64,000 bases of DNA from Fibrobacter sp. UWB13 (GTDB lineage Bacteria > Fibrobacterota > Fibrobacteria > Fibrobacterales > Fibrobacteraceae). Of the stretch, positions 1 to 64,000 are shown one piece after another. The stretch is from contig NZ_FXAX01000002.1 of the NCBI RefSeq assembly GCF_900177805.1, forward strand, positions 372,001 through 436,000. Direction: 5' to 3'. Every line of letters starts with the position of its first letter. Position 1 is the stretch's first letter. The translations under genes and the position numbers were made by a program. Below the pieces are notes generated by a model. The model was not told where the DNA came from and made no database searches. It worked only from the letters and a program-made list of their open reading frames with translations.

Positions 1-1335
1 TTGCGTCAGCAGACGAGTGACGTCGACCAGAAGAGCGAAAAGTCCGCTATTTTCGCAGGCGACAAGTCCCTCATCACGGCAGCCGCCCTCGATGCAGCCA
101 CCTACACTTCTTCCGGCAACATCATCAAGAGCTACCTCACCAAGAATGCACGCTCCTGGGCAGACTCCCTCGTAAAGGGCAAGAACACCGGCTCCTGCGC
201 ATTCAAGGCAACAACGGCAAAGCAGACCGATGGCAAGATTTCTGGCGTTCTCAAGTCTGGTTGTACCTACACCTCTAGCAACGATAAGATTGCCTCTGTT
301 TCTGGTAGCGACATCGTCATTAACGACTATGGCTTTGTTACCCTCAAGGGTAACGACGGATCCGAATCTGTTGTGACCATCACTCAGGTTGCAGGTCAGA
401 CCATCGCAAACCTCGAAGATATCACTTGCAACTACACCAACACTTGCAAGTCCACCTCCAAGACCGGCCGCGCCATTGACTTTGACGGTGATGGTTCCCT
501 CGACTATCTCCTCACCATGGACGACAAGACGAATGAAGGTTCCAAGTTCACGCTTACATCGCTTGATCCGAGCATCGTAACCGTAAGCAAGACCACTTGC
601 ACAAACAACAGTTGCGCCAACTCTCAAAAGAATAAGCAAGTTTGGATGTTGCACTTCAAGAGCTACGGCACCGCAAAGGTCGTCGCAAGCGCAGCAGCAA
701 TTACAGGCTTCCGCGCCATGCAGGACACCTTCGAAATCAAGTTCACCAAGGGCAATGACCGTATTACTGAAAAGTACAAGGACCAAAAGGTCGCTGTCAA
801 CTTCGAATCAGCAACGGGTCTTCCGAGCGCAAGCCTTAGCGGCAAAACTCCGATTACCTACACGTTCAACGGAAAGGAATCCTCTGCCTACATGGTCAAG
901 CTCGGCGAAGGCTTTGCAACAAGCTCCTACCCGGCAATCATCGCTGTCACGGCAAACATTCCTGAAAGCGACAACTATTTAGCCATGACCAAGACTGTCA
1001 CGTTCATTATCGGTGGCGACAGTACTTTGGCAATGAACAAGGACGAATACTACAGCTACATCAATGGTACAACCATTGCCATGAAGCCGATTCGCAATGT
1101 CCAGAACAGCCTCAAAGCTAGCATGAACGGCTCGATGCTCCAGTTCACGACCAAGAATACCGGTCTCGTGAAGGTGGACATCTATGATGCTCTCGGTGCA
1201 AGCGTAAAGCAGATGTCCGACATCTACGGCAAGGGCAGCCACGCTATCGACCTCAAGGGTCTCCCGAACGGCTCCTACACGCTGGTTATCCGTCAGGGCA
1301 GCCACAAGGCTTCGCTCCGCTGGACGAACAAGTAA
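1..1335 (+). CDS. Secreted protein with C-terminal sorting-like domain, 5' end missing
   Basis: The reading frame is open from the first base, so the true start and any signal peptide lie outside the window; the TTG at base 1 should not be read as the start. The visible 444 residues are rich in Ser, Thr, Asn and Gly and contain several Cys pairs. They alternate beta-rich stretches of the bacterial Ig-like type with a short Asp-rich, calcium-binding-like stretch near residue 160 (DFDGDGSLD). The last 70 residues resemble a type IX secretion (Por-type) sorting domain: a VDIYDALG-like strand, then LPNGSYTLVI and a basic end. This suggests export to the cell surface. The function of the main part is not recognised. 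A strong terminator follows the stop codon. Confidence 0.75.
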   Translation: MRQQTSDVDQKSEKSAIFAGDKSLITAAALDAATYTSSGNIIKSYLTKNARSWADSLVKGKNTGSCAFKATTAKQTDGKISGVLKSGCTYTSSNDKIASVSGSDIVINDYGFVTLKGNDGSESVVTITQVAGQTIANLEDITCNYTNTCKSTSKTGRAIDFDGDGSLDYLLTMDDKTNEGSKFTLTSLDPSIVTVSKTTCTNNSCANSQKNKQVWMLHFKSYGTAKVVASAAAITGFRAMQDTFEIKFTKGNDRITEKYKDQKVAVNFESATGLPSASLSGKTPITYTFNGKESSAYMVKLGEGFATSSYPAIIAVTANIPESDNYLAMTKTVTFIIGGDSTLAMNKDEYYSYINGTTIAMKPIRNVQNSLKASMNGSMLQFTTKNTGLVKVDIYDALGASVKQMSDIYGKGSHAIDLKGLPNGSYTLVIRQGSHKASLRWTNK

Positions 1336-1374
1336 GCAGTAGATAATGACGGGCACGCCCGCAAAACAGATATG

Positions 1375-1406
1375 AAAAACTCCTGCCAAATGGCTGGAGT
1401 TTTTTT
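1375..1406 (+). terminator. Rho-independent terminator of the secreted protein gene
   Basis: The stem AAAAACTCC...GGAGTTTTT, with an inner GCC/GGC pairing around AAAT, runs into seven T residues 40 bases after the stop codon. Confidence 0.85.
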
Positions 1407-1424
1407 ATGCGAAGTTTTTGAAAA

Positions 1425-1478
1425 GGAGATGCTCGCTTACTTCGACTTCGCTCAATACAGGCTCCAGCGAGCATGACA
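1425..1478 (+). repeat. Intergenic hairpin repeat, copy A (30-base loop type)
   Basis: GGAGATGCTCGC and GCGAGCATGACA form an 8-bp stem (ATGCTCGC/GCGAGCAT) around a 30-base loop that starts TTACTTCGACTTCGCTCA. The same loop recurs in the copy at 27672-27725, although the stem bases differ. Confidence 0.85.
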
Positions 1479-1497
1479 TATTACTGTTTCGAGCCAC

Positions 1498-3231
1498 TCA
1501 GAATGACGAATGACGAGAGCCGTTTGACTTGTAAGAACATTCGCCGTTACGAATAATCACGTTATTGCGTTTACGCAGGATGTATGGCGTCTGGGATTTT
1601 TGCACGAAGCTGCGGGAAGCGCGCGGCGCAATGGACACAGCATTTTCATCATAATAGAACTTGCCCATATAAGCGGCAGGCTGTTCCATGCCGCAAGTCC
1701 CCCTCCCTCCAATCGAGCTGTTAGCGAACTCAATTTCGCCCACCTTCAAATACACTTGGTAACGTTCCCTGGAGAGCTTATTCAACTTGACAGCAACCTC
1801 CATTTCGTTGTTTCCGTCAAACGTCATCACAGTATCGCCGCCTGCAACCGAAATAGTGCGGCTATGGATATCGCGGGAATCAATTTCTGGCAGATCATAA
1901 TAAGCCGTCGAAGGACACACACCCAAATCGCTACCTTCCAGGTCTTCCAAAACGACAAGCCTTACCGGAGCTTTCCAAGTGAGGTTACCAAAGCCCACAT
2001 TCTGCACGCGGAACTTTGCACGGAGCACACGGTCAGAGCCCACCGTATCGCTCAACCACGATTCTCGCAGCACAAAGCGGTAGCCCAGGTGGTCATTGAT
2101 GTACTTGAAACCCGTAAGCGAATCGTACAGCGCCGGGTCGTAATCAAAGTCTTTCTGCTTGAACAGCGTCTTTTTCCAACTGTTAATCAGGTTGTTGTTC
2201 CACTGGATATTTAAATAGCTCGTATGCGTGCGGAAACCCTCGTACGCGAGAAATTCGGGCGTATTGATGACCTGATAGCCGTTCGCCGTCGTGAGAGCTT
2301 CACCGCCATAAGGTGTATTAATGCCGTACTTTTCAAGCCATGCCACGCCTTCTTCGCGGCAAATGGACGTTTTGCAGTCTGCACCCCAGGTACCGTAATC
2401 GTATTGCGTTCCCAAGTAGCCGTCATTGAACATTCCCACGCGGTACATCGTATCGCCTTTGGCTTCTGCAATTTCTGCAAACTTTTCGCCGTCAATATGG
2501 AAGTCCACACCCCAGTTGTCAAAGCCGAGCACCTTTGCCGAATAGTTCCCTGTACGCGTTAAAATTTTGAGCTCAGGAGGCGTATTGCGGAGCATCAAGT
2601 TTGTCGCTTCGGCAACGCGGTCATAAGTAATACTCGTGTCGGAATGCATTTCGCCATAGGCGCCGTGCATGCCCATTTCGAGCGCGACAATAACATCGGT
2701 ATTTTTCGAAAGCACAGGCGCAAGCTGTTCCACATGGCGTAACACCCACTTGTGTTCCGGCGTCACATTGCTACGGCCATTGTACCACGGATCATAACAG
2801 ATGCGCACAATCACATACCCACCATTCATGCGGATATAGTCAAACGTCTGTTGCAATACATTCAGTGCGTCTTCAGTCAGGTCCTGGCTCTTGCCCCAAG
2901 TCGTATCTTTCTTGCCGCCCGTCGTATCGATCCCGAGCCAAGCTCGACTGCTGAATTCCGAAATCTCGGCACGCAAATGCAAAAGCCTGCTGTACGGCTT
3001 TTCAATCGGTTTACCGCCCGAGGGCTTTATATGCAACACCTGCGGCGTGTAAAAACCGCGGTCGTAATTCGCGAGAGTCCGCATGGCATCGGTCGTATCA
3101 ATATTCTGTTTCACAAGGCCCGCTGCCAAAACCGGCGACTGCAAAAAAGCAAGCGACATAACAACAAGTGCAGAACGCGCAAAATGCGCGGCACCCCTCA
3201 AACGCCAAAAATGTGTAGAAAGTAATTTCAT
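1498..3231 (-). CDS. Secreted DUF4874/DUF4832 domain protein
   Basis: This 577-residue protein begins with a signal peptide (MKLLSTHFWRLRG, a hydrophobic stretch, then SPVLAAG). The ATG at 3231 was chosen because the in-frame extension upstream carries no secretion signal. An N-terminal half beginning YDRGFYTP resembles DUF4874, a TIM-barrel-like fold. A C-terminal half with YLNIQWNNN, KYINDHLGYRFVLR and a beta-sandwich end resembles DUF4832. These paired domains usually occur in secreted proteins of polysaccharide-degrading bacteria and are suspected glycan-active proteins, but no activity is established. The protein lacks the sorting-like tail of its neighbour. It is transcribed alone, downstream of the opp operon terminator. 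A plausible promoter (TTGATT, 16 bases, TATATA) lies at 3242-3269. Confidence 0.8.
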   Translation of the reverse strand: MKLLSTHFWRLRGAAHFARSALVVMSLAFLQSPVLAAGLVKQNIDTTDAMRTLANYDRGFYTPQVLHIKPSGGKPIEKPYSRLLHLRAEISEFSSRAWLGIDTTGGKKDTTWGKSQDLTEDALNVLQQTFDYIRMNGGYVIVRICYDPWYNGRSNVTPEHKWVLRHVEQLAPVLSKNTDVIVALEMGMHGAYGEMHSDTSITYDRVAEATNLMLRNTPPELKILTRTGNYSAKVLGFDNWGVDFHIDGEKFAEIAEAKGDTMYRVGMFNDGYLGTQYDYGTWGADCKTSICREEGVAWLEKYGINTPYGGEALTTANGYQVINTPEFLAYEGFRTHTSYLNIQWNNNLINSWKKTLFKQKDFDYDPALYDSLTGFKYINDHLGYRFVLRESWLSDTVGSDRVLRAKFRVQNVGFGNLTWKAPVRLVVLEDLEGSDLGVCPSTAYYDLPEIDSRDIHSRTISVAGGDTVMTFDGNNEMEVAVKLNKLSRERYQVYLKVGEIEFANSSIGGRGTCGMEQPAAYMGKFYYDENAVSIAPRASRSFVQKSQTPYILRKRNNVIIRNGECSYKSNGSRHSSF

Positions 3232-3308
3232 AGAATGAATATATATAATTCGCCGGAAGTTAGAATCAAGAAGTAGACCGTAGATAGCAAGCAGAGGATT
3301 TTTAAAGC

Positions 3309-3342
3309 AAAAGAAAAACCGCAGCGGTTGCTGCGGCTTTTC
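3309..3342 (-). terminator. Terminator of the opp operon
   Basis: On the minus strand, CCGCAGC and GCTGCGG form a 7-bp stem followed by a T-rich run, about 50 bases past the oppF stop codon. Confidence 0.85.
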
Positions 3343-3354
3343 GAATTGCACAAA

Positions 3355-3385
3355 AGGCGCCCCCGGAACGGCGTCCGGGGTGACA
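3355..3385 (+). repeat. Intergenic hairpin repeat, copy B
   Basis: A short copy of the dispersed element: CCCCGGA and TCCGGGG pair around ACGGCG, ending in the family's TGACA. It sits between the oppF stop and the operon terminator. Confidence 0.8.
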
Positions 3386-3391
3386 TTTGCA

Positions 3392-4201
3392 TTACTTCTT
3401 AGAACGATGGCTGTTCTTGATCCATTCAGTCTTGTGGACTTCCGGGATGTCATCGAGCAAGCGAAGCGTATGCGGTTCGTTCGTGTTGTCGAGCACTTCA
3501 GCAGGAGTACCCTGGTTCACGATCTTACCGTCGTGCATGATGAAGATACGGTCAGAAACGTAGTTTGCAAGACCGATATCGTGGGTCACGAACACCACGG
3601 TCATCTTCAGCTCGTCTTTCAACTTGCGGAGGTAATCGAGGATGTTGGCACGAACGCAGGCGTCCACCATGGAGGTAGCTTCGTCAGCAATGAGGACCTT
3701 CGGACGGAGTGCGAAGATACGGGCGAGAAGCATACGCTGCATCTGACCACCGGAGAGTTCGAACGGATACTTGCCTTCGATATCTGCCGGAGCGACGTTC
3801 ACAGCCATGAGACCTTCGTCAACGCGGCGACGGACTTCTTCCTTGGACGGCTTGTCCTTGAGGATGTTGAGAGCGTCTTCGAGCTGGCTACGGATTGTGA
3901 AGAACTGGTTGAAGCAGCCAAACGGGTCCTGGAAAACGGACTGGACTTCGTTCCAGTGGTCCTTCAGGTTCTTGATCGGCTTGTCGCGATAGAGGAACTG
4001 ACCGCGAGTCGGCTGGTAAAGACCGAGCATGATCTTAGCAAGCACGGACTTACCGCAACCAGAACCACCCACGATGGAGATGAATTCTTCGTCATAGATG
4101 TCAAAGGAAACATCCTTAACAGCAGTCTTCAAGCTCTTGCCGGCACCGAAATCCTTGCTGATGCGCTTGGCAGAAAAAACAATGGGCTTATCACTTTGCA
4201 T
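3392..4201 (-). CDS. oppF: Oligopeptide-type ABC importer, ATPase OppF-like
   Basis: The second ATP-binding subunit of a peptide/oligosaccharide importer, acting at the inner face of the cytoplasmic membrane as a heterodimer with OppD. The 269 residues show Walker A GGSGCGKS (45-52), a Q-loop, signature LSGGQMQR (149-156), Walker B VLIADEATS (169-177) and the switch His in THD. It is shorter than typical OppF (about 300-330 residues) and lacks the Cys-rich C-terminal motif of its partner. Its ATG lies inside the last codons of oppD, an 11-base overlap that suggests translational coupling. It is the last gene of the five-gene operon. Confidence 0.9.
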   Translation of the reverse strand: MQSDKPIVFSAKRISKDFGAGKSLKTAVKDVSFDIYDEEFISIVGGSGCGKSVLAKIMLGLYQPTRGQFLYRDKPIKNLKDHWNEVQSVFQDPFGCFNQFFTIRSQLEDALNILKDKPSKEEVRRRVDEGLMAVNVAPADIEGKYPFELSGGQMQRMLLARIFALRPKVLIADEATSMVDACVRANILDYLRKLKDELKMTVVFVTHDIGLANYVSDRIFIMHDGKIVNQGTPAEVLDNTNEPHTLRLLDDIPEVHKTEWIKNSHRSKK

Positions 4202-5189
4202 AATCGCACCTCACGTCACGATCGCCGACAATGCGGAGATTCTGGGTATTCTTCTTGCAGTCCGGGCATGCCTTGCTGCAACGCGGAGCGAAGCGGCAGC
4301 CCACAATCTTGTTCTTGAGGCTAGGAGGAGCACCTTCGATAGCCACCGGATGACGGCCACGCTGGCTTGCCTCGGTACTGAGCATAGCGCCCATCAAAGC
4401 CTGCGTATACGGATGACGCGGGTCCTTGACGACCTGTTCTGCAGTACCCTTTTCCACGATTTCGCCTGCGTACATGATGGCGATGTTATCTGCCACGTGG
4501 TAGAGGAGTGGAAGCTCGTGGGTAATGAAGATCATCGATTGGAAGATGCCCTTGTCGAGCAAGTCGAAGATCATCTTGATCACTTCCTTCTGCGTGGAAA
4601 CGTCCAAAGCAGAAGTCGGTTCGTCAGCAATCACCATCTTCGGGAGAAGAATCGTAGAGATTGCAATCACGCAACGCTGGCGTTCACCTGCAGTAAGGTT
4701 GATCGGGAAGGAATTGAGCACGCGCTTGGTGTCCATACCGATACGGTCGAAGTGAGCATAGACGCGATCGTAGATCTGCTTGGAATCGAGCTTCTCACCC
4801 GGCTTCAAGTGAGCCTTGAGCACGTCGGCTGCGATATCCTTGATCTTGCGAACCGGGTTCAATGCGTTGAATGCGCCCTGCGGAATCATGGAAACCTGCT
4901 GAGCGAGGACGTTCGCACGAACATCTTCGATGGAGCGGTTCATGAGGGATTCCATCTTGTCGCCGTTCTTGACGCGAACGTCACCCGTTTCCGGGTAAAG
5001 CGGCGGGATGCACATGCCCATGAGACCAGAAACGAGCGTAGACTTACCGCAACCAGATTCACCGGCGATACCGAGAATTTCCCCCTGCTTCATGGAGAAG
5101 GACACGTCTGTTACAGCGTGAGTCTTGTCTCCAAAACGGCCGAGGTAATAAAGACCCAAGTGGTCAACTTCAAAAACATTTTCAGACAT
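4191..5189 (-). CDS. oppD: Oligopeptide-type ABC importer, ATPase OppD-like
   Basis: ATP-binding subunit of 332 residues with Walker A GESGCGKS (43-50), Walker B MVIADEPTSALD and the switch His in THE. The ABC signature reads LTAGERQR instead of the usual LSGGQxQR; the central Gly and Gln are kept. The C-terminal oligopeptide-ATPase region has the typical GCRFAPRC and CPDC cysteine cluster, which binds an iron-sulfur cluster in several OppD/DppD homologues. It starts 10 bases after oppC and overlaps oppF. Confidence 0.92.
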   Translation of the reverse strand: MSENVFEVDHLGLYYLGRFGDKTHAVTDVSFSMKQGEILGIAGESGCGKSTLVSGLMGMCIPPLYPETGDVRVKNGDKMESLMNRSIEDVRANVLAQQVSMIPQGAFNALNPVRKIKDIAADVLKAHLKPGEKLDSKQIYDRVYAHFDRIGMDTKRVLNSFPINLTAGERQRCVIAISTILLPKMVIADEPTSALDVSTQKEVIKMIFDLLDKGIFQSMIFITHELPLLYHVADNIAIMYAGEIVEKGTAEQVVKDPRHPYTQALMGAMLSTEASQRGRHPVAIEGAPPSLKNKIVGCRFAPRCSKACPDCKKNTQNLRIVGDRDVRCDYAK

Positions 5190-5199
5190 TTTTTACCTC

Positions 5200-6045
5200 T
5201 TACTTGCGCAGGCGCGGGTTGAAGACGCCTTCCATGGAAGTGTTGATCAGGTAGAGAGCAAACACCGTGAGGGTAACGACGATCGTTGCCGGGATGAATG
5301 CAATCCAGATGGAGTCGGAAAGAGCACCGTTATCCTTAGCCTGGTTCAAGATGATGCCGAGGCTGGTGGAATCGACAGGGCCAAGACCGATCATGGAGAT
5401 GGAAGCTTCGGAAAGAATACCGGAAGACACCTGCATGATGAACACCATGAACACGTACGAGAGCAAGTACGGAAGCACATGCTTGATCACAATCGTGAGA
5501 GTCGATGCACCGTTGAGGCGGGCAAGGGCGATGTGGTCGCGGCTACGGAGAGAAGATGCCTGGGCACGAACGGCACGGGCAGACCAGCTCCAAGCGGTAA
5601 GACCTATGATGAGACCAATCAAGGTGAGGGAACGGCCATCCTTAACAGCGGAGCTGATAAGAACGAGAATCACGAACTGCGGGATAACGATGAAGATGTT
5701 GGTGAGCATGTTCAATACTTCATCAACCCAGCCACCGCGGAAACCGCCGAACAGACCGATAAGAACACCGATAGTCGTAGCAATGATACCTGCAACGAAG
5801 CCCACATAGAGAGAGCTGCGAAGGCCAGCGATCAAGAGGGACACGTAGTCACGGCCGAGGTGGTCCGTGCCGAGCCAGTGAGCAGAGCTAGAACCTGCAT
5901 ACGGGCCAGCGACGATGTCACGAGCGTGAGTGTCTACGTTGTAGAAAAGAGGTCCAAAGATGGCGATGAGGAGCGTGAGCACAAAGATGGACACGCCAAT
6001 CACGAACATCGGGGACTTGAGAAGGTTTCTTAAAAGCTTACCCAT
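5200..6045 (-). CDS. oppC: Oligopeptide-type ABC importer, permease OppC-like
   Basis: Inner-membrane permease of 281 residues, the usual length of the family. One N-terminal membrane segment (residues 13-32) is followed by the OppC-type periplasmic motif HWLGTDHLGRDY, then about five further segments. The coupling loop that contacts the ATPases contains RDHIALARLNGAS. The gene starts two bases after the oppB stop codon, with a GGAGG ribosome-binding site inside the end of oppB. Confidence 0.93.
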   Translation of the reverse strand: MGKLLRNLLKSPMFVIGVSIFVLTLLIAIFGPLFYNVDTHARDIVAGPYAGSSSAHWLGTDHLGRDYVSLLIAGLRSSLYVGFVAGIIATTIGVLIGLFGGFRGGWVDEVLNMLTNIFIVIPQFVILVLISSAVKDGRSLTLIGLIIGLTAWSWSARAVRAQASSLRSRDHIALARLNGASTLTIVIKHVLPYLLSYVFMVFIMQVSSGILSEASISMIGLGPVDSTSLGIILNQAKDNGALSDSIWIAFIPATIVVTLTVFALYLINTSMEGVFNPRLRK

Positions 6046-6047
6046 GA

Positions 6048-7469
6048 TTACTTACCTCCCATCTGGAGACCGGCCTTGACACGCGGGTCAAAGACAGCGA
6101 TCAAAACGTCAACTGCAAAGTTTGCAACGAGAACGCAAGTAGAAATCATCAAGGTGCAACCCTGGATCGTTGCGTAGTCGTTCTTCTGAATGGCATTGAG
6201 CATTGCCATACCGAGACCCGGATAAGAGAAGATCATTTCGGTAATGAGAGCGCCACCCACCATGGCACCGAGGCTCTGGGCAAGACCAGTGAGCTGCGGG
6301 AGCATAGCGTTGCGGAACACATAGCTAATAATCTTGCCTTCGCGGAGACCAAGCCACTTAGCATACTTCATGTAGTCTGTACCGAGTTCGTAAATGGACA
6401 TGGAACGCATACCCGTTGCCTGACCAGAGAGAAGAATCGGGAACACAGAGAAGAACGGGAGCACGTAGTACCAGCTGACGCTCTTGAAGCAAGACCAGCT
6501 GAATGTGAGTTCCGGAATGTCCGGGCTGTAAGCGCCCATAGCCGGGAACCAGCCGAGCGTGATGGAGAAGAATGCGACCAAGAGCATACCGAACACGAAG
6601 AACGGCACACCGTTGAGGAACATGGCGCACGGGAAGAATACCTTGTCGAAAATGCCGCGCTTGTAAGCAGCGAAAGCACCGAGAAGGTTACCCACAATCC
6701 AGCCGAGAAGAATCGTCGGAGCCTGGATAGCGAGCGTCCACGGGAGGGACTTCTTGATAACGTTCGTCACCGGTTCGTTGTTCTGGTAAGAGAGACCGAG
6801 GTCACCGTGGAACACCTTGCCGATATAGCTAAAGAACTGAGAAACAGCGGAAGAGAGCTTCGGATCCGTCTTCATGACCGGCTGATCGACCATGACGGTA
6901 TCGATGCGTTCGGCCTGGACGGTTTCCATGACAGGAACCTTTTCGACAGCTGCAACTTCAGCAGCCTTGGCACCCTTCTTGCCCTTCTTAGCCTTCTTCA
7001 CCTTCTTTGCTTTCTTAGCCTTCTTGCCCTTCTTGCCTTTTTCGGCAGCAGGAGACTTTTCAACAAAGACCGGATTGCCAGCTTCGTCGAGCTTCTGGCG
7101 TTCGACCATCACCGGATTGCCGGCTTCGTCAACAACCTTCACGACGTTCACGACCGGCTGGCCATTTTCGTCAAGCTGCGGAACCTTCTGCATCACGACA
7201 TTGCCGTTGGCGTCAGTTTCCGGTTCATAGATAACGTTACCGTTTTTGTCCAATTCAGCCATGCCGAAAGAGACGAGGAGTTCTGCCTTTTTCTTCTGAG
7301 CTTCAGTCGGAGAAAGGCCCTTACCGGCTTGACCCATGATGATGTCAACCGGGTTGTTGTCGCCGAGACGCGGCAACGCGAAGTTGAGTGCCACTGCGCA
7401 GACGAAGGTCAACAAGTACCAGAACGCCTTCTGCAGGACATAACGTAGCATAGGATATTGTTTAAGCAT
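6048..7469 (-). CDS. oppB: Oligopeptide-type ABC importer, permease OppB-like, with repeat/polylysine insert
   Basis: Inner-membrane permease partner of OppC. It has 473 residues against about 310-340 in the family. The first membrane segment (10-32) and the later conserved parts (GDLGLSYQN at 222-230, five more segments and an EAA-type coupling loop) are normal. The extra length is a single block at about residues 73-203 in the first periplasmic loop. It contains five imperfect repeats of a D-x-x-G-N-x-V unit, then a tract with Lys at most positions (144-168), then a Val/Glu-rich linker. The start follows oppA by 17 bases. The reading frame is intact, so the insert appears to be a real part of the protein. 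Confidence 0.9.
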   Translation of the reverse strand: MLKQYPMLRYVLQKAFWYLLTFVCAVALNFALPRLGDNNPVDIIMGQAGKGLSPTEAQKKKAELLVSFGMAELDKNGNVIYEPETDANGNVVMQKVPQLDENGQPVVNVVKVVDEAGNPVMVERQKLDEAGNPVFVEKSPAAEKGKKGKKAKKAKKVKKAKKGKKGAKAAEVAAVEKVPVMETVQAERIDTVMVDQPVMKTDPKLSSAVSQFFSYIGKVFHGDLGLSYQNNEPVTNVIKKSLPWTLAIQAPTILLGWIVGNLLGAFAAYKRGIFDKVFFPCAMFLNGVPFFVFGMLLVAFFSITLGWFPAMGAYSPDIPELTFSWSCFKSVSWYYVLPFFSVFPILLSGQATGMRSMSIYELGTDYMKYAKWLGLREGKIISYVFRNAMLPQLTGLAQSLGAMVGGALITEMIFSYPGLGMAMLNAIQKNDYATIQGCTLMISTCVLVANFAVDVLIAVFDPRVKAGLQMGGK

Positions 7470-7486
7470 TGGTAGTCCTTTATCCT

Positions 7487-9304
7487 TTATTTAGCAAGCT
7501 TCAAATTCCAAAGGGTCTTGGTACCCGAAGCTACCCACGGAAGCTGAGCAGGAGCGTACGGGTTCTTTTCGGTCGGCCAGTTCGTCCAGACGCGGTCGCT
7601 GAATTCGTAGAACTGTTCCGGCAGGTAAACCAGCGGAATAGACGGCTGGTCTTCCATGAAGATCTTGTTGAGTTCGCGGTAAGCGGTTGCGATAGAATCA
7701 GCATTCTTCATGAGCGGGATAGCGTTGAGGAGCTTGTCGACTTCCGGACGGAAACCTTCGGTACCCGGCTGGTTGTAACGACCAATGTTCACGCCAGCCC
7801 AGGCGCCAAGCGGCTGCCAGTCGCGGCTTGCCATGATTTCGTTGAAGCGGCTCCACGGGAGAGACGGAGTCACGTCAGCAACAGGCTTGTGCATGATGAG
7901 GTCGAAGTTACCGAGACCCATGGCCGGCCAGTAAGAACCGCCATCCACGAAGCCTTCACGAATATCGATACCAGCCTTGCGCATACCTTCAACAGCGATG
8001 GTCACCATAGCTTCCCAGTCGGTCCAGCCGTTCGGGCTCGTGATGTACATCGTCGGGATCTTTTCGCCCTTGGCGTTTTCCATGTGGTCGAGCGTGCCGT
8101 CGTCATTCCAGACAGACTTGTAGCCAGCTTCAGAAAGCATCTGCTTCACCGTTTCGACGCGTTCCTTTTCGTCCGTGATGGTGAGCTTGACACCATACTT
8201 AGCGAGGTCTTCGTCGCTGATGTACTTGCCTTCGAGGTTGGTCGGCATGATGAGGCCCGGCTTGATCTGGTCCGTGTAGTCGGACACAGCAAACTTGCGG
8301 AGAGCCATGTAGTCAATAGCGGTTGCAAGAGCACGGCGGAAGCGCTTGTCGTTAAGCGGTTCCTTCATCGTGTTGATGATGAGCATCGGCATTGCACCCG
8401 GCAAGAAGTAAGGCGGTTCATTCAACCAGGTGTGCACGCCGGCACCAGCCTTGCGGTTGATACGCGGGATGTAGCTCTGGGATGCGTCGAGGTTGCCGCT
8501 ACGCATAGCGATGGTGTTGTGTTCGTTGTTCTTGTAAATCGGATGAACGATATACTTCGGAGCAGGGAGCTGACCGTTGTGGAGAGCGGCATTGCCCCAG
8601 TAGTCGTCGCGGCGTTCAAGAATAATCTTGTTCGGGTCGGCGCTGCGGAGAGCGTACGGACCGGAAACGACCGGGTTCTGGTCCATCGGGAGCTTCTTGA
8701 CTTCGTCCTTGGAGCCGAGCTTTTCGATGAGCGGTTCAAACACGTGAGCCGGAACGATACGGATGGCCTGCAACAAGTCCATCACAGAAAGCGGGTTGTT
8801 ACGCTGCTTCTTGTTGATAAGGAAAGCAACGCGTTCCACCGCACCTGCCGGTTCGGATTTAACGGTATCAACGTGGATTGCGGAAATCTGTTCGCTAGTG
8901 TTGATGGAACCCATCGTGTAGATGAACTTCACGTCACGGGAAGTAACCTTTTCACCATCGCTCCACTTTGCAGCCGGGTTCAAGTCAACGACGATAGAGT
9001 CGTTGTTCTTGCTCACGAGCGAGCCAAGGAGGGATTCGATTTCACCCGTCAAAGAGTTGTAGGTGAGAAGCGGTTCGTACATCAAGTTGAAACGACCACT
9101 CACAGGCCAGGTTGTCATCCAGCTTTCTGCAAGGGGGTTGAACGTACCAGGAGCATCATTCTGCTGCCCAGACAAATAGAGCGTTTCCTGACGCGGCAAG
9201 GAACCGCTGGCAAGCTCGTCTTGCGATGAGCTACCGCACCCAAAAAGTGCGCCAGTTGCCGAAAGCACCAAGGCCGTTCTAGCAATCGATTTCAATCCAA
9301 TCAT
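7487..9304 (-). CDS. oppA: Family 5 substrate-binding lipoprotein of the Opp-type importer
   Basis: Extracytoplasmic solute-binding lipoprotein of 605 residues that delivers substrate to OppBC. The ATG at 9304 was chosen because it has a good AAGAGGA site and begins a lipoprotein signal (SIARTALVLSATGALFGCG); an upstream in-frame ATG at 9358 has no ribosome-binding site. The family 5 pattern is clear: MYEPLLTYN, then a W-SDG motif with VTSRDVKFIYTM. The C-terminal region (YLPEQFYEFSDRVWTNWP, then TEKNPYAPAQ) resembles binding proteins for cello- or xylo-oligosaccharides of Thermotoga and archaea as much as peptide-binding ones. The substrate may therefore be an oligosaccharide; this is inference. 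Confidence 0.88.
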   Translation of the reverse strand: MIGLKSIARTALVLSATGALFGCGSSSQDELASGSLPRQETLYLSGQQNDAPGTFNPLAESWMTTWPVSGRFNLMYEPLLTYNSLTGEIESLLGSLVSKNNDSIVVDLNPAAKWSDGEKVTSRDVKFIYTMGSINTSEQISAIHVDTVKSEPAGAVERVAFLINKKQRNNPLSVMDLLQAIRIVPAHVFEPLIEKLGSKDEVKKLPMDQNPVVSGPYALRSADPNKIILERRDDYWGNAALHNGQLPAPKYIVHPIYKNNEHNTIAMRSGNLDASQSYIPRINRKAGAGVHTWLNEPPYFLPGAMPMLIINTMKEPLNDKRFRRALATAIDYMALRKFAVSDYTDQIKPGLIMPTNLEGKYISDEDLAKYGVKLTITDEKERVETVKQMLSEAGYKSVWNDDGTLDHMENAKGEKIPTMYITSPNGWTDWEAMVTIAVEGMRKAGIDIREGFVDGGSYWPAMGLGNFDLIMHKPVADVTPSLPWSRFNEIMASRDWQPLGAWAGVNIGRYNQPGTEGFRPEVDKLLNAIPLMKNADSIATAYRELNKIFMEDQPSIPLVYLPEQFYEFSDRVWTNWPTEKNPYAPAQLPWVASGTKTLWNLKLAK

Positions 9305-9319
9305 TTGAGTCCTCTTAGA

Positions 9320-9344
9320 ATAGGGCCTTTGCGGGGCCCCTTTT
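9320..9344 (-). promoter_or_regulatory. GC-rich hairpin in the oppA leader
   Basis: On the minus strand, AGGGGCC and GGCCCT pair around CCGCAAA about 20 bases before the oppA start codon. It lies too close to the gene to be an upstream terminator and could affect messenger stability or translation. Confidence 0.4.
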
Positions 9345-9470
9345 AATTGAAAATTCAAATCTAATATAGATTATTCCAATTCAAAATTATTTTTGAACTT
9401 GGTAAAAATCCCTTGATGATTTCTCAAAACGGACTAACAAAATTTTACATTTAGAAATGTTTACAAAGTA

Positions 9471-9515
9471 GTTGTTGGTCAACAGTCATTGGCCATTAGT
9501 TATTGGATAACAGCT
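9471..9515. repeat. Imperfect 7-base-period tract, TTAGTCA type
   Basis: The tract GTTGTTGGTCAACAGTCATT and the bases after it repeat variants of TTGGTCA/TTAGTTA/TTGGATA at 7-base spacing and end in AACAGCTGAA. Related tracts occur at 33647-33742 and 48436-48483. Confidence 0.65.
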
Positions 9516-9522
9516 GAAAGAG

Positions 9523-11382
9523 CTACGATTCTTCAGTGGGGCCAGCGCAATATTCAGCGACTTGCTCGCGGAGTTTTGTGCCACGGACTTTTCCAAGCAA
9601 ATCGATGATGTCTTCGAGCGGGGCATCCATAAACGCTTCAGCGCTCTTGTACTTGCTCAAAATCTTGATGCGGGTTTCGTGACCGACGCCCGGCATTTTG
9701 AGCCATTCGACTTCGAGATCTTTTTTGCGTTTGCAGCGCTGATACGTGATGGCGAATCGGTGCGCCTCGTCGCGGGCGTTCTGCAAAAGCTTTAGCGCGG
9801 GGCTTGTACGGTGCAGCACAATGCTTTTACGGTCATCGGGGAACACGATTTCTTCGAGGCGCTTTGCAAGCCCAATCAGCGGCAAGTCCTTATCGTGACC
9901 GAGCTCCTTTAAAATCTGCATCGTGGCATCGACCTGGCCTTTACCGCCATCGCACACCCACAAATCGGGCATCGGAATCCCTTCTTCTTCCAGACGGCGG
10001 ATGCGTCGGGTCATCACTTCACACATGCTCGCAAAGTCATCGACACCCGTTACAGTCTTGATGATAAACTTGCGGTAATTGCTCTTGTCAGGGCGCCCGT
10101 TCTTGAACGCCACAAGGCTTGCGACCGTGTTCGTACCGGACAAATGGGAAATATCCACGCACTCAATGCGGAACGGCGTCTTCTTTAAGCCAAGAACTTT
10201 TTGCAATTCAAAAACGCTGCTGTCGATTTCGCTGTACTTCTGCACTTCGGCGCGCATTTCCACGAGAATCATGTCGGCATTCGCCGAGGCGAGTTTCAGG
10301 AACCCGAGCTTCTCGCCGCGCTGCGGATTCGTGAGCACGACCTTGTGCGTCGTCTTGGACGCAAGCGCCTGTTCAATAGATTCTCGCTCCGCCATGTCCG
10401 TCGGGAGGGGCACATCCGTTGCAATTTCGCCCGGAATAAATTCTACGTCCATGTACCATTGCACCACCATCTGGCGGAAAATTTCCGTTTCGTCATCTTC
10501 AAGCTTGCATTCCAAACGGTAGTGGCGGCGCCCACAAAGCACGCCGTTGCGGTACTCGAAAATCACGGCGGCAGCCATCGTGCCATTCCGCTTGAGCGAA
10601 AGCACATCCACACAGAGGCTCGCATCGGACACATCTGTTTTCTGGTGCGCACTCGTCGCCTTGAGCGCCTGAATCGCATCACGCTTTTTCGCCGCCGTCT
10701 CGAAATCCATTCGTTCGCTCGCCTCGAGCATTTCGCGTTCCCAAAGTGCAATCAAGTCATCGCGTTTGCCACCCAAAAGCATCTGCGTCTGTGCAACTTT
10801 CTTTTGGTATTCTTCACGCGTCACGAGCCCTGCACACGGAGCACCACAACGCCCGATGTGATAATTAAGGCAAGGACGCACCGGCCGATTGAGTGGCAAC
10901 TTCAGTTTGCATTCACGAATCTGGAACAGCCTCGCCGCAATATCTTGCAGCTGGCGGATCATGCGCGAACTCATATAAGGACCATAATACAGGCAGCCAT
11001 CCTTCTTGACCGAACGGCTCAAAAACAGCCTCGGGAACGGCTCGTTCACAGAGAACGCCAAATACGGAAAATGCTTGTCGTCCTTGAGCAATACGTTGTA
11101 CTTAGGCGTATGCTTTCGGATGAGATTTGCTTCCAAAATAAGCGCTTCTGTTTCGCTTTCCGTGATGATCCACTCGATGTCGCGGATATACGGGAGCATC
11201 AAGGTGGCCGCGCGGTGACCGGCATGGTCGCTGCCGTCAAAGTAGCTAGACACGCGGTTTTTCAGGACCTTCGCCTTCCCTATATATATGATCTTCCCCT
11301 GGGCATTCTTCATGATGTACACCCCAGGTAGCAGAGGGAGTTCCGCCAGTCGTCGCTCAATGTGTTCACTTACAGGAATCAT
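9523..11382 (-). CDS. uvrC: Excinuclease ABC subunit C
   Basis: Nuclease of nucleotide excision repair that makes both incisions around a lesion held by UvrB. The 619 residues contain, in order, the GIY-YIG domain for the 3' cut (GVYIMKN...IIYIGKA, residues 20-37), a Cys-rich stretch (CLNYHIGRCGAPC), a UvrB-binding UVR motif near 200-235, the RNase H-like domain for the 5' cut (ECVDISHLSGT, DLWVCDGGKGQ) and terminal helix-hairpin-helix motifs (KMPGVGHETRIKIL, DLLGKVRGTKL). Length and domain order are normal. It is transcribed alone and is divergent from the cell-division genes. Confidence 0.97.
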   Translation of the reverse strand: MIPVSEHIERRLAELPLLPGVYIMKNAQGKIIYIGKAKVLKNRVSSYFDGSDHAGHRAATLMLPYIRDIEWIITESETEALILEANLIRKHTPKYNVLLKDDKHFPYLAFSVNEPFPRLFLSRSVKKDGCLYYGPYMSSRMIRQLQDIAARLFQIRECKLKLPLNRPVRPCLNYHIGRCGAPCAGLVTREEYQKKVAQTQMLLGGKRDDLIALWEREMLEASERMDFETAAKKRDAIQALKATSAHQKTDVSDASLCVDVLSLKRNGTMAAAVIFEYRNGVLCGRRHYRLECKLEDDETEIFRQMVVQWYMDVEFIPGEIATDVPLPTDMAERESIEQALASKTTHKVVLTNPQRGEKLGFLKLASANADMILVEMRAEVQKYSEIDSSVFELQKVLGLKKTPFRIECVDISHLSGTNTVASLVAFKNGRPDKSNYRKFIIKTVTGVDDFASMCEVMTRRIRRLEEEGIPMPDLWVCDGGKGQVDATMQILKELGHDKDLPLIGLAKRLEEIVFPDDRKSIVLHRTSPALKLLQNARDEAHRFAITYQRCKRKKDLEVEWLKMPGVGHETRIKILSKYKSAEAFMDAPLEDIIDLLGKVRGTKLREQVAEYCAGPTEES

Positions 11383-11461
11383 GTAAATTCAAATCTATTT
11401 AATTTTTTATATTGTCGCGCCCCAATAAAATCAACCCCTTACCTTTTCTCATTTATGAAAT

Positions 11462-11490
11462 GGTGATCCCCGAATAAATCGGGGATGACA
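11462..11490 (+). repeat. Intergenic hairpin repeat, copy D
   Basis: Near-perfect short copy: ATCCCCGA and TCGGGGAT pair around ATAAA, followed by GACA. It lies between divergent uvrC and the zapB-like gene. Confidence 0.85.
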
Positions 11491-11553
11491 GCATAAAAGA
11501 CAGGAGATCGCAAAGCCTCAAAAAAACGAAAATACAAAGGTCATTTTACATTT

Positions 11554-11559
11554 TATAAT
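11554..11559 (+). promoter_or_regulatory. Possible -10 box for the zapB-like/zapA operon
   Basis: A perfect TATAAT lies 70 bases before the start codon. No convincing -35 box is visible at 16-18 bases, so this is a weak call. Confidence 0.35.
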
Positions 11560-11629
11560 ACTCTAGTTACAAGAAAATTTTATATATCTTACGTAGTAAG
11601 TTTCGCACCCCGCCAAATATGGAGAAATA

Positions 11630-12526
11630 ATGAATTTCGAAAACATGAACTTGTTGTCGCAGAAGGTTGAAAGCGTCCTCGGAACAGTACGCGCCCTGCG
11701 TGAAGAAAACGCCAAACTCAAACAGCTTCTCGAAGGCAAAGACGCCCAGGCAGAAGACCAGAAAAACTTGTTGGACTCTGCTAACGCAAAGATCGCCGAC
11801 TACGAAGCCGCCCTCAATGCAAGAGCCAACCAGGCTGCCGCACAGGACGAAGCCATCAACGAAAAGAATTGCATTATCGACAACTTGAACGCTCAAATCA
11901 ATGAAAAGAATGGTATCATTGACGCCCTTAACGGTCAGGTCGCCGAAAAGAACGGAATCATCGACGCTCTCAACGGTCAGGTCGCTGAAAAGGACAACGC
12001 CATCAATTCCTTGAACGGACAAGTTAACGAAAAGAATGGCATTATCGACAGCCTCAACGGACAGATCAACGAAAAGAACGGTATCATTGACGCTCTCAAC
12101 GGTCAGGTCGCCGAAAAGAACGGAATCATCGACGCTCTCAACGGTCAGGTCGCCGAAAAGAATGGCATCATCGATGCCCTCAACGGTCAAGTCGCCGAAA
12201 AGAACGGAATCATTGATTCCCTCAACGGCCAGATGGACGAAAAGAACAACATCATTGATTGCCTCAACGGTCAGATCGCTGAAAAAAACGACATCATTGA
12301 CAACCTTAACAACCAGGTCCAGAACCAGGGCAACGAAATTTCCGAAGCCCAGAGCAAGTTCCAACAGCTCCTTTCTACGATCGAAAGCGAACTCGGCACC
12401 GAAATCAATATCAACGAGCCGGCTGCAGAACAAGCACCAGAACAGCAGGCTGAAAATAAACCTCAAGAAGAAAACCCTGACCTGTTCGCGAGCAATGGAG
12501 GCTCGCAACCCGGTTTTTTCGGCTAA
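11630..12526 (+). CDS. ZapB-like coiled-coil protein with eleven 14-residue repeats
   Basis: A predicted soluble coiled-coil protein of 298 residues. The N-terminal region (MNLLSQKVESVLGTVRALRE, then ENAKLKQLL) looks like ZapB or related cell-division coiled coils. Residues 78-231 are eleven tandem copies of EKNGIIDALNGQVA or a close variant. The period of 14 is two heptads, with Ile, Ile, Leu and Val at hydrophobic positions. The C-terminal 65 residues are Gln/Glu/Pro-rich and probably disordered. It sits 45 bases upstream of zapA in the same direction, and small ZapB-like genes adjoin zapA in other bacteria. I infer a divisome-associated scaffold whose length varies by repeat number. ZapB itself is only about 80 residues, so orthology is not proven. 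The start has a GGAGA site five bases upstream. Confidence 0.75.
   Translation: MNFENMNLLSQKVESVLGTVRALREENAKLKQLLEGKDAQAEDQKNLLDSANAKIADYEAALNARANQAAAQDEAINEKNCIIDNLNAQINEKNGIIDALNGQVAEKNGIIDALNGQVAEKDNAINSLNGQVNEKNGIIDSLNGQINEKNGIIDALNGQVAEKNGIIDALNGQVAEKNGIIDALNGQVAEKNGIIDSLNGQMDEKNNIIDCLNGQIAEKNDIIDNLNNQVQNQGNEISEAQSKFQQLLSTIESELGTEININEPAAEQAPEQQAENKPQEENPDLFASNGGSQPGFFG
11861..12322 (+). repeat. Eleven 42-bp in-frame tandem repeats
   Basis: 462 bases = 11 x 42, coding for the 14-residue units. Units 2, 3, 6, 7 and 8 are identical in protein but differ at third codon positions. Units 3 and 7 differ at about one base, suggesting duplication of multi-unit blocks as well as single units. 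Unit 4 (EKDNAINSLNGQVN) and the end units 1, 10 and 11 are the most divergent. Confidence 0.9.
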
Positions 12527-12571
12527 GGTGGTTGTTGGATAACGATCCATTCGGCGTAGGAATGAAATAAT

Positions 12572-12886
12572 ATGGCAAACGAGACACTTAGATCAGTCAG
12601 CATTAACGTCGCTCAAGAACGCATCCACATCCGCACAGACTTGCCCGATACGGACTTGAAGGAAATCGTCGATTTCATCGAAAGTCGTCTCGATAATTCC
12701 TCGAAATTTAAACTGGAACTGAAAAAGCAGCTGTGCCTACTGGCTGTGGAACTCACTTCCGAGATTGTCGAGCTGCGTAAGCAATTGCGCAAGGCCAAAA
12801 CATACCACGACCTGATGGACAAGGACCTTAGGGAACTTTCGCTCCAGTTGGACGAGGGACTCCCTAAAGCCGACAACCAAGTTTAA
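12572..12886 (+). CDS. zapA: Cell division protein ZapA
   Basis: ZapA binds FtsZ filaments and promotes their bundling at the division site. The 104 residues match the family: an N-terminal globular part (SVSINVAQERIHIRTDLPD) and a long C-terminal helix that forms the antiparallel tetramer (ELTSEIVELRKQLRKAKTY). Length is normal. An AGGAAT site precedes the ATG. It follows the repeat-rich coiled-coil gene and is followed by a terminator and the 6S-like RNA, an arrangement reminiscent of the zapA-ssrS order of proteobacteria. Confidence 0.87.
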   Translation: MANETLRSVSINVAQERIHIRTDLPDTDLKEIVDFIESRLDNSSKFKLELKKQLCLLAVELTSEIVELRKQLRKAKTYHDLMDKDLRELSLQLDEGLPKADNQV

Positions 12887-12916
12887 GCCAATCCGGATAC
12901 ATTTAATACACTTACG

Positions 12917-12946
12917 AAATCTCGGTATTTTTGCCGAGATTTTTTT
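12917..12946 (+). terminator. Terminator of the zapB-like/zapA operon
   Basis: AATCTCGG and CCGAGATT pair around TATTTTTG, followed by a run of T residues, 30 bases after the zapA stop. Confidence 0.92.
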
Positions 12947-12957
12947 GTGTTTTTCCC

Positions 12958-12988
12958 TTGTTTTTGGTCCTCAAGAAACATATATTAT
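12958..12988 (+). promoter_or_regulatory. Promoter of the 6S-like RNA
   Basis: TTGTTT (12958-12963), a 17-base spacer and TATATT (12981-12986), or the overlapping TATTAT, would place the start site at about 12991-12995, where the closing stem of the RNA begins. Confidence 0.55.
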
Positions 12989-12990
12989 AC

Positions 12991-13158
12991 GTGGGCATCC
13001 CACGGATTTTACACCCGATCTAACAGGAATAAATCAGCTCGTTGCTCTTGTGGTTCAGTTTAGGCGCGCATCGACGCGAAAAACAAATCCCCGAGGCGCT
13101 GCTATCATTGTAAAATAGTAGTTTCGAGTGTTCGTACCGTAGGAGATGCCCTTTTTTT
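12991..13158 (+). ncRNA. ssrS: Candidate 6S RNA downstream of zapA
   Basis: A region of about 165 bases with its own promoter, no convincing reading frame and a terminal T run. Its ends pair: GGGCATC (12993-12999) with GATGCCC (13145-13151), then CC with GG (13142-13143) and ACGG (13002-13005) with CCGT (13137-13140), giving 13 bp with two bulged A. The 3' arm runs into seven T residues. Inside are a 7-bp hairpin (CTGCTAT 13099-13105 with ATAGTAG 13115-13121), a CGCG/CGCG hairpin near 13057-13072 and large unpaired stretches. Size, end-to-end stem, open centre and position after zapA all match 6S RNA, the RNA polymerase-holoenzyme decoy. I could not run a covariance model, so another small RNA is possible. 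Confidence 0.6.
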
Positions 13159-13185
13159 ATTGTGGCAAAATTTACTGGGGCGAAA

Positions 13186-14229
13186 ATGGAGATCTCCGAA
13201 AAACTATCCGAACTTTTAGAGAAAGCAGAATCCGAAGATATTTTTGACAAGGCCGTCGTTGGTTATTTGCTCCCAGACGGCTCAAGCCACACCGTTACGC
13301 TCAACACCCCCGAAGATACAGTTTTCGACATAGCGTCGCTCACGAAAGTCTGCCCCACCTCGACGCTTGCGCTCTCGTACATTCTCGAAGGCAAGCTCTC
13401 CATTGATGCCAAAGTCATCGACTTTATTCCGGAACTCAAGACAAACTACCGTGACGAGATTTACGTTTCGCACCTGCTCACGCACAGTCTCGATTACCGA
13501 GTGCCGATGAAGACATTGCGAACGCTCTCGCCCGAAGGGATCCTCAACGCCCTTTACACGTACCAGTTCGCCGCCGCTCCGGGTACCATCTTTAATTACG
13601 GGAACCCCGCAAGCGTGCTGCTTGGTATTTTGTTGCAGAGACTTACCGGCAAGAACTTGCAGGAACAAGGTAACGAACGATTCTTTACGCCGCTCGGCAT
13701 GACGCGCTCGGGCTACAACCCGCTCACGCGAGTCCCGAAATCAGAAATTGCGGCGACCGAGCTTTGCGAGTTCCGCCATCGCGAAATCCAGGGTGAAGTC
13801 CACGACGAAAGCGCCTGGGTTCTGCAAAAGCTTTTCCCCGTCGGAAGCGCCGGCATGTTCAGCTGCGTACCCGACCTTCTAAAGTTCGTGAAAATGATTT
13901 TGATGGACGGCAAGTTCGAAGACAAGCAAATTGCCCCTGCCGGAATCCTCGACATCGTGAGCCACAACGCCCTCGCCGATAACGTCGGAGCAGAGACCGC
14001 CCTCGGCTGGGAACTGAACGCAAGCAAGTTCATGGGTACAAAGGTCTCGCCGCAGGCATTCGGCAAGACGGGATTCACGGGTGCAAGCATCGTTGCCGAC
14101 CCAGACAAGGGAGGCGCCATCATTCTCCTCAGCAACTTCACCTACCCGCATCGCGAACCGAACGCCGACAGGATTCACGCATTCCGCGCCACGCTTGCGG
14201 ACGCGTTCTTCGGCGCTATTTCGGAATAA
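13186..14229 (+). CDS. Serine hydrolase of the beta-lactamase/esterase family
   Basis: A 347-residue member of the penicillin-binding-like serine hydrolases (class C beta-lactamase, esterase and D-aminopeptidase group). The catalytic S-x-x-K is SLTK at residues 51-54 (FDIASLTKVCPT). The second motif is Tyr-Gly-Asn in FNYGNPA and the third is KTGFTG. No signal peptide is visible, so it is probably cytoplasmic and unlikely to be a true beta-lactamase. The ATG at 13186 was chosen over an in-frame GTG at 13162, which abuts the T run of the preceding RNA; GGGG lies before the ATG. The substrate is unknown. Confidence 0.85.
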   Translation: MEISEKLSELLEKAESEDIFDKAVVGYLLPDGSSHTVTLNTPEDTVFDIASLTKVCPTSTLALSYILEGKLSIDAKVIDFIPELKTNYRDEIYVSHLLTHSLDYRVPMKTLRTLSPEGILNALYTYQFAAAPGTIFNYGNPASVLLGILLQRLTGKNLQEQGNERFFTPLGMTRSGYNPLTRVPKSEIAATELCEFRHREIQGEVHDESAWVLQKLFPVGSAGMFSCVPDLLKFVKMILMDGKFEDKQIAPAGILDIVSHNALADNVGAETALGWELNASKFMGTKVSPQAFGKTGFTGASIVADPDKGGAIILLSNFTYPHREPNADRIHAFRATLADAFFGAISE

Positions 14230-14230
14230 A

Positions 14231-14263
14231 GCAAAAACGGCCCGCGGTACGGGTCGTTTTTTT
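14231..14263 (+). terminator. Terminator of the serine hydrolase gene
   Basis: AAACGGCCCG and CGGGTCGTTT pair around CGGTA, followed by T residues. The A-rich left flank could let it act in both directions for the convergent DksA-like gene. Confidence 0.88.
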
Positions 14264-14266
14264 AAA

Positions 14267-14296
14267 GGGGATTCCCGCTCAGGGGCAGGAATGACA
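14267..14296 (+). repeat. Intergenic hairpin repeat, copy E
   Basis: GGGGATTCCCGC and GCAGGAATGACA, with an imperfect stem, between two convergent genes. Confidence 0.75.
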
Positions 14297-14298
14297 AA

Positions 14299-14772
14299 TT
14301 AGCGGCCAGCGGCCTTGCGGAGCATTTCCTTGCGCTGGGCTTCAGCGAACATCTTAGCCATTTCCATGCGGTTGTCAAGGATTTCCTTTTTCTTGGTTTC
14401 TTCCTTGCAGTTCACGCACTTGGTAGCCGTCGGCACAGCCATGAGTCTCGCCTTCGGAATCAGCTGTCCGCAGATTTTGCAAACGCCAAAAGTTCCATTC
14501 TTGATGCGCTTAAGAGCTTCTTCCAAATAAACAAGGTACTTGCCTTCGCGGGCTGCCAATGAAAGGTTGGTTTCGAGCGAGTTGATATCCGTTGCAGAAT
14601 CTGCACCTTCGGAATCGCCACCGTCACCGGACTGATTCTTCTGGTCCAAGAACACGTTAGCCTTTTCGGAATCGCTCTGGGCGGTCACAAGCTCGCGTCT
14701 CTTTTCCAAAAGCATTTCTTCAAAGAACTTAAGATCAGCATCGCTCATCTTTACGGGTTTCTTCTCAGCCAT
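14299..14772 (-). CDS. DksA/TraR-family zinc-finger transcription factor
   Basis: DksA-type proteins enter the secondary channel of RNA polymerase and, often with ppGpp, tune initiation. The 157 residues have a long N-terminal helical hairpin whose tip is acidic (GDGGDSEGADSATD, near the D-x-x-D-x-A tip of DksA) and a C4 zinc finger, CKICG...CVNC with 17 intervening residues between the Cys pairs. A strong AAGGAG site precedes the ATG. It could be DksA itself or a paralogue, so no symbol is given. Confidence 0.88.
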   Translation of the reverse strand: MAEKKPVKMSDADLKFFEEMLLEKRRELVTAQSDSEKANVFLDQKNQSGDGGDSEGADSATDINSLETNLSLAAREGKYLVYLEEALKRIKNGTFGVCKICGQLIPKARLMAVPTATKCVNCKEETKKKEILDNRMEMAKMFAEAQRKEMLRKAAGR

Positions 14773-14902
14773 ATTAAACTCCTTCTTTGTGAGTTACACT
14801 GTGATAAGCACCGCTTTAAATTATCTTTTTTTTACAAAAAAGAACAATTAAAATATTATTTTTCAAAAAAAATTGTTGATAAGTCGGTAAAAAAGACTCA
14901 TT

Positions 14903-16618
14903 TTACTTTTGCAATTCATAGAACGCCGTGAGCCATGCCCTAAAACGACTCCAATCCTTGTCATCCGTCTTGTGGACATAAGTGCCCGGTCGGAATATCA
15001 CAAAATCGTTCAGCGCATACGCACCAACGCGAATTCCAGAAATTTTACCCTCAAATAATTCATCAAAATCCATATCCGCTTCATAAGCGACTTCGCCATC
15101 TACCATTACAATGACATGTCTTTCATAAATGGCAAACGAGACATGATGGCGTTTTCCATCAAAAAATTCCGCTTTTCCATAATTTTTGTCCGTCGATTTT
15201 CCTTCACTAGAATTGAAGCATATCGACTTTGAATCGCTTTCGCACCGAGCCATTTTTATCCCAAGAGTATCATTACCGATAGAAAGCACTGTTCCGTCCT
15301 TCGCCGACCCATCAGCCTGTGCCCAAAAACTCACCGCAAAGCCATTTTCTTGCCAATTGTATTCATCAATAACTTTACAACCATTCCCCAAAGCCGTCAC
15401 TCCTGACAAATCTTCTTGATGGCTTTTATAAACAGCACACATTTCAAAAACATCGTGGTGAAAGTTGAAAAGCGTGTCATCGAACACCTTTTCCGGTTCA
15501 ACAGTTGCCAACAAATGCTTTATACTTCCATTCCTAGACTGGTCAGCATCCGTTATCCAGCCCCAGAGCAACCAGTGCGCCACAACAGGATCCTTTTTCA
15601 TTACAGGGAACGTAAACCAATTACGGTTTTCGACCGATTCATTTTCGGCACTTTCAAACATAACGTAGTTTCCCATTTCATCAATCAAGGAATGGGGATC
15701 GTAAGACCCGGGATTTGTAAAACGGATCATCGGAACAAACAATTTTTCAAGCGAAGCTTCCAAGCCCGCAGATTCAAGAATTTGCGTCGCCGCTTTAGGC
15801 AAAGAAACCTCAACGGAATCTATAGGATACCCAGCAGCGTAATCACTGACATAGAGAGTGTCGCCTGGTTCAAGTTCAATTGTCGTAGACGCATCTGTGT
15901 GTTCATCCCCATGCCATGCGTAATGGTCCCCGATTTTGCCCATCGGGAGTCCCGTAATCACCGTATAGCCACGTTCCCAGTCTTCCTTGGTCAACCGCCC
16001 ACAAATAAATGTTCCATGGAAACAGATTGAATCCAAATCATCAGTGCGAGTCACATAGTTTGTGTAAAGCCGCATTGAAGCCGGAGCGCCAACTTGTATA
16101 TTGAACGTCAAAGAGGATTTCTCTCGCCACCAATTAAATTTTTCCATATACCCAAGCATGGAATCCGGCGTTCCTGAAATCGAATAGACCTTTGCCAAGA
16201 CTCTAAATGTCCTGTCCTTTTTGCCACTATCGACAAAGCCAAATGAATAGTGACCATCACAATCCGTTTCTGCGGAATCCACAGCGTAAGTGTGGTGGGT
16301 AACAGAATCGACTTCGGCAAGATAGAGATGTGCATGCGGAACGCGAATGCCAGCCGTATCAGTCACATAACCGGCAAGATGTACTGCCGTTTCTGTTGGT
16401 GGAGTTCCAGGATCTGGTTCCTGATAATATTTCACAGAAGTCGTGTCATCGCTGCACACTTCAAAAATCGAAGGATTAGACTTGGTTTCAGGCTTAGTTT
16501 CAGGTTTAGCTTCAGCTCCTGTATTTTTACCAGCACCTTCATTCACTGACGCAGGATCGTCTCCACAAGCAGCCAAGAGCAATACGACAAACAGAAAAGT
16601 AATCCTCAATCCAAGCAT
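14903..16618 (-). CDS. Lipoprotein with regulatory-like beta domain and LamG-like C-terminus
   Basis: Predicted surface or periplasmic lipoprotein of 571 residues. The ATG at 16618 has an AAAGGAG site and begins a lipoprotein signal (ITFLFVVLLLAACGD); upstream in-frame codons look non-coding. A short Lys/Pro/Glu/Thr linker (PETKPETKSNP) follows the lipidated Cys. Near residues 80-150 is a carboxypeptidase-regulatory-like fold (VHLAGYVTDTAGIRVPHAHL), and near 400-540 a concanavalin/LamG-like fold (AVSFWAQADGSAKDGTVLS, HHVSFAIYERHVIVMVDGEV). This architecture is common in surface carbohydrate-binding proteins, but no ligand can be named. It appears to be transcribed alone. Confidence 0.75.
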   Translation of the reverse strand: MLGLRITFLFVVLLLAACGDDPASVNEGAGKNTGAEAKPETKPETKSNPSIFEVCSDDTTSVKYYQEPDPGTPPTETAVHLAGYVTDTAGIRVPHAHLYLAEVDSVTHHTYAVDSAETDCDGHYSFGFVDSGKKDRTFRVLAKVYSISGTPDSMLGYMEKFNWWREKSSLTFNIQVGAPASMRLYTNYVTRTDDLDSICFHGTFICGRLTKEDWERGYTVITGLPMGKIGDHYAWHGDEHTDASTTIELEPGDTLYVSDYAAGYPIDSVEVSLPKAATQILESAGLEASLEKLFVPMIRFTNPGSYDPHSLIDEMGNYVMFESAENESVENRNWFTFPVMKKDPVVAHWLLWGWITDADQSRNGSIKHLLATVEPEKVFDDTLFNFHHDVFEMCAVYKSHQEDLSGVTALGNGCKVIDEYNWQENGFAVSFWAQADGSAKDGTVLSIGNDTLGIKMARCESDSKSICFNSSEGKSTDKNYGKAEFFDGKRHHVSFAIYERHVIVMVDGEVAYEADMDFDELFEGKISGIRVGAYALNDFVIFRPGTYVHKTDDKDWSRFRAWLTAFYELQK

Positions 16619-16685
16619 ATTTTCTCCTTTATTGCAAACATACAACGTTTTGCAAACTAAATATAAATTACAAAATAATTTAAAA

Positions 16686-16767
16686 GGAGATGCCCTCCCC
16701 ATACGCGGATCATGACTACTAAGCAGCAAAGCTGCAAGTAGTCAAAGAGATCAAGTCGGGCATGACA
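16686..16767 (+). repeat. Intergenic hairpin repeat, copy F (nested-insert type)
   Basis: The outer stem GATGCCC/GGGCATG encloses a shared insert (CCCCATACGCGGATCATGAC ... GTCAAAGAGA) with its own nested hairpin, GACTACT...AGTAGTC outside and CAGC...GCTG inside. The paired copy is at 27508-27593. Confidence 0.85.
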
Positions 16768-16788
16768 ACGCTTAGAAAGGCAAAAAGC

Positions 16789-16838
16789 AATTAACTAATA
16801 ACAAACTGCCGACTGTCTACTTTCTACTGCCTACTAAA
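16789..16838. repeat. Imperfect 7-base-period tract, TACTGCC type
   Basis: CTACTTTCTACTGCCTACTA repeats TACT-N-N-C with a 7-base period, just past the stop of the MCE gene. Its reverse complement recurs with small changes at 48388-48417. Confidence 0.6.
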
Positions 16839-17751
16839 AGATATCTACGTTGAGCTTGAGGCCGTCTTTTTTGACGCCACTGAGCAACGCATCGAAGTCT
16901 TTTTGCAGCAAATCGAAGTCTTTGTGGAACTTAGAAGACTTATCGAGGAACATTCTTGCCGAGCCTTCACTTTCGTCAAACTTGGTGACAATGGCAAGCG
17001 CCTCGTTCTTTGAAGCATCAACACGGTCCAACAGTGCACGCACGCGGTCCATAGCTTCGTTTGCCTTTGTCGCGGTTTCGCCACCGCGGTCCGAAAGTTC
17101 CTGCAACGAGCGTTCAAGCTTTTCGCCCGCTTCGTGATAAGCGTCGAGCAGTTCATCCACCATGGATTTCCACTTGCGGATATCGGCATTCGTCACACGG
17201 ATGAGTTTCTTGGCTTTCTTGCCGACACGCTCCATACGCTTACCGGTTTCACCTTCAGTCAACGAATCTGCAAATTCAGTAACCATCTGCTTGATATCGC
17301 CAATATCCTTGAACACGGCGGTCAAGTTTTTCGAAATCCCGGAAGTACCCTCGTCGTAAAGACCGCTGACAGTATCGCCATCGGCCACAAGCTTGCTAGA
17401 GTTACCGGTGATGATGCTCATTTCGCGCTCGCCCATGAGGCCTGCAGTCACGAGACGGAATTCAGAGTTCACAGGAATTTTCGCATCGGCAAGCACGCGA
17501 GCAGAAACATAAACGGCTTCGTCCGTAAGCTTTACATCGACAATCTCGCCCATCGCAATGCCACGGACGCGCACAAGGTTTCCAGGAGAAAGCGTACCGA
17601 TCGTTTCGTATTTTACGACAAACGTATAACGCTTGTGGTACGGGCTAGACGGATGGAAATAATAAGCCGCCAGCCCACACGAGACCACGATAACGAGAAA
17701 AATAAGACTTGCTACAAAATTTTTCTTGATTTTAAACAGCAAACTATTCAT
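16834..17751 (-). CDS. MlaD/MCE-family lipid-transfer protein
   Basis: Inner-membrane-anchored protein of 305 residues. One N-terminal membrane segment (residues 13-30) is followed by an MCE domain (about 38-115; YETIGTLSPGNLVRVRGIAM, then GEIVDVKL) and a long helical coiled-coil C-terminus. MCE proteins form hexameric rings that move phospholipids across the periplasm between the membranes. The usual partners, an MlaE-type permease and MlaF-type ATPase, are not in this window. The gene is the last of the lpt-rpoN cluster and overlaps the end of hprK by 8 bases, so it is probably co-transcribed. Confidence 0.85.
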   Translation of the reverse strand: MNSLLFKIKKNFVASLIFLVIVVSCGLAAYYFHPSSPYHKRYTFVVKYETIGTLSPGNLVRVRGIAMGEIVDVKLTDEAVYVSARVLADAKIPVNSEFRLVTAGLMGEREMSIITGNSSKLVADGDTVSGLYDEGTSGISKNLTAVFKDIGDIKQMVTEFADSLTEGETGKRMERVGKKAKKLIRVTNADIRKWKSMVDELLDAYHEAGEKLERSLQELSDRGGETATKANEAMDRVRALLDRVDASKNEALAIVTKFDESEGSARMFLDKSSKFHKDFDLLQKDFDALLSGVKKDGLKLNVDIF

Positions 17752-18772
17752 AGAAAGACCAGTTCTGCGGATTAAAATCTAGCAAATCATCCGTATATTC
17801 ACCCTTCGCCTTCGCCTTAATCTTCTGCATCAAGGACTCATTGAAGTCCCGAGCCACGTTTTGCCCGCTCATTTTCATGAGGACATTCATGGCTATCACT
17901 TCAGAAATCACGGTCATGTTCTTGCCGGGTGCCACAGGCAATACCACTTTCGGGATATTCACGCCCATGACGTTCTCTTCCATTTCGTTGAGGCCGGTGC
18001 GTTCGTACGAAACATCTTGACGCCACTGCTGGAGTTCGACAATCATTTCGATTTTCTTGACTTTACGAATGGCATGAATACCGAACATCGAACGAATGTC
18101 CAAAATGCCCACACCGCGAATTTCCATGTGATGACGGATCAGCGGATCCGGGCGTCCAATAATGGAGTTTCCGACATGGCTAATGTGAACCACATCGTCT
18201 GCCACCATGCGGTGCCCGCTTTCGACAAGGTCAAGTACACATTCGGACTTACCGACGTTACTATCGCCCACGTAGAGCATGCCCACGCCATAGACGTCCA
18301 CGAGGCTTCCGTGAATCACGGCATGCGGAGCAAAGAATTCATCGAGAATTCTCTGGCCCATCTTGAAAAATTCAAACGTGTGAAGCGTTGTCGAGAACAG
18401 CGGAATATGCAAGCGGTTGCACATTGCCTTGAGTTCATCATGCGGAGTCTGCGCATGCGTCACGACCCACATCGGCGCACGGAATACAGACAAATTTTCA
18501 AAGATCTTCGTTCGCGCTTCTGGTCCAACCGATTCCAGGTAATTCCATTCCGTATGGCCAATCACCTGAATCTGCTGCGAACTATAAACTTTAGTATAAC
18601 CAGCCATGGCAAGGCCAGGGCGGTGAATTCCGCTTTCTTCGATGCAGGAGTTCATGTCCTCATCGGGGCAATGTTGCACCATCTGCAAATCTTTGCCGTA
18701 GCGGATAAAAAAGTCCCGCACCGGGTAGCGTTCCCGGTGCAGGATCTTGATGTCATTTAATCTATCAGCCAT
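17744..18772 (-). CDS. hprK: HPr kinase/phosphorylase
   Basis: HprK phosphorylates HPr-type carriers on serine and removes the phosphate again, linking carbon or nitrogen status to transport and gene expression. The 342 residues include the N-terminal domain, HGSLVDVYGVGM (from 154), a P-loop GDSNVGKSE (169-177), VADDVVHI and the family signature HMEIRGVGILDIRSMFG. The P-loop has Asn where the family has Gly (usual GxSGxGKS). The ATG overlaps the hpf stop by one base and the end overlaps the MCE gene. In proteobacteria the gene after rpoN-hpf is usually ptsN; here hprK takes that place. No HPr or other PTS gene is in the window. Confidence 0.9.
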   Translation of the reverse strand: MADRLNDIKILHRERYPVRDFFIRYGKDLQMVQHCPDEDMNSCIEESGIHRPGLAMAGYTKVYSSQQIQVIGHTEWNYLESVGPEARTKIFENLSVFRAPMWVVTHAQTPHDELKAMCNRLHIPLFSTTLHTFEFFKMGQRILDEFFAPHAVIHGSLVDVYGVGMLYVGDSNVGKSECVLDLVESGHRMVADDVVHISHVGNSIIGRPDPLIRHHMEIRGVGILDIRSMFGIHAIRKVKKIEMIVELQQWRQDVSYERTGLNEMEENVMGVNIPKVVLPVAPGKNMTVISEVIAMNVLMKMSGQNVARDFNESLMQKIKAKAKGEYTDDLLDFNPQNWSFYE

Positions 18773-19089
18773 TACGTGAGTTCGGAAACCGGCTGAGATC
18801 TGTGATCGTTCTGCTTGTCGTTGGCCTTCTTGAGCTGGACCTTGATACGTTCAAGCGTTACGTCAACTGCCTTGCCCATGTTTTCTTCGTCGGCAGAAGC
18901 GACAATGACGGAACCTGTGATGTTGACAGAAATTTCGCAATGACGCTGGTGTTCAACTTCGTGATCGAGAATTACAGAGGCGCTAGTGATATTCGGGTAA
19001 AATTTGGCCAACTTATCCATTTCTTCCTGAATACGGTCCTGAAGACCTGCCGATGCGTTAAAATGACGAGCAGAAAACTGAATATCCAT
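18772..19089 (-). CDS. hpf: Ribosome hibernation promoting factor, short form
   Basis: A 105-residue HPF/YfiA protein that binds the 30S decoding channel in stationary phase. The beta-alpha-beta fold is recognisable: MDIQFSARHFNASAGLQDRI, then HEVEHQRHCEISV and ADEENMGKAVDVTLERIKVQ. It lacks the C-terminal dimerisation domain of long HPF. It lies downstream of rpoN as in many Gram-negative bacteria, but after a 185-base gap that may hold its own promoter, allowing growth-phase control apart from rpoN. Confidence 0.93.
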   Translation of the reverse strand: MDIQFSARHFNASAGLQDRIQEEMDKLAKFYPNITSASVILDHEVEHQRHCEISVNITGSVIVASADEENMGKAVDVTLERIKVQLKKANDKQNDHRSQPVSELT

Positions 19090-19274
19090 GATAAACCTCC
19101 GTATGTTAATGTTACGATTTATTTACGTTTAAAACATTTTGGAACTTGCGTTCCGCAATTAAAGTATATACATCTTTTTTTTTCAAAAGTCCACAACTAA
19201 ATTGGATTTTGCAAAAAAATTCGTTCCATCTTGGAATATTTGCTATAGCGAATTGCCGAAATTTCGCTTTTTTT

Positions 19275-20906
19275 TTAGCGCTTTCTTTGGTTCTTTGGCA
19301 AAATCTTGAGTTCTTTTTCGCGATATTTGGCGACTGTACGGCGTGCCACCTTGATTCCCTGCTTCAAAAGCTCGTCGCTGATGTCCTGGTCAGAGAGCGG
19401 AGATGACTTGTCTTCTTCGTCAATGAGCGTCTTGATGGCGTCGATAATCTGCGCAGAACCCACTTCTTCGGCATCCGGGGCTGTGCCCTGCTTCACACCA
19501 GACGTAAAGAATTGTTTAAGTTCATACATGCCGTAAGGCGTTTCCACGTACTTCTGGTCAGTCGCGCGCTGCACCGTGCTCACAGCCAAATGAACGTCGT
19601 CAGCGACATCCTGGAGAATCATCGGCTTAAGGAATGCGGGGCCGTTTTCGAAGAACCCGCGCTGACGCTTGACAATCGCGCGCATCACAAGCTCAATCGT
19701 CGAGAAGCGGTTATCAACCGCCTTGATGAGGTCCGTCGCCTTCGCGAGCTGCGCCTTCACATATTCCTTGTCCTGCTTCGATGCAGACGGGTCCGTGAGA
19801 ATCGCCTTGTACGTCTGGTTGATGCGGAGCGACTTCTGCATCTTGGTCTTGAAGCAGACAACTTCGTAATTGCCTTTCTTTTCGACAACCTTCAAATCCG
19901 CATTGATAATGTGCGAATACGAATGCGAAAGCTGGAAGCCCGGGTGCGGGCGCAAACGCGAGAGGCTTGCAACAGCCGTCTTGACTTCGTCGGCGGAAAC
20001 GTTCAACGCCTTTGCAATTTTTGCATAGCGGAGCTGCAAAAGATTCTCGTATTCTTCTTCGAGAATGCGGATAGCAAGGCTCGGGAAATTCGGAATTGCG
20101 TATGCCTGGATCAAGAAGCATTCACGCTGGTCGCGGGCACCAATGCCGCTCGGCTTGAAGGACTGCAAAACGTGAACCGCTTCGCGCACCGGGAGGCTTG
20201 CGTCTTCGAGCTTGAGTTCCCCACGGAGCACGCGTTCAATCTCGTCAATGTACTTGTCGTCCGACTGGACAACCATCGCTTCGGATTCATTGTCGCGGTT
20301 TGCATCGCAAAGGAATCCATCATCGTTTATGGAGTTGATGAGGTACTGGACCAACTTGCGGAAATGTTCTTCAGTAACGCCATTTTCTTGGAGCTGCTCC
20401 TGCAATTCGCGGGTGCCGTTCCAAAGGCGGAGCTGGTCTTCGAGCTGTTCCTGCAAGCTCTTGCCCACGTCCTTGATCGGGCGGTCCCAATCTTCGTCCG
20501 GGTCCTTCCCGCCAGAATTCAAATCGTTAAAAGGAGCGTCATCGTACGATGTGCCATCACCCAAATAGCTATCCCAGTTCACATCCGAAGATTCGCCATC
20601 GAGGTAGCTGCTATCGACATCGGCGGTATCGTCCAAAGAACCGCGAGCCATGTCCTCGATATCATCAGGGAATTCATCCGAATCTGCACGCGGATCGAGT
20701 TCTTCCGGGTCCTTGTCGACGGGAACTTCCTGATCGTCAAAGTCGCCATCGTCCACTTCCAAGAGCGGGTTGACTTCGACTTCTTCCTTGATGGCGGTTT
20801 CCAGTTCCTGCGAAGTTTTCTGAAGCATCTTCACAGACTGGAGAAGCGCAGGAGATAGTGTTTGCTCCTGCGTCTGTCCGATATTTGCCTGCATTCCAAG
20901 ATTCAT
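19275..20906 (-). CDS. rpoN: RNA polymerase sigma-54 factor
   Basis: Sigma-54 directs RNA polymerase to -24/-12 promoters that need an AAA+ activator. The 543 residues have a Gln/Leu-rich region I (LSPALLQSVKMLQ), a very acidic region II (about 55-140), the core-binding region and a C-terminal DNA-binding part ending with the RpoN box ARRTVAKYRE at 521-530. The acidic region is longer than in E. coli RpoN (477 residues). The start follows lptB by 8 bases, so it belongs to the lptCAB-rpoN operon. No sigma-54 activator gene is in this window. Confidence 0.96.
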   Translation of the reverse strand: MNLGMQANIGQTQEQTLSPALLQSVKMLQKTSQELETAIKEEVEVNPLLEVDDGDFDDQEVPVDKDPEELDPRADSDEFPDDIEDMARGSLDDTADVDSSYLDGESSDVNWDSYLGDGTSYDDAPFNDLNSGGKDPDEDWDRPIKDVGKSLQEQLEDQLRLWNGTRELQEQLQENGVTEEHFRKLVQYLINSINDDGFLCDANRDNESEAMVVQSDDKYIDEIERVLRGELKLEDASLPVREAVHVLQSFKPSGIGARDQRECFLIQAYAIPNFPSLAIRILEEEYENLLQLRYAKIAKALNVSADEVKTAVASLSRLRPHPGFQLSHSYSHIINADLKVVEKKGNYEVVCFKTKMQKSLRINQTYKAILTDPSASKQDKEYVKAQLAKATDLIKAVDNRFSTIELVMRAIVKRQRGFFENGPAFLKPMILQDVADDVHLAVSTVQRATDQKYVETPYGMYELKQFFTSGVKQGTAPDAEEVGSAQIIDAIKTLIDEEDKSSPLSDQDISDELLKQGIKVARRTVAKYREKELKILPKNQRKR

Positions 20907-20914
20907 AATAACTC

Positions 20915-21652
20915 CTAATCCAAACGGAAAGAATCTCCGAGATAAATACGACGTGCTTCCGGGTCTTCAGCGAGGTGTTGCGAAGAACCTTCCGTGAGCA
21001 CCTGGCTCTTATACATGATGTAAGCGCGGTCCGTAATCGAAAGCGTTTCGCGCACGTTGTGGTCCGTGATGAGCACGCCCATGCCGCGGTCCTTGAGTTC
21101 CGAAATAATGGACTGGATATCGGCAACGGCAATCGGGTCAATGCCCGCAAACGGTTCGTCGAGCAAGAGGAACGAGGGGTCGCTTGCAAGTGCTCGTGCA
21201 ATTTCCAAGCGGCGGCGTTCGCCACCAGAGCAGCTCATGGATTTCGTCTTACGGATGTGCGTAATCTTGAATTCTTCGAGGAGCTGTTCCAACTTCTTTT
21301 TGCGCTCGGCACGCTTCATGTCTTGCGTTTCGAGAATCGCCATGATGTTGTCTTCAACAGAGAGCTTGCGGAAGATGGACGCTTCTTGCGGGAGGTAGCC
21401 CACGCCGAGGCGGGCGCGCTTGTACATTGGCTTGTCCGTCATCTCGATATCGTCCAAAAAGATGTGGCCTGCATCCGGGCGGACCATACCCACAATCATG
21501 TAGAACGTGGTCGTCTTGCCGGCACCATTCGGACCGAGGAGCCCGACGATTTCGCCCTGCGAAACTTGAATGGAGACATCGCTCACCACCTGACGGTGGC
21601 CATAAATCTTGCGCAGCTTGTCGGTGCGTATCGTGCTAACCAAATTTTTCAC
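20915..21652 (-). CDS. lptB: LPS export ABC transporter ATPase LptB
   Basis: Cytoplasmic ATPase that powers extraction of lipopolysaccharide from the inner membrane through LptFG. The 245 residues have Walker A GPNGAGKT (40-47), signature SCSGGERRR, Walker [13 protein letters not shown] and the switch His in TDHNV. Length and the neighbouring lptC and lptA-like genes are typical. It overlaps the lptA-like gene by 4 bases. LptF and LptG are not in the window. Confidence 0.95.
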
Positions 21653-22995
21653 TGTGCGTCCTCCGTTTTCGCAGATTCGTCCGTCGGCTTTCCTTTTTCT
21701 CTCCGACGGTTTAAAAGACTTCTCAACCTTTTATCATTCGCTGATTTCTTTATCGTCGTTGAATCGCTTTCTGTCAAGTTTTTCTTTGAACTTTTTTCTT
21801 TTGCGGCAAGCGAATCAAGCCTTGCGAGCGAATCCTTCTTGGCGTTTTCCTTGATACGGTTCGCCTTTTCCAAGTCGATAAATCGCCCACTGGCATTTGT
21901 CTTTCTGCCCATGAGCTTGAGCGACTTCACCGCGTTCTTCTGAGCATCGAACAAGATGTGAATCGTGTCGCCCGTTGCCTCGTTCTTGCCGGAGACCGTT
22001 CTATCCTTTTTTACGTAGAAGTAAGTGCTCTGCGCTTTACCCGAAACAACTGCGCGGTCCATGCGACCTTTTTTAAAATACAAATCGAGGCGGTCACCAT
22101 CCATCAAATTGCGGTATTCCTTCAAATCCGTTTCGTAGAAAAAACCCTTAGCGTTCACGTTCACGTAAAGGCGTTCAATTTTCCCTTTCTTGAATTCGCA
22201 GTAGAGCGTGTCGCCGAAGGCTTCGGTCACGTTGCCGGGATTGCCACGCTTCGGGGCTTCGTTCTGGACGCCGTGCGCGTTGCGAATCACGAGTGCGGAC
22301 TTGAGCATTTTGCCCGTTTCATCGAGCACGAGAAAAATGGAATCGCCCGTGAGGTGGTAATTTTTCATATCGCAAGTCGGGTGGCCCTTCATGCTGAGCC
22401 AGTTATCTTTGCGATTAAAGTAACCCGTATCACAAGTGACCACGAGATCTTTCTGCGTGAGCTTTACATCTTGAAAGGCTTGCGCAAAGCTGTTCTTCTT
22501 GTCGAAAACGAGGAACTTGGATTCAATCTTTACAGTATCGATTTTTCCGTCCTTCTGCTTTTCGTACTGATAAAGTCTTGGCGACATCGGAATTGTCACG
22601 ATGTCTTCTTTGCGGTCGTACTTGAGGTATTGACCGGTCATGAGGTAATTGCCCGCAGAATCGCCTGCGCTCACTTCGCCGGAGGCAATTGCAATTTCGC
22701 TCTTTCTTTGGTAAGAGCCGTTCCTTGCGCGCACGAATCCGGACGGGTGCGTGAAGAGGAACCCGCCGCCACATTCAACTGTTTCGCTGTTGCGGTTCCA
22801 GGAGGCGCGCTGCGTCTTGAAGGCAACGCTATCATGCACAAAATGAACGTTGCCGGTCAAGAGGAGAGTTCCGCGCTTGCGGGACACGTCGAGGTTGTCG
22901 GCGTGGTACATGATCAGCGGAGAGGACTGCGCAAATGCGAGAGTAGACGCAAGAAAGGTTGTTGCGATGAAGAGGAATGCGCGGAAATTCATCAC
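21649..22995 (-). CDS. lptA: LptA/OstA-like periplasmic LPS transport protein, long form
   Basis: A 448-residue periplasmic protein with a signal peptide ([19 protein letters not shown]) and repeated short beta strands of the OstA/LptA type, beginning [20 protein letters not shown]. LptA forms the periplasmic bridge that carries lipopolysaccharide to the outer membrane. E. coli LptA is only 185 residues; here the beta-jellyroll part runs to about residue 370 and a basic, helical tail of 75 residues follows. The long form may bridge the periplasm with fewer subunits. The gene is set between lptC and lptB with 4-base overlaps on each side. Confidence 0.85.
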
Positions 22996-23696
22996 GGTTT
23001 CCCTGCCTTTGGCTTGAGCGGGAGACCGCGTGGCGGAGCCTTCCTGGATGGTGAAGATGCAGGCTTTGGAGCCTGCGATGACGAGGACGGTGGATTGCTT
23101 AGACGTTCCGCCTCAGCCTGTCGTTTGTCTTCATCCTTCATGCGCTTTGCCGCATCCTGGAAAATGCCCGTCACGTTCGAAAGGATTTTCCAGTTGTCGA
23201 ACTGCGCATCGCTTTCAAAACCAACGCCCTGCAACACGTCGCCGTCTTCGGACACAACGCGCACATAGCTTGCGGTTCTGACCAAATTATCCTTCTTGTT
23301 CCAAAGGAGCGAATCGGCACGAACCGAGGCGCCCTTCGGAGTCAGCGCATAAACGTGACCATAAGCGTAAACGTACGTGAACGTCATGTCGAGACTGCCG
23401 GAGTCCGCACGCAAGAACGCCACGCGCTCGCCGATGGAATCGTAAATGTCCACGAACACCGGACGCACCGTCACGATTTCCTTGTCGGCCCAGCGTTCCA
23501 GATAAGCGGTTTTCAGGCGCCAGTTGAGCACGCCCTTATCGTAGCTGTCGAGAAGAGTCGTATCCGTAAAGAGCATCTGCGGGCGCTCGACGCGAATCCA
23601 AGGCTTGGGTTCTTCGATTTCTTCGCAACCAAGCAAAAATGCAGCTAAAATGGCACACGCGAAAACGCCCCACAAGCGAGAAGCCGGTGTAAGCAT
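22992..23696 (-). CDS. lptC: LptC-like LPS export protein, predicted lipoprotein
   Basis: A 234-residue protein in the LptC position. The ATG at 23696 begins a clean lipoprotein signal (GVFACAILAAFLLGCEE); a GTG at 23732 is possible, and neither has a clear ribosome-binding site. The middle (LNWRLKTAYLERWADKEIVT, ...DSGSLDMTFTYVYAYG) follows the LptC/YrbK beta pattern. E. coli LptC is anchored by a membrane helix; this one appears to be lipid-anchored and ends in a Ser/Pro/Lys-rich tail. It is the first gene of the cluster. Confidence 0.82.
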   Translation of the reverse strand: MLTPASRLWGVFACAILAAFLLGCEEIEEPKPWIRVERPQMLFTDTTLLDSYDKGVLNWRLKTAYLERWADKEIVTVRPVFVDIYDSIGERVAFLRADSGSLDMTFTYVYAYGHVYALTPKGASVRADSLLWNKKDNLVRTASYVRVVSEDGDVLQGVGFESDAQFDNWKILSNVTGIFQDAAKRMKDEDKRQAEAERLSNPPSSSSQAPKPASSPSRKAPPRGLPLKPKAGKP

Positions 23697-23866
23697 ATTT
23701 TGAATGTTCTGCAAAAATTGTGCCACAAACACAAATTACAAATATAAAAGCACGTTATTTAAGGTTTTCACGGAAATTTGAGGGAATTTGGGCGGATTTC
23801 TTGGGGAGAAGGGCGCAAGGGTTGTACAATCCGACACACAAATAAAAAACTAACGCAATAAAAAAA

Positions 23867-23895
23867 GAGCCCCCGGCACAGTGGCCGGGGTGACA
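23867..23895 (+). repeat. Intergenic hairpin repeat, copy J
   Basis: CCCCGGC and GCCGGGG pair around ACAGTG, followed by TGACA. It stands 8 bases from copy K. Confidence 0.8.
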
Positions 23896-23902
23896 TTGTA
23901 AA

Positions 23903-23930
23903 GGTGATCCCGCAACAAGTGCGGGATGAC
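23903..23930 (+). repeat. Intergenic hairpin repeat, copy K
   Basis: ATCCCGCA and TGCGGGAT pair around ACAAG, followed by GAC. With copy J it makes the only close tandem pair in the window; both follow the iorB stop and may serve as its terminator region. Confidence 0.8.
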
Positions 23931-23939
23931 GGTAAGCAA

Positions 23940-24413
23940 TTAGCCTTCGCGGCCGAGCATAAATGCCTTCTTGTTGCCTTCGTGGAACTTTTCGGCAAAG
24001 AGCTTGTTCAAAGCGACGAGCCACTGATCCACGGTGAAGTCGAAGTGCTTGGAGAGCTTGCCGAGCATGGCGACGTTCAAAGCCTTCACGTTTTCGAGCT
24101 TGGAAACATCGATGTCAGCCGGCGTGAGGAGCACGCCGCCCTGCTTCATGTAGGCTTCGTTCACGACAACCTGCGTTTCGTCAAAGACGACGAGGTAGTC
24201 GGCTTCGCCGCACGGAATCATCGGGGACTGCACTTCTTCATCTTTTGCAAAACGCACATCAGAAGCGATGGAACCGCCGCGCTGGCTCATGCCATGGACT
24301 TCGGCCTTCTTCACATCGTAACCTTGTTCGAAAACGAGTTCGGCCATCACGTCACTAGCCTTGATAACACCTGTGCCACCGAGGCCTGCAAATTTAACGT
24401 TCATTACGCTCAT
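23940..24413 (-). CDS. iorB: Indolepyruvate oxidoreductase, beta subunit
   Basis: The gamma-type (pyruvate oxidoreductase gamma family) subunit that, with IorA, oxidatively decarboxylates aryl 2-oxoacids to aryl-acetyl-CoA with reduction of ferredoxin. The 157 residues show the typical GLGGTGVIKASDVMAEL and AEVHGMSQRGGSIASDVRF. Several bacterial and archaeal IorB proteins are near 200 residues, so this is a compact form. It follows iorA by 18 bases and is surely co-transcribed. The complex supports aromatic amino-acid metabolism in anaerobes, often run in the biosynthetic direction in rumen bacteria. Confidence 0.92.
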   Translation of the reverse strand: MSVMNVKFAGLGGTGVIKASDVMAELVFEQGYDVKKAEVHGMSQRGGSIASDVRFAKDEEVQSPMIPCGEADYLVVFDETQVVVNEAYMKQGGVLLTPADIDVSKLENVKALNVAMLGKLSKHFDFTVDQWLVALNKLFAEKFHEGNKKAFMLGREG

Positions 24414-24431
24414 AATTATTCAACCTCTCTA

Positions 24432-26099
24432 TTAAAAGTTATTGTTCTTCTTGGCAGCGGCTTCTGCTTCGGCAAGTGCCTTTTCGGCCTTTTCCTTGTT
24501 TGCCTTGTCCCAGGCAAGGATGCTCTTGAGGGCGAGAATGCAGGGGCTCTTTGCAACGATAAGCGTGAGTTCGTCCTTTTCGAGGGATTCCTTCACGAGA
24601 CGCTTGAATTCTTCCGGTTCCTTGACCTGGTTCACTTCATAGACGTTGTCGAAACCGGCGACCTTTGCGACTTCCTTGTAGTCAATCTTATATGCCGGAG
24701 AGTGGTCGAGGTGACGGCCCGTACCCGGGTGTTCCTGCTGACCGGTCATAGCGGTGATGCTATTGTCCAAAATGATGACAACGTGGCCAGTTTCCGGGCG
24801 GTTGTAACCTGCTTCCACAAGGCCAGTGATGCCACTGTGAACAAACGTAGAGTCGCCAATCACGGAGACAACGCGCTTTGCCTGTTCGCGCGGGAGCACG
24901 TTACGGAGACCGATACCCATACCGATTGCGGCACCCATGTCAATCATGTAGTCCATGGCGCTGATCGGCGGGAGAGCGGCGAGCGTGTAGCAGCCGATGT
25001 CACCGGAGACGATGCAGTCGAGTTCCTTGAGAACTGCAAAGGAGCTGCGGTGCGGGCAGCCCGGGCAGAGCATAGGCGGCTTGCCCTTGACCGGAACTGG
25101 ATCCGGGTTCTTGTCGCCAGCGATAATGCGGCGCACACGGTTCACATCGAGTTCACCAAAGCGGAAAATCGGATCAAACTTGCTTTCGCACTGGATGCCT
25201 GCGGCCTTGATGTTTTCAGCAAGCCACGGGTCGTTTTCTTCGATGACCATGAGGCGCTTGCCTTCGAACTTCTTGGCGAAATCCTTGATGAGCTGCATCG
25301 GCAGCGGGTAGGTCATACCGAGTTTGAGGATGCTTGCTTCCGGGGCGGCTTCGCGGACGTGGTGGTAGCTGATGCCGCTCACGATGATACCGAAATCTTC
25401 GCTGCGCATTTCGACCTTGTTCGGGCCTTCGGCAACGTTCCAGGCTTCCATTTCGTCCATCTTGGCGCGGAGGCGACGGCCAGCCGGCTTCGAGAAGCCA
25501 GGCACCATCACATGCTGGGCGATATTGCGTTCAAAGTTCGGCACCATTGCCGGGAGTTCTTCCTTCGGCACGACGATAGACTTGGAATGGTCCACGCGGG
25601 TGGTCATGCGGAGGATGACAGGAATCTTGAACTTTTCGCTCGTCTGCATGGCGATGCGGAAGAAATCATAGGCTTCCTGGGAGTTGGACGGTTCGAACAT
25701 CGGGCAAACGGATGCCTTCGCGTGGTTACGCGTATCCTGTTCGTTCTGGGAGCTGCCCTGACCCGGGTCATCGGCAACGATCCACACCATGCCGCCATCG
25801 ACACCCGTGTAAGTTGCGGTATAGAGAACATCACTTGCCACATTCAAGCCAACCATCTTCATGGTGACAACACTGCGGGCGTGACCAAAAGCGGCACCGA
25901 GAGCGACTTCGGCAGCGACCTTTTCGTTCGGAGCCCACTGGGCATAGCCACCCAGTTCAGAGTAATCTTCCAAGATTTCGGTGGAAGGAGTTCCCGGATA
26001 ACCTGCGGCAAGCTGCACATTGCAATGACGCATGGAAAGGGAAATGGCTTCGTTGCCCGAAATCAGCATCTTTTTCGCATTTGGATCAAAAGCTGGCAT
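24432..26099 (-). CDS. iorA: Indolepyruvate oxidoreductase, alpha subunit, without ferredoxin domain
   Basis: Thiamine-diphosphate subunit of 555 residues. The ATG at 26099 was chosen because an AAGGAA site precedes it and the conserved N-terminus (KMLISGNEAISLSMRHCNVQ, then LAAGYPGTPSTEILE) starts there. The CPGCPHR motif and the thiamine-diphosphate region (GDIGCYTLAALPP, then GAAIGMGIG) are present. Canonical IorA proteins, above 600 residues, end in a domain binding two 4Fe-4S clusters. Here the protein stops just after AKSPCILAL with a Lys/Ala/Glu helix and no cysteine cluster. There is no frameshift or leftover ferredoxin sequence downstream; iorB follows at once. Confidence 0.92.
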   Translation of the reverse strand: MPAFDPNAKKMLISGNEAISLSMRHCNVQLAAGYPGTPSTEILEDYSELGGYAQWAPNEKVAAEVALGAAFGHARSVVTMKMVGLNVASDVLYTATYTGVDGGMVWIVADDPGQGSSQNEQDTRNHAKASVCPMFEPSNSQEAYDFFRIAMQTSEKFKIPVILRMTTRVDHSKSIVVPKEELPAMVPNFERNIAQHVMVPGFSKPAGRRLRAKMDEMEAWNVAEGPNKVEMRSEDFGIIVSGISYHHVREAAPEASILKLGMTYPLPMQLIKDFAKKFEGKRLMVIEENDPWLAENIKAAGIQCESKFDPIFRFGELDVNRVRRIIAGDKNPDPVPVKGKPPMLCPGCPHRSSFAVLKELDCIVSGDIGCYTLAALPPISAMDYMIDMGAAIGMGIGLRNVLPREQAKRVVSVIGDSTFVHSGITGLVEAGYNRPETGHVVIILDNSITAMTGQQEHPGTGRHLDHSPAYKIDYKEVAKVAGFDNVYEVNQVKEPEEFKRLVKESLEKDELTLIVAKSPCILALKSILAWDKANKEKAEKALAEAEAAAKKNNNF

Positions 26100-26258
26100 G
26101 ATATTCCTTTTTTGTTTTAATCGTTTTTTAAACGAACTGCAATATAGAAAAAAACTATTTTGCGCATCCTTGGCACGGACTTCAAGAAACGCGAAAACAA
26201 GAAGTAATTTTTTGTTATATATTATTAAGGTTTTAACTATGTATAAAACTCCGAAAAA

Positions 26259-26287
26259 GGAGATGTCCGAACAAGTCGGGCATGACA
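26259..26287 (+). repeat. Intergenic hairpin repeat, copy L, in the flavodiiron gene leader
   Basis: ATGTCCGA and TCGGGCAT pair around ACAAG, with one T-G pair, followed by GACA. It ends 28 bases before the flavodiiron start codon, so it is probably in its messenger. Confidence 0.8.
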
Positions 26288-26315
26288 AGTTTAGGATTAA
26301 AAAAAGAGGAATAAA

Positions 26316-27494
26316 ATGATTGTTTCAGATTTTAGCGAAAGCATTAAGTTCGTTGGAGTGGATGACCGCGAGATTGATTTATTTGAAGGGCAGTACAAGG
26401 TTCCTGATGGAGTTTCGTACAATTCCTACGTGATTTTCGACGAGAAGATTGCCGTCACGGATTCCGTAGACGCACACAAAGTAAGTGAATGGTTGACAAA
26501 TGTTGAAAATACATTGCAGGGCAAAAAGCCCGACTACCTGATTGTCCACCATTTGGAACCCGACCACGCCGGCGGCTTTCTCGAATTCATCAAGAAGTAC
26601 CCGGACGCAACTATCGCCGCATCTGCAAAGGCGCTTACGTTCATTCCGCAGTTCGTCAAGCTCCCGGAAGGCACAAAGACGCTCACGCTCAAGGATGGCG
26701 ACACGCTTTCGCTCGGCAAGCACACGCTAAAGTTCATCGCAGCCCCGATGGTCCACTGGCCCGAAGTCTTGCTCAGCTATGACGAATCCGAAAAGATTCT
26801 GTTCTCCGCCGATGCGTTCGGCACATTCGGACTTTCTGGCAAGCTCGGCGAAGATTGGGTGAGCGAAGCGAGACGCTACTACATCAACATCGTCGGGAAA
26901 TATGGCATGCAGGTGCAGAGCGTTTTGAAAAAGCTCGCCGGAATCGAGGTCAAGACGATTTGCCCGTTGCACGGCCCGGTTCTTACAGACAATTTAAGTT
27001 TCTACATTGACAAGTACAACACCTGGAGTAGCTACGCTCCAGAAACGCAAGGCGTGTTTGTCGCCTACGCAGGCGTTTACGGCCACACGGCAGAAGCCGC
27101 GAAAAAGCTCGCCGAATCGCTCCGCGAAAAAGGCGTTGACGTGACGATTATGGATTTGGCCCGCACATATTCTTCGGAAACGGTCGCACAGGCATTCCGT
27201 TACAGCCATCTCGCCGTATGCGCGACAACGCTTGACGCAGGACTCTTCCCCGCTGCCGAAAAATTCCTCACGCATCTCAAGGCGAAAAACTTCTGCAACC
27301 GCAAAGTCGGCATTGTCGAAAACGGCACTTGGGCACCTATGGCCGCAAAGAAAATGCACGAGATTCTTGACACGCTCAAGAACGTGACATTCTGCGAAAC
27401 AACGGTCACACTCAAGTCCGCCCTCGACGAGACTTCCGCCGCAAAGCTTGAAGAACTTGCTGTGGAAATTGCGAAGGATTTGGGGAAAGCGTAG
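26316..27494 (+). CDS. Flavodiiron protein (FprA family O2/NO reductase)
   Basis: Cytoplasmic flavodiiron enzyme that reduces oxygen to water or nitric oxide to nitrous oxide, protecting anaerobes. The 392 residues have an N-terminal metallo-beta-lactamase-type domain with the diiron ligands H79-x-E81-x-D83-H84, H147, D166 and H219. A C-terminal flavodoxin domain (VFVAYAGVYGHTAEAA, from about 240) binds FMN. All ligands are present, so it should be active. It has no extra rubredoxin domain. It is divergent from iorA, whose product is oxygen-sensitive. AGAGGA precedes the ATG. Confidence 0.94.
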   Translation: MIVSDFSESIKFVGVDDREIDLFEGQYKVPDGVSYNSYVIFDEKIAVTDSVDAHKVSEWLTNVENTLQGKKPDYLIVHHLEPDHAGGFLEFIKKYPDATIAASAKALTFIPQFVKLPEGTKTLTLKDGDTLSLGKHTLKFIAAPMVHWPEVLLSYDESEKILFSADAFGTFGLSGKLGEDWVSEARRYYINIVGKYGMQVQSVLKKLAGIEVKTICPLHGPVLTDNLSFYIDKYNTWSSYAPETQGVFVAYAGVYGHTAEAAKKLAESLREKGVDVTIMDLARTYSSETVAQAFRYSHLAVCATTLDAGLFPAAEKFLTHLKAKNFCNRKVGIVENGTWAPMAAKKMHEILDTLKNVTFCETTVTLKSALDETSAAKLEELAVEIAKDLGKA

Positions 27495-27507
27495 TTTATT
27501 TTACGAG

Positions 27508-27593
27508 AAGGCGATGCCGTCCCCATACGCGGATCATGACCACGTAAGAGCTAAAGCTCTAAGTGGTCAAAGAGAACGGTGTCCGGCATGACA
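27508..27593 (+). repeat. Intergenic hairpin repeat, copy G (nested-insert type)
   Basis: The outer stem GATGCCG/CGGCATG encloses the same insert as copy F. The nested stems are GACCAC...GTGGTC and AGAGCT...AGCTCT. Relative to copy F, paired positions change together in both the outer and inner stems. Confidence 0.85.
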
Positions 27594-27621
27594 ACGAAAA
27601 AGTGAATTGCATGAAAAATTG

Positions 27622-27652
27622 CAAAAAAGTCGGCGGACGCCGACTTTTTTAT
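27622..27652 (+). terminator. Terminator downstream of the flavodiiron gene
   Basis: AAAAAAGTCGGCG and CGCCGACTTTTTT form a stem with a T tail. It is nearly symmetrical and may also end transcripts from the minus strand. Confidence 0.85.
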
Positions 27653-27671
27653 GCGTTTGAGGATTGTGTAT

Positions 27672-27725
27672 GGAGATTCCGGCTTACTTCGACTCCGCTC
27701 AGCACAGGCTCTGGCCGGAATGACA
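27672..27725 (+). repeat. Intergenic hairpin repeat, copy H (30-base loop type)
   Basis: ATTCCGGC and GCCGGAAT pair around a 30-base loop that differs from that of copy A at only a few positions, while the stem sequence is different but still fully paired. Confidence 0.85.
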
Positions 27726-27733
27726 CTAAAAAA

Positions 27734-27763
27734 GGTGACCCCGGAATGGGATCCGTGGTGACA
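27734..27763 (+). repeat. Intergenic hairpin repeat, copy I
   Basis: GGTGACCCCGGA and TCCGTGGTGACA form the short form of the element, with one mismatch in the stem. It is 8 bases past copy H. Confidence 0.7.
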
Positions 27764-27784
27764 AGCGCGAGGAGCGTTCACCGG

Positions 27785-28132
27785 TTACTTCTTGCTAGCG
27801 AGTTCCTCTTCGAGTTTCTTGTTGCGGCTGTCCTGCATTTCGCAGATGTTCTTGAGGTTGTTGATTTCTGCGTTCTGCTTGGCCACCTGGTCCTTGAGGT
27901 CTTCGCACTTTGCAGCAAAGGTCTGTTCGGATTCAATGCGGCTGTTCAGTTCCTTGCGGAGGCTATCCACGGAATTGCGGAGCTTTTCGACGGCATCGTC
28001 GGCATCTTTCAAGACCGGGTTATCGCAAGTTTCGTTTTCATTGCAAGAGCAGCACTTAAAAAATTTCTTCGTAATGGCAACAGTCGCTGCGGCACCGAGA
28101 ATGGCACCGACTAAAAAGCTATTCGTCTTCAT
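27785..28132 (-). CDS. Small membrane-anchored coiled-coil protein
   Basis: A 115-residue protein with one N-terminal membrane segment rich in Gly and Ala (SFLVGAILGAAATVAITKKF), a short Cys-rich stretch (CCSCNENETC) and a long charged helix from about residue 40. The plan resembles YtxH-type small proteins (one membrane helix plus coiled coil), whose function is unknown. The ATG at 28132 has an AAGGAG site; the upstream in-frame ATG at 28159 lacks one. It appears to be transcribed alone. Confidence 0.75.
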   Translation of the reverse strand: MKTNSFLVGAILGAAATVAITKKFFKCCSCNENETCDNPVLKDADDAVEKLRNSVDSLRKELNSRIESEQTFAAKCEDLKDQVAKQNAEINNLKNICEMQDSRNKKLEEELASKK

Positions 28133-28210
28133 AGTCAAACTCCTTGTAATCAAATCCACCTAATAATATCCATTAAAAAAACGGGAAAGTCAAGATTTTT
28201 TTAGAAAAAA

Positions 28211-28261
28211 GGAGATTTCCGCTCGTCCCCGTCAAGCGAGGACAGGTAGGCGGGAATGACA
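28211..28261 (+). repeat. Intergenic hairpin repeat, copy M
   Basis: GGAGATTTCCGC and GGCGGGAATGACA are the outer arms. The centre holds a second hairpin (TCGTCCCC and the CGAGGACA arm), giving a 51-base copy upstream of the diguanylate cyclase gene. Confidence 0.75.
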
Positions 28262-28328
28262 GACGAGAAGAAAGCTTGCAAAATCAGTACAAAAATCTTA
28301 TATTAATTTAAAATACTTCAAGGTGTAT

Positions 28329-29921
28329 ATGGTTGATCCTCTTTATTCCGTGCTAGCTTTTACCTGTGCGTTCGTCTTGCTGATTTTCAAGAATCAGTTT
28401 AGAATCGTATTGGACAAAAGCGAAAAAACAGACAAGGATTTCTTGTACCTTGCCAACTGGGTGATTGTATTTTGCCTCCAGGACGGTATCTGGGGGATTT
28501 TCGGCTGCGGAGCTATCAAGAACAACTTCCTGCTTTTCCTGTCATCCTCGTTTTTCCATGCGGCAGCCGCTGTCATGGCCTTTATCTGGCTCAACTACAT
28601 ATTGAATTTCATCAACATCGAGCGCGAAAAGGCTATTCCCGCCAAGATGTTGTCCCTAGCGCTAGTCATATTCCAGCTAATCCTTCTTTTGATGAATTTC
28701 AGGTCAAGTTTTCTTTTCGGCATCAGCGACGAGGGCACCTACATCGTCATGAACGGGAGAAACCTACTATATTACAGCCAATATTTCACATTCTTCGTCA
28801 TTGCAATTTTTCTGGTTTACAAAACAGCGAGCGCAAAAAAGACAAGCGCCCGCAAACACTATGCCGCAGGGTTCCTGTTTATTTCGGCACCGGTCCTGTG
28901 CGGTTTTCTGCAAAGGGCATTTCCATTTTCTCCGTGTGATTCCATCGGATCCATGCTCGGCTGCTGCACCATCTATGCATTTTTCATCTCGAAAATTAGC
29001 CGCAACAGGGACTTGTCGCAAAAGGCGGTCATCATCGCAGGGCTTTCTTCGGACTACGACGTGGTCGTGTACGTCAATATTCCCAAGAACCACGCCAAGT
29101 TCTACCAGATCAGCGAAAAGTTCACCCCGCTCCTGTGGGAAGGTCGCAATTCCACCAACCCCAAGGATTTCGACAATTTCATGAAGCGCATTTACGTCCC
29201 TAACGAATTTAGCGATTTTATCGAAAAATCAACCATCGACAAGTGCATCGAACTTTTACAGAGTGCCCCCTATTATACCATCCCATTCCTCGCAAGCATC
29301 AACGGACAGATTGAGCATTACCGCCTGAAAATCGCAAGCGACAAAAGCAACGCCCAGGGGTTCATTATCGGCATTATCAACGTCGAAGAGGAACATCGTC
29401 TAGAAGAAACCGCACAACGCTTGAGAAAGGATCTCCAGCATACAAAGCTCATTGCGAACAAAGACCCGCTCACAGGAGTCGGGAGCGCCGCCGCGTACAA
29501 GGCGAAATGCGAACTAATCGACAACGAAATCAAAGCCAAGGACAAAATAAAATTCGCGCTTGTAGAATGCGACGTCAACGACCTGAAGGTTATCAACGAT
29601 ACGTTCGGGCACGACATGGGCGATGAATATCTCAAGAACTGCAGCAAGGTTTTCTGCAATGTTTTCAGCCACAGCCCGGTTTTCCGCATCGGCGGTGATG
29701 AATTTGTCATCATCCTTTTCGGCGAACAGTACGAAAAACGCGCAGAACTTTTTGAAAAGCTGAAATCATCCGTGAACCGCAAGCCAGACGCCCCGAAGGA
29801 GAGCATTTCGTTTGCAGCAGGCATGGCGGATTACAGCAGCAAAATTGACGAATGCGTTAAGGACGTGCTCAAGAGAGCCGACACGTTCATGTATATAGAT
29901 AAGGGTAAAATCAAGAGCTAG
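28329..29921 (+). CDS. Membrane-bound diguanylate cyclase (GGDEF)
   Basis: A 530-residue inner-membrane protein that should make the second messenger cyclic di-GMP. The N-terminal 220 residues contain about six or seven hydrophobic segments, a 7TM-type sensor. A linker of about 140 residues, perhaps PAS-like, follows, then the GGDEF domain (about 370-528) with DPLTGVGSAAAYKAKCE and an intact RIGGDEFVII. No R-x-x-D inhibitory site is seen just before GGDEF, so product inhibition may be absent. The ATG at 28329 follows an AAGG site. No EAL or HD-GYP domain is attached. Confidence 0.87.
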   Translation: MVDPLYSVLAFTCAFVLLIFKNQFRIVLDKSEKTDKDFLYLANWVIVFCLQDGIWGIFGCGAIKNNFLLFLSSSFFHAAAAVMAFIWLNYILNFINIEREKAIPAKMLSLALVIFQLILLLMNFRSSFLFGISDEGTYIVMNGRNLLYYSQYFTFFVIAIFLVYKTASAKKTSARKHYAAGFLFISAPVLCGFLQRAFPFSPCDSIGSMLGCCTIYAFFISKISRNRDLSQKAVIIAGLSSDYDVVVYVNIPKNHAKFYQISEKFTPLLWEGRNSTNPKDFDNFMKRIYVPNEFSDFIEKSTIDKCIELLQSAPYYTIPFLASINGQIEHYRLKIASDKSNAQGFIIGIINVEEEHRLEETAQRLRKDLQHTKLIANKDPLTGVGSAAAYKAKCELIDNEIKAKDKIKFALVECDVNDLKVINDTFGHDMGDEYLKNCSKVFCNVFSHSPVFRIGGDEFVIILFGEQYEKRAELFEKLKSSVNRKPDAPKESISFAAGMADYSSKIDECVKDVLKRADTFMYIDKGKIKS

Positions 29922-29965
29922 CGGATTTGTGCAGGGAACTCTCCGCCAACGCGGGGAGAAGACAC

Positions 29966-29998
29966 AAAAAACCCCGGGTCTTTCGACTCGGGGCTTTT
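29966..29998. terminator. Bidirectional terminator between the GGDEF gene and tRNA-Ser
   Basis: CCCCGGGTC and GACTCGGGG pair around TTTC. A-rich sequence on the left and T-rich on the right give T runs on both strands, so it can end the diguanylate cyclase messenger and the tRNA transcript. Confidence 0.85.
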
Positions 29999-30001
29999 CA
30001 G

Positions 30002-30090
30002 CGGGAAGAGCGAGATTCGAACTCGCGATAGGATTTAGTCCTATACGTCCTTAGCAGGGACGCGCCTTCGGCCAACTCGGCCATCTTCCC
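30002..30090 (-). tRNA. tRNA-Ser(GCU)
   Basis: On the minus strand the acceptor stem is GGGAAGA with TCTTCCC, followed by discriminator G. The anticodon loop is CTGCTAA, anticodon GCT, reading AGC and AGU. A long variable arm (GTATAGGACTAAATCCTATC) marks a class II serine tRNA. The T arm is GCGAG-TTCGAAT-CTCGC. No CCA is encoded, so CCA must be added after transcription. Confidence 0.95.
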
Positions 30091-30105
30091 ATCTTGGGGA
30101 CCCAA

Positions 30106-30134
30106 ATTTTAACAAAATTCTAACGAAAATTCAA
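30106..30134 (-). promoter_or_regulatory. Promoter of tRNA-Ser
   Basis: Reading the minus strand: TTGAAT, a 17-base spacer and TAAAAT, ending 15 bases before the mature tRNA 5' end. Confidence 0.7.
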
Positions 30135-30267
30135 GGGGTAACAGCCAAATTCATTGATTTTCCTCAAAAAAGGGCGTATTTTTTACATATTACAGGTCTC
30201 TGGGCAAGTCACCCCTTCAAAACTTTTATATCTTGTAACTCGTTAATAGTCAATAATTTACGGTAAC

Positions 30268-33200
30268 ATGAACAAGTTTGTCAAAATCATCGTCGCTATT
30301 TTCCTCGTAGCCTTGATTTGCTACATCCCCTTTTACATTGTCGTGTTCAAGATCCTCCCCGAACGCGACCCGGATAACCAATTCAACCGCACCAATATCC
30401 TACAGGTGCTCTCCGGCGAGACCCGCGTCTTCTACGAAGACGGCGAAAACCTGCTCGGCGCATTCTTTGACGCGAACCACCGCGTGTACGTGCCTTATGG
30501 TGATATCCCGGTCAACCTGATCAACGCCCTTATCGCCGCCGAAGACTCCCGTTACTGGACCCACAACGGTTACGACCTCAAGGGTTTCATGCGCGCCATG
30601 GTCAATAACATCAAATCAGGGCGTGTCAGCCAGGGCGGATCCTCACTCACGCAGCAGGCCGTCAAGAACATTTTTGGTCGCGAAGAACGTAGCGTCAAGG
30701 AAAAGCTCAAGGAATTTTTGAATGCGCTCCGCATGGAGAAGCACTTTACCAAGGAAGACATCCTGGAATTTTACCTGAACCAGTTCCACGTTTCAGGTAC
30801 GGGTAAGGGTGTGGCAATCGCGGCACAGTACTTCTTTAACAAGGAACTCAAGGATTTGACGCTTGCCGAATGCGCATTTATCGCAGGCTCGGTGAAGGGA
30901 CCGTTCAACTACGACCCGTTCATCCAGCGCACCGAAGAACGCAGGCAAAAGGCAATCGAACGCGGCGAGACGCGACTCCGCTACGTACTCGGACGCATGG
31001 TCGAAGAAGGCTACATCGAGCAGGCCGACATGGATGCCGCCATCGCAAAGCCCTTGGAATTCAACCACGGCAATTTCCGTTTCACGATGAGCACGACACT
31101 TGAACGCTTGGAAGAACGCCTCGACAGCGACTTTTTCCACGAACTTTTCCAAAAGGAAGGCATCGAAGACTGGCGCAAGGCTCAACTCGAAATCACAACA
31201 ACTTTGAACGCCAAATCGCAGGATGCCGCCAAACGCGCATTGCAGACAAACATCAGTAACTTGCAATTACAGCTCGGCGGTTTTGTACTCCCGAAGGCTC
31301 AATTTGCAAACCGCGCCCGCAACGCTCGCAAGGGCGATTACCTCTACGGCGCCGTGGATAGCGTTTTCTACGATACGACCGGCAGACTGCAATCGCTCAA
31401 GTTGAACTTCGGGCAGCTCAAGGGCATTGTCACGGAGCAGTCCGTGAACGACTTTGCCAAACTCGCCGGTGGCGATGTGAACAAGATTCTTGCAACTCAG
31501 CTCAAGCCGGGAGCCATCCTCCTCGTGAGCATCATCGACGAAACCCCGATTGACGGTTACGCACAGTGCAAAATTGAAACGGAACCGGTGCTGCAAGGCG
31601 CACTCGTCGCCATCCAGAACGGCAAGGTGCTCGCGAGCCAAGGCGGTTTCCACAACACTGGATTTGACCGTAGCTTCAAGGCACTCCGCCAACTCGGTTC
31701 TAGCTGGAAGCCGATTCTTTACGCTCTCGCCCTCAAATACCACTGGAACTACCTTGACAATCTCGAAAACGAATTCAACGCCTTCCAGTACGGGAACCAA
31801 TTCTACTTCCCGCGCCCGGACCACAAGAACAAGGGTGACGTTGTCAGCATTGCATGGGCCGCTACGCGTTCCGAAAACATCGCAAGTATTTGGCTTTTGG
31901 AACACCTGTTGGACAAGCTCTCGGACAAGGAATTCGAAGACGTTGCCCGCGAAAACGGCTTTGCCCGCAATCCGGATGAAGAACGCATCAAGTTCGTGGA
32001 ACGTTTGCGCGACAAGTTCGGCCTCATGATGAAGGAGGAAGTCAAGCGCGAAATCGAATTCACGAAGGCACGCGATGCGCTCGTGGAACGTTATATGAAC
32101 GACGGCAAGGTATTGCAGGCCCGTGCCGTGCAGAACTTGCGCTACGGCACGTTTACGGACATCGGTTTGAAACAAGCGAAGCGCGACCCGAAAATCACGA
32201 AGTACGTAAACCACAACTTTAAGCGTTACTCTGAAATCTGGCGCGCCCGCGAAATACAGGAGCTCGACCCGGATGAATCGACAAAGCTTCTGCCGCTCGA
32301 TTCCGTACAGCTGATCGAAAACTTTACGCTTGCCGACTTTAAACGTTTGAACGCCATGATTGAACCGGTCGATAGCGATGCAGATTACTTCGACATGGCT
32401 CATCTACGTTACTGGCCGGATTACCGCCGTGCGCTTGCGATGGCCGACTACGCCCGCTTTGCAAACGAAATCGGCATCCACCAGAAATTGCAGAAAGTGT
32501 TCAGTATGCCGCTCGGCGTGAACGACATTACGCTTGCCGAAATCACGACCGCCTACCAGACACTCCTCACAGGCAAGATTTTCAAGTGCAAGGACGCGAA
32601 CTGGACCGAAGCCTGCTTTATCAAAGAAATCAGGAACCGCGATGGCCGTACGATTTTCAGGAACAAGATGGAATCGATGACGGTGCTTGACGATACCGTG
32701 ACAACGCAGATGGGCGTGATGTTGCGCTCCGTGTTCACGAACGGTACGGCACACAGCCAGCTCACCGCGCTTAGCGTCAAGAATCCTGAAGGAGCTTCGA
32801 AGCTCCGTTACCCGGTGATGGGCAAGACGGGTACGACAAACGATTACCGCAACGTGGCATTCCTTGGTGCGCTCCCGACATACGTCAAGGAAAAGAATGG
32901 CATCGCGCTGGATTCCGTGATTGCCATTGGTAGCTATGTGGGCTTTGACGACAACAAGCCTTTGAAATCGGGACGCACGCGTATTGCAGGCGCCTCGGGT
33001 GGTTTGCCGCAGTGGGCTTCGTTTGCGAAGGAAGAAATAGACATTCTCGGCATTCCGAAGCAAATCGACTTCCTCGACATTTCGATGATCGCCACGGGCG
33101 AAGTGCCGTTGATGCTGACAAACGAACGTGGAGAACTCACGGTAGACCCGATGACCGGTGAAGCTTTGGTGAACGGCGAAAAAGGCCGCCCGCTCCCGTG

Positions 33201-33645
33201 GCTCGATGTGCCAGGATTCACACCGCCGCAAGTACAGAAGATAGCCGCCGAAACAATTGCAAAATCTGGAATTGTCGTGAGCTTGCCGATGCCGCAGACA
33301 AGCACGCCACCGCAAACCGGAAACGCAACAGATTCCGCGACGGTTAAGGCACAAGAAGCCGCACCCAGTGTCGCACAGCCCGCTACTGCGCAAGCTGGGA
33401 CTGCGCCGAAGCCGCAGCAAGTCATCCCTGCTGACGCAAGACCTGTTTCAGAAGTCATGAAGGCTGATTCCATCAAGAAGGCAACGGAAGCCGCAAAACA
33501 GATTCCACTTGATCCGCAGCAGACATTCACGCCTGTTAAGCCGCCAAAACCGCAGGCCGCCATGCCCAAGGATGATGACTGGGATTTGCCCGAAAACTTC
33601 AGCAGCAAAAATGCATTCGTGCCCATCGAAGCCGATGCTGAGTAA
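30268..33645 (+). CDS. mrcA: Penicillin-binding protein 1A (bifunctional peptidoglycan synthase)
   Basis: Bifunctional enzyme that polymerises and cross-links peptidoglycan at the inner membrane. The 1125 residues begin with a membrane anchor (6-30). The GT51 transglycosylase domain has the catalytic Glu at 92 (AAEDSRYWTHNG) and GGSSLTQQ. An OB-like insert comes next, then the transpeptidase with S478-S-W-K481, S535-E-N537 and K853-T-G855. It is longer than E. coli PBP1A (850 residues). The extra length lies partly between the SxN and KTG motifs and partly in a Pro/Ala/Gln-rich C-terminal tail from about residue 1000, probably periplasmic and disordered. It is transcribed alone. The symbol follows domain order; ponA would be equally valid. 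Confidence 0.95.
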   Translation: MNKFVKIIVAIFLVALICYIPFYIVVFKILPERDPDNQFNRTNILQVLSGETRVFYEDGENLLGAFFDANHRVYVPYGDIPVNLINALIAAEDSRYWTHNGYDLKGFMRAMVNNIKSGRVSQGGSSLTQQAVKNIFGREERSVKEKLKEFLNALRMEKHFTKEDILEFYLNQFHVSGTGKGVAIAAQYFFNKELKDLTLAECAFIAGSVKGPFNYDPFIQRTEERRQKAIERGETRLRYVLGRMVEEGYIEQADMDAAIAKPLEFNHGNFRFTMSTTLERLEERLDSDFFHELFQKEGIEDWRKAQLEITTTLNAKSQDAAKRALQTNISNLQLQLGGFVLPKAQFANRARNARKGDYLYGAVDSVFYDTTGRLQSLKLNFGQLKGIVTEQSVNDFAKLAGGDVNKILATQLKPGAILLVSIIDETPIDGYAQCKIETEPVLQGALVAIQNGKVLASQGGFHNTGFDRSFKALRQLGSSWKPILYALALKYHWNYLDNLENEFNAFQYGNQFYFPRPDHKNKGDVVSIAWAATRSENIASIWLLEHLLDKLSDKEFEDVARENGFARNPDEERIKFVERLRDKFGLMMKEEVKREIEFTKARDALVERYMNDGKVLQARAVQNLRYGTFTDIGLKQAKRDPKITKYVNHNFKRYSEIWRAREIQELDPDESTKLLPLDSVQLIENFTLADFKRLNAMIEPVDSDADYFDMAHLRYWPDYRRALAMADYARFANEIGIHQKLQKVFSMPLGVNDITLAEITTAYQTLLTGKIFKCKDANWTEACFIKEIRNRDGRTIFRNKMESMTVLDDTVTTQMGVMLRSVFTNGTAHSQLTALSVKNPEGASKLRYPVMGKTGTTNDYRNVAFLGALPTYVKEKNGIALDSVIAIGSYVGFDDNKPLKSGRTRIAGASGGLPQWASFAKEEIDILGIPKQIDFLDISMIATGEVPLMLTNERGELTVDPMTGEALVNGEKGRPLPWLDVPGFTPPQVQKIAAETIAKSGIVVSLPMPQTSTPPQTGNATDSATVKAQEAAPSVAQPATAQAGTAPKPQQVIPADARPVSEVMKADSIKKATEAAKQIPLDPQQTFTPVKPPKPQAAMPKDDDWDLPENFSSKNAFVPIEADAE

Positions 33646-33646
33646 C

Positions 33647-33742
33647 AATTAGTTATCAGCTGTTGGTCATTAGTCAATAGCTTAAGCAGCTGAAGCCATC
33701 ACGGCTTCTAACAACTAATGACCAATGACTATTGACTGCACT
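33647..33742. repeat. Inverted pair of 7-base-period tracts with central hairpin
   Basis: The left arm TTGGTCATTAGTCAATAG and a related right arm in reverse orientation (CTAATGACCAATGACTATTG) flank a small hairpin GAAGCC-ATCAC-GGCTTC at 33692-33708. Each arm is built from TTAGTCA/TTGGTCA heptads, as in the tract at 48436-48483. It fills the gap after the PBP1A gene. Confidence 0.75.
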
Positions 33743-33808
33743 AGGTTTTACACATTCTAATTATTATCTTTGATAACGCAGGAATATTGAACTTTTTCGG
33801 AGTGTTTC

Positions 33809-35086
33809 ATGTCTAAATCAACGGTTTTCGTTCAGGCAGCCACATTCGCCGCAGCGTTCTCGCTCACCGCATGCATCGGGACAAGTCAATGCCCATCTCC
33901 AGACGTAAAGCCCACAGAAACTCCGTTCACGAAAATCATCGGGCAAGATACAGTCCAGTCTGCAGAAACGCAGACCGGCAAGTATTCCGAGATGCAGGTC
34001 GTCACCGGCGATAGCGCTTCGCAGATTCTCGACCAGTTCAAGCTCTCTACGCCCGACCAGATTTTGACTCCAGAACAAACGCCGACTATTCTCGTACAAA
34101 CTCGAGTCGATACGGTTTTGATGATGTTGCCGCCGTGCGACAAGACGCACTTTTCGCATTGCACGCTCGAAACGACGATGGACCCGTACAAGGCATTCCC
34201 GGCACTCGCCAATTACGTCTTTAGCTACGCCGACACTCTCAGCCGCGCCGGTCAAACGGACTCCGCCTCCGTCATCTTGAACAGCTTCTCGACTATGGCT
34301 CCGATGTGGGAAAAATGGCAAGCGCATTCGGATACGCTCCGCGAAGCTTTCGGCAAGCGTCGTGAAGAAAAGGCAAAAGAATTCGAATCGATGGCGCTCC
34401 AGATTCAGAACATGAACCGTGTGCAAGCCTCATACAGCATGGTCGCCGAAACCGCAGACAGTTTGATTGCGCAGCTCGCTCCGGGTGACTCGCTCGCGAA
34501 CTGGGCTAAAGACCAGAAGAAAATCGCTTATACGAACACACTCAAAAAGGCTTCGAAAGAATTTGACGAAATCAAGGTTCTCGCCGATGAAAAGGCGCAA
34601 TTCGCCGAAGCCCGCAAGCAGACCGAAACTTTCCGCATCCGCTACCGCGATTTCGAAGACACGCTCCATGTGCAAGCTTTCTTGAATCACGTTGACGAGC
34701 TCGAAAAGGCTACCGATTCAGAGACCGCCAAAATGTGGGAAAAGCAAGACCCCGAAAAGGCGCTCGCCCAAGCCGACACACTCATCGCAAACGAAAAGTT
34801 CGATAAGGCAAAAGATTTGCTCAACAAGCTCAAGTCCAGTAAGCTCCGCAAAGAAGCAAACGAAAAGTACATCGCTCTTGCAGATGCCTACTGCAACAAA
34901 CAGCGAAAAACCACATCGCAGATTTTCGCCAAGTCATTGAAGCAAACGGACGAAGCTAAGAAAAAGAAATTGCTGAACGACGCCATCGCACCACTCGACA
35001 AGTGCCTTGCGGAATTCCCGGAAACAACGCAGCGCGAAAAAGTCGAAAGCAACAGAAAGTTTATTGAAAAGGAACTCGCCAAGTGA
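33809..35086 (+). CDS. Lipoprotein with helical repeats
   Basis: Predicted lipoprotein of 425 residues with the signal VQAATFAAAFSLTACIG. After a Thr/Pro/Gln-rich linker of about 80 residues, the rest is charged and helical, with TPR-like or coiled-coil stretches (PYKAFPALANYVFSYADTLS; EKALAQADTLIANEKFDKAK). I do not recognise a family. The stop codon overlaps the GTG of the following permease gene (GTGA), so the two are translationally coupled; whether they work together is unknown. Confidence 0.78.
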   Translation: MSKSTVFVQAATFAAAFSLTACIGTSQCPSPDVKPTETPFTKIIGQDTVQSAETQTGKYSEMQVVTGDSASQILDQFKLSTPDQILTPEQTPTILVQTRVDTVLMMLPPCDKTHFSHCTLETTMDPYKAFPALANYVFSYADTLSRAGQTDSASVILNSFSTMAPMWEKWQAHSDTLREAFGKRREEKAKEFESMALQIQNMNRVQASYSMVAETADSLIAQLAPGDSLANWAKDQKKIAYTNTLKKASKEFDEIKVLADEKAQFAEARKQTETFRIRYRDFEDTLHVQAFLNHVDELEKATDSETAKMWEKQDPEKALAQADTLIANEKFDKAKDLLNKLKSSKLRKEANEKYIALADAYCNKQRKTTSQIFAKSLKQTDEAKKKKLLNDAIAPLDKCLAEFPETTQREKVESNRKFIEKELAK

Positions 35087-35853
35087 CAGACTGGTGGAAT
35101 TACGCCCAGTACCCGGCGTTCTTTATTTTGGGTGCAGTCGTAAGCCTTATCAACAGCATCGCAGGCGGCGGATCTACACTTAGCCTCCCCATCATGATTT
35201 TCCTCGGGCTTCCCGCCACTATCGCAAACGGCACGAACCGCATCGGGCTCATCATCGGGAATTTCAGCAGCGCCTATAATCTTGCGCGTCACGGCTACCT
35301 GAACAAGAAGATATTCTTCCAGCTACTGCTGCCGACATTCTTCGGCGCACTCCTTGGCGCATGCTTCTTGGTCCGCATTGGAGACAAGCTCTTCCAAGCG
35401 ATTCTCGCGGTTGTCATTTGCCTTGTGGTCATCATGAGCAACTTGCGCAAGGATATTCTCGGAAAGCCTCCTGAGACACCGCCCGAAAAGCTCACCGTCA
35501 AAGGCGCCATCGGATTTTTCTTGATTGCCGTTTACGGATGCATTGTGCAAGTGGGCGTCGGCTTTGTACAGATTTTCAGCCTCACGCGTTACACCGGTCT
35601 TGACCCGATTCACGTGAACGCCGTCAAGAATGCACTTACGAACGTGTTCCTGATCGTAAGCACAGTTGCACTCGGCATCGCAGGGAAAATTGACTGGCCA
35701 ATAGCGATTATCATGGCCGCAGGCGCATGGCTCGGTGGCTACCTCGGTAGCTTCACGCAACGCAAAAAAGGCAACAAGTTCATCCAGCGGTTCATCAGCA
35801 TTTGCAGCATCGGCATGGCAATCGCGCTTGTTGTGGACCTGGTGATGAAATAA
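35083..35853 (+). CDS. TauE/SafE-family sulfite/anion permease
   Basis: A 256-residue integral membrane protein with about eight hydrophobic segments and the family's N-terminal pattern, LINSIAGGGSTLSLPIMIF followed by LGLPATIANGTNRIG. The family exports or imports sulfite, sulfoacetate and related small anions; the exact substrate cannot be told. The start is the GTG that overlaps the stop of the lipoprotein gene. The C-terminal half repeats the fold (VKNALTNVFLIVSTVALGI, GAWLGGYLGS). Its stop lies 2 bases from that of the convergent gene. Confidence 0.9.
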   Translation: MTDWWNYAQYPAFFILGAVVSLINSIAGGGSTLSLPIMIFLGLPATIANGTNRIGLIIGNFSSAYNLARHGYLNKKIFFQLLLPTFFGALLGACFLVRIGDKLFQAILAVVICLVVIMSNLRKDILGKPPETPPEKLTVKGAIGFFLIAVYGCIVQVGVGFVQIFSLTRYTGLDPIHVNAVKNALTNVFLIVSTVALGIAGKIDWPIAIIMAAGAWLGGYLGSFTQRKKGNKFIQRFISICSIGMAIALVVDLVMK

Positions 35854-35855
35854 GC

Positions 35856-36821
35856 CTAGCTTACCGGATTTCTATGACTTTCGAAGAGTTGCCGTAGGTT
35901 GACGGCATCTCTTTTTTCTTGTTCCGTTTTGAGGTCTTCCATGATTTGTGCGAAATAAGCGGCGCGCCCTGTATCTTTTGCAAGGAAGGCGTCTTCGTAA
36001 CCGTCTTGAGCTACTGCAATTACTTCTGGATTAAAGTTGGGCATAAACCCATACTTTTTACAAGCAGCAATCATATCGTCATCGTTTATACTGCTGTAGT
36101 CAAAATTCGTGCGTTTAAGGAGCATGACCATATCGCCCACGATTTCAAGCATTACATTTTCAGAAGACGAAAAGCGCGAGCGTAAAAAGCTGCAATATAC
36201 AGCCACATCGTACATCTTTTTGTATATAAAATAATCCTTCAAAAAGCGGAAGCAATGGATCATATCGCTAGAACGATACGTGTACTTCATGGCAGAAACA
36301 ATTTCTTTGAGCAAGTTCTCCCAATGACCTTCAGCACTGCAGAGCATCGCATACAAGATTCTGCATTTTGCAGAGGTCGGGTTCCACTGGACGGCTTCGG
36401 TCACGCCTTTCAACGCCGTAGAGTAGTCGCCCAAATCCAATGCAGCAAGCGCATATTGGCGGTAAATCCAGTCCATCGGGCAGACGACGCTGACATTCTT
36501 TACCTGTTGCGACGGATTCTGGCAAAAATGCTGATAAAGCACCCATTCCATTTCATCCGAGATGGCGACATAGCGGACATCATCGCTAGTCACAAAAGGA
36601 TGTTCCTTAAGTACCTGCATCAGCGGTTCAAGAATTTTGAGAGACTTTTCGTAATCCTTATTCTTGTACGCATCTAGGGACAAACTCAAAATTTCCATCA
36701 CGCCTTTTCGACCGCCAACATCTTCGAGTTTCTTGCTCATGATGGCGGACTTTATTTGGAAGAGGTCTTCCTGATTTTTGGCGTCTTCGATAGATAACAT
36801 ACATAAATAATGTACATTCAT
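35856..36821 (-). CDS. TPR-like protein of unknown function
   Basis: A 321-residue cytoplasmic protein, helical throughout, with TPR-like stretches near residues 45-75 (LSLDAYKNKDYEKSLKILEP) and 120-160 (YALAALDLGDYSTALKGVTE). It has no signal peptide. Starts at 36821, 36800 and 36740 are all possible, and none has a clear ribosome-binding site. It begins 8 bases after the GIY-YIG gene and may be co-transcribed with it. No function can be named. Confidence 0.65.
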   Translation of the reverse strand: MNVHYLCMLSIEDAKNQEDLFQIKSAIMSKKLEDVGGRKGVMEILSLSLDAYKNKDYEKSLKILEPLMQVLKEHPFVTSDDVRYVAISDEMEWVLYQHFCQNPSQQVKNVSVVCPMDWIYRQYALAALDLGDYSTALKGVTEAVQWNPTSAKCRILYAMLCSAEGHWENLLKEIVSAMKYTYRSSDMIHCFRFLKDYFIYKKMYDVAVYCSFLRSRFSSSENVMLEIVGDMVMLLKRTNFDYSSINDDDMIAACKKYGFMPNFNPEVIAVAQDGYEDAFLAKDTGRAAYFAQIMEDLKTEQEKRDAVNLRQLFESHRNPVS

Positions 36822-36828
36822 TTACCGA

Positions 36829-37155
36829 TTAAAACAATAGGCGTTTCCGGCGTTTCTTTTTCGGCTTTAGGCGTTCGCCAAGGCCTGCTCGCAGTTCACC
36901 TTCTAATGCAGAATCACCCGCAGCAAGGAGTTCCTTTTGCGGGCGTTTGAGCTTTTTAACACGCGCTTCCAGGCGGAGCGCTTCTTCGCGAGTTTCGAGT
37001 TCAAATGTGCGTAAAATACATTCCGGCGGGAACGCTTTGGTAAACCTCGCGCCACGCCCACTGCAATGTTCTTCATAGCGGGCATCGACATCCACGGCAT
37101 AGCCCGTGTAAATGCGGTCACCCTTGCAACGGAGCATGTAGACGAAGTGCGGCAT
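36829..37155 (-). CDS. GIY-YIG nuclease-like protein (YhbQ/UPF0213 type)
   Basis: A 108-residue stand-alone GIY-YIG domain beginning HFVYMLRCKGDRIYTGYAVD, with Y in the first motif and YTG in place of YIG, followed by RYEEHCSGRGARFTKAFPPE. The conserved Arg and Glu (ELETREEALRLE) of the family are present. The C-terminus is a basic tail. Members cut or bind branched or single-stranded DNA, but their role in cells is unclear. It lies between nhaA and the TPR-like gene, same strand. Confidence 0.87.
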   Translation of the reverse strand: MPHFVYMLRCKGDRIYTGYAVDVDARYEEHCSGRGARFTKAFPPECILRTFELETREEALRLEARVKKLKRPQKELLAAGDSALEGELRAGLGERLKPKKKRRKRLLF

Positions 37156-37166
37156 GCCGCGACTTC

Positions 37167-38504
37167 CTACTGCTTATGCTCTTTCGATACTATGCTCATG
37201 TAGATGGTACCGAGGATGGCAGCGCTAAAGCTTCCGAGGAGGATGCCAAGCTTTGCAGAGTCCTTGTTTGCACCGTCTTCAAACGCAAGTCCAGACACAA
37301 AGAGGGCCATCGTAAATCCGATACCGGCAAGCATGCCACCGCCCCAAAGGACCTTCCAGGAGTAGCTCGGCTTCTTGGAAACGCCAATCTTTACGGACAA
37401 GAGGCTGAAGAGGAAAATGCCAATCGGCTTACCGAAAATGAGGGCGAGCGCCACGGCACCAAGCACAGGCACGTCAAGGCCACCGAGCTTGATTTCGACA
37501 CCGGCATTTGCAAGCGCAAAAATCGGCATGATGCCAAAGTTCACCCAAGGCACAAGCATCTTGTACAAGCGTTCCTGCAACGAAACGCTTTCGCTTGCCC
37601 CGCGCTTGAGCATCGTAAATACTTCATACTGTTCATTGCGGTCCTTCGTCTCGCCCGAAAGCACGTTGCCTACGCCACTTGCAAACTGGGCCACCACGCC
37701 TTTCGCCACCACGGCCTTTGCGGGCACGGAGAGGCCAAGGAGCACGCCCGCAATCGTCGGGTGCACACCGGACTTGACAAAGAACGCCCACACGGCAATA
37801 CCCGTGAAATGGAGCAGCAGCATGTTGCGCACGCCAATGCGGAAGAACACGTTGAACAAGGCAAGAAGCACAAAGGCCATGCCAAGAGCGCTAAAGTTGA
37901 TGCCGTCACCGCTCGGGTAGCCAATTGCAATCACGAGAATCGCGCCGATATCGTCCGCAATGGCCAAAGTCAAAATCATCACGCGGAGCGCATGCGGCAC
38001 CTTCTTGCCCAAAATCGCCATGCAGCCCACCACAAACGCGATATCCGTTGCCGTCGGGATTCCCCAGCCATGTGACGTACCCGGAGGGCAAAGAGCCAAG
38101 TAAATCAGCGCCGGGAAAAGCATACCGCCAGCAGCCGCAATAATCGGGAGGCTCGCCGCCTTCGGATCGCGGAGTTCGCCATAGGTCATTTCGCCCTTGA
38201 CTTCAAGCCCGATATTGAAGAAGAATATCGTCATCAGCGCATCGTTGATGAACCAGTGCAAGTCGCCAGCCCCCACCCAGCTGCCTATCGTCACCACGAA
38301 CGGCAAATGCCAAAAGTGCTCGTACGATGACGGACTCAAGTTCGCCCAGATGAGAGCCGCAAGCGTCATAATGATAAGCACTATGCCGCCCGTCGTCTCC
38401 ACCTTCATCAGGCGCTCGATCGGGGTGATAATCTTACGTACCGGGGTTTCCGGAAACATATCTTCAATTTTATCGCTGCTTGTTACTCGTGCTGACATAT
38501 GCAT
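37167..38504 (-). CDS. nhaA: Na+/H+ antiporter NhaA
   Basis: Inner-membrane antiporter that exchanges cytoplasmic sodium for protons. About 445 residues with some 12 membrane segments. Family motifs are clear: FFFNIGLEVKGEM, PTATDIAFVVG and the ion-binding Asp pair in ADDIGAILVIAIGYPSGDG. It is longer than E. coli NhaA (388), mainly through an N-terminal extension of about 35 residues and a longer central loop (near 285-310) with an ETKDRNEQYE segment. Two ATG codons (38504, 38498) are equally plausible. It lies 70 bases downstream of the histidine kinase genes, perhaps with its own promoter. Confidence 0.95.
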   Translation of the reverse strand: MHMSARVTSSDKIEDMFPETPVRKIITPIERLMKVETTGGIVLIIMTLAALIWANLSPSSYEHFWHLPFVVTIGSWVGAGDLHWFINDALMTIFFFNIGLEVKGEMTYGELRDPKAASLPIIAAAGGMLFPALIYLALCPPGTSHGWGIPTATDIAFVVGCMAILGKKVPHALRVMILTLAIADDIGAILVIAIGYPSGDGINFSALGMAFVLLALFNVFFRIGVRNMLLLHFTGIAVWAFFVKSGVHPTIAGVLLGLSVPAKAVVAKGVVAQFASGVGNVLSGETKDRNEQYEVFTMLKRGASESVSLQERLYKMLVPWVNFGIMPIFALANAGVEIKLGGLDVPVLGAVALALIFGKPIGIFLFSLLSVKIGVSKKPSYSWKVLWGGGMLAGIGFTMALFVSGLAFEDGANKDSAKLGILLGSFSAAILGTIYMSIVSKEHKQ

Positions 38505-38574
38505 TTCAATATAGATAACTTTTTTACATTTTTTGGAGACATACCGCCGTTGTAACAGATAAATAGGAATAAAA

Positions 38575-41500
38575 TTACAAGAACATCGCAAGCATGTCCT
38601 TCAGCTTTTCAACGCTGACCGGCTTTGCAATATGCTCGTTCATGCCCGCCTCGAAAGAAGCCTTGCGGTCTTCGTCAAATGCGTTAGCCGTCATGGCTAT
38701 AATCGGAATTTCGGCAACATCCTTGTTTTCGAGAGCGCGAATGCGCTTTGTTGCCTCGTAACCGTCCATCACCGGCATGCGAACGTCCATCAAGACGACA
38801 TCGAACGGTCTCGACTTTGCCTTCGAGAGCATTTTCACGGCAATATCGCCATCTTCCACCGCCGTCACGATAAAGCCATTGTCCTGGAGGATTTCCATCG
38901 TAATTTCGCGGTTGAGGATATTGTCTTCGACAAGGAGAATTCTCTTGCCCGCAAATCCGGAGTTGGCAGTATCATTGCTTTCGTCGTTTTTCTTTGACTG
39001 CACCAACTTGAATTCAAACGTCATTACAACTTCGGTACCGACATTCAGGCGGCTCGCAATTTCAATCTGACCACCCATCATCTCGACAGAATTCTTCGTG
39101 ATAGCAAGTCCAAGGCCCATGCCGCGGACATCTCTCGACACTGTAGACTCTCTCGCAAACGGTTCATAAACCATTTTGAGGAATTCTTCGCTCATGCCGA
39201 TGCCGTTATCCTTGATACGGAACTCGTATGCCGCATAGCTCGACTTTGTAAGCGGAGTTTCCTTGACGCTCATCGAGATAGTGCCGCCTTCCTTCGTAAA
39301 CTTGATAGCGTTCGAAAGCACCTTGAGAAGCGCCTGGCTCAAGCGGTCCTTATCGCAAACGACTTCGTCATCATTGATGCCAACGCAATCCAGTTCAAAC
39401 TTGAGGTCCTTCGCCTGCAAGTCATTGCGAATATCGCGTTCCACCTCATGAACGACTTCGAACAAGTGCGTCGGAGCTTCCTTGAGGTCGAACTTGCCCG
39501 ATTCAATACGGCTCATGTCGAGAATGTCGTTGATAATCGAAAGCAGGCGATCAGAACTCTGGTCAATTTTCACCAGGCAATCCTTCACGCGTTCTGCATC
39601 CCCCACATGCGACGAGGCAATCGAGGTAAGGCCAATGACAGCGTTAAGCGGAGTACGGATTTCATGGCTTATGCTATTGAGGAATTCCTTCTTGGCGCTG
39701 TTTGCCGCCTGCGCTGCCGAGAGCGCCTGCTTTAATGCCTCAGCCTGCGTTTCAAGCTGTTCCTTCTGTTCCAGTTGCAAACGAGTAGATTCATCGACGC
39801 TGATAAAGCCCGCCACAATCTGTTCCTGGGCATCGGGCGCCTTGCCCGCCATCACGAACTTGAGCTGCCAATATTCAACCGCCCCGTTGATAATCATCCT
39901 GTAGTTGACATAATAGGCGCCCTTCGCGGCAAGACGTTCTATCACGACATCGCGAGTCGTCATTTCCATGAACATCTTACGGTCATCGGGGTGCACAAGC
40001 GTATTTGCAATCAGCTTCAGGCGGTCCTCGAAATTCCCAACCTTCCGCCAATTCGGGTTGTCCGCCCAGTTGTTTTTCTTCACATAATAAAGATGGTCTT
40101 CGCGAGTGGACGGGTTGATAAAGCTCACGAGCGTGAAGTCTTCCGAAAGGCCCTTGATCACAGAAAGTCTTTCGCGTTCTGCTTCGATAGCGACCTTTTC
40201 ATCGTTCACGTCTTCAACACCAATAAGCACATAGCCGCCACCCTTGCCATCGGCAAGACCAATCAGCGTATGGCGCAGCCAGACCCAGTTGCCATTGATG
40301 AACCAGCGCATGTCCACCACTTTTCGGGATTCATTCGAACCCATCATTTCAAGGAACGCTTCCTTGTTAAACACGCTATGGCAAAGTTCCAAATCGTCCT
40401 TGTGGATTTTCGTGAGTTCATCATTATTCATGATGTCGTACAGCGAGACATTGCAGTCAAAGCGGCTGAGGATCTCCTTGTACAAGTCGTTCATCGCACT
40501 CGGGTACACAACGTAAGATCCCGATTCCGGATTCACGTAATAAATATGGATAAAGTTCTTGGACAAAAGCCCCAAGAGCTTCATCTGCATGTAGCGCACC
40601 TTGCCCACATCATCTTGCTTGACCCGGTCAGCTTCATTTGCAAAGCAACGAATTGCGACGCGACGGAGCAACACAAAGTAAGCAAAAAAGAAAATCAAGA
40701 ACACAATAGCGAAACAGAGCAGAATAAAGCGCACCTTATGGATTGCCGCCATCGCATTCTTTTCAGGAGACGAAATGACAATGCTCCAGTGGTTTACCGC
40801 CAAGGGTTTGTAGAAGAAGCAGTTGGACTCTTCCCAATAGTTTTCAACGCAAGCCTCGCCCGTTGCCCCCACAAGCATGCTATCCACAAGCGCCGAGAAC
40901 AATCCCCTTTCGTTATCCATCTCGTTCATGTAATCATGGATACTCTTCAGCGAATCATGCTTGGTGTCCGCAATAAAGCGTCCATCATCGCGATTGATGA
41001 CATATACATACATCTTGCGGTCATAGCGCTTGTCCTTTCGCAAGTACTGGTGGATAAGTCCCAAGCTAAAATTCCAGTACGCAAGGGCAACCGTTTTCCC
41101 GTGGCTCTTAATCGGCACAAAGTGATACAGGAGTTTTTCCTCTTGCTTGTCACTTTCAAGGCGGACCGTCACATGGGCAGCTTCTGCGGCTTCAGTTTCA
41201 AACGAGATCCCCATCCCCTTTGAACTCGTCAAGGCGCCATCCGACAAAACGACCGTATCGCCCGGCAAAAGGATATTGATTTTCTGGTCACGCAAGAACG
41301 GCTGCATCTCATCCAATTTCGGTCGCAAGCTGTCGACAGAGTAATCGCTACGGTCACTCAAGGCATCCGCCACAAACTGGAGCGTTCCGCCGTAGTGCAG
41401 GTTGCTCATGATAAATTCATTCGACGCCACCTCGGCATATTCACGAAGCCTATTGAAGCACCCGTCTTCAACGATTTTCAAAATCTTCTGGCAAATAAAC

Positions 41501-41601
41501 AAGAACACCAAAGCCGTCACGACAACGAGAACAATGGCAAAAACAAGGTGATCCCTATGCATCACCTTTTCATTGTGGACACCATCAACATTCTTTAACA
41601 T
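38575..41601 (-). CDS. Membrane hybrid histidine kinase with periplasmic sensor and receiver
   Basis: Sensor kinase of 1008 residues. Membrane segments at 18-40 and 289-312 frame a periplasmic domain of about 250 residues (Cache-like). PAS-like domains follow near 345-470 and 490-605, then HisKA with phospho-acceptor H646 (SISHEIRTPLNAV), HATPase with N764 and GMGLGLAI, and a receiver with D939 (VVLMDVRMPVMDG). All catalytic residues are present. There is no DNA-binding or other output domain and no response regulator gene nearby; phosphate would have to pass through a separate HPt protein. It starts 7 bases after the upstream hybrid kinase gene. Confidence 0.9.
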   Translation of the reverse strand: MLKNVDGVHNEKVMHRDHLVFAIVLVVVTALVFLFICQKILKIVEDGCFNRLREYAEVASNEFIMSNLHYGGTLQFVADALSDRSDYSVDSLRPKLDEMQPFLRDQKINILLPGDTVVLSDGALTSSKGMGISFETEAAEAAHVTVRLESDKQEEKLLYHFVPIKSHGKTVALAYWNFSLGLIHQYLRKDKRYDRKMYVYVINRDDGRFIADTKHDSLKSIHDYMNEMDNERGLFSALVDSMLVGATGEACVENYWEESNCFFYKPLAVNHWSIVISSPEKNAMAAIHKVRFILLCFAIVFLIFFFAYFVLLRRVAIRCFANEADRVKQDDVGKVRYMQMKLLGLLSKNFIHIYYVNPESGSYVVYPSAMNDLYKEILSRFDCNVSLYDIMNNDELTKIHKDDLELCHSVFNKEAFLEMMGSNESRKVVDMRWFINGNWVWLRHTLIGLADGKGGGYVLIGVEDVNDEKVAIEAERERLSVIKGLSEDFTLVSFINPSTREDHLYYVKKNNWADNPNWRKVGNFEDRLKLIANTLVHPDDRKMFMEMTTRDVVIERLAAKGAYYVNYRMIINGAVEYWQLKFVMAGKAPDAQEQIVAGFISVDESTRLQLEQKEQLETQAEALKQALSAAQAANSAKKEFLNSISHEIRTPLNAVIGLTSIASSHVGDAERVKDCLVKIDQSSDRLLSIINDILDMSRIESGKFDLKEAPTHLFEVVHEVERDIRNDLQAKDLKFELDCVGINDDEVVCDKDRLSQALLKVLSNAIKFTKEGGTISMSVKETPLTKSSYAAYEFRIKDNGIGMSEEFLKMVYEPFARESTVSRDVRGMGLGLAITKNSVEMMGGQIEIASRLNVGTEVVMTFEFKLVQSKKNDESNDTANSGFAGKRILLVEDNILNREITMEILQDNGFIVTAVEDGDIAVKMLSKAKSRPFDVVLMDVRMPVMDGYEATKRIRALENKDVAEIPIIAMTANAFDEDRKASFEAGMNEHIAKPVSVEKLKDMLAMFL

Positions 41602-41608
41602 TTAAGCT

Positions 41609-44600
41609 TCACTTCTTAAGAAATCTCGACAAAATATACTTCATTTTGTCTACATCTATCGGCTTGGAAATATGCTCATCCATGCCTGCATCAAGAGCAG
41701 CCTTGCGGTCTTCTTCAAAGGCGTTCGCCGTCATTGCGACAATCGGGATTCGCGACTGATACCCTGCAGGGAGCACGCGGATAGCACGCGTTGCCGCATA
41801 ACCATCCATCACCGGCATCTGCACATCCATCAGCACAAGATCGTACTGCCCCGGCACAGAAAGTTCAATAAGCTTGACCGCTTCCTGACCGTTTTCTGCC
41901 GTAAAGACTTCAAACCCGTTATCTTCAAGGATGTCGCATGCAATCTGACGGTTCATTTCATTATCTTCGACAAGCAAAATCTTCTTGCCGGCAAAATCGA
42001 AATTGCCATCGCTCATCTGCGCACGCATGCGGGCACTATCGTGCAACTTGAAATCCAGCTCAAGAACAACTTCGGTCCCTGCGTTCTCTTCACTAAAGAT
42101 TTCAATGCGACCACCCATTATCTCGACGATATTCTTGGTAATGGACATGCCAAGGCCAGTCCCCTGAATGCCGCTTACCGTCGAAGTACTTGCACGTGTA
42201 AATGGTTCATAAATCGTTTTCAGGAACTCGGCGCTCATCCCCATACCGTTATCGCGGATGCGGAATTCATACAGAGCCGAATCGCGCTTCATGGATTCCT
42301 TTTCGGTCACCTGCACATGAATCGAGCCACCTGCCTGCGTGTACTTGATTGAATTCGAGAGCACGTTCAGCAACACCTGATTCAGGCGCAACTTGTCGCA
42401 AACGATACCCGCCTCGCAAATATTCATCTCCACTTCAAAAGTGAGATTCTTCGCATCGATATCCGCCTGGACAATATCCTTGAGCGCATTGATAATTTCT
42501 ATCAGGTCCTCGTCTTTTTCGGAGAGTACCATCTTGCCCGATTCGATACGGCTCATATCCAGCACATCGTTAATGAGCGAAAGCAAATGATTGGAACTCT
42601 GCCCAAGCTTGCGCAAGTAATCCAACACAAGTTCCTTTTCGTCGATATGCGCCATCGCAAGCCCTGTAAAGCCGACAATCGCATTCATCGGAGTGCGGAT
42701 ATCGTGACTCATGTTCGAGAGGAACGTCGTCTTTGCGCGGTCCGAAGACTGAGCCATCGAAAGCGCCTTCTGGAGCATCACCTGCTGTTTTTCAAGCAAG
42801 TCGTTCTGCTCGGCAATCTTTGCATCCAGTTCCAGCTTTTCAACCTGGTCATCGCTCAATAGCATAAACGAGAGCACAAACGAAACCACCTCATGCTGGT
42901 CATTGCGCTCAATGGTCGTAAACTTTGCACGCAGCCATTCGCCACTTTCAATCTTGAATTCCTGTTCGCGCTGGTCCGCATTTTGCAGGAATTTTTGCAC
43001 ATAGAACAGGTTTGAAAGTTTTTGCCAGTCCGGCCTAAATTCTTCCATGACGAGGGTGCTGATGTTCTTGACTTCATAGGAATACGTACTGTACAGAGGA
43101 CGCTTTTCCACCCACGGAACATTCGAAGACTTGATGGTACGGAAGGAATTGTCTTCGACATTCACAAAGTAAATGGACACGTAGTCATCGTACAGGATGT
43201 CGTTCACAAAATCCTTGAGAATCAAGTCATCCTTTTCGGCAAAGCCAAGCGCCACAGCGACCGGACGATCGAACTCATCGCCCACTTTCACAAACTTCAT
43301 TTCGCAATAGTGCGGTCTGCCCTCGACATCGCCACGGTACGTCGTGATGAAAGTCTTCTGCAAGGTAAGCTCTTTCTTGATATTGGCAAGAGCGCCCGCC
43401 TTATGCATCTTTTCACGGTCGCGTTCCCAGACCACACCTTCGACGTATTCATCAAACGCTTTGGAATACGGGATTCCCGAACGGAAACGGCTACCAAACA
43501 GAGATTCCGATTCCTTGTTCATCGAATACGGAGTAATCGTATCCTTTTCCAGATCGATATAATAGACCGCCGAATATTCCGACGCGAGGATATCGATAAT
43601 TTCCAAGTCCTGTTCAATCTTTTTCTGGTGCATGCGAGCCGTACGGATCTGCTCATCCTTGTCGGCAAAACCGATTACGAAAGCTTTCTGCCCCCTGTTG
43701 ACGGCAACGACCTTGCACTCGCAGAACTTGTCCGAATAGCTCACGAATTCAAAACTCGTGACACCCTTCTTCTGCAATAGCGACTTGAGATTCTTGACCG
43801 AAAGCTTCTTCAGCACGGCATCCTGATATTCAGAGGCAACAACCTTACTGACGATATAATCAATCGCACCGCTATAGGTAAATTCACCCAGAGAATCACC
43901 AAGCATCTTCTGGATTCCCGGATTCAGCTTATGCGCCGTCACCAAGTCGTATTCCAGGTCACAATAGAAGATGCACGAATAGTCCGACGCCAAGAGCGAA
44001 GTCACCGCAGCATCTTCGTCCATGCGCTTTCTGCGGTTGATTTCGTTTTTGGCAAAACTCGCGACGAGCTTGAGTACAGCAAAATTCTTCTGCGATTCCT
44101 TGGGGTTGTCTAAAACAAGGAAACTGTAACGCTGTTCATTCGAAGCAATCGTCGAAACGCTTATGCTCTTGATATCTAGAACCGGCAACGAGCTGTACAG
44201 CCTTTCCCAGACACCGTATTCATCATCCTGCGATTCGAGATAGACGGCGTCCATGTCGCCCACGGACTCTATCCACGGATTGATCATCTCCAATGGAATA
44301 CGCTGGAGCCCCGCCTTGTTGGGCCTCACACCTTTACGGCACCATTCATAAGTGCTACTGAGGTATTCCCTTTCCTTGTCGCATTCCAGGATGTACGCCC
44401 TATCGGCATCGTAATACGAAGCAAGCGTTGCAAGCAGTTCTTCGATAGCGTCCTTGGAACGATTTTCCTTATAGAGAACATCGATGCAATCGCGAATCGC
44501 GGCATCCTGTTTCTGCTGTTCCGAGACGTTGTAAGCGACCATCATCGCCTGGTATTCATTCAGGATTTCGTTCTTAGAAACGTAGCAGACAAAACGGCTG

Positions 44601-45391
44601 TAATGCCAGCCGATGTGCGGCGAATAAAAACGGCAGGTGTATTCAGGGATGGAATCGCCTTTTTTGACCTGGTCTATAAGCGACTTTGCCGAGAGGTGCT
44701 GCACAAAAGCCTTACGGTATTCCTTATCCACGAGCTGGTCGGCAATCTTTTCGACAATCGCATCATAATGAGGGAAATCTTCGCCAAAAGATTCACTCAC
44801 ATCGACAGACTTGCCTTCGATAATCTGGATAAAGGGACGAGAAACTTTGCCTTCAGAAAGGTTGACCTTGAAATAGCTATACGCCTTGTCGAGAATTGCC
44901 TTTCCATAAAGCTTTTCGTTGAGGGCACTCTGCAAGCGTTCCCGCTTTGTATCAAGATCCATCGTCTTGATTTCGTTGCGGAGCTCCTCTTCAGTAGTCT
45001 TCTGGATGAGCGCAAGCTCTGTGATATCCTTGTGCCAGCCTTCAAGCCTCACACCTTTCTTATAATCAAAATTACGGGTTCCACCACAACGGACAAAACG
45101 GACACGGCCATCGGGGGCATGCCAAGGGTATTGAATTTCAGGCGCCTCGCCTGCACTCATCTTGTCGACATACGCCTTGACTTCGGCAAAATGTTCCGGG
45201 TCAATATTATCAAACCAGGCGTGGAAAATATCTTCGGCAGAAACACCCTCTTCAAGCCCAAGCAACTTGAGCATAGTCGGATTCGCCGTCATACGCGGAG
45301 CACAGCCGTCGTCAATTTCGACAGCCCAAAGCCCTATGCCAACCCCGTCCAAGATATTTGTCGTCAACGGTATCGAGTGTTCATCAGCCAT
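41609..45391 (-). CDS. Soluble multi-PAS/GAF hybrid histidine kinase
   Basis: A 1260-residue kinase with no membrane segment, so cytoplasmic. A PAS domain (about 15-130; GWHKDITEL end) is followed by PAS-like regions, a GAF domain near 300-455 (LASYYDADRAYILECDKERE) and three more PAS-like segments. HisKA has H896 (MSHDIRTPMNAIVGF). The ATPase domain has the N box (VLSNSIKY), DNGMGM and GTGLGMSI, and the receiver has D1189 (LVLMDVQMPVMDG). The kinase-receiver halves of this protein and its downstream neighbour are close paralogues, but the sensing parts differ entirely. The pair could sense an internal and an external signal and feed a shared phosphorelay; this is inference. Confidence 0.9.
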   Translation of the reverse strand: MADEHSIPLTTNILDGVGIGLWAVEIDDGCAPRMTANPTMLKLLGLEEGVSAEDIFHAWFDNIDPEHFAEVKAYVDKMSAGEAPEIQYPWHAPDGRVRFVRCGGTRNFDYKKGVRLEGWHKDITELALIQKTTEEELRNEIKTMDLDTKRERLQSALNEKLYGKAILDKAYSYFKVNLSEGKVSRPFIQIIEGKSVDVSESFGEDFPHYDAIVEKIADQLVDKEYRKAFVQHLSAKSLIDQVKKGDSIPEYTCRFYSPHIGWHYSRFVCYVSKNEILNEYQAMMVAYNVSEQQKQDAAIRDCIDVLYKENRSKDAIEELLATLASYYDADRAYILECDKEREYLSSTYEWCRKGVRPNKAGLQRIPLEMINPWIESVGDMDAVYLESQDDEYGVWERLYSSLPVLDIKSISVSTIASNEQRYSFLVLDNPKESQKNFAVLKLVASFAKNEINRRKRMDEDAAVTSLLASDYSCIFYCDLEYDLVTAHKLNPGIQKMLGDSLGEFTYSGAIDYIVSKVVASEYQDAVLKKLSVKNLKSLLQKKGVTSFEFVSYSDKFCECKVVAVNRGQKAFVIGFADKDEQIRTARMHQKKIEQDLEIIDILASEYSAVYYIDLEKDTITPYSMNKESESLFGSRFRSGIPYSKAFDEYVEGVVWERDREKMHKAGALANIKKELTLQKTFITTYRGDVEGRPHYCEMKFVKVGDEFDRPVAVALGFAEKDDLILKDFVNDILYDDYVSIYFVNVEDNSFRTIKSSNVPWVEKRPLYSTYSYEVKNISTLVMEEFRPDWQKLSNLFYVQKFLQNADQREQEFKIESGEWLRAKFTTIERNDQHEVVSFVLSFMLLSDDQVEKLELDAKIAEQNDLLEKQQVMLQKALSMAQSSDRAKTTFLSNMSHDIRTPMNAIVGFTGLAMAHIDEKELVLDYLRKLGQSSNHLLSLINDVLDMSRIESGKMVLSEKDEDLIEIINALKDIVQADIDAKNLTFEVEMNICEAGIVCDKLRLNQVLLNVLSNSIKYTQAGGSIHVQVTEKESMKRDSALYEFRIRDNGMGMSAEFLKTIYEPFTRASTSTVSGIQGTGLGMSITKNIVEIMGGRIEIFSEENAGTEVVLELDFKLHDSARMRAQMSDGNFDFAGKKILLVEDNEMNRQIACDILEDNGFEVFTAENGQEAVKLIELSVPGQYDLVLMDVQMPVMDGYAATRAIRVLPAGYQSRIPIVAMTANAFEEDRKAALDAGMDEHISKPIDVDKMKYILSRFLKK

Positions 45392-45534
45392 AAATTGCTT
45401 CCCATATCCTATCTTATAAAAATAATACGTTTTATTATTAAAATTTCAAATCAGTGAAAATATTTATGTCAAGCAAAACAACACTTTCTCCGGACATTTA
45501 AACCACTTTTTCAGAAAAAAGTCCAAAAAAAACG

Positions 45535-45572
45535 AAAAAATCCGGACGTCTTGCGGCATCCGGACTTTTTTC
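45535..45572 (-). terminator. Terminator of the PRPP-synthetase-like gene
   Basis: On the minus strand, GTCCGGATG...CGTCCGGAT folds around CCGCAAGA and is followed by six T residues, about 20 bases past the stop. Confidence 0.85.
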
Positions 45573-45587
45573 CATATACAGACTCTA

Positions 45588-46754
45588 TTAGAAGAATGCA
45601 GGCGGCCAACGCGGGTTCTTCGAGGACATATCGATCTTGTAGAAGTCCTTCTCGAAGCGGCCATCGTCCATGCCGTACATCTGCATCACGTGGCGAGCAA
45701 TCCACTTGCCGAGCTTCAAGACAGTGAGCTTCTTGCGGAGGCGACCCTGGCAGTCACGGTTCATGATATCCGGGAGCGTAGAGGTCGTGAGGATTTCATC
45801 GATAGCCGGGCTGTTGAGCTTTTCGCGGGCTTCGGCACTGGTGTGGAAGTGCGTAACACCGAAGCAGACGCGGTTCGGGTTGCCCTTCTTGATGTGTTCG
45901 CAGCACTGCACGATCGTCGTACCGGTACGGACCATGTCATCGAACACGATCACGTCCTTGCCTTCGATTTCTTCGATGCTGATGTCGGAGAGTTCCGGGT
46001 TGAAGGTCATGCTGATTTCACGTTCGCCAGTACGGACCTTGTCCATCACGACGCGCTTGCATTCCGGGAGCTGGAGAGCATCGAACACGGCGTTCATGAA
46101 CGGGCGTGCACCCTTGTCCGGGGAGACGATCACGAGGTTGTTGCCGTCCTTGCCGGTCTGCACAAAGTTGCTGTTCTTGATGTAGTGGGCGTAAACGTCC
46201 GTCGGGATCAAGTTGTGGAAGTTGCCTTCAAAAATTTCGTTGAAGAGGTTCTGCACCTTGATGCTGTGGTTGTGGCAGGTGACAACGGCATCGACACCAG
46301 CAGTCTTCAAAAGCTGGGCGTAGAGGAGGCTCGTGAATGCCTGACCGTCGAACTTCTTGAGGTCGATGTCCGGGCGATCCTTTTCGAGTTCACCGATGCG
46401 GTGCGGGCCGCGATCCTGGGCGCTGTAGAAGAGGTCCGGTTCAACCAAGACGACCTGTTCTGCACCATTGTCCTTAGCGGCGCGAGCGAGGATGCAGTTA
46501 CGCATGGCGTAGTCGTTACGGCTACGTTCATGGTTAGAAACAGAGCAAATCAAGACAATCTTGCCTTCCAGGCGCTTGCCGATATGTTCCAAGTCGTCCA
46601 TATCCAGCATGTAGCGGGGGCAGAATTCGGAGTTGGCGAAAGTCTTCAGGGAGACCACGTCGGAGATATCTTCACGGAGGCCGATGTACTGAGCCATGTC
46701 GATGGCAAACGGATCATCGGTAAAGTTGCCGGTCACGATAAAACGATCTGACAT
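45588..46754 (-). CDS. prs: Ribose-phosphate pyrophosphokinase-like protein
   Basis: PRPP synthetase makes 5-phosphoribosyl-1-diphosphate from ribose 5-phosphate and ATP for nucleotide, His and Trp synthesis. The 388 residues have an N-terminal half with FANSEFCPRY and a phosphoribosyltransferase-type loop in the C-terminal half (DVIVFDDMVRTGTTIVQ). It is longer and more divergent than E. coli Prs (315 residues), with extra C-terminal sequence, and resembles the long variant seen in some other phyla. It is transcribed alone. The function is very likely but the lineage is unusual. Confidence 0.85.
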   Translation of the reverse strand: MSDRFIVTGNFTDDPFAIDMAQYIGLREDISDVVSLKTFANSEFCPRYMLDMDDLEHIGKRLEGKIVLICSVSNHERSRNDYAMRNCILARAAKDNGAEQVVLVEPDLFYSAQDRGPHRIGELEKDRPDIDLKKFDGQAFTSLLYAQLLKTAGVDAVVTCHNHSIKVQNLFNEIFEGNFHNLIPTDVYAHYIKNSNFVQTGKDGNNLVIVSPDKGARPFMNAVFDALQLPECKRVVMDKVRTGEREISMTFNPELSDISIEEIEGKDVIVFDDMVRTGTTIVQCCEHIKKGNPNRVCFGVTHFHTSAEAREKLNSPAIDEILTTSTLPDIMNRDCQGRLRKKLTVLKLGKWIARHVMQMYGMDDGRFEKDFYKIDMSSKNPRWPPAFF

Positions 46755-46854
46755 TTTCCTAGCCTTGATTTAAGGGTTGTTTTTTGTGTTATTGCCAAAT
46801 ATAGTTAGAATCTATCCACGTTTCAAGTTTCAGGGAAAGAAAATCACCAAATGC

Positions 46855-46883
46855 AAAAAGCCCCGGCTTTTCGCCGAGGCCCT
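46855..46883 (-). terminator. Terminator of the enolase gene
   Basis: On the minus strand, CCTCGGC and GCCGGGG pair around GAAAA, followed by CTTTTT, about 30 bases past the stop. Confidence 0.85.
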
Positions 46884-46913
46884 TCTTAGATACTTTGTTC
46901 TAAAAGAAGACTA

Positions 46914-48335
46914 TTACTTCTTAGCCTTGCAGCCCTTCTTGCAAGCGGTCTTCTTAGCAGCCGGAGCCTTGCAGTTCTTGCGCGGGTCGCCAGCGTAGAC
47001 AGCAGCCTTGCCGAGTTCTTCTTCGATGCGGAGGAGGCGGTTGTACTTGCAGACGCGGTCCGTACGAGAGAGGGAACCAGTCTTGATCTGGCCAGCGGCA
47101 GTACCGACGGCGAGGTCAGCAATGAAGGTGTCTTCGGTTTCGCCAGAACGGTGAGAAACGATCGGAGCATAGCCTTCAACCTGAGCGCGCTTGATAGCAG
47201 CGAGGGTTTCAGAAACAGAACCGACCTGGTTCACCTTGATAAGGATAGCGTTAGCGATGCCAGCCTTGATGCCTTCGTCGAAGATGGTCGGGTTGGTCAC
47301 GAACAGGTCGTCACCCACGAGGTTGATCTTGCCACCGAGCTTGTCGGTAAGAACCTTCCAACCAGCCCAGTCAGCTTCATCGAGACCGTCTTCAATGGAG
47401 AAGATGGAGTACTTGTCGATGAGCTTTTCATAGAGCTTGACCATGTCAGCAGACTTGACAGTCTTCTTGGTGCTCTTCTTGAACGTGTAGGTAACAGCCT
47501 TGGAGCCTTCCTTTTCAGTTTCCTTGTCGCAGAATTCGGAAGAAGCAACGTCAAGAGCGATCTTGATGTCCTTGCCGAAAACGTAACCAGCGTTTTCAGT
47601 AGCGGTCTTCAAAGCAGCGAGAGCCTTTTCGAGGGTCATCACGTCCTTGATTTCGTAACCGAACTTGTTCTTAGCCGGCTTGATAGCAACGCCCGGAGCA
47701 AAGCCACCTTCGTCACCAACCGTCGTATCGAAACCACCCTTCTTGAGGACAGCCTTAAGAGCGTGGAAGATTTCGGTCACCATCTGGAGACCCTTGGAGA
47801 AAGTCTTAGCGCCAACCGGAGCGATCATGAATTCCTGGAAGTCGATCGGAGCGGAAGAGTGAGCACCACCGTTGATCACGTTGCACATCGGGCACGGGAG
47901 GGTGAGCTTTTCAGTGCCATGGAGCTTAGCAATGTACTGGTAAAGCGGAAGGCCAGCATCCTTAGCAGCAGCAACGCAAACAGCCATGGAAACGCCGAGG
48001 ATAGCGTTTGCACCGAGCGTGTTCTTGAGCATGCGGTTGCCGTCGAGTTCGATCATAGCGTCATCAACTTCAGTCTGCTTGGACGGATCCATGCCAACGA
48101 TCTTCTTAGCGATCTTGGTGTTGACGTTCTTCACGGCAGTGAGAGTGCCCTTGCCGAGATAGGTCTTCTTGTCGCCATCGCGGAGTTCGCAAGCTTCGCG
48201 TTCACCGGTGGAAGCACCACTCGGAACAGCTGCGTGACCAACGATACCGTTGTCAAGAGTGACATCGACTTCGAGAGACGGATTGCCACGGGAATCCAAA
48301 ATCTGACGAGCCCAAACTTTAGCGATTTTAGCCAT
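46914..48335 (-). CDS. eno: Enolase with Lys/Cys-rich C-terminal tail
   Basis: Glycolytic enzyme converting 2-phosphoglycerate to phosphoenolpyruvate. Family motifs are present: [49 protein letters not shown] and [13 protein letters not shown]. The 473 residues exceed the usual 425-435. About 30 extra residues form a C-terminal tail after [10 protein letters not shown], rich in Lys and Ala with four Cys ([19 protein letters not shown]). A further small Lys-rich insert lies near residue 265-285. The tail lies in the same open frame and uses common codons. The gene is transcribed alone. Confidence 0.95.
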
Positions 48336-48387
48336 TTTATTAACCTTCTGTTAAAGTGAAAATTTTCTTGTGCTTTAAATATAAAAA

Positions 48388-48417
48388 AGTAGGAAGTTTG
48401 CAGTAGACAGTCGGAAG
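48388..48417. repeat. Imperfect 7-base-period tract, reverse of the TACTGCC type
   Basis: AGTAGGAAGTTTGCAGTAGA and the following CAGTCGG match the reverse complement of the tract at 16789-16838 with a few changes. Confidence 0.6.
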
Positions 48418-48435
48418 AAAAAATGTGAAGATTTC

Positions 48436-48483
48436 GTTGTTAGCGATTAGTCATTGGTCATTAGTTGTTAGTCATTAGTTAAT
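48436..48483. repeat. Imperfect 7-base-period tract, TTAGTCA type
   Basis: Five to six heptads in a row: TTAGTCA, TTGGTCA, TTAGTTG, TTAGTCA, TTAGTTA. This is the clearest tandem form of the family and lies upstream of the enolase gene. Confidence 0.75.
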
Positions 48484-48490
48484 GTTTCTT

Positions 48491-48520
48491 CGTCATCCTG
48501 ACGACCAAAGGAAGGATCCA
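48491..48520 (-). repeat. Intergenic hairpin repeat, copy O (reverse orientation)
   Basis: Read on the minus strand, GGATCCTTCC...GGATGACG is a degenerate copy of the dispersed element. It is the only one found in the reverse orientation. Confidence 0.5.
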
Positions 48521-48527
48521 GTGATTT

Positions 48528-49298
48528 TTACTTATGACCGCCGAAAATTCCTAACTGTACGAACGCTCCCAAAAAAAAGCGTTGGTTCGTAATTTCAACA
48601 TGGCCTCCTAAATCAAGGTAAGCACTTTTTGACAATACAAACCTTACTCCCATTGCTTGCGACCAGCCAAATTCCCAACCATATGACGAACTTAAACCAC
48701 TAAATAAGTAATCCACAAAATGATGCGTTTCAAACAATCCTATTCTAGCATTTTCCGTTAATGACAAATACGTATTACCATTTACAACAGATGCCAATAC
48801 AACCCAAAAAGATTCAAACGTCTCCGTACGTCCCATTAAAGATATTAAGAGCATGAACAAACAATCATCTGAAATAAAGCCTCGTTGAAAATCTATATCA
48901 AGATATCCAAAAGCAAAACCAAAACTAATCCATTTATTTTTAAACAGCTCATGAGGATTTTCTCTTCCTCCAAACAATCTAAGTTGCAATATAGTCGGTC
49001 CCGCATAAGCAGCCTCAATTGTAAACCCCGATGGATAATAAGGATTAGTTACATCTACAGAATCTAAATTTTGAGATATCCCCGCATCAACACTTTCAAC
49101 TTTATTCGTATTGACAATGGTGTTTGTATCAACATCATTCGCTAAAGATATTTTCGAAAGCGAATCAGTCACCAACGAGTCCTGCAAAATCGGCTCGTTC
49201 GCGTCAACAAGCTGCATAGACGACTGTGCAAAAACACATACCGCAAACATTAACATGAAGAACAAAGAAAATAATTTTATTCTATGATACCCAGCCAT
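48528..49298 (-). CDS. Exported protein of unknown function, relatively AT-rich
   Basis: A 256-residue protein with a signal peptide (LFSLFFMLMFAVCVFAQSS), an Asn/Asp/Ser-rich linker and a C-terminal 150 residues of alternating aromatic and glycine residues (YLDLGGHVEITNQRFFLGAF, then VQLGIFGG), as in outer-membrane beta barrels. No family is recognised. The ATG at 49298 begins the signal; the one at 49319 is also possible. Base and codon use are clearly more AT-rich than in the neighbours, which suggests recent acquisition or low expression. It follows the next lipoprotein gene by about 25 bases and is probably in one operon with it. Confidence 0.7.
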   Translation of the reverse strand: MAGYHRIKLFSLFFMLMFAVCVFAQSSMQLVDANEPILQDSLVTDSLSKISLANDVDTNTIVNTNKVESVDAGISQNLDSVDVTNPYYPSGFTIEAAYAGPTILQLRLFGGRENPHELFKNKWISFGFAFGYLDIDFQRGFISDDCLFMLLISLMGRTETFESFWVVLASVVNGNTYLSLTENARIGLFETHHFVDYLFSGLSSSYGWEFGWSQAMGVRFVLSKSAYLDLGGHVEITNQRFFLGAFVQLGIFGGHK

Positions 49299-49322
49299 GC
49301 AACGTTCTTCATCATTCAATTA

Positions 49323-49946
49323 CTAATACGTCTTATGGCTCTTTACAATATCCAAAAGCATTTTCTCAATATTCGTCTCGCGATTTTTCTGGTTGACTTC
49401 AACCGTGAAATAGTTTTTGTTCTTTGTCATGAGCACCGCGTACGCAACGCTGTACGAGCCGTTGGAAGTCACCATCCATCCAAACGCATCGCCATCCTGC
49501 CTTTCGAATTTCGTCTCGCTATACTGAATCGGCTTATCAGAATTTTCAGCTTTAGTCATCGTCTTGTAATGATCGAAAAGGTCCATGAGAATCAGCGAAT
49601 CCGACTGACCAAAGTCCACGCCACTTTCCGTTTCAAGACTTTCGAACAAGCTCTTAGTCTGGCCATCAATCGCAAATTTCACATACGAATCAGCCGCACC
49701 TTCCGCAAGCTCTACTCGCGTATTTACGCCGTCCTTCTTTTGAATTTTAAGAGGCACCCATTCAGCAGACGGGAGTTCAAAAGCGAGCGGTTCAGGATAC
49801 GGGACATTCAATTCAATCGCCGGACTTCCTGTCCAAAAGGATTGTGTCTTATGAAGAATGATATCGTTGTGGTTCTTGGCACAACCGCCAAGGAACAGCA
49901 ACGAAGCTGAAAATAGAAGTACGATGGATTTCTTTATGGTTTTCAT
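49323..49946 (-). CDS. Lipoprotein of unknown function
   Basis: A 207-residue predicted lipoprotein (SIVLLFSASLLFLGGCAKN). The mature part alternates strands and helices, including YSVAYAVLMTKNKNYFTVEV, and has no motif I recognise. The start has only a weak upstream site. It is the first gene of a likely two-gene unit with the exported protein downstream, and lies 30 bases downstream of the regulator gene on the same strand. Confidence 0.72.
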   Translation of the reverse strand: MKTIKKSIVLLFSASLLFLGGCAKNHNDIILHKTQSFWTGSPAIELNVPYPEPLAFELPSAEWVPLKIQKKDGVNTRVELAEGAADSYVKFAIDGQTKSLFESLETESGVDFGQSDSLILMDLFDHYKTMTKAENSDKPIQYSETKFERQDGDAFGWMVTSNGSYSVAYAVLMTKNKNYFTVEVNQKNRETNIEKMLLDIVKSHKTY

Positions 49947-49975
49947 GATTAAAAATTCCTTTATAAAAAAATACT

Positions 49976-51295
49976 TTATTTCTCTACAACATGTCCCGAT
50001 AGCTCACGGAAATCGCATTTTTTATACAAGGTAATACCCGGTGAAACCAAGTGAAACACAGACTGTTCAGCAAGCGTTTCCACGTTGAACTCAAAGGAAT
50101 CCAGGCGGTTGCGGTAGCTATCCGTAGAATTGTCGAACGAAACCATGTAAGGCGGGTGCGGAATCTTGCCCTGGTTCGCAAGCGAAATCAGCTCGACACC
50201 GACCCTGTCGTTAGAAACGACCCACGCATCCACAGGCGGGATTTTTTTCACGAGCGACATTAAAATTTGTCTATAACGGGCATGTGCACGCGGTTCCTGC
50301 ATAAAGTCATAAGGGCTCGCATGCGATGCATCAGTCGCCTCGAACACTTCAAGTCCCACATTCTTGAGACCTTTCAAGCGGTCCCTTGACCACATGCTCA
50401 TGTGATACGGCGAAACAAAGGCAATCCGCATCAAGCCATTTTTCTTCAGAAAACGCCCGACAATGCGTCCCGGGAACTCACCAAAGGCGAGGTTGAAAAA
50501 CGCAAATCGCTTTTCTTTTTTCAGCGCACGCGGAATGTCGTACAGCGGATGTTCCCACCACACAGCCACAGGGAAACGCGTCGTCGCAAGTTTTGCAAAT
50601 AGTTTATTGATATCGAATACGAGCATCGTCGAGACGACAGCACCAAAACATTCACGGCAATCTTCCAGCATTATCCGCTTTCCGCCCGCATCCAGAAACG
50701 CGCCCTCTTCTTCGTAATAGCCAAGCGCCTTGACGTTTAAGTTATTACGATGCGCTTCCACATACACTTTTCGCATAAACAAAAGTTCGCGTTCGCCAAG
50801 ACAATTAAAATCCCCTTTAGGGTTGCAACGCATAATCAAGAGGATTTCTTTTGTCTTAGAAACCGCCAACCGGGCATCGACAAAATAATAACGCCCTTGC
50901 CCCCTGCGTTCCAAAATTCCCTTTGCATGCAATGATTCCAGTGTACGCCGCATGGTCCCCAACGTCGTCGCATAAGACTGACACATGTCCTTGATTGATG
51001 GAAGCGGACGATTAACCGAAATCTTTCCCGACTTCCAGTCCTCCAGCAGCAATCGCTCTACGCGTTCCGTTTCGAGTTCATGCGCAGACACCTCGATTTT
51101 TGGCTTTGCCCCCCAAAAAAATCCATTGCCATGTTCCGCATAAATTTTCCCTTGAGAGGCAAGCTTCTTGTATGCACGGAAAACGGTAAACGTCGACGCC
51201 CCCGAAGATGCAGCCACCTCGCGCACGGAAGGGAGCCGATCCCCATCCTTGAAATTAGACGATCCAATCCACTTGCAAAAATCTTCGACTGTCAT
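49976..51295 (-). CDS. Regulator with two GntR-type winged helices and a LacI-type sensor domain
   Basis: A 439-residue transcription factor. The ATG at 51295 was chosen because GAGG precedes it at good spacing. The first winged helix spans about 1-62 (GDRLPSVREVAASSGASTFT). A second similar one spans about 75-140 (RPLPSIKDMCQSYATTLGTM, then ILERRGQGRYYFV). From about 148 the protein follows a periplasmic-binding/LacI sugar-sensor fold (LRIAFVSPYHMS-like core, DAWVVSNDRVGVELI). GntR proteins with such sensors (AraR type) usually carry one winged helix. It is divergent from the mannanase gene, with 126 bases between, so it probably controls that gene in response to a sugar. Confidence 0.85.
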   Translation of the reverse strand: MTVEDFCKWIGSSNFKDGDRLPSVREVAASSGASTFTVFRAYKKLASQGKIYAEHGNGFFWGAKPKIEVSAHELETERVERLLLEDWKSGKISVNRPLPSIKDMCQSYATTLGTMRRTLESLHAKGILERRGQGRYYFVDARLAVSKTKEILLIMRCNPKGDFNCLGERELLFMRKVYVEAHRNNLNVKALGYYEEEGAFLDAGGKRIMLEDCRECFGAVVSTMLVFDINKLFAKLATTRFPVAVWWEHPLYDIPRALKKEKRFAFFNLAFGEFPGRIVGRFLKKNGLMRIAFVSPYHMSMWSRDRLKGLKNVGLEVFEATDASHASPYDFMQEPRAHARYRQILMSLVKKIPPVDAWVVSNDRVGVELISLANQGKIPHPPYMVSFDNSTDSYRNRLDSFEFNVETLAEQSVFHLVSPGITLYKKCDFRELSGHVVEK

Positions 51296-51311
51296 GGTGA
51301 ACCTCAATATA

Positions 51312-51329
51312 ACACTAGATACACTATAG
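51312..51329. promoter_or_regulatory. Direct 9-base repeat, possible regulator operator
   Basis: ACACTAGAT and ACACTATAG stand head to tail 17 bases upstream of the regulator start and 93 bases before the mannanase start. They overlap the likely regulator promoter (TATATT on the minus strand). A direct repeat would suit a protein with two winged helices per chain. The role is inferred. Confidence 0.4.
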
Positions 51330-51421
51330 CACGAACATACAAAAATTTCAGCTACAGGGAACGCCTAGTAACCTAATTTAAGTAAGGAAACAAAATACAA
51401 TCTTTGAATATCGAGGCTACT

Positions 51422-52567
51422 ATGTTCAAATCACTACTCTTCACATTGGGGATTTTGCCTATGACCGCTTTAGCATTCCAAGTCGGCGCCTGGGTCGGTG
51501 GCCCCGGCCAATACCCGCAGCCCACCCAAGAAAACGTGCAGGCATTCCAGGATTTGCAGGGCACGCATATCGACCTCATCAGCTATTTCGCGCTCTTTGA
51601 CGTGAACGACTGGAACGCAACCGAGGAATTCGCAAATGTTGCGAAGGACAACGGCTCCACGCTTGTGGTGACCTGGATGGCAAACGGCTACAACGCCCAA
51701 GATTTGGTGGACGGCAAGGCCGATGAATACATCCGTGACTACGCCAAGGGCGTTAAAGGCTACGGCGAAGAAATCTGGCTCAGGCCGCTCCACGAAGCGA
51801 ACGGCGACTGGTACGACTGGGGCGTAGGCAAGGCAGGCGCCGGCAACACCGATGCAAACGTCGCCGAAGCATTCCGCCATATCGTAAAAATCTTCAAGGA
51901 AGAAGGCGTTACGAACGTCAAATGGGTCTGGACAACGAACGCTTCGAACTCAGGAAAGGGTTCCACGCTTACGGGCAACTACCCCGGCGACGAATACGTC
52001 GACTACATCTCCATCGACGGCTACAACTGGGGCAAATGCCAGAGTTGGTCTAGCTGGCAGACGTTCTCGCAGGTATTCAAGAAGGCATACAACGCACTCG
52101 CGAACATCAACAAGCCGCTCTTCATTGCTGAAATTTCCAGCTCCGAACTTGGCGGCAACAAGGCTGAATGGATTACCGACATGTTCGAGCACTTCGCGAC
52201 CGACTTCTCCCGCGTATTCGCAGTGATGTGGTTCAGCCAGAGCAAAGAAGATAACGAAGGCGACTGGGCGCTCAACACCTCGCAGGCCGCAGTTGATGCA
52301 TGGAAGGCGGGCATTGCAAAGATGAAAGCCATCGACAACACAGCACTCAAGCCGGCCGGGAGGGCATCCAACAGTTCCTTTCGCCTGCAAGACGGCAAGC
52401 TCTACATGCAAACCGGCAAAGCATTAAAGGCAAGTGTCGTGCAGTTTGACTATCAGGGCCGTGTCCTGTGGCAGAGCCCGGTGCAGCACTTCACCGCGGG
52501 CGTACACGCTATCGACGCTCCCAAGGCAAACGCACAAAGCATTTACAAACTATCCGTGAAGCGCTAA
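51422..52567 (+). CDS. Secreted GH26 beta-mannanase
   Basis: A 381-residue secreted glycoside hydrolase that should cut beta-1,4-mannan or glucomannan. The ATG at 51422 has GAGG upstream and begins the signal peptide SLLFTLGILPMTALAFQ. The GH26 catalytic residues are visible: acid/base E125 in RPLHEANGDWYDWG and nucleophile E237 in LFIAEISSSE, with WVWTTNAS and YISIDGYNWG between. The last 60 residues are a small beta domain (SFRLQDGKLYMQTGKALKAS, VHAIDAPKANAQSIYKLSVK) like the type IX sorting tail of the gene at 1-1335. Some GH26 enzymes act on mixed-linkage glucan or xylan, so the substrate is probable rather than certain. Confidence 0.92.
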   Translation: MFKSLLFTLGILPMTALAFQVGAWVGGPGQYPQPTQENVQAFQDLQGTHIDLISYFALFDVNDWNATEEFANVAKDNGSTLVVTWMANGYNAQDLVDGKADEYIRDYAKGVKGYGEEIWLRPLHEANGDWYDWGVGKAGAGNTDANVAEAFRHIVKIFKEEGVTNVKWVWTTNASNSGKGSTLTGNYPGDEYVDYISIDGYNWGKCQSWSSWQTFSQVFKKAYNALANINKPLFIAEISSSELGGNKAEWITDMFEHFATDFSRVFAVMWFSQSKEDNEGDWALNTSQAAVDAWKAGIAKMKAIDNTALKPAGRASNSSFRLQDGKLYMQTGKALKASVVQFDYQGRVLWQSPVQHFTAGVHAIDAPKANAQSIYKLSVKR

Positions 52568-52599
52568 ACAAAACTTATTCATAAAACTCCTTGGACAAC

Positions 52600-52646
52600 C
52601 CCCATTCTAGCCACCCAAAAGGTAACGCTAGAGTGGGGATTTTTTA
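52600..52646 (+). terminator. Terminator of the mannanase gene
   Basis: CCCCATTCTAGC and GCTAGAGTGGGG pair in a stem of about 12 bp, followed by ATTTTTTA. It overlaps the last codon of the convergent ATPase remnant. Confidence 0.92.
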
Positions 52647-53228
52647 TTCCCAGCTGAGCCATATCGTCATAAACTTATCGTAGACTTCATAAACACCTTG
52701 GTTATTCGTAACAATCTGCTTTTCGAGCAAGGCAGTTAACGCCTTTTGGACACTACTTGCAGAAAGGCTGTATTTCTTTAAGAACTGACGGCCTGTAATT
52801 TGCGAAACTCGACCTTCTTTACCGATTGCAACAAGGAGTGTTTTTTGCGGGGGCGTCAAAAGGAACAGCATATTCTTGTATATCTCAGAATTTTCCTCAA
52901 CGATATCCTCTACTGTTTCATCTAATTGGGCAACATAAAAAGCACAGCCTTTTTCTGTAATGGAATAGACATAATTCATGATTTTCTGGATGTACCACGT
53001 CACACCGCCAAATCGCGCATAAGCCTCATGAATTGAATCGTCATCAATCTTTCGTCCATTCTTTTCAAAGTGGTACTTTATAAATTCAGAATACTTGACT
53101 TCGGGGATGACATCCAAATTCATAATGGAGATACTTTGGTAAAAAGGACGTGCCGCCGATACAAAAATTTCGCCCATCATAGTCCGCTCGGAACCAGCAA
53201 AGACAAAATTCGCATTATGGCAATTCAT
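52644..53228 (-). pseudogene. 5'-truncated AAA ATPase remnant
   Basis: The frame from 53228 gives 194 residues that match only the C-terminal half of the prokaryotic AAA ATPases fused to a winged helix (FVFAGSERTMMGEIFVSAAR, PFYQSISIMNLDVI, FGGVTWYIQKIMNYVY). The sensor strand is present, but the Walker A and B motifs, and so the ATP site, are missing. Similarity can be followed a few codons further upstream (SLRYRM, to about 53245) and then ends at half of a dispersed hairpin repeat. No promoter is evident, and the rpsG terminator lies about 60 bases away. The remaining frame is intact, so loss is recent or the fragment is kept. Confidence 0.8.
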
Positions 53229-53253
53229 GCGATAGCGCAATGACAACGGAGCC

Positions 53254-53282
53254 ACGAATGACAGGCTCTGGCGGGGATGACA
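53254..53282 (+). repeat. Hairpin repeat, copy N (right half only)
   Basis: ACAGGCTCTGGCGGGGATGACA matches the right half of copy H; the left arm is missing. It lies at the truncation point of the ATPase remnant. Confidence 0.6.
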
Positions 53283-53307
53283 ACACTCGGCATTCCGCAT
53301 AAATGCA

Positions 53308-53337
53308 GAAAAGGTCCGCGATTTTGTCGCGGACCTT
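53308..53337 (-). terminator. Terminator of the rpoBC-rpsLG operon
   Basis: On the minus strand, AAGGTCCGCGA and TCGCGGACCTT pair around CAAAA, an 11-bp stem, followed by TTC; the T run is short. Confidence 0.82.
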
Positions 53338-53370
53338 CCTCTAGGATAATTCTGTGCTTGCGCGCAAGAA

Positions 53371-53847
53371 TTAGAAACGGAAGTGAGCGAAAGCCTTGTT
53401 GGCTTCGGCCATCTTGTGCGTATCGTTCTTCTTACGAACTGCGTTGCCTTCGCTGTTCTTAGCGGCAACGAGTTCTGCAGCAAGACGTTCTGCCATGTTG
53501 GCTTCGTTGCGGTTACGAGCTGCATCGAGGAGCCAGCGGAGAGCGAGAGCCTTGGCGCGATCCGGAGCAACTTCCATCGGGACCTGGTAGTTTGCACCAC
53601 CAACGCGACGGGACTTGACTTCGACACGCGGCTTGATGTTTTCAAGGCAGAGTTCGAACTTTTCGAGCGGAGTTTCCTTACCTTCAACCTTCTTGTCGAG
53701 GAGGTCAAGAGCGGTATAGACGATCTGTTCAGCGATGGTCTTCTTACCCTGCTTGAGAACGACACCGACGAGTTCGGTAACGAGGGTGGACTTGAAACGC
53801 GGATCCGGGAGGATGGAGCGATGGAGAGCCTTTCTTCTTCTAGACAT
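53371..53847 (-). CDS. rpsG: 30S ribosomal protein S7
   Basis: A 158-residue small-subunit protein that nucleates assembly of the 3' domain of 16S rRNA. Family pattern MSRRRKALHRSILPDPRF, then RVGGANYQVPMEV and RWLLDAARNR. Length is normal. It follows rpsL by 11 bases. In many bacteria fusA and tuf come next; here a terminator and the ATPase remnant follow instead. Confidence 0.98.
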   Translation of the reverse strand: MSRRRKALHRSILPDPRFKSTLVTELVGVVLKQGKKTIAEQIVYTALDLLDKKVEGKETPLEKFELCLENIKPRVEVKSRRVGGANYQVPMEVAPDRAKALALRWLLDAARNRNEANMAERLAAELVAAKNSEGNAVRKKNDTHKMAEANKAFAHFRF

Positions 53848-53858
53848 AGATTACTTCC

Positions 53859-54248
53859 TTACTTCTTGGCCGGAGCGGCACCTTTCTTCTTAACACCGTA
53901 CTTGGAGCGGCCGTTCTGACGGCCGTTGACTGCCTGAGTATCGAGCGTACCACGGATGATGTGATAACGAACACCCGGAACGTCCTTCACACGACCACCG
54001 CGGATGAGCACGATGGAGTGTTCCTGGAGGTTGTGGCCTTCGCCCGGGATGTATGCGGTCACTTCCATCTTGTTGGAAAGACGCACACGGGCAATCTTAC
54101 GAAGAGCGGAGTTCGGCTTCTTCGGGGTGCTGGTGTAAACACGGGTGCAAACACCGCGCTTCTGGGGGCAGGACTTCAAAGCTACGGAAGCGGTCCTGTT
54201 GCTGATCTGTTCACGTCCGTTACGGACGAGCTGTTGAATAGTTGGCAC
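53859..54248 (-). CDS. rpsL: 30S ribosomal protein S12
   Basis: A 129-residue protein of the decoding centre. Conserved motifs include [15 protein letters not shown], the site of streptomycin-resistance mutations (KPNS), and [13 protein letters not shown] with [14 protein letters not shown]. The short C-terminal extension ends in [10 protein letters not shown]. It lies 67 bases downstream of rpoC. Confidence 0.98.
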
Positions 54249-54315
54249 TGTTTAATCTCCTAGATTTTGGAGTGCAAATATAGTTTTATTTCCAAATATT
54301 TCAAGTACTTAGCTG

Positions 54316-57300
54316 TTAATTATCCGAATCTTCCTCGTCAGAAGAGCCGATTTCGTTATCCAAGAGCTGGATTCCGGAACCAGAGTCGTAATTTTCAGCC
54401 TGTACATTCTGCAAACGAGAGCGTTCTTCCATTTCGTCGGCATCGGCATCGATCACTTGGACGTTCCTCAAGTGACGGGCACCAGTACCGCACGGAATAA
54501 GTCGACCCATAATCACGTTTTCCTTAAGACCCATGAGCGGATCCACGCAGCCTTCGATGGAGGCGCGAGTAAGGATTTTTTGGGTTTCCTGGAACGAAGC
54601 AGCAGAGATGAAGCTGTCCGTTGCCAAAGAAGCCTTAGTGATACCAAGGAGCATCGGTTGATACTTAGCTTCGGCCTTACCGAGAGCGCGCAGACGTTCG
54701 TTTTCGGTACGGAGACGGATCTTGGAAATTTCTTCGCCAGGCAAGAATTCGGATTCACCCGGATCTGTAATGCGGACCTTGCGCATCATCTGACGAACGA
54801 TACATTCGATGTGCTTATCTGCAATAGCCACACCTTGCAAGCGGTAAACCGCCTGGATTTCGTTCACCAAGTGGCGCTGCACATCCTCGGGTCCGAGAAC
54901 GTCGAGGATATCGTGCGGATCCACACTGCCTTCGCTGATCTTCTGACCAGCACGGACACGGTCACCGTCATTGACCGCCAGATGGATACCACGCGGAACC
55001 AGCACTTTCACTTCGTTGCCATCCATCTGCTGAATAATAACTTCTTGGTTGTTGCGCACTTCGTTACCGTACTTGACGAGACCGTCAACCGGTGCGATGA
55101 ATGCCTTGTTCTTCGGAACGCGAGCTTCGAAGAGTTCAGCGACGCGCGGAAGACCACCGGTAATATCGCGGGTCTTACCAGCTGCACGCGGAAGCTTTGC
55201 GATAACCTGACCGGAAGTAACGCGGTCACCCTGATGCACGGCGAGGATAGCGCCGTCAGGCAACATGAAGTGGCCAACCTTTTCGCCACGGTCGTCGTTG
55301 ATGACGATAACCGGACGCAATTGGTTCTTACCGTGCTGCTTGTCGCTGATGACGATCCAAGTTTCAACTTCGGTCATTTCATCGCGTTCAATACGGTAAG
55401 TTCTGTTTTCAATAAGATTGCTAAATGCGATCGTACCAGACACGTTCGTGATAATCGGGCTGTTATACGGATCCCATTCGAACATGCTTTCGCCCTTCTT
55501 GACGGTAGCATTGTTTTCGACGTGCAAGATTGCACCATACGGAATCTGGTAACGACCCTTGTTAATGCCGGTCGTATCGAAAATAACGAGTTCGCCCATA
55601 CGGGAGACGACAACCTTCTGGCCTTCGTGGTCGACTGTTTCGACCTGTTCGAGTTCGATGTGGCCATCGACTGTAGCCTTCTTGTCGCTTTCAACCGTCA
55701 AACGGGAAGAAGCACCACCGATATGGAACGTACGGAGGGTAAGCTGCGTACCCGGTTCACCGATGGACTGTGCAGCAAGCACGCCAACAGCTTCGCCGAG
55801 GTCAACCGGACGACCGGAAGCAAGCATACGGCCGTAGCACTTGGCGCAGACACCCGTCTTGGAGTCGCAAGTGAGCACGGAGCGCATCTTGATGTGTTCA
55901 AGACCCGTAGCAGAAATCTTCGGGAGGTCACGTTCGGTGACGAGTTCGCCAGCCTTCACGATCACTTCGCCCGTCACCGGGTGCTTGATGTCATCGACCG
56001 GAGCACGACCGAGGAGACGTTCTTCAAGAGGAATGACCGTATCGTCACCGTCCTTGAATGCGGAAACTTCGATACCGTTCGTCGTGCCGCAGTCCGGTTC
56101 GGTAATCACGAGGTCCTGACCCACGTCCACGAGACGACGGGTAAGGTAACCAGCGTCAGCCGTCTTAAGAGCGGTATCAGCAAGACCCTTACGAGCACCG
56201 TGAGACGAAATGAAGTATTCCATCACGTTCAAGCCTTCACGGAAGCAGGACTTAATCGGGTTTTCAATAACTTCCTGACCACCGAGCTGCTTGATCGGCT
56301 TCTGCATCAAACCACGCATACCGGACAGCTGCTTAATCTGTTCACGGCTACCACGAGCGCCGGAGTCAGCCATCATGTAGACCGGGTTGAAACCGTCACG
56401 GTCGTGAGAGAGCAAGTCCCACTGCTTGGCAGCAACGTCGGACGTCGTCTTGGACCACACGTCGATCGTCTGGTTATAACGTTCGCCGTCAGTAATGACA
56501 CCGTCTTCGTAAAGGGCGCGAATCTTGGAAACCTGTTCGGCAGCCTTGTCGAGCATTTCCTGCTTTTCCTTCGGGATCACCATTTCGGCGATAGCCACAG
56601 AAGAACCAGCGCGCGTTGCCCACTTGTAACCGTTAGCCTTGAGGTCATCGAGGTAGTCGACGGTCACGCGGTTGCCGGTACGACGATAGAGGTCGTCAAT
56701 GGACTTTGCAATCACCTTCTTGCCGAAGGTTTCGTTGGCGTAGCCAAGAGCGTTCGGGACAAATTCGTTGAAGATGATACGGCCGACTGTCGTCTTGATG
56801 ACGTTGTCTTCCTTAAGGGTGAGGAACTTAATCTTTTCGCCAGCCTTGACCTGGACTTCGAGATTGCCATTGTCATCAGCCATTTCGCGGATGCAGGTGC
56901 AATCCTTTTCGAGAGCACCCATATAGATCTTGCGACCTGCCGGGAGCTTCAAGTAAACATTGGCGTTCAAATCCACGACGTCGTTTTCGTAAGCGCGAAC
57001 GGCTTCGGCCGGGTCGTAGAAGTGCATGCCTTCACCCTTGCGGTTCGGACGCGGCTTGGTCAGGTAGTAGAGCCCTAGCACGATGTCCTGGCCCGGCACA
57101 GCGATCGGCTGACCGGAAGCCGGGTGAAGAATGTTGTTCGAAGAAAGCATCAACACGCGGCATTCGAGCTGAGTTTCGAAGCTAAGCGGAAGATGGCAAG
57201 CCATCTGGTCACCGTCGAAGTCAGCGTTGAATGCTGTACAGACGAGCGGGTGGAGGCGAATCGCGTTACCTTCGATGAGCTTTGGATAGAAGGCCTGGAT

Positions 57301-58755
57301 ACCCAAGCGGTGAAGCGTCGGAGCGCGGTTCAACATGACCGGGTGGTCTTCAATAATCTGTTCGAGAATGTCCCAAACTTCAGGACGTTCTGCGTCAACG
57401 TACTTCTTAGCAGACTTGAGCGTGTAGACAATGCCTTCTTCTTCCAAGCGCTGGATGATGAACGGCTTGTAAAGTTCAAGAGCCATGCGCTTCGGGAGAC
57501 CGCACTGGTGCATGCGAAGTTCCGGTCCCACGACAATCACGGAACGGCCGGAGTAGTCAACACGCTTACCGAGCAAGTTCATACGGAAGCGGCCCTGCTT
57601 ACCCTTGAGGAGTTCAGCGAGGCTCTTGAGCGGACGTGCAGAACCAGCACGAGCGGTGCGGCGGCCGCTATCGAACAGCTGGTCGACAGCTTCCTGGAGC
57701 ATACGCTTTTCGTTGCAGAGAATCACGTTAGGGGCACGGATGTCAATCAACTTTTTCAAGCGGTTGTTGCGGTTGATGACACGGCGATAGAGTTCGTTCA
57801 AGTCGGAGGTAGCAAAGCGGCCACCTTCGAGCGGTACGAGCGGACGAAGATCAGGCGGGATAACCGGAAGAACGTCGAGGATCATCCAAGACGGCTGGTT
57901 AGCGAGCAAACGAGCTTCGTTCGGATACTTGTGGCGGAATTCTTCGTAGGCGTCGGCAAGCACAAAGTCGGAGTGCTTGGCTTCGTAGTCTACCTTGAAT
58001 TCGGCAACAGCTTCGGCAAGACCCTTGAGCCAGGCCTTGCTTGCGTCGCGGGCCGGATCCGGATTCTTGTAGTAGCTGCGGAAGCTTTCCATCTGGGACT
58101 TCTTGAAGGCTTCGACGACCTTGAGGCGCTTCACGGCGTCATCCTGCTTGGTCTTGGACTTGGAAGTAGCCTGCAAGCGGAGTTCTTCGGAGAGCTTGGT
58201 CAAGTCGACGCGGTCGAGCAACTGCTTGATAGCAGATGCGCCCATCTTGGCTTCAAATTCACGGCCTTCGGCAACGAGGTCCTGATACTGAGCTTCGTCG
58301 ATCAGGGAGTTCGGTTCGAGGTCGGTCGTACCCGGATCAATCACCACGTACTTTTCGTAGTAGATGATATGGTCGAGGTCCTTAGTATTGAGGTTGAGGA
58401 GTGCACCGATGACGCACGGCTGGTTACGGACGAACCAGGTGTGGGTCAGAGGGATAGCAAGTTCGATGTGGCCCATGCGTTCGCGACGGACCTTGGAGTG
58501 AGTCACTTCAACGCCGCAACGGTCGCAGATGACGCCCTTGTAGCGGATGCGCTTGAACTTACCGCAGTTGCATTCCCAGTTCTTAACCGGTCCAAAGATC
58601 TTTTCGCAGAAAAGACCATCCTTTTCAGGCTTGAAGGAACGGTAGTTAATCGTTTCCGGCTTTGTCACTTCGCCATAGGACCAGTAACGGATCAGGTCCG
58701 GGGAGGCGAGATGAATAGAAATGTCGCCAAACTGTTCAGTCATTTCTTCAGCCAT
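54316..58755 (-). CDS. rpoC: DNA-directed RNA polymerase subunit beta'
   Basis: The largest subunit of core RNA polymerase, 1479 residues. The N-terminal zinc finger is C62, C64, C77, C80. The catalytic magnesium loop is NADFDGDQ with D512, D514 and D516. The second zinc cluster is CDSKTGVCAKCYG in the C-terminal third, and the trigger loop region and GxPRVAELFEAR are recognisable. The tail is short and acidic (SSDEEDSD). It starts two bases after the rpoB stop. Codon use is strongly biased, leaving long open frames on the opposite strand. Confidence 0.99.
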   Translation of the reverse strand: MAEEMTEQFGDISIHLASPDLIRYWSYGEVTKPETINYRSFKPEKDGLFCEKIFGPVKNWECNCGKFKRIRYKGVICDRCGVEVTHSKVRRERMGHIELAIPLTHTWFVRNQPCVIGALLNLNTKDLDHIIYYEKYVVIDPGTTDLEPNSLIDEAQYQDLVAEGREFEAKMGASAIKQLLDRVDLTKLSEELRLQATSKSKTKQDDAVKRLKVVEAFKKSQMESFRSYYKNPDPARDASKAWLKGLAEAVAEFKVDYEAKHSDFVLADAYEEFRHKYPNEARLLANQPSWMILDVLPVIPPDLRPLVPLEGGRFATSDLNELYRRVINRNNRLKKLIDIRAPNVILCNEKRMLQEAVDQLFDSGRRTARAGSARPLKSLAELLKGKQGRFRMNLLGKRVDYSGRSVIVVGPELRMHQCGLPKRMALELYKPFIIQRLEEEGIVYTLKSAKKYVDAERPEVWDILEQIIEDHPVMLNRAPTLHRLGIQAFYPKLIEGNAIRLHPLVCTAFNADFDGDQMACHLPLSFETQLECRVLMLSSNNILHPASGQPIAVPGQDIVLGLYYLTKPRPNRKGEGMHFYDPAEAVRAYENDVVDLNANVYLKLPAGRKIYMGALEKDCTCIREMADDNGNLEVQVKAGEKIKFLTLKEDNVIKTTVGRIIFNEFVPNALGYANETFGKKVIAKSIDDLYRRTGNRVTVDYLDDLKANGYKWATRAGSSVAIAEMVIPKEKQEMLDKAAEQVSKIRALYEDGVITDGERYNQTIDVWSKTTSDVAAKQWDLLSHDRDGFNPVYMMADSGARGSREQIKQLSGMRGLMQKPIKQLGGQEVIENPIKSCFREGLNVMEYFISSHGARKGLADTALKTADAGYLTRRLVDVGQDLVITEPDCGTTNGIEVSAFKDGDDTVIPLEERLLGRAPVDDIKHPVTGEVIVKAGELVTERDLPKISATGLEHIKMRSVLTCDSKTGVCAKCYGRMLASGRPVDLGEAVGVLAAQSIGEPGTQLTLRTFHIGGASSRLTVESDKKATVDGHIELEQVETVDHEGQKVVVSRMGELVIFDTTGINKGRYQIPYGAILHVENNATVKKGESMFEWDPYNSPIITNVSGTIAFSNLIENRTYRIERDEMTEVETWIVISDKQHGKNQLRPVIVINDDRGEKVGHFMLPDGAILAVHQGDRVTSGQVIAKLPRAAGKTRDITGGLPRVAELFEARVPKNKAFIAPVDGLVKYGNEVRNNQEVIIQQMDGNEVKVLVPRGIHLAVNDGDRVRAGQKISEGSVDPHDILDVLGPEDVQRHLVNEIQAVYRLQGVAIADKHIECIVRQMMRKVRITDPGESEFLPGEEISKIRLRTENERLRALGKAEAKYQPMLLGITKASLATDSFISAASFQETQKILTRASIEGCVDPLMGLKENVIMGRLIPCGTGARHLRNVQVIDADADEMEERSRLQNVQAENYDSGSGIQLLDNEIGSSDEEDSDN

Positions 58756-58757
58756 AA

Positions 58758-61700
58758 TTACTTGTCTCCAGTGGTCTCGATATCAAGACCCAAAGAATGA
58801 ACTTCGCGAATCATAACATTGAAGGATTCAGGGATACCCGGCTTCGGAGTATTCTGACCCTTGACAATGGCGTCATAGACCTTGGAACGGCCCTGCACAT
58901 CGTCAGACTTGACGGTGAGGAGTTCCTGCAACGTATAAGCGGCGCCGTAAGCTTCCATAGCCCACACTTCCATTTCACCGAAGCGCTGACCACCGAACTG
59001 GCTCTTACCGCCAAGCGGCTGCTGCGTCACGAGAGCGTAGCTACCGATAGAACGTGCGTGGATTTTGTCGTCGACCAAGTGACCGAGCTTGAGGTAGTAC
59101 ATGTAACCGATGGTCACCGGGTTGAGGAGGGCTTCACCGGTCTTGCCGTCGTAAAGCTTGGCCTTACCGATAATCTTGTTGTTATCCGGATCCATTTCGT
59201 AGTTCACGATCGGGTTCTTTTGGTAAGCCTTTTCGAGTTCCTTGCAGATATCTTCGAACTTGGCACCGTCGAACACAGGAGTCGTCACCTTGAAGCCGAG
59301 AGTCTTTGCAGCCCAGCCCAAGTGAACTTCAAGCACCTGACCGATGTTCATACGAGAAGGCACGCCCAGCGGGTTCAGAAGAATCTGGAGCGGACGACCG
59401 TCTTCAGTGAACGGCATGTCTTCGACCGGAACGATTCTCGAGACGACACCCTTGTTACCGTGGCGACCTGCCATCTTGTCACCGATGGAGAGGCAACGCT
59501 TCTTTGCGATGTAGACCTTGACGCTCTTGAGAACGCCCGGCTTGAGTTCGTCACCCTTCGTGACCTTGTCGATTTCCTTTTCCATCGTGCGGGTAAGGGT
59601 ATCGAGGTTGTCGCGAGCGACGAGAACGAGAGAGAGCACCTTGTCCTGGAGGTCATCGTCATCCACAACGAATGTGGAGAGCGGAGAGACCTTCGTCACG
59701 TCGATGAGTCTGAGGTTCTGTTCGTTATAAGTCTGACCTTCGCGGATGAGGAGTTCGTGAGTTTCGTTGTCCATGACCTTGCCAGCAGACTTGCCTGCGA
59801 GGAGGTCGAACAAGTGTTCACGGCATGCATCCTTGATGCGGTCGATCTGGCTCTGGAAATTCTGACGAATTTCTTCGATCGTTTCCTGATCCTTTTCCTT
59901 GCTCTTCTTGTCGGCCTTGTCCTTCTTGCTGAAGATACGGGTTTCGAGCACGACGCCCTTCATTCCCGGAGGAGCCTTGAGGGAAGAGTCACGCACATCG
60001 CCGGCCTTTTCGCCGAAGATGGCACGGAGCAAACGTTCTTCCGGAGTGAGTTCGGTTTCGCCCTTCGGGGTAACCTTACCGACGAGGATATCGTCCGGAC
60101 CGACTTCAGCACCGACGCGGATCACGCCGTTTTCGTCGAGGTTACGGAGAGCGTCTTCACCGACGTTCGGAATTTCACGAGTCAATTCTTCCGGACCGCG
60201 CTTGGTGTCGCGGACTTCCATTTCGTATTCTTCGATATGGATAGAAGTGAACGTGTCCTTGATGGCAAGTTCTTCGGAGATAATGACAGCGTCTTCGTAG
60301 TTATAACCGTTCCACGGGAGGAAGCCGATGAGGATGTTCTTACCGAGAGCGAGTTCGCCGTGGTCAGTAGAAACACCGTCAGCCAAGACGTCGCCGACCT
60401 TCACGAAGTCGCCAACGTTAACAATCGGCTTCTGGTTGATGCAGGAATCCTGGTTGGAACGTTCAAACTTGCGGAGCGTGTATTCGTCAATCGGATCCTT
60501 GCCGAGGAATTCATAGTTTTCGCCAAGACCAGTGAGCGGTTCAAATACGCCGTTCACCATCTTGCCGCGCTGCACAGTGATGTTGCGAGCGTCGACAAAC
60601 GTGACCTTACCGTCGTGCTTTGCACGGACAACCGTACCCGAGTCGAGAGCGGCGCGGCGTTCGAGGCCAGTACCCACGACCGGAGCTTCGGCGCGGAGCA
60701 GAGGCACAGCCTGGCGCTGCATGTTAGAACCCATCAATGCACGGTTAGCGTCATCGTGTTCAAGGAACGGAATAAGACCAGCAGCCACAGACACAATCTG
60801 CATCGGGGCAACGTCCATGAGGTCGATACGTTCAGTTTCGTTGTCGCCAATAGCGATGGAGTCCTGCTTCATCAAGTGCGGGTATTCACTCTTGTCGCGG
60901 ACGATGACATAGCCGTCCATGTCGCCCTTGAAGCGGTTGTTTTCGTCAAGTTCGGTAGAAGCCGGAGCGACCTTGAAGGAGTCTTCTTCGTCTGCAGTGA
61001 GGTAGCTGATGTAGTCGGAAACAATCTGTTCCACGACGTCGCCCACCTGCACGTAGTCCGGAGTGCCGTCGAAATCATCGAGGGCAAAGCCGTTCTTGCT
61101 ATAAGAAATATTACCGTCGGCATCCTTGAGCTGGAACACCTTGTTTACGAAGCCTTCGAACAATTCGCGCTGGCGGTTGTCGAGGTTCAGGCGAACAGTG
61201 TCGATTTCCTTCTGGGTGAGTTCAAGTTCCACGAAGAGGTGCGGATCATGAACGAAGCCCTTGAAGATGCCGAAATGCCACTTTTCTTCCGGGAAGTAGC
61301 ACTTGTTGCCCTGAGCGTCCTTGAATTCAACGAGACCCACAATACGGTACGGGGTTTCGATGAAGCCGAAGTGGTTCACCACGGCGTAAGATGCGAGGGA
61401 GTTGATAAGACCGATGTTCGGACCTTCCGGAGTTTCGATCGGGCAGAGACGGCCATAGTGCGTGTAGTGAACGTCACGGACTTCGAAGCCTGCACGTTCA
61501 CGGGTAAGACCACCAGGACCGAGAGCGGAGAGACGACGCTTGTGAGTAAGTTCAGAAAGCGGGTTCATCTGGTCCATGAACTGGGACAACTGGCTCTGGC
61601 CAAAGAATGCCTGGACGACAGTAGAGACCATGCGAGTATTCACGAGTTCGCGCGGAGTCGTCTGTTCTTCTTCGGAATGGAGAGAAAGGTTTTCGCGGAT

Positions 61701-63047
61701 GACGCGAGACATACGGGAGAGGCCGACGGAAATCTGACCGGCAAGGAGTTCGCCCACGGAACGTGTACGACGGTTGCCCAAGTGGTCGATATCGTCAAGT
61801 GTGTAGCCTTCATCGCCGTTGAAGAGGCCGACCATGTATTCGATGATAGCGAGGAAGTCAGTCTTGCTCATCGTCATCTGGGTCACAGACGGCATCTTGA
61901 ATTCGTTGACGCGGTCGAAGCGTTCAGCAACTTCCTTAACCTTGGCAAGAATAGCAGCGGTGTAAACCTTTGCGTTCAAGCGGTAACGACCGACTTCGCC
62001 AAGATCGTACTTGTGCGGGTCGTTGAGGAAGAGTTCGTCGAAGTAGCGTTCGGCGGTCTGGAGGTTCGGAGCTTCTTCCTGCTGCTGGTGGGTCACGGAG
62101 TAGACAGCCTTGAGGGCGTCTTCGCGGGACTTCGTCTTGTCGGCAGCGAGCGTGTAGTGGATGAGGAGGTTGTCTTCTTCCTTGGAAAGCACGGTGATCT
62201 TTTCGACACTACTTTCGCGGAGGCGTTCGAGCTTCTTGTCGTCGATGACAGTGTTAGCTTCGAGGATGATTTCACCCGTTTCTTCGTCAACGACATCGTT
62301 GAAGATGATGCGGTTGATGAGGGTGCAGACACCTTCCTTGTCAAAGTCACTGAATGCGGCATCGTCGAGAACGATTTCGTCAGTCTTCTTGTAGAAGAGG
62401 TTCAGGATGTCCTGAGTCGTTTCGAAACCGATGCAGCGAAGCATAGCGGTAGCGGCGATCTTCTTCTTGCGGTCGATGATGAGGTAAAGGATGTCGCCTT
62501 CGGTGTTGAATTCAACCCATGCGCCGCGGTGCGGAATAATACGGCTCTTGTAGTCGGAGCGGCCGTTGGGTTGCATTTCTTCGTCAAAGCTCACACCAGG
62601 AGAACGGTGCAACTGCGAAACGACGACGCGTTCGGCGCCGTTAATGATAAACGTTCCGTTCTCGGTCATGATAGGAAGTTCGCAAACCAAGACATCGTTC
62701 TTGATTTCTTCCTTGAGCTTGCTTTCTTCTCCGTCCTTTTCGAACACCTGGAGGGAGAGAGTAGCAAAAAGTTCCATGGAATACGTGAGACCGCGCTCAC
62801 GGCATTCGGGGATGCTGTATTTCGGGATGCCGAAATAATATCCTTCATACTTCAAGGAATACAGATCCTTGTCATCGGTGATCGGGAAGATATCGCGGAA
62901 CACGCGTTCAAGCCCGACATTCATCCTTTTTTCTTGCGGAATGTCCTTTTGAAGGAATTGCTCGTACGAAGCCTTCTGGACTTCGATCAGGTACGGGAGT
63001 TCCAGGTGGAACTTGTTGGAGGAATAAGACTTTCGCTCCGTCGTCAT
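58758..63047 (-). CDS. rpoB: DNA-directed RNA polymerase subunit beta
   Basis: Core RNA polymerase subunit of 1429 residues. The rifampicin pocket is of the sensitive type (FFGQSQLSQFMDQMNPLSEL, THKRRLSALGPGG). GRLCPIETPEGPNIG, KMAGRHGNKGV and the C-terminal QRFGEMEVWAMEAYGAA follow in order. It is longer than E. coli beta (1342), with a charged Lys/Glu/Asp insert (KKDKADKKSKEKDQE) in the C-terminal third. TTA, CTA and TCA codons are essentially absent across the gene. A partial terminator separates it from rplL. Confidence 0.99.
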   Translation of the reverse strand: MTTERKSYSSNKFHLELPYLIEVQKASYEQFLQKDIPQEKRMNVGLERVFRDIFPITDDKDLYSLKYEGYYFGIPKYSIPECRERGLTYSMELFATLSLQVFEKDGEESKLKEEIKNDVLVCELPIMTENGTFIINGAERVVVSQLHRSPGVSFDEEMQPNGRSDYKSRIIPHRGAWVEFNTEGDILYLIIDRKKKIAATAMLRCIGFETTQDILNLFYKKTDEIVLDDAAFSDFDKEGVCTLINRIIFNDVVDEETGEIILEANTVIDDKKLERLRESSVEKITVLSKEEDNLLIHYTLAADKTKSREDALKAVYSVTHQQQEEAPNLQTAERYFDELFLNDPHKYDLGEVGRYRLNAKVYTAAILAKVKEVAERFDRVNEFKMPSVTQMTMSKTDFLAIIEYMVGLFNGDEGYTLDDIDHLGNRRTRSVGELLAGQISVGLSRMSRVIRENLSLHSEEEQTTPRELVNTRMVSTVVQAFFGQSQLSQFMDQMNPLSELTHKRRLSALGPGGLTRERAGFEVRDVHYTHYGRLCPIETPEGPNIGLINSLASYAVVNHFGFIETPYRIVGLVEFKDAQGNKCYFPEEKWHFGIFKGFVHDPHLFVELELTQKEIDTVRLNLDNRQRELFEGFVNKVFQLKDADGNISYSKNGFALDDFDGTPDYVQVGDVVEQIVSDYISYLTADEEDSFKVAPASTELDENNRFKGDMDGYVIVRDKSEYPHLMKQDSIAIGDNETERIDLMDVAPMQIVSVAAGLIPFLEHDDANRALMGSNMQRQAVPLLRAEAPVVGTGLERRAALDSGTVVRAKHDGKVTFVDARNITVQRGKMVNGVFEPLTGLGENYEFLGKDPIDEYTLRKFERSNQDSCINQKPIVNVGDFVKVGDVLADGVSTDHGELALGKNILIGFLPWNGYNYEDAVIISEELAIKDTFTSIHIEEYEMEVRDTKRGPEELTREIPNVGEDALRNLDENGVIRVGAEVGPDDILVGKVTPKGETELTPEERLLRAIFGEKAGDVRDSSLKAPPGMKGVVLETRIFSKKDKADKKSKEKDQETIEEIRQNFQSQIDRIKDACREHLFDLLAGKSAGKVMDNETHELLIREGQTYNEQNLRLIDVTKVSPLSTFVVDDDDLQDKVLSLVLVARDNLDTLTRTMEKEIDKVTKGDELKPGVLKSVKVYIAKKRCLSIGDKMAGRHGNKGVVSRIVPVEDMPFTEDGRPLQILLNPLGVPSRMNIGQVLEVHLGWAAKTLGFKVTTPVFDGAKFEDICKELEKAYQKNPIVNYEMDPDNNKIIGKAKLYDGKTGEALLNPVTIGYMYYLKLGHLVDDKIHARSIGSYALVTQQPLGGKSQFGGQRFGEMEVWAMEAYGAAYTLQELLTVKSDDVQGRSKVYDAIVKGQNTPKPGIPESFNVMIREVHSLGLDIETTGDK

Positions 63048-63083
63048 TAGAAATACCTCATCCGGTGAAGAGCCTAATAATAG

Positions 63084-63119
63084 TCAAAAAACACCAAAAG
63101 CCCGCACTGTTGTGCAGGC
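63084..63119 (-). terminator. Attenuator-like hairpin between rplL and rpoB
   Basis: On the minus strand, GCCTGCAC and GTGCGGGC pair around AACA, followed by TTTTGGTGTTTTTT. Its place between rplL and rpoB fits the partial terminator that lowers rpoBC expression relative to ribosomal genes in E. coli. Confidence 0.75.
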
Positions 63120-63152
63120 AATTGGTAAGGAAGAATTAATGCAGCAAAAGCA

Positions 63153-63527
63153 TTACTTAAGGGTAACCTTTGCTCCGAGTTCTTCGAGTTTCTTCTTGAG
63201 AGCTTCGGCGTCAGCCTTCGGTGCAGCTTCCTTGATGACGCTGTTGGCAGTTTCGACGACCTTCTTAGCTTCAGCGAGGCCGAGACCCGTGATAGCACGA
63301 ACTTCCTTGAGGATAGCCATCTTCTTGGCCGGATCGATTTCGGCGAGGATGACGTCGAATTCGGTCTTTTCTTCAGCAGGAGCTGCAGCTGCTGCAGCCA
63401 TAACTACAGCGCCACCGGCAGCGGCTTCGATGCCGTGGGTTTCTTTAAGGTAGTCAGCCAAAGCCTTGGCTTCGAGAAGGGTAAGACCAACGATTTGATC
63501 GCCCAATGCCTTGATATCAGTTGCCAT
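63153..63527 (-). CDS. rplL: 50S ribosomal protein L7/L12
   Basis: A 124-residue stalk protein that recruits translation factors to the ribosome. An N-terminal dimerisation helix ([20 protein letters not shown]), an Ala/Glu hinge ([20 protein letters not shown]) and the C-terminal domain ([38 protein letters not shown]) are all typical. It follows rplJ by about 50 bases. Confidence 0.98.
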
Positions 63528-63578
63528 GATGTGTTTCTCCGATTATTCCGTTTAAAATTTTTGGTTTGTGGTTTGTTG

Positions 63579-64000
63579 TTAAGCTTCCGCTGCAGCAGGG
63601 GCTGCTTCGGAACCCGATTCTTTTTCCAGTTTTTCCTGGAGGGTCTTGAGCTGACCGGCGATCGTGGAGCCAGGTCCGAGAGCGATAGAGACGATCATTG
63701 CGATCATGCCCTTACGATCCGGAATCTTGGAGAGGTTCACGACTTCGGAGCCCGGCATTGCCTTGCCATCAAGGTAAATGCTCTTGGCAACCAAGAAATC
63801 AGGGTTTGCTTTGTGGAATGCTTCAATTTCGCGAGCCGGCAGGAGCGGGTCTTCTTCGAAACCGACCATCACAGACGTTGCGCCAGTGAGGGAGTCGTTG
63901 AGACCTTCAACCTTGAGAGCTTCGAGCACGCGCTTGAGAAGAGTGTTCTTCACAGCGTGGTACTTGACACCCTTAGCAGCGAGGGCCTTGCGGAGGGCAT
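63579..64000 (-). CDS. rplJ: 50S ribosomal protein L10, 5' end outside the window
   Basis: L10 anchors L7/L12 dimers to the ribosome. The frame stays open to the window edge: upstream of an internal GTG at 63953 the codons continue as ALRKALAAKGVKYHAV, which fits L10, so that GTG is not the start. About 140 residues are seen, including VKNTLLKRVLEAL, the middle fold and the C-terminal helix that binds L7/L12 (QLKTLQEKLEKESGSE). Confidence 0.95.
   Translation of the reverse strand, partial: ALRKALAAKGVKYHAVKNTLLKRVLEALKVEGLNDSLTGATSVMVGFEEDPLLPAREIEAFHKANPDFLVAKSIYLDGKAMPGSEVVNLSKIPDRKGMIAMIVSIALGPGSTIAGQLKTLQEKLEKESGSEAAPAAAEA

Follow-up and report, generated by a model that had tools for sequence, protein, structure and literature searches.

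A genus-wide, covarying and probably mobile insert of 53-54 nt in the REP-like palindromic repeats of Fibrobacter

The window analysed here, a stretch of 64,000 nucleotides from Fibrobacter sp. UWB13 (contig NZ_FXAX01000002.1, positions 372,001 to 436,000), carries two copies of a repeat unit of 82-86 bp, both read from the sequence and both on the + strand. Copy 1 begins with a left part (16686..16695) made of GGAG (16686-16689) and the 5' arm ATGCCC (16690-16695), and the same left part occurs in plain host repeats of relatives. It continues with a 53-nt segment, hereafter element A (TCCCCATACGCGGATCATGACTACTAAGCAGCAAAGCTGCAAGTAGTCAAAGA, 16696..16748), whose boundaries were taken from the comparison of filled and empty sites at other loci, and ends with a right part (16749..16767) composed of GATCAAGTC, the 3' arm GGGCAT and GACA, so that the host remainder is GATCAAGTCGGGCATGACA. 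The hairpin of element A in this copy (16714..16743) pairs GACTACT (16714-16720) with AGTAGTC (16737-16743) and, further inside, GCAGC (16723-16727) with GCTGC (16731-16735). Copy 2 shows the same arrangement: a left part (27510..27519) with GGCG (27510-27513) and the 5' arm ATGCCG (27514-27519), a 54-nt element A (TCCCCATACGCGGATCATGACCACGTAAGAGCTAAAGCTCTAAGTGGTCAAAGA, 27520..27573), and a right part (27574..27593) with GAACGGTGTC, the 3' arm CGGCAT and GACA, the host remainder being GAACGGTGTCCGGCATGACA. Its hairpin (27538..27568) pairs GACCAC (27538-27543) with GTGGTC (27563-27568) and AGAGC (27547-27551) with GCTCT (27556-27560). Both copies, with the stems and the shared unpaired parts attributed to them by the first-pass annotation, were found as described, and neither copy is an inversion of the other, an origin that had been named as a possible refutation. 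A 20-mer common to both copies has a chance expectation of 0.01 in the window at three mismatches or fewer; it occurs 20 times in the genome that carries the window (G000), versus 0 for the reversed control. Other repeats lie in the same window, namely two hairpins that resemble the host but differ in their inner part (TTACTTCGACTTCGCTCA..) at 1425-1478 and 27672-27725, which represent another filled form of the host repeat, a perfect inverted pair of 24 nt (CTAACAACTAATGACCAATGACTA) at 33708-33731 and 48448-48471 that is part of another dispersed repeat (TTAGTCATTGGTCATTAGT), and a run of 42-bp tandem repeats within an open reading frame at 11813-12358.

When the copies of this genome were read with their flanks, they shared a common plan consisting of GG[A/C/T]G, a six-letter arm, the insert, a short remainder, the complementary arm and GACA, the sole exception being L014, which departs from it at the foot. 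The insert follows a plan of its own, TCCCCATWCGCGGATCATG-hairpin-TCAAAGA. Plain hosts of one subclass, lacking the insert, are present at least 45 times in G000, against 0 in the control. The hosts of element A vary while the insert stays the same: ATGCCG, ATGCCC, ACCCCG, GATCCTTC/GACTCCGCTCAGGATGAC and GGCTCTGC/GAGCC were all found, the GATCCTTC|GACTCCGCTCAGGATGAC host with element A in several species, and the insert also sits in palindromes of other sequence (CCCTTC|GGG and CTCGAG|GTTCGAG). At further orthologous sites the host hairpin is absent or replaced by a different one, and hence the host repeat layer is also in flux. Two components make up the unit of 82-86 bp: a host palindrome of REP-like form (GG[A/C]G-arm ... 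arm-GACA) and, inserted in it, a distinct segment of 53-54 nt. The earlier reading of one nested hairpin holds as far as the stems are concerned, but the outer stem belongs to the host repeat and the inner part to a separate mobile insert, as seven comparisons with empty sites indicate.

These comparisons rest on loci of G000 for which a relative has the same flanks around a plain hairpin. At window copy 2, the sequence GAAGGCGATGCCG|54 nt|GAACGGTGTCCGGCATGACAACGAAAAAG faces GAAGGCGATGCCG|GAACAGAGTCCGGCATGACAACGAAAAAG at the orthologous site of the relative G043 (L095), where exactly the 54 nt are absent. Six more loci, L018 (with L107 and L108), L010-L111, L014-L113, L016-L109, L003-L106 and L015-L116, bring the total to seven. 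The insert measures 53 or 54 nt throughout, except at L018, a shortened copy of 38 nt. At window copy 1, a plain GGAGATGCCCAATCAAGTCGGGCATGACA is found in the corresponding gap of G043, but its flanks are not clearly homologous and this pair was left uncounted. No target-site duplication was found at the seven pairs, one junction letter being ambiguous, and element A has no terminal inverted repeats, since its ends, TCCCC... and ...AAAGA, do not pair in this way. The insertion point lies between C or G and G near the top of the host 5' arm, and wherever the host could be scored (120 contexts), the orientation of element A relative to it is the same. Such constancy speaks for an insertion agent that recognises the host.

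The first-pass annotation had proposed covariation from the two window copies, and this is statistically borne out on 17 full units, where covariation extends to the host arms, and on a set of 41 distinct 54-nt inserts from many species. In the latter set, 97.3% of the cells pair; double-change cells number 45 versus 12.8 after shuffling (reached in 0/500 shuffles), and the covariation score is 0.273 versus 0.094 (0/500), slid versions of the alignment giving at most 0.064. The number of pairs changed on both sides (4 versus 3.0, 104/500 shuffles) is not unusual because only four pairs vary in this manner. The stems are nearly devoid of G-T pairs: a single one was counted among 664 in 57 distinct inserts, versus 30 of 458 (6.6%) in 21 tRNAs from the same DNA, a comparison that is crude because the copies are related and not independent. 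This favours a fold kept as DNA, or a correction of one arm from the other, over RNA; of the two forms of fold left open by the earlier annotation, RNA or single-stranded DNA, it is thus the DNA-level one that is indicated. The correction of imperfect palindromes, in which one arm is copied from the other, is an established form of bacterial mutagenesis. Applied here, it would produce the paired changes by mutation during replication and not by selection on the fold, and the nearly perfect Watson-Crick pairing with few intermediates is what it would leave behind. Against this stand the asymmetric internal loop ATA/AA, which is kept in element A without being corrected, and a C-T mismatch kept likewise in a large subfamily, while the invariant unpaired ends argue for a function. 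As the source of the covariation, arm correction is rather unlikely, yet it could contribute part of the pattern. The paired changes are confirmed; selection on the folded form is plausible but unproven.

Within single genomes, the hosts of copies with identical inserts differ at an average of 5.7 of 24 positions; of 43 such pairs, only two show no host difference. Joint copying of host and insert would leave the hosts as similar to each other as the inserts are, which is not observed; identical inserts in clearly different hosts of one genome thus indicate that the insert moved on its own. This bears directly on the possibility of a single BOX-like modular repeat family, whose long and short forms would have been spread together by recombination and whose plain forms would have lost the middle through precise deletion. 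A partial correlation between host type and insert subfamily does exist and fits some joint copying. The L018 site is moreover patchy among species: G052 has both A and a second element, B, at this site, whereas G043 and G001 are empty there. As the site is empty in the nearer relative G043 and filled in the farther G052, precise loss, target reuse or recombination between strains also occurs. The G000 copy (L018:1464-1532) lacks the inner hairpin, as a deletion between CACTAAGTG direct repeats would explain, and these repeats are still present in L191, where G052 carries A+B at the L018 site. A modular family is nevertheless improbable given the divergence of hosts around identical inserts and the presence of inserts in palindromes that bear no relation to the main host. 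Furthermore, the exact loss of 53-54 nt at seven sites without flanking direct repeats would be unusual.

Element B, about 80 nt long, lies in the loop of A in three of the 20 copies of element A in G000, and these three are identical to the letter. In other species it occurs within copies of A from either stem subfamily as well as alone in host hairpins. The two placements, in the A loop or directly in host hairpins, are seen at L007:1500-1632, L009 and L012, and at L188-L193, L101, L133 and L284, with a small hairpin after AAGGCGAG..GAGCCGAA. Judged by eye and from single folds, its stems vary yet remain complementary around the fixed AAGGCGAG and GAGCCGAA. Two B-bearing copies, L192 and L009, have mismatched A inner arms (AGAGCT/AGTTCT and AGTGCT/AGTTCT), as if recombined within B. 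An element with the plan of A and almost unrelated letters (ACCTAAAGGTGGCCATGCGCACTATGGAACAAAGTTCCAAGTGCTGTCCGC) takes the position of A in GGAGATTCCC hosts at L121, L227, L096 and L312, and a variant of this ACCTAAAGGTGGCCATGCGCACTATGGAACAAAGTTCCAAGTGCTGTCCGC element was seen once with B nested inside (L284). At L052:1373-1844 (G054:C40), moreover, a larger unit is arrayed in tandem, three copies of element A lying within direct repeats of 209 bp.

The distribution of element A was assessed with a covariance model (R1) in 80 Fibrobacter genomes and in 167 genomes of the phylum. Matches were obtained in 79 of the 80 Fibrobacter genomes at E<=0.01 and in 68 at E<=1e-5. At the latter threshold, the model also matched a single genome from a different genus of the family and none of the remaining genomes among the 167 of the phylum. 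In a named collection, the matches belonged to Fibrobacter and Fibrobacterales records, together with one contig labelled Paludibacteraceae, from horse faeces, that carries an element A copy (L277) and is probably a Fibrobacter contig binned wrongly. The viral contigs searched gave no match to element A.

The search for a mobilising enzyme was directed at three families. The Y1_Tnp domain is present in 27 of the 80 Fibrobacter genomes and absent from 53, and it was not found in G043 (24 copies), G046 (28), G001, G008, G052 (44) or G054 (41). A RAYT or other Y1 transposase was rejected as the mover on account of this absence from most copy-rich genomes. The single Y1 transposase gene of G000 (L021:1501-1857) is IS200-like by inspection, with neither element A nor the host repeat alongside. 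Reverse transcriptase (RVT_1) and IS110 transposase were rejected in the same way, both being absent from G000, G043, G046, G005 and G001, which are complete and copy-rich genomes. The genomes may have lost the mover later on.

The lack of RVT_1 genes in these five genomes also weighs on an RNA route, by which a transcript would fold, join a hairpin target and be copied into DNA. A stable fold, covarying stems and invariant unpaired segments are what such a route would call for, and RNA intermediates have reportedly been proposed for the nested insertion of small structured pieces in Nostoc. Mobility through a structured RNA is nonetheless quite improbable, as G-U pairs are nearly absent from the stems compared with the tRNAs and as no strand preference exists among tandem genes, between which element A lies in both directions (17 versus 29). 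More generally, 114 of the 120 contexts in the longer loci are intergenic according to a longest-ORF gene model, and convergent gene pairs (36) outnumber divergent ones (17) around element A. This context is the habit of REP-like elements and not that of a cis-regulatory RNA. A conserved regulatory RNA or mRNA 3' structure serving the host cell, which the covariation, the intergenic position and the many copies at gene ends might evoke, is very improbable in view of the presence or absence of the element at the same gene ends among close relatives, of its two orientations without fixed neighbour genes, and of the absence of any relevant Rfam family (window searched at the gathering threshold, loci with A and B at E<=1).

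Taken together, we consider it likely (probability of about 0.68) that element A is a separate non-autonomous mobile element inserted into REP-like palindromic host repeats and moved in trans, likelier as folded DNA. It would move as a folded single strand, DNA being likelier than RNA, and would be recognised through the hairpin together with the unpaired ends, which do not vary. The receiving host palindrome would be extruded or single-stranded as well, and the strand would be joined to it by an enzyme acting in trans and presumably falling outside the three families tested. A broader proposal, offered as a tentative possibility, is that Fibrobacter possesses a route joining folded single strands of 53-80 nt to hairpins without duplication, Y1, IS110 or reverse transcriptase, and that covarying hairpins were nested by it genus-wide to three levels (host, A, B). 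Since target choice, orientation and fold can be read from the sequence, the way in which such pieces move with no obvious transposase can be tested directly in a rumen genus that grows in culture. These results also show that a functional RNA need not lie behind paired changes between two copies of a repeat.

No published description of the element A family was found in the open-access literature. The small dispersed repeats (SDR) of Nostoc punctiforme, reportedly described by Elhai et al. in 2008, are repeats of 21-27 nt, embedded in other repeats, nested, with compensatory changes and confined to one lineage. They share with element A a very small size, mobility, an embedded and nested position, compensatory changes in a common fold and restriction to one lineage. 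Indeed, element A is dispersed, shorter than 100 nt, embedded in other repeats, nested and marked by compensatory changes. It differs from them in its length of 53-54 nt, its sequence and its fold, in its REP-like hairpin sites with fixed orientation, and in the empty sites that define its exact ends. SDR are mentioned in PMC3116915, and REP/REPIN elements with RAYT transposases are described there and in PMC2817692. The host repeat resembles the latter as a short intergenic palindrome in many copies with a GGAG/GGCG tetranucleotide (GNAG-like) before the stem, but most of its carrier genomes have no Y1/RAYT gene and the only one of G000 is IS200-like and not beside the repeat; element A itself is not a REP doublet. 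In the BOX elements of Streptococcus pneumoniae, the outer boxA and boxC close the structure and the inner boxB is present or absent (PMC3049150). Host and element A are similarly modular, with an optional inner module having its own fold, whereas boxB forms tandem arrays and element A is a single insert, no sequence relation is known, and element A is not confined to one outer module, being also found in GATCCTTC/GACTCCGCTCAGGATGAC, GGCTCTGC/GAGCC and CCCTTC/GGG. Correia/NEMIS and other MITEs are likewise small non-autonomous repeats, with a longer Neisseria form containing an internal segment of 50 bp (PMC2229807), but element A has neither terminal inverted repeats nor target duplication. 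REP sequences are also targets of IS elements, including IS110/IS1111 types (PMC1525189, PMC11208160, PMC11187229). Their site-specific insertion into REP palindromes is reminiscent of element A, which in contrast is geneless and 53-54 nt long, IS110 genes being absent from complete A-rich genomes. Element A would rank among the smallest bacterial mobile elements whose exact ends are defined by empty sites. The closest precedents are the Nostoc SDR, the pneumococcal BOX and the REPs, and the family described here is a real, genus-wide, covarying mobile insert, new as a family and of a generally known kind.
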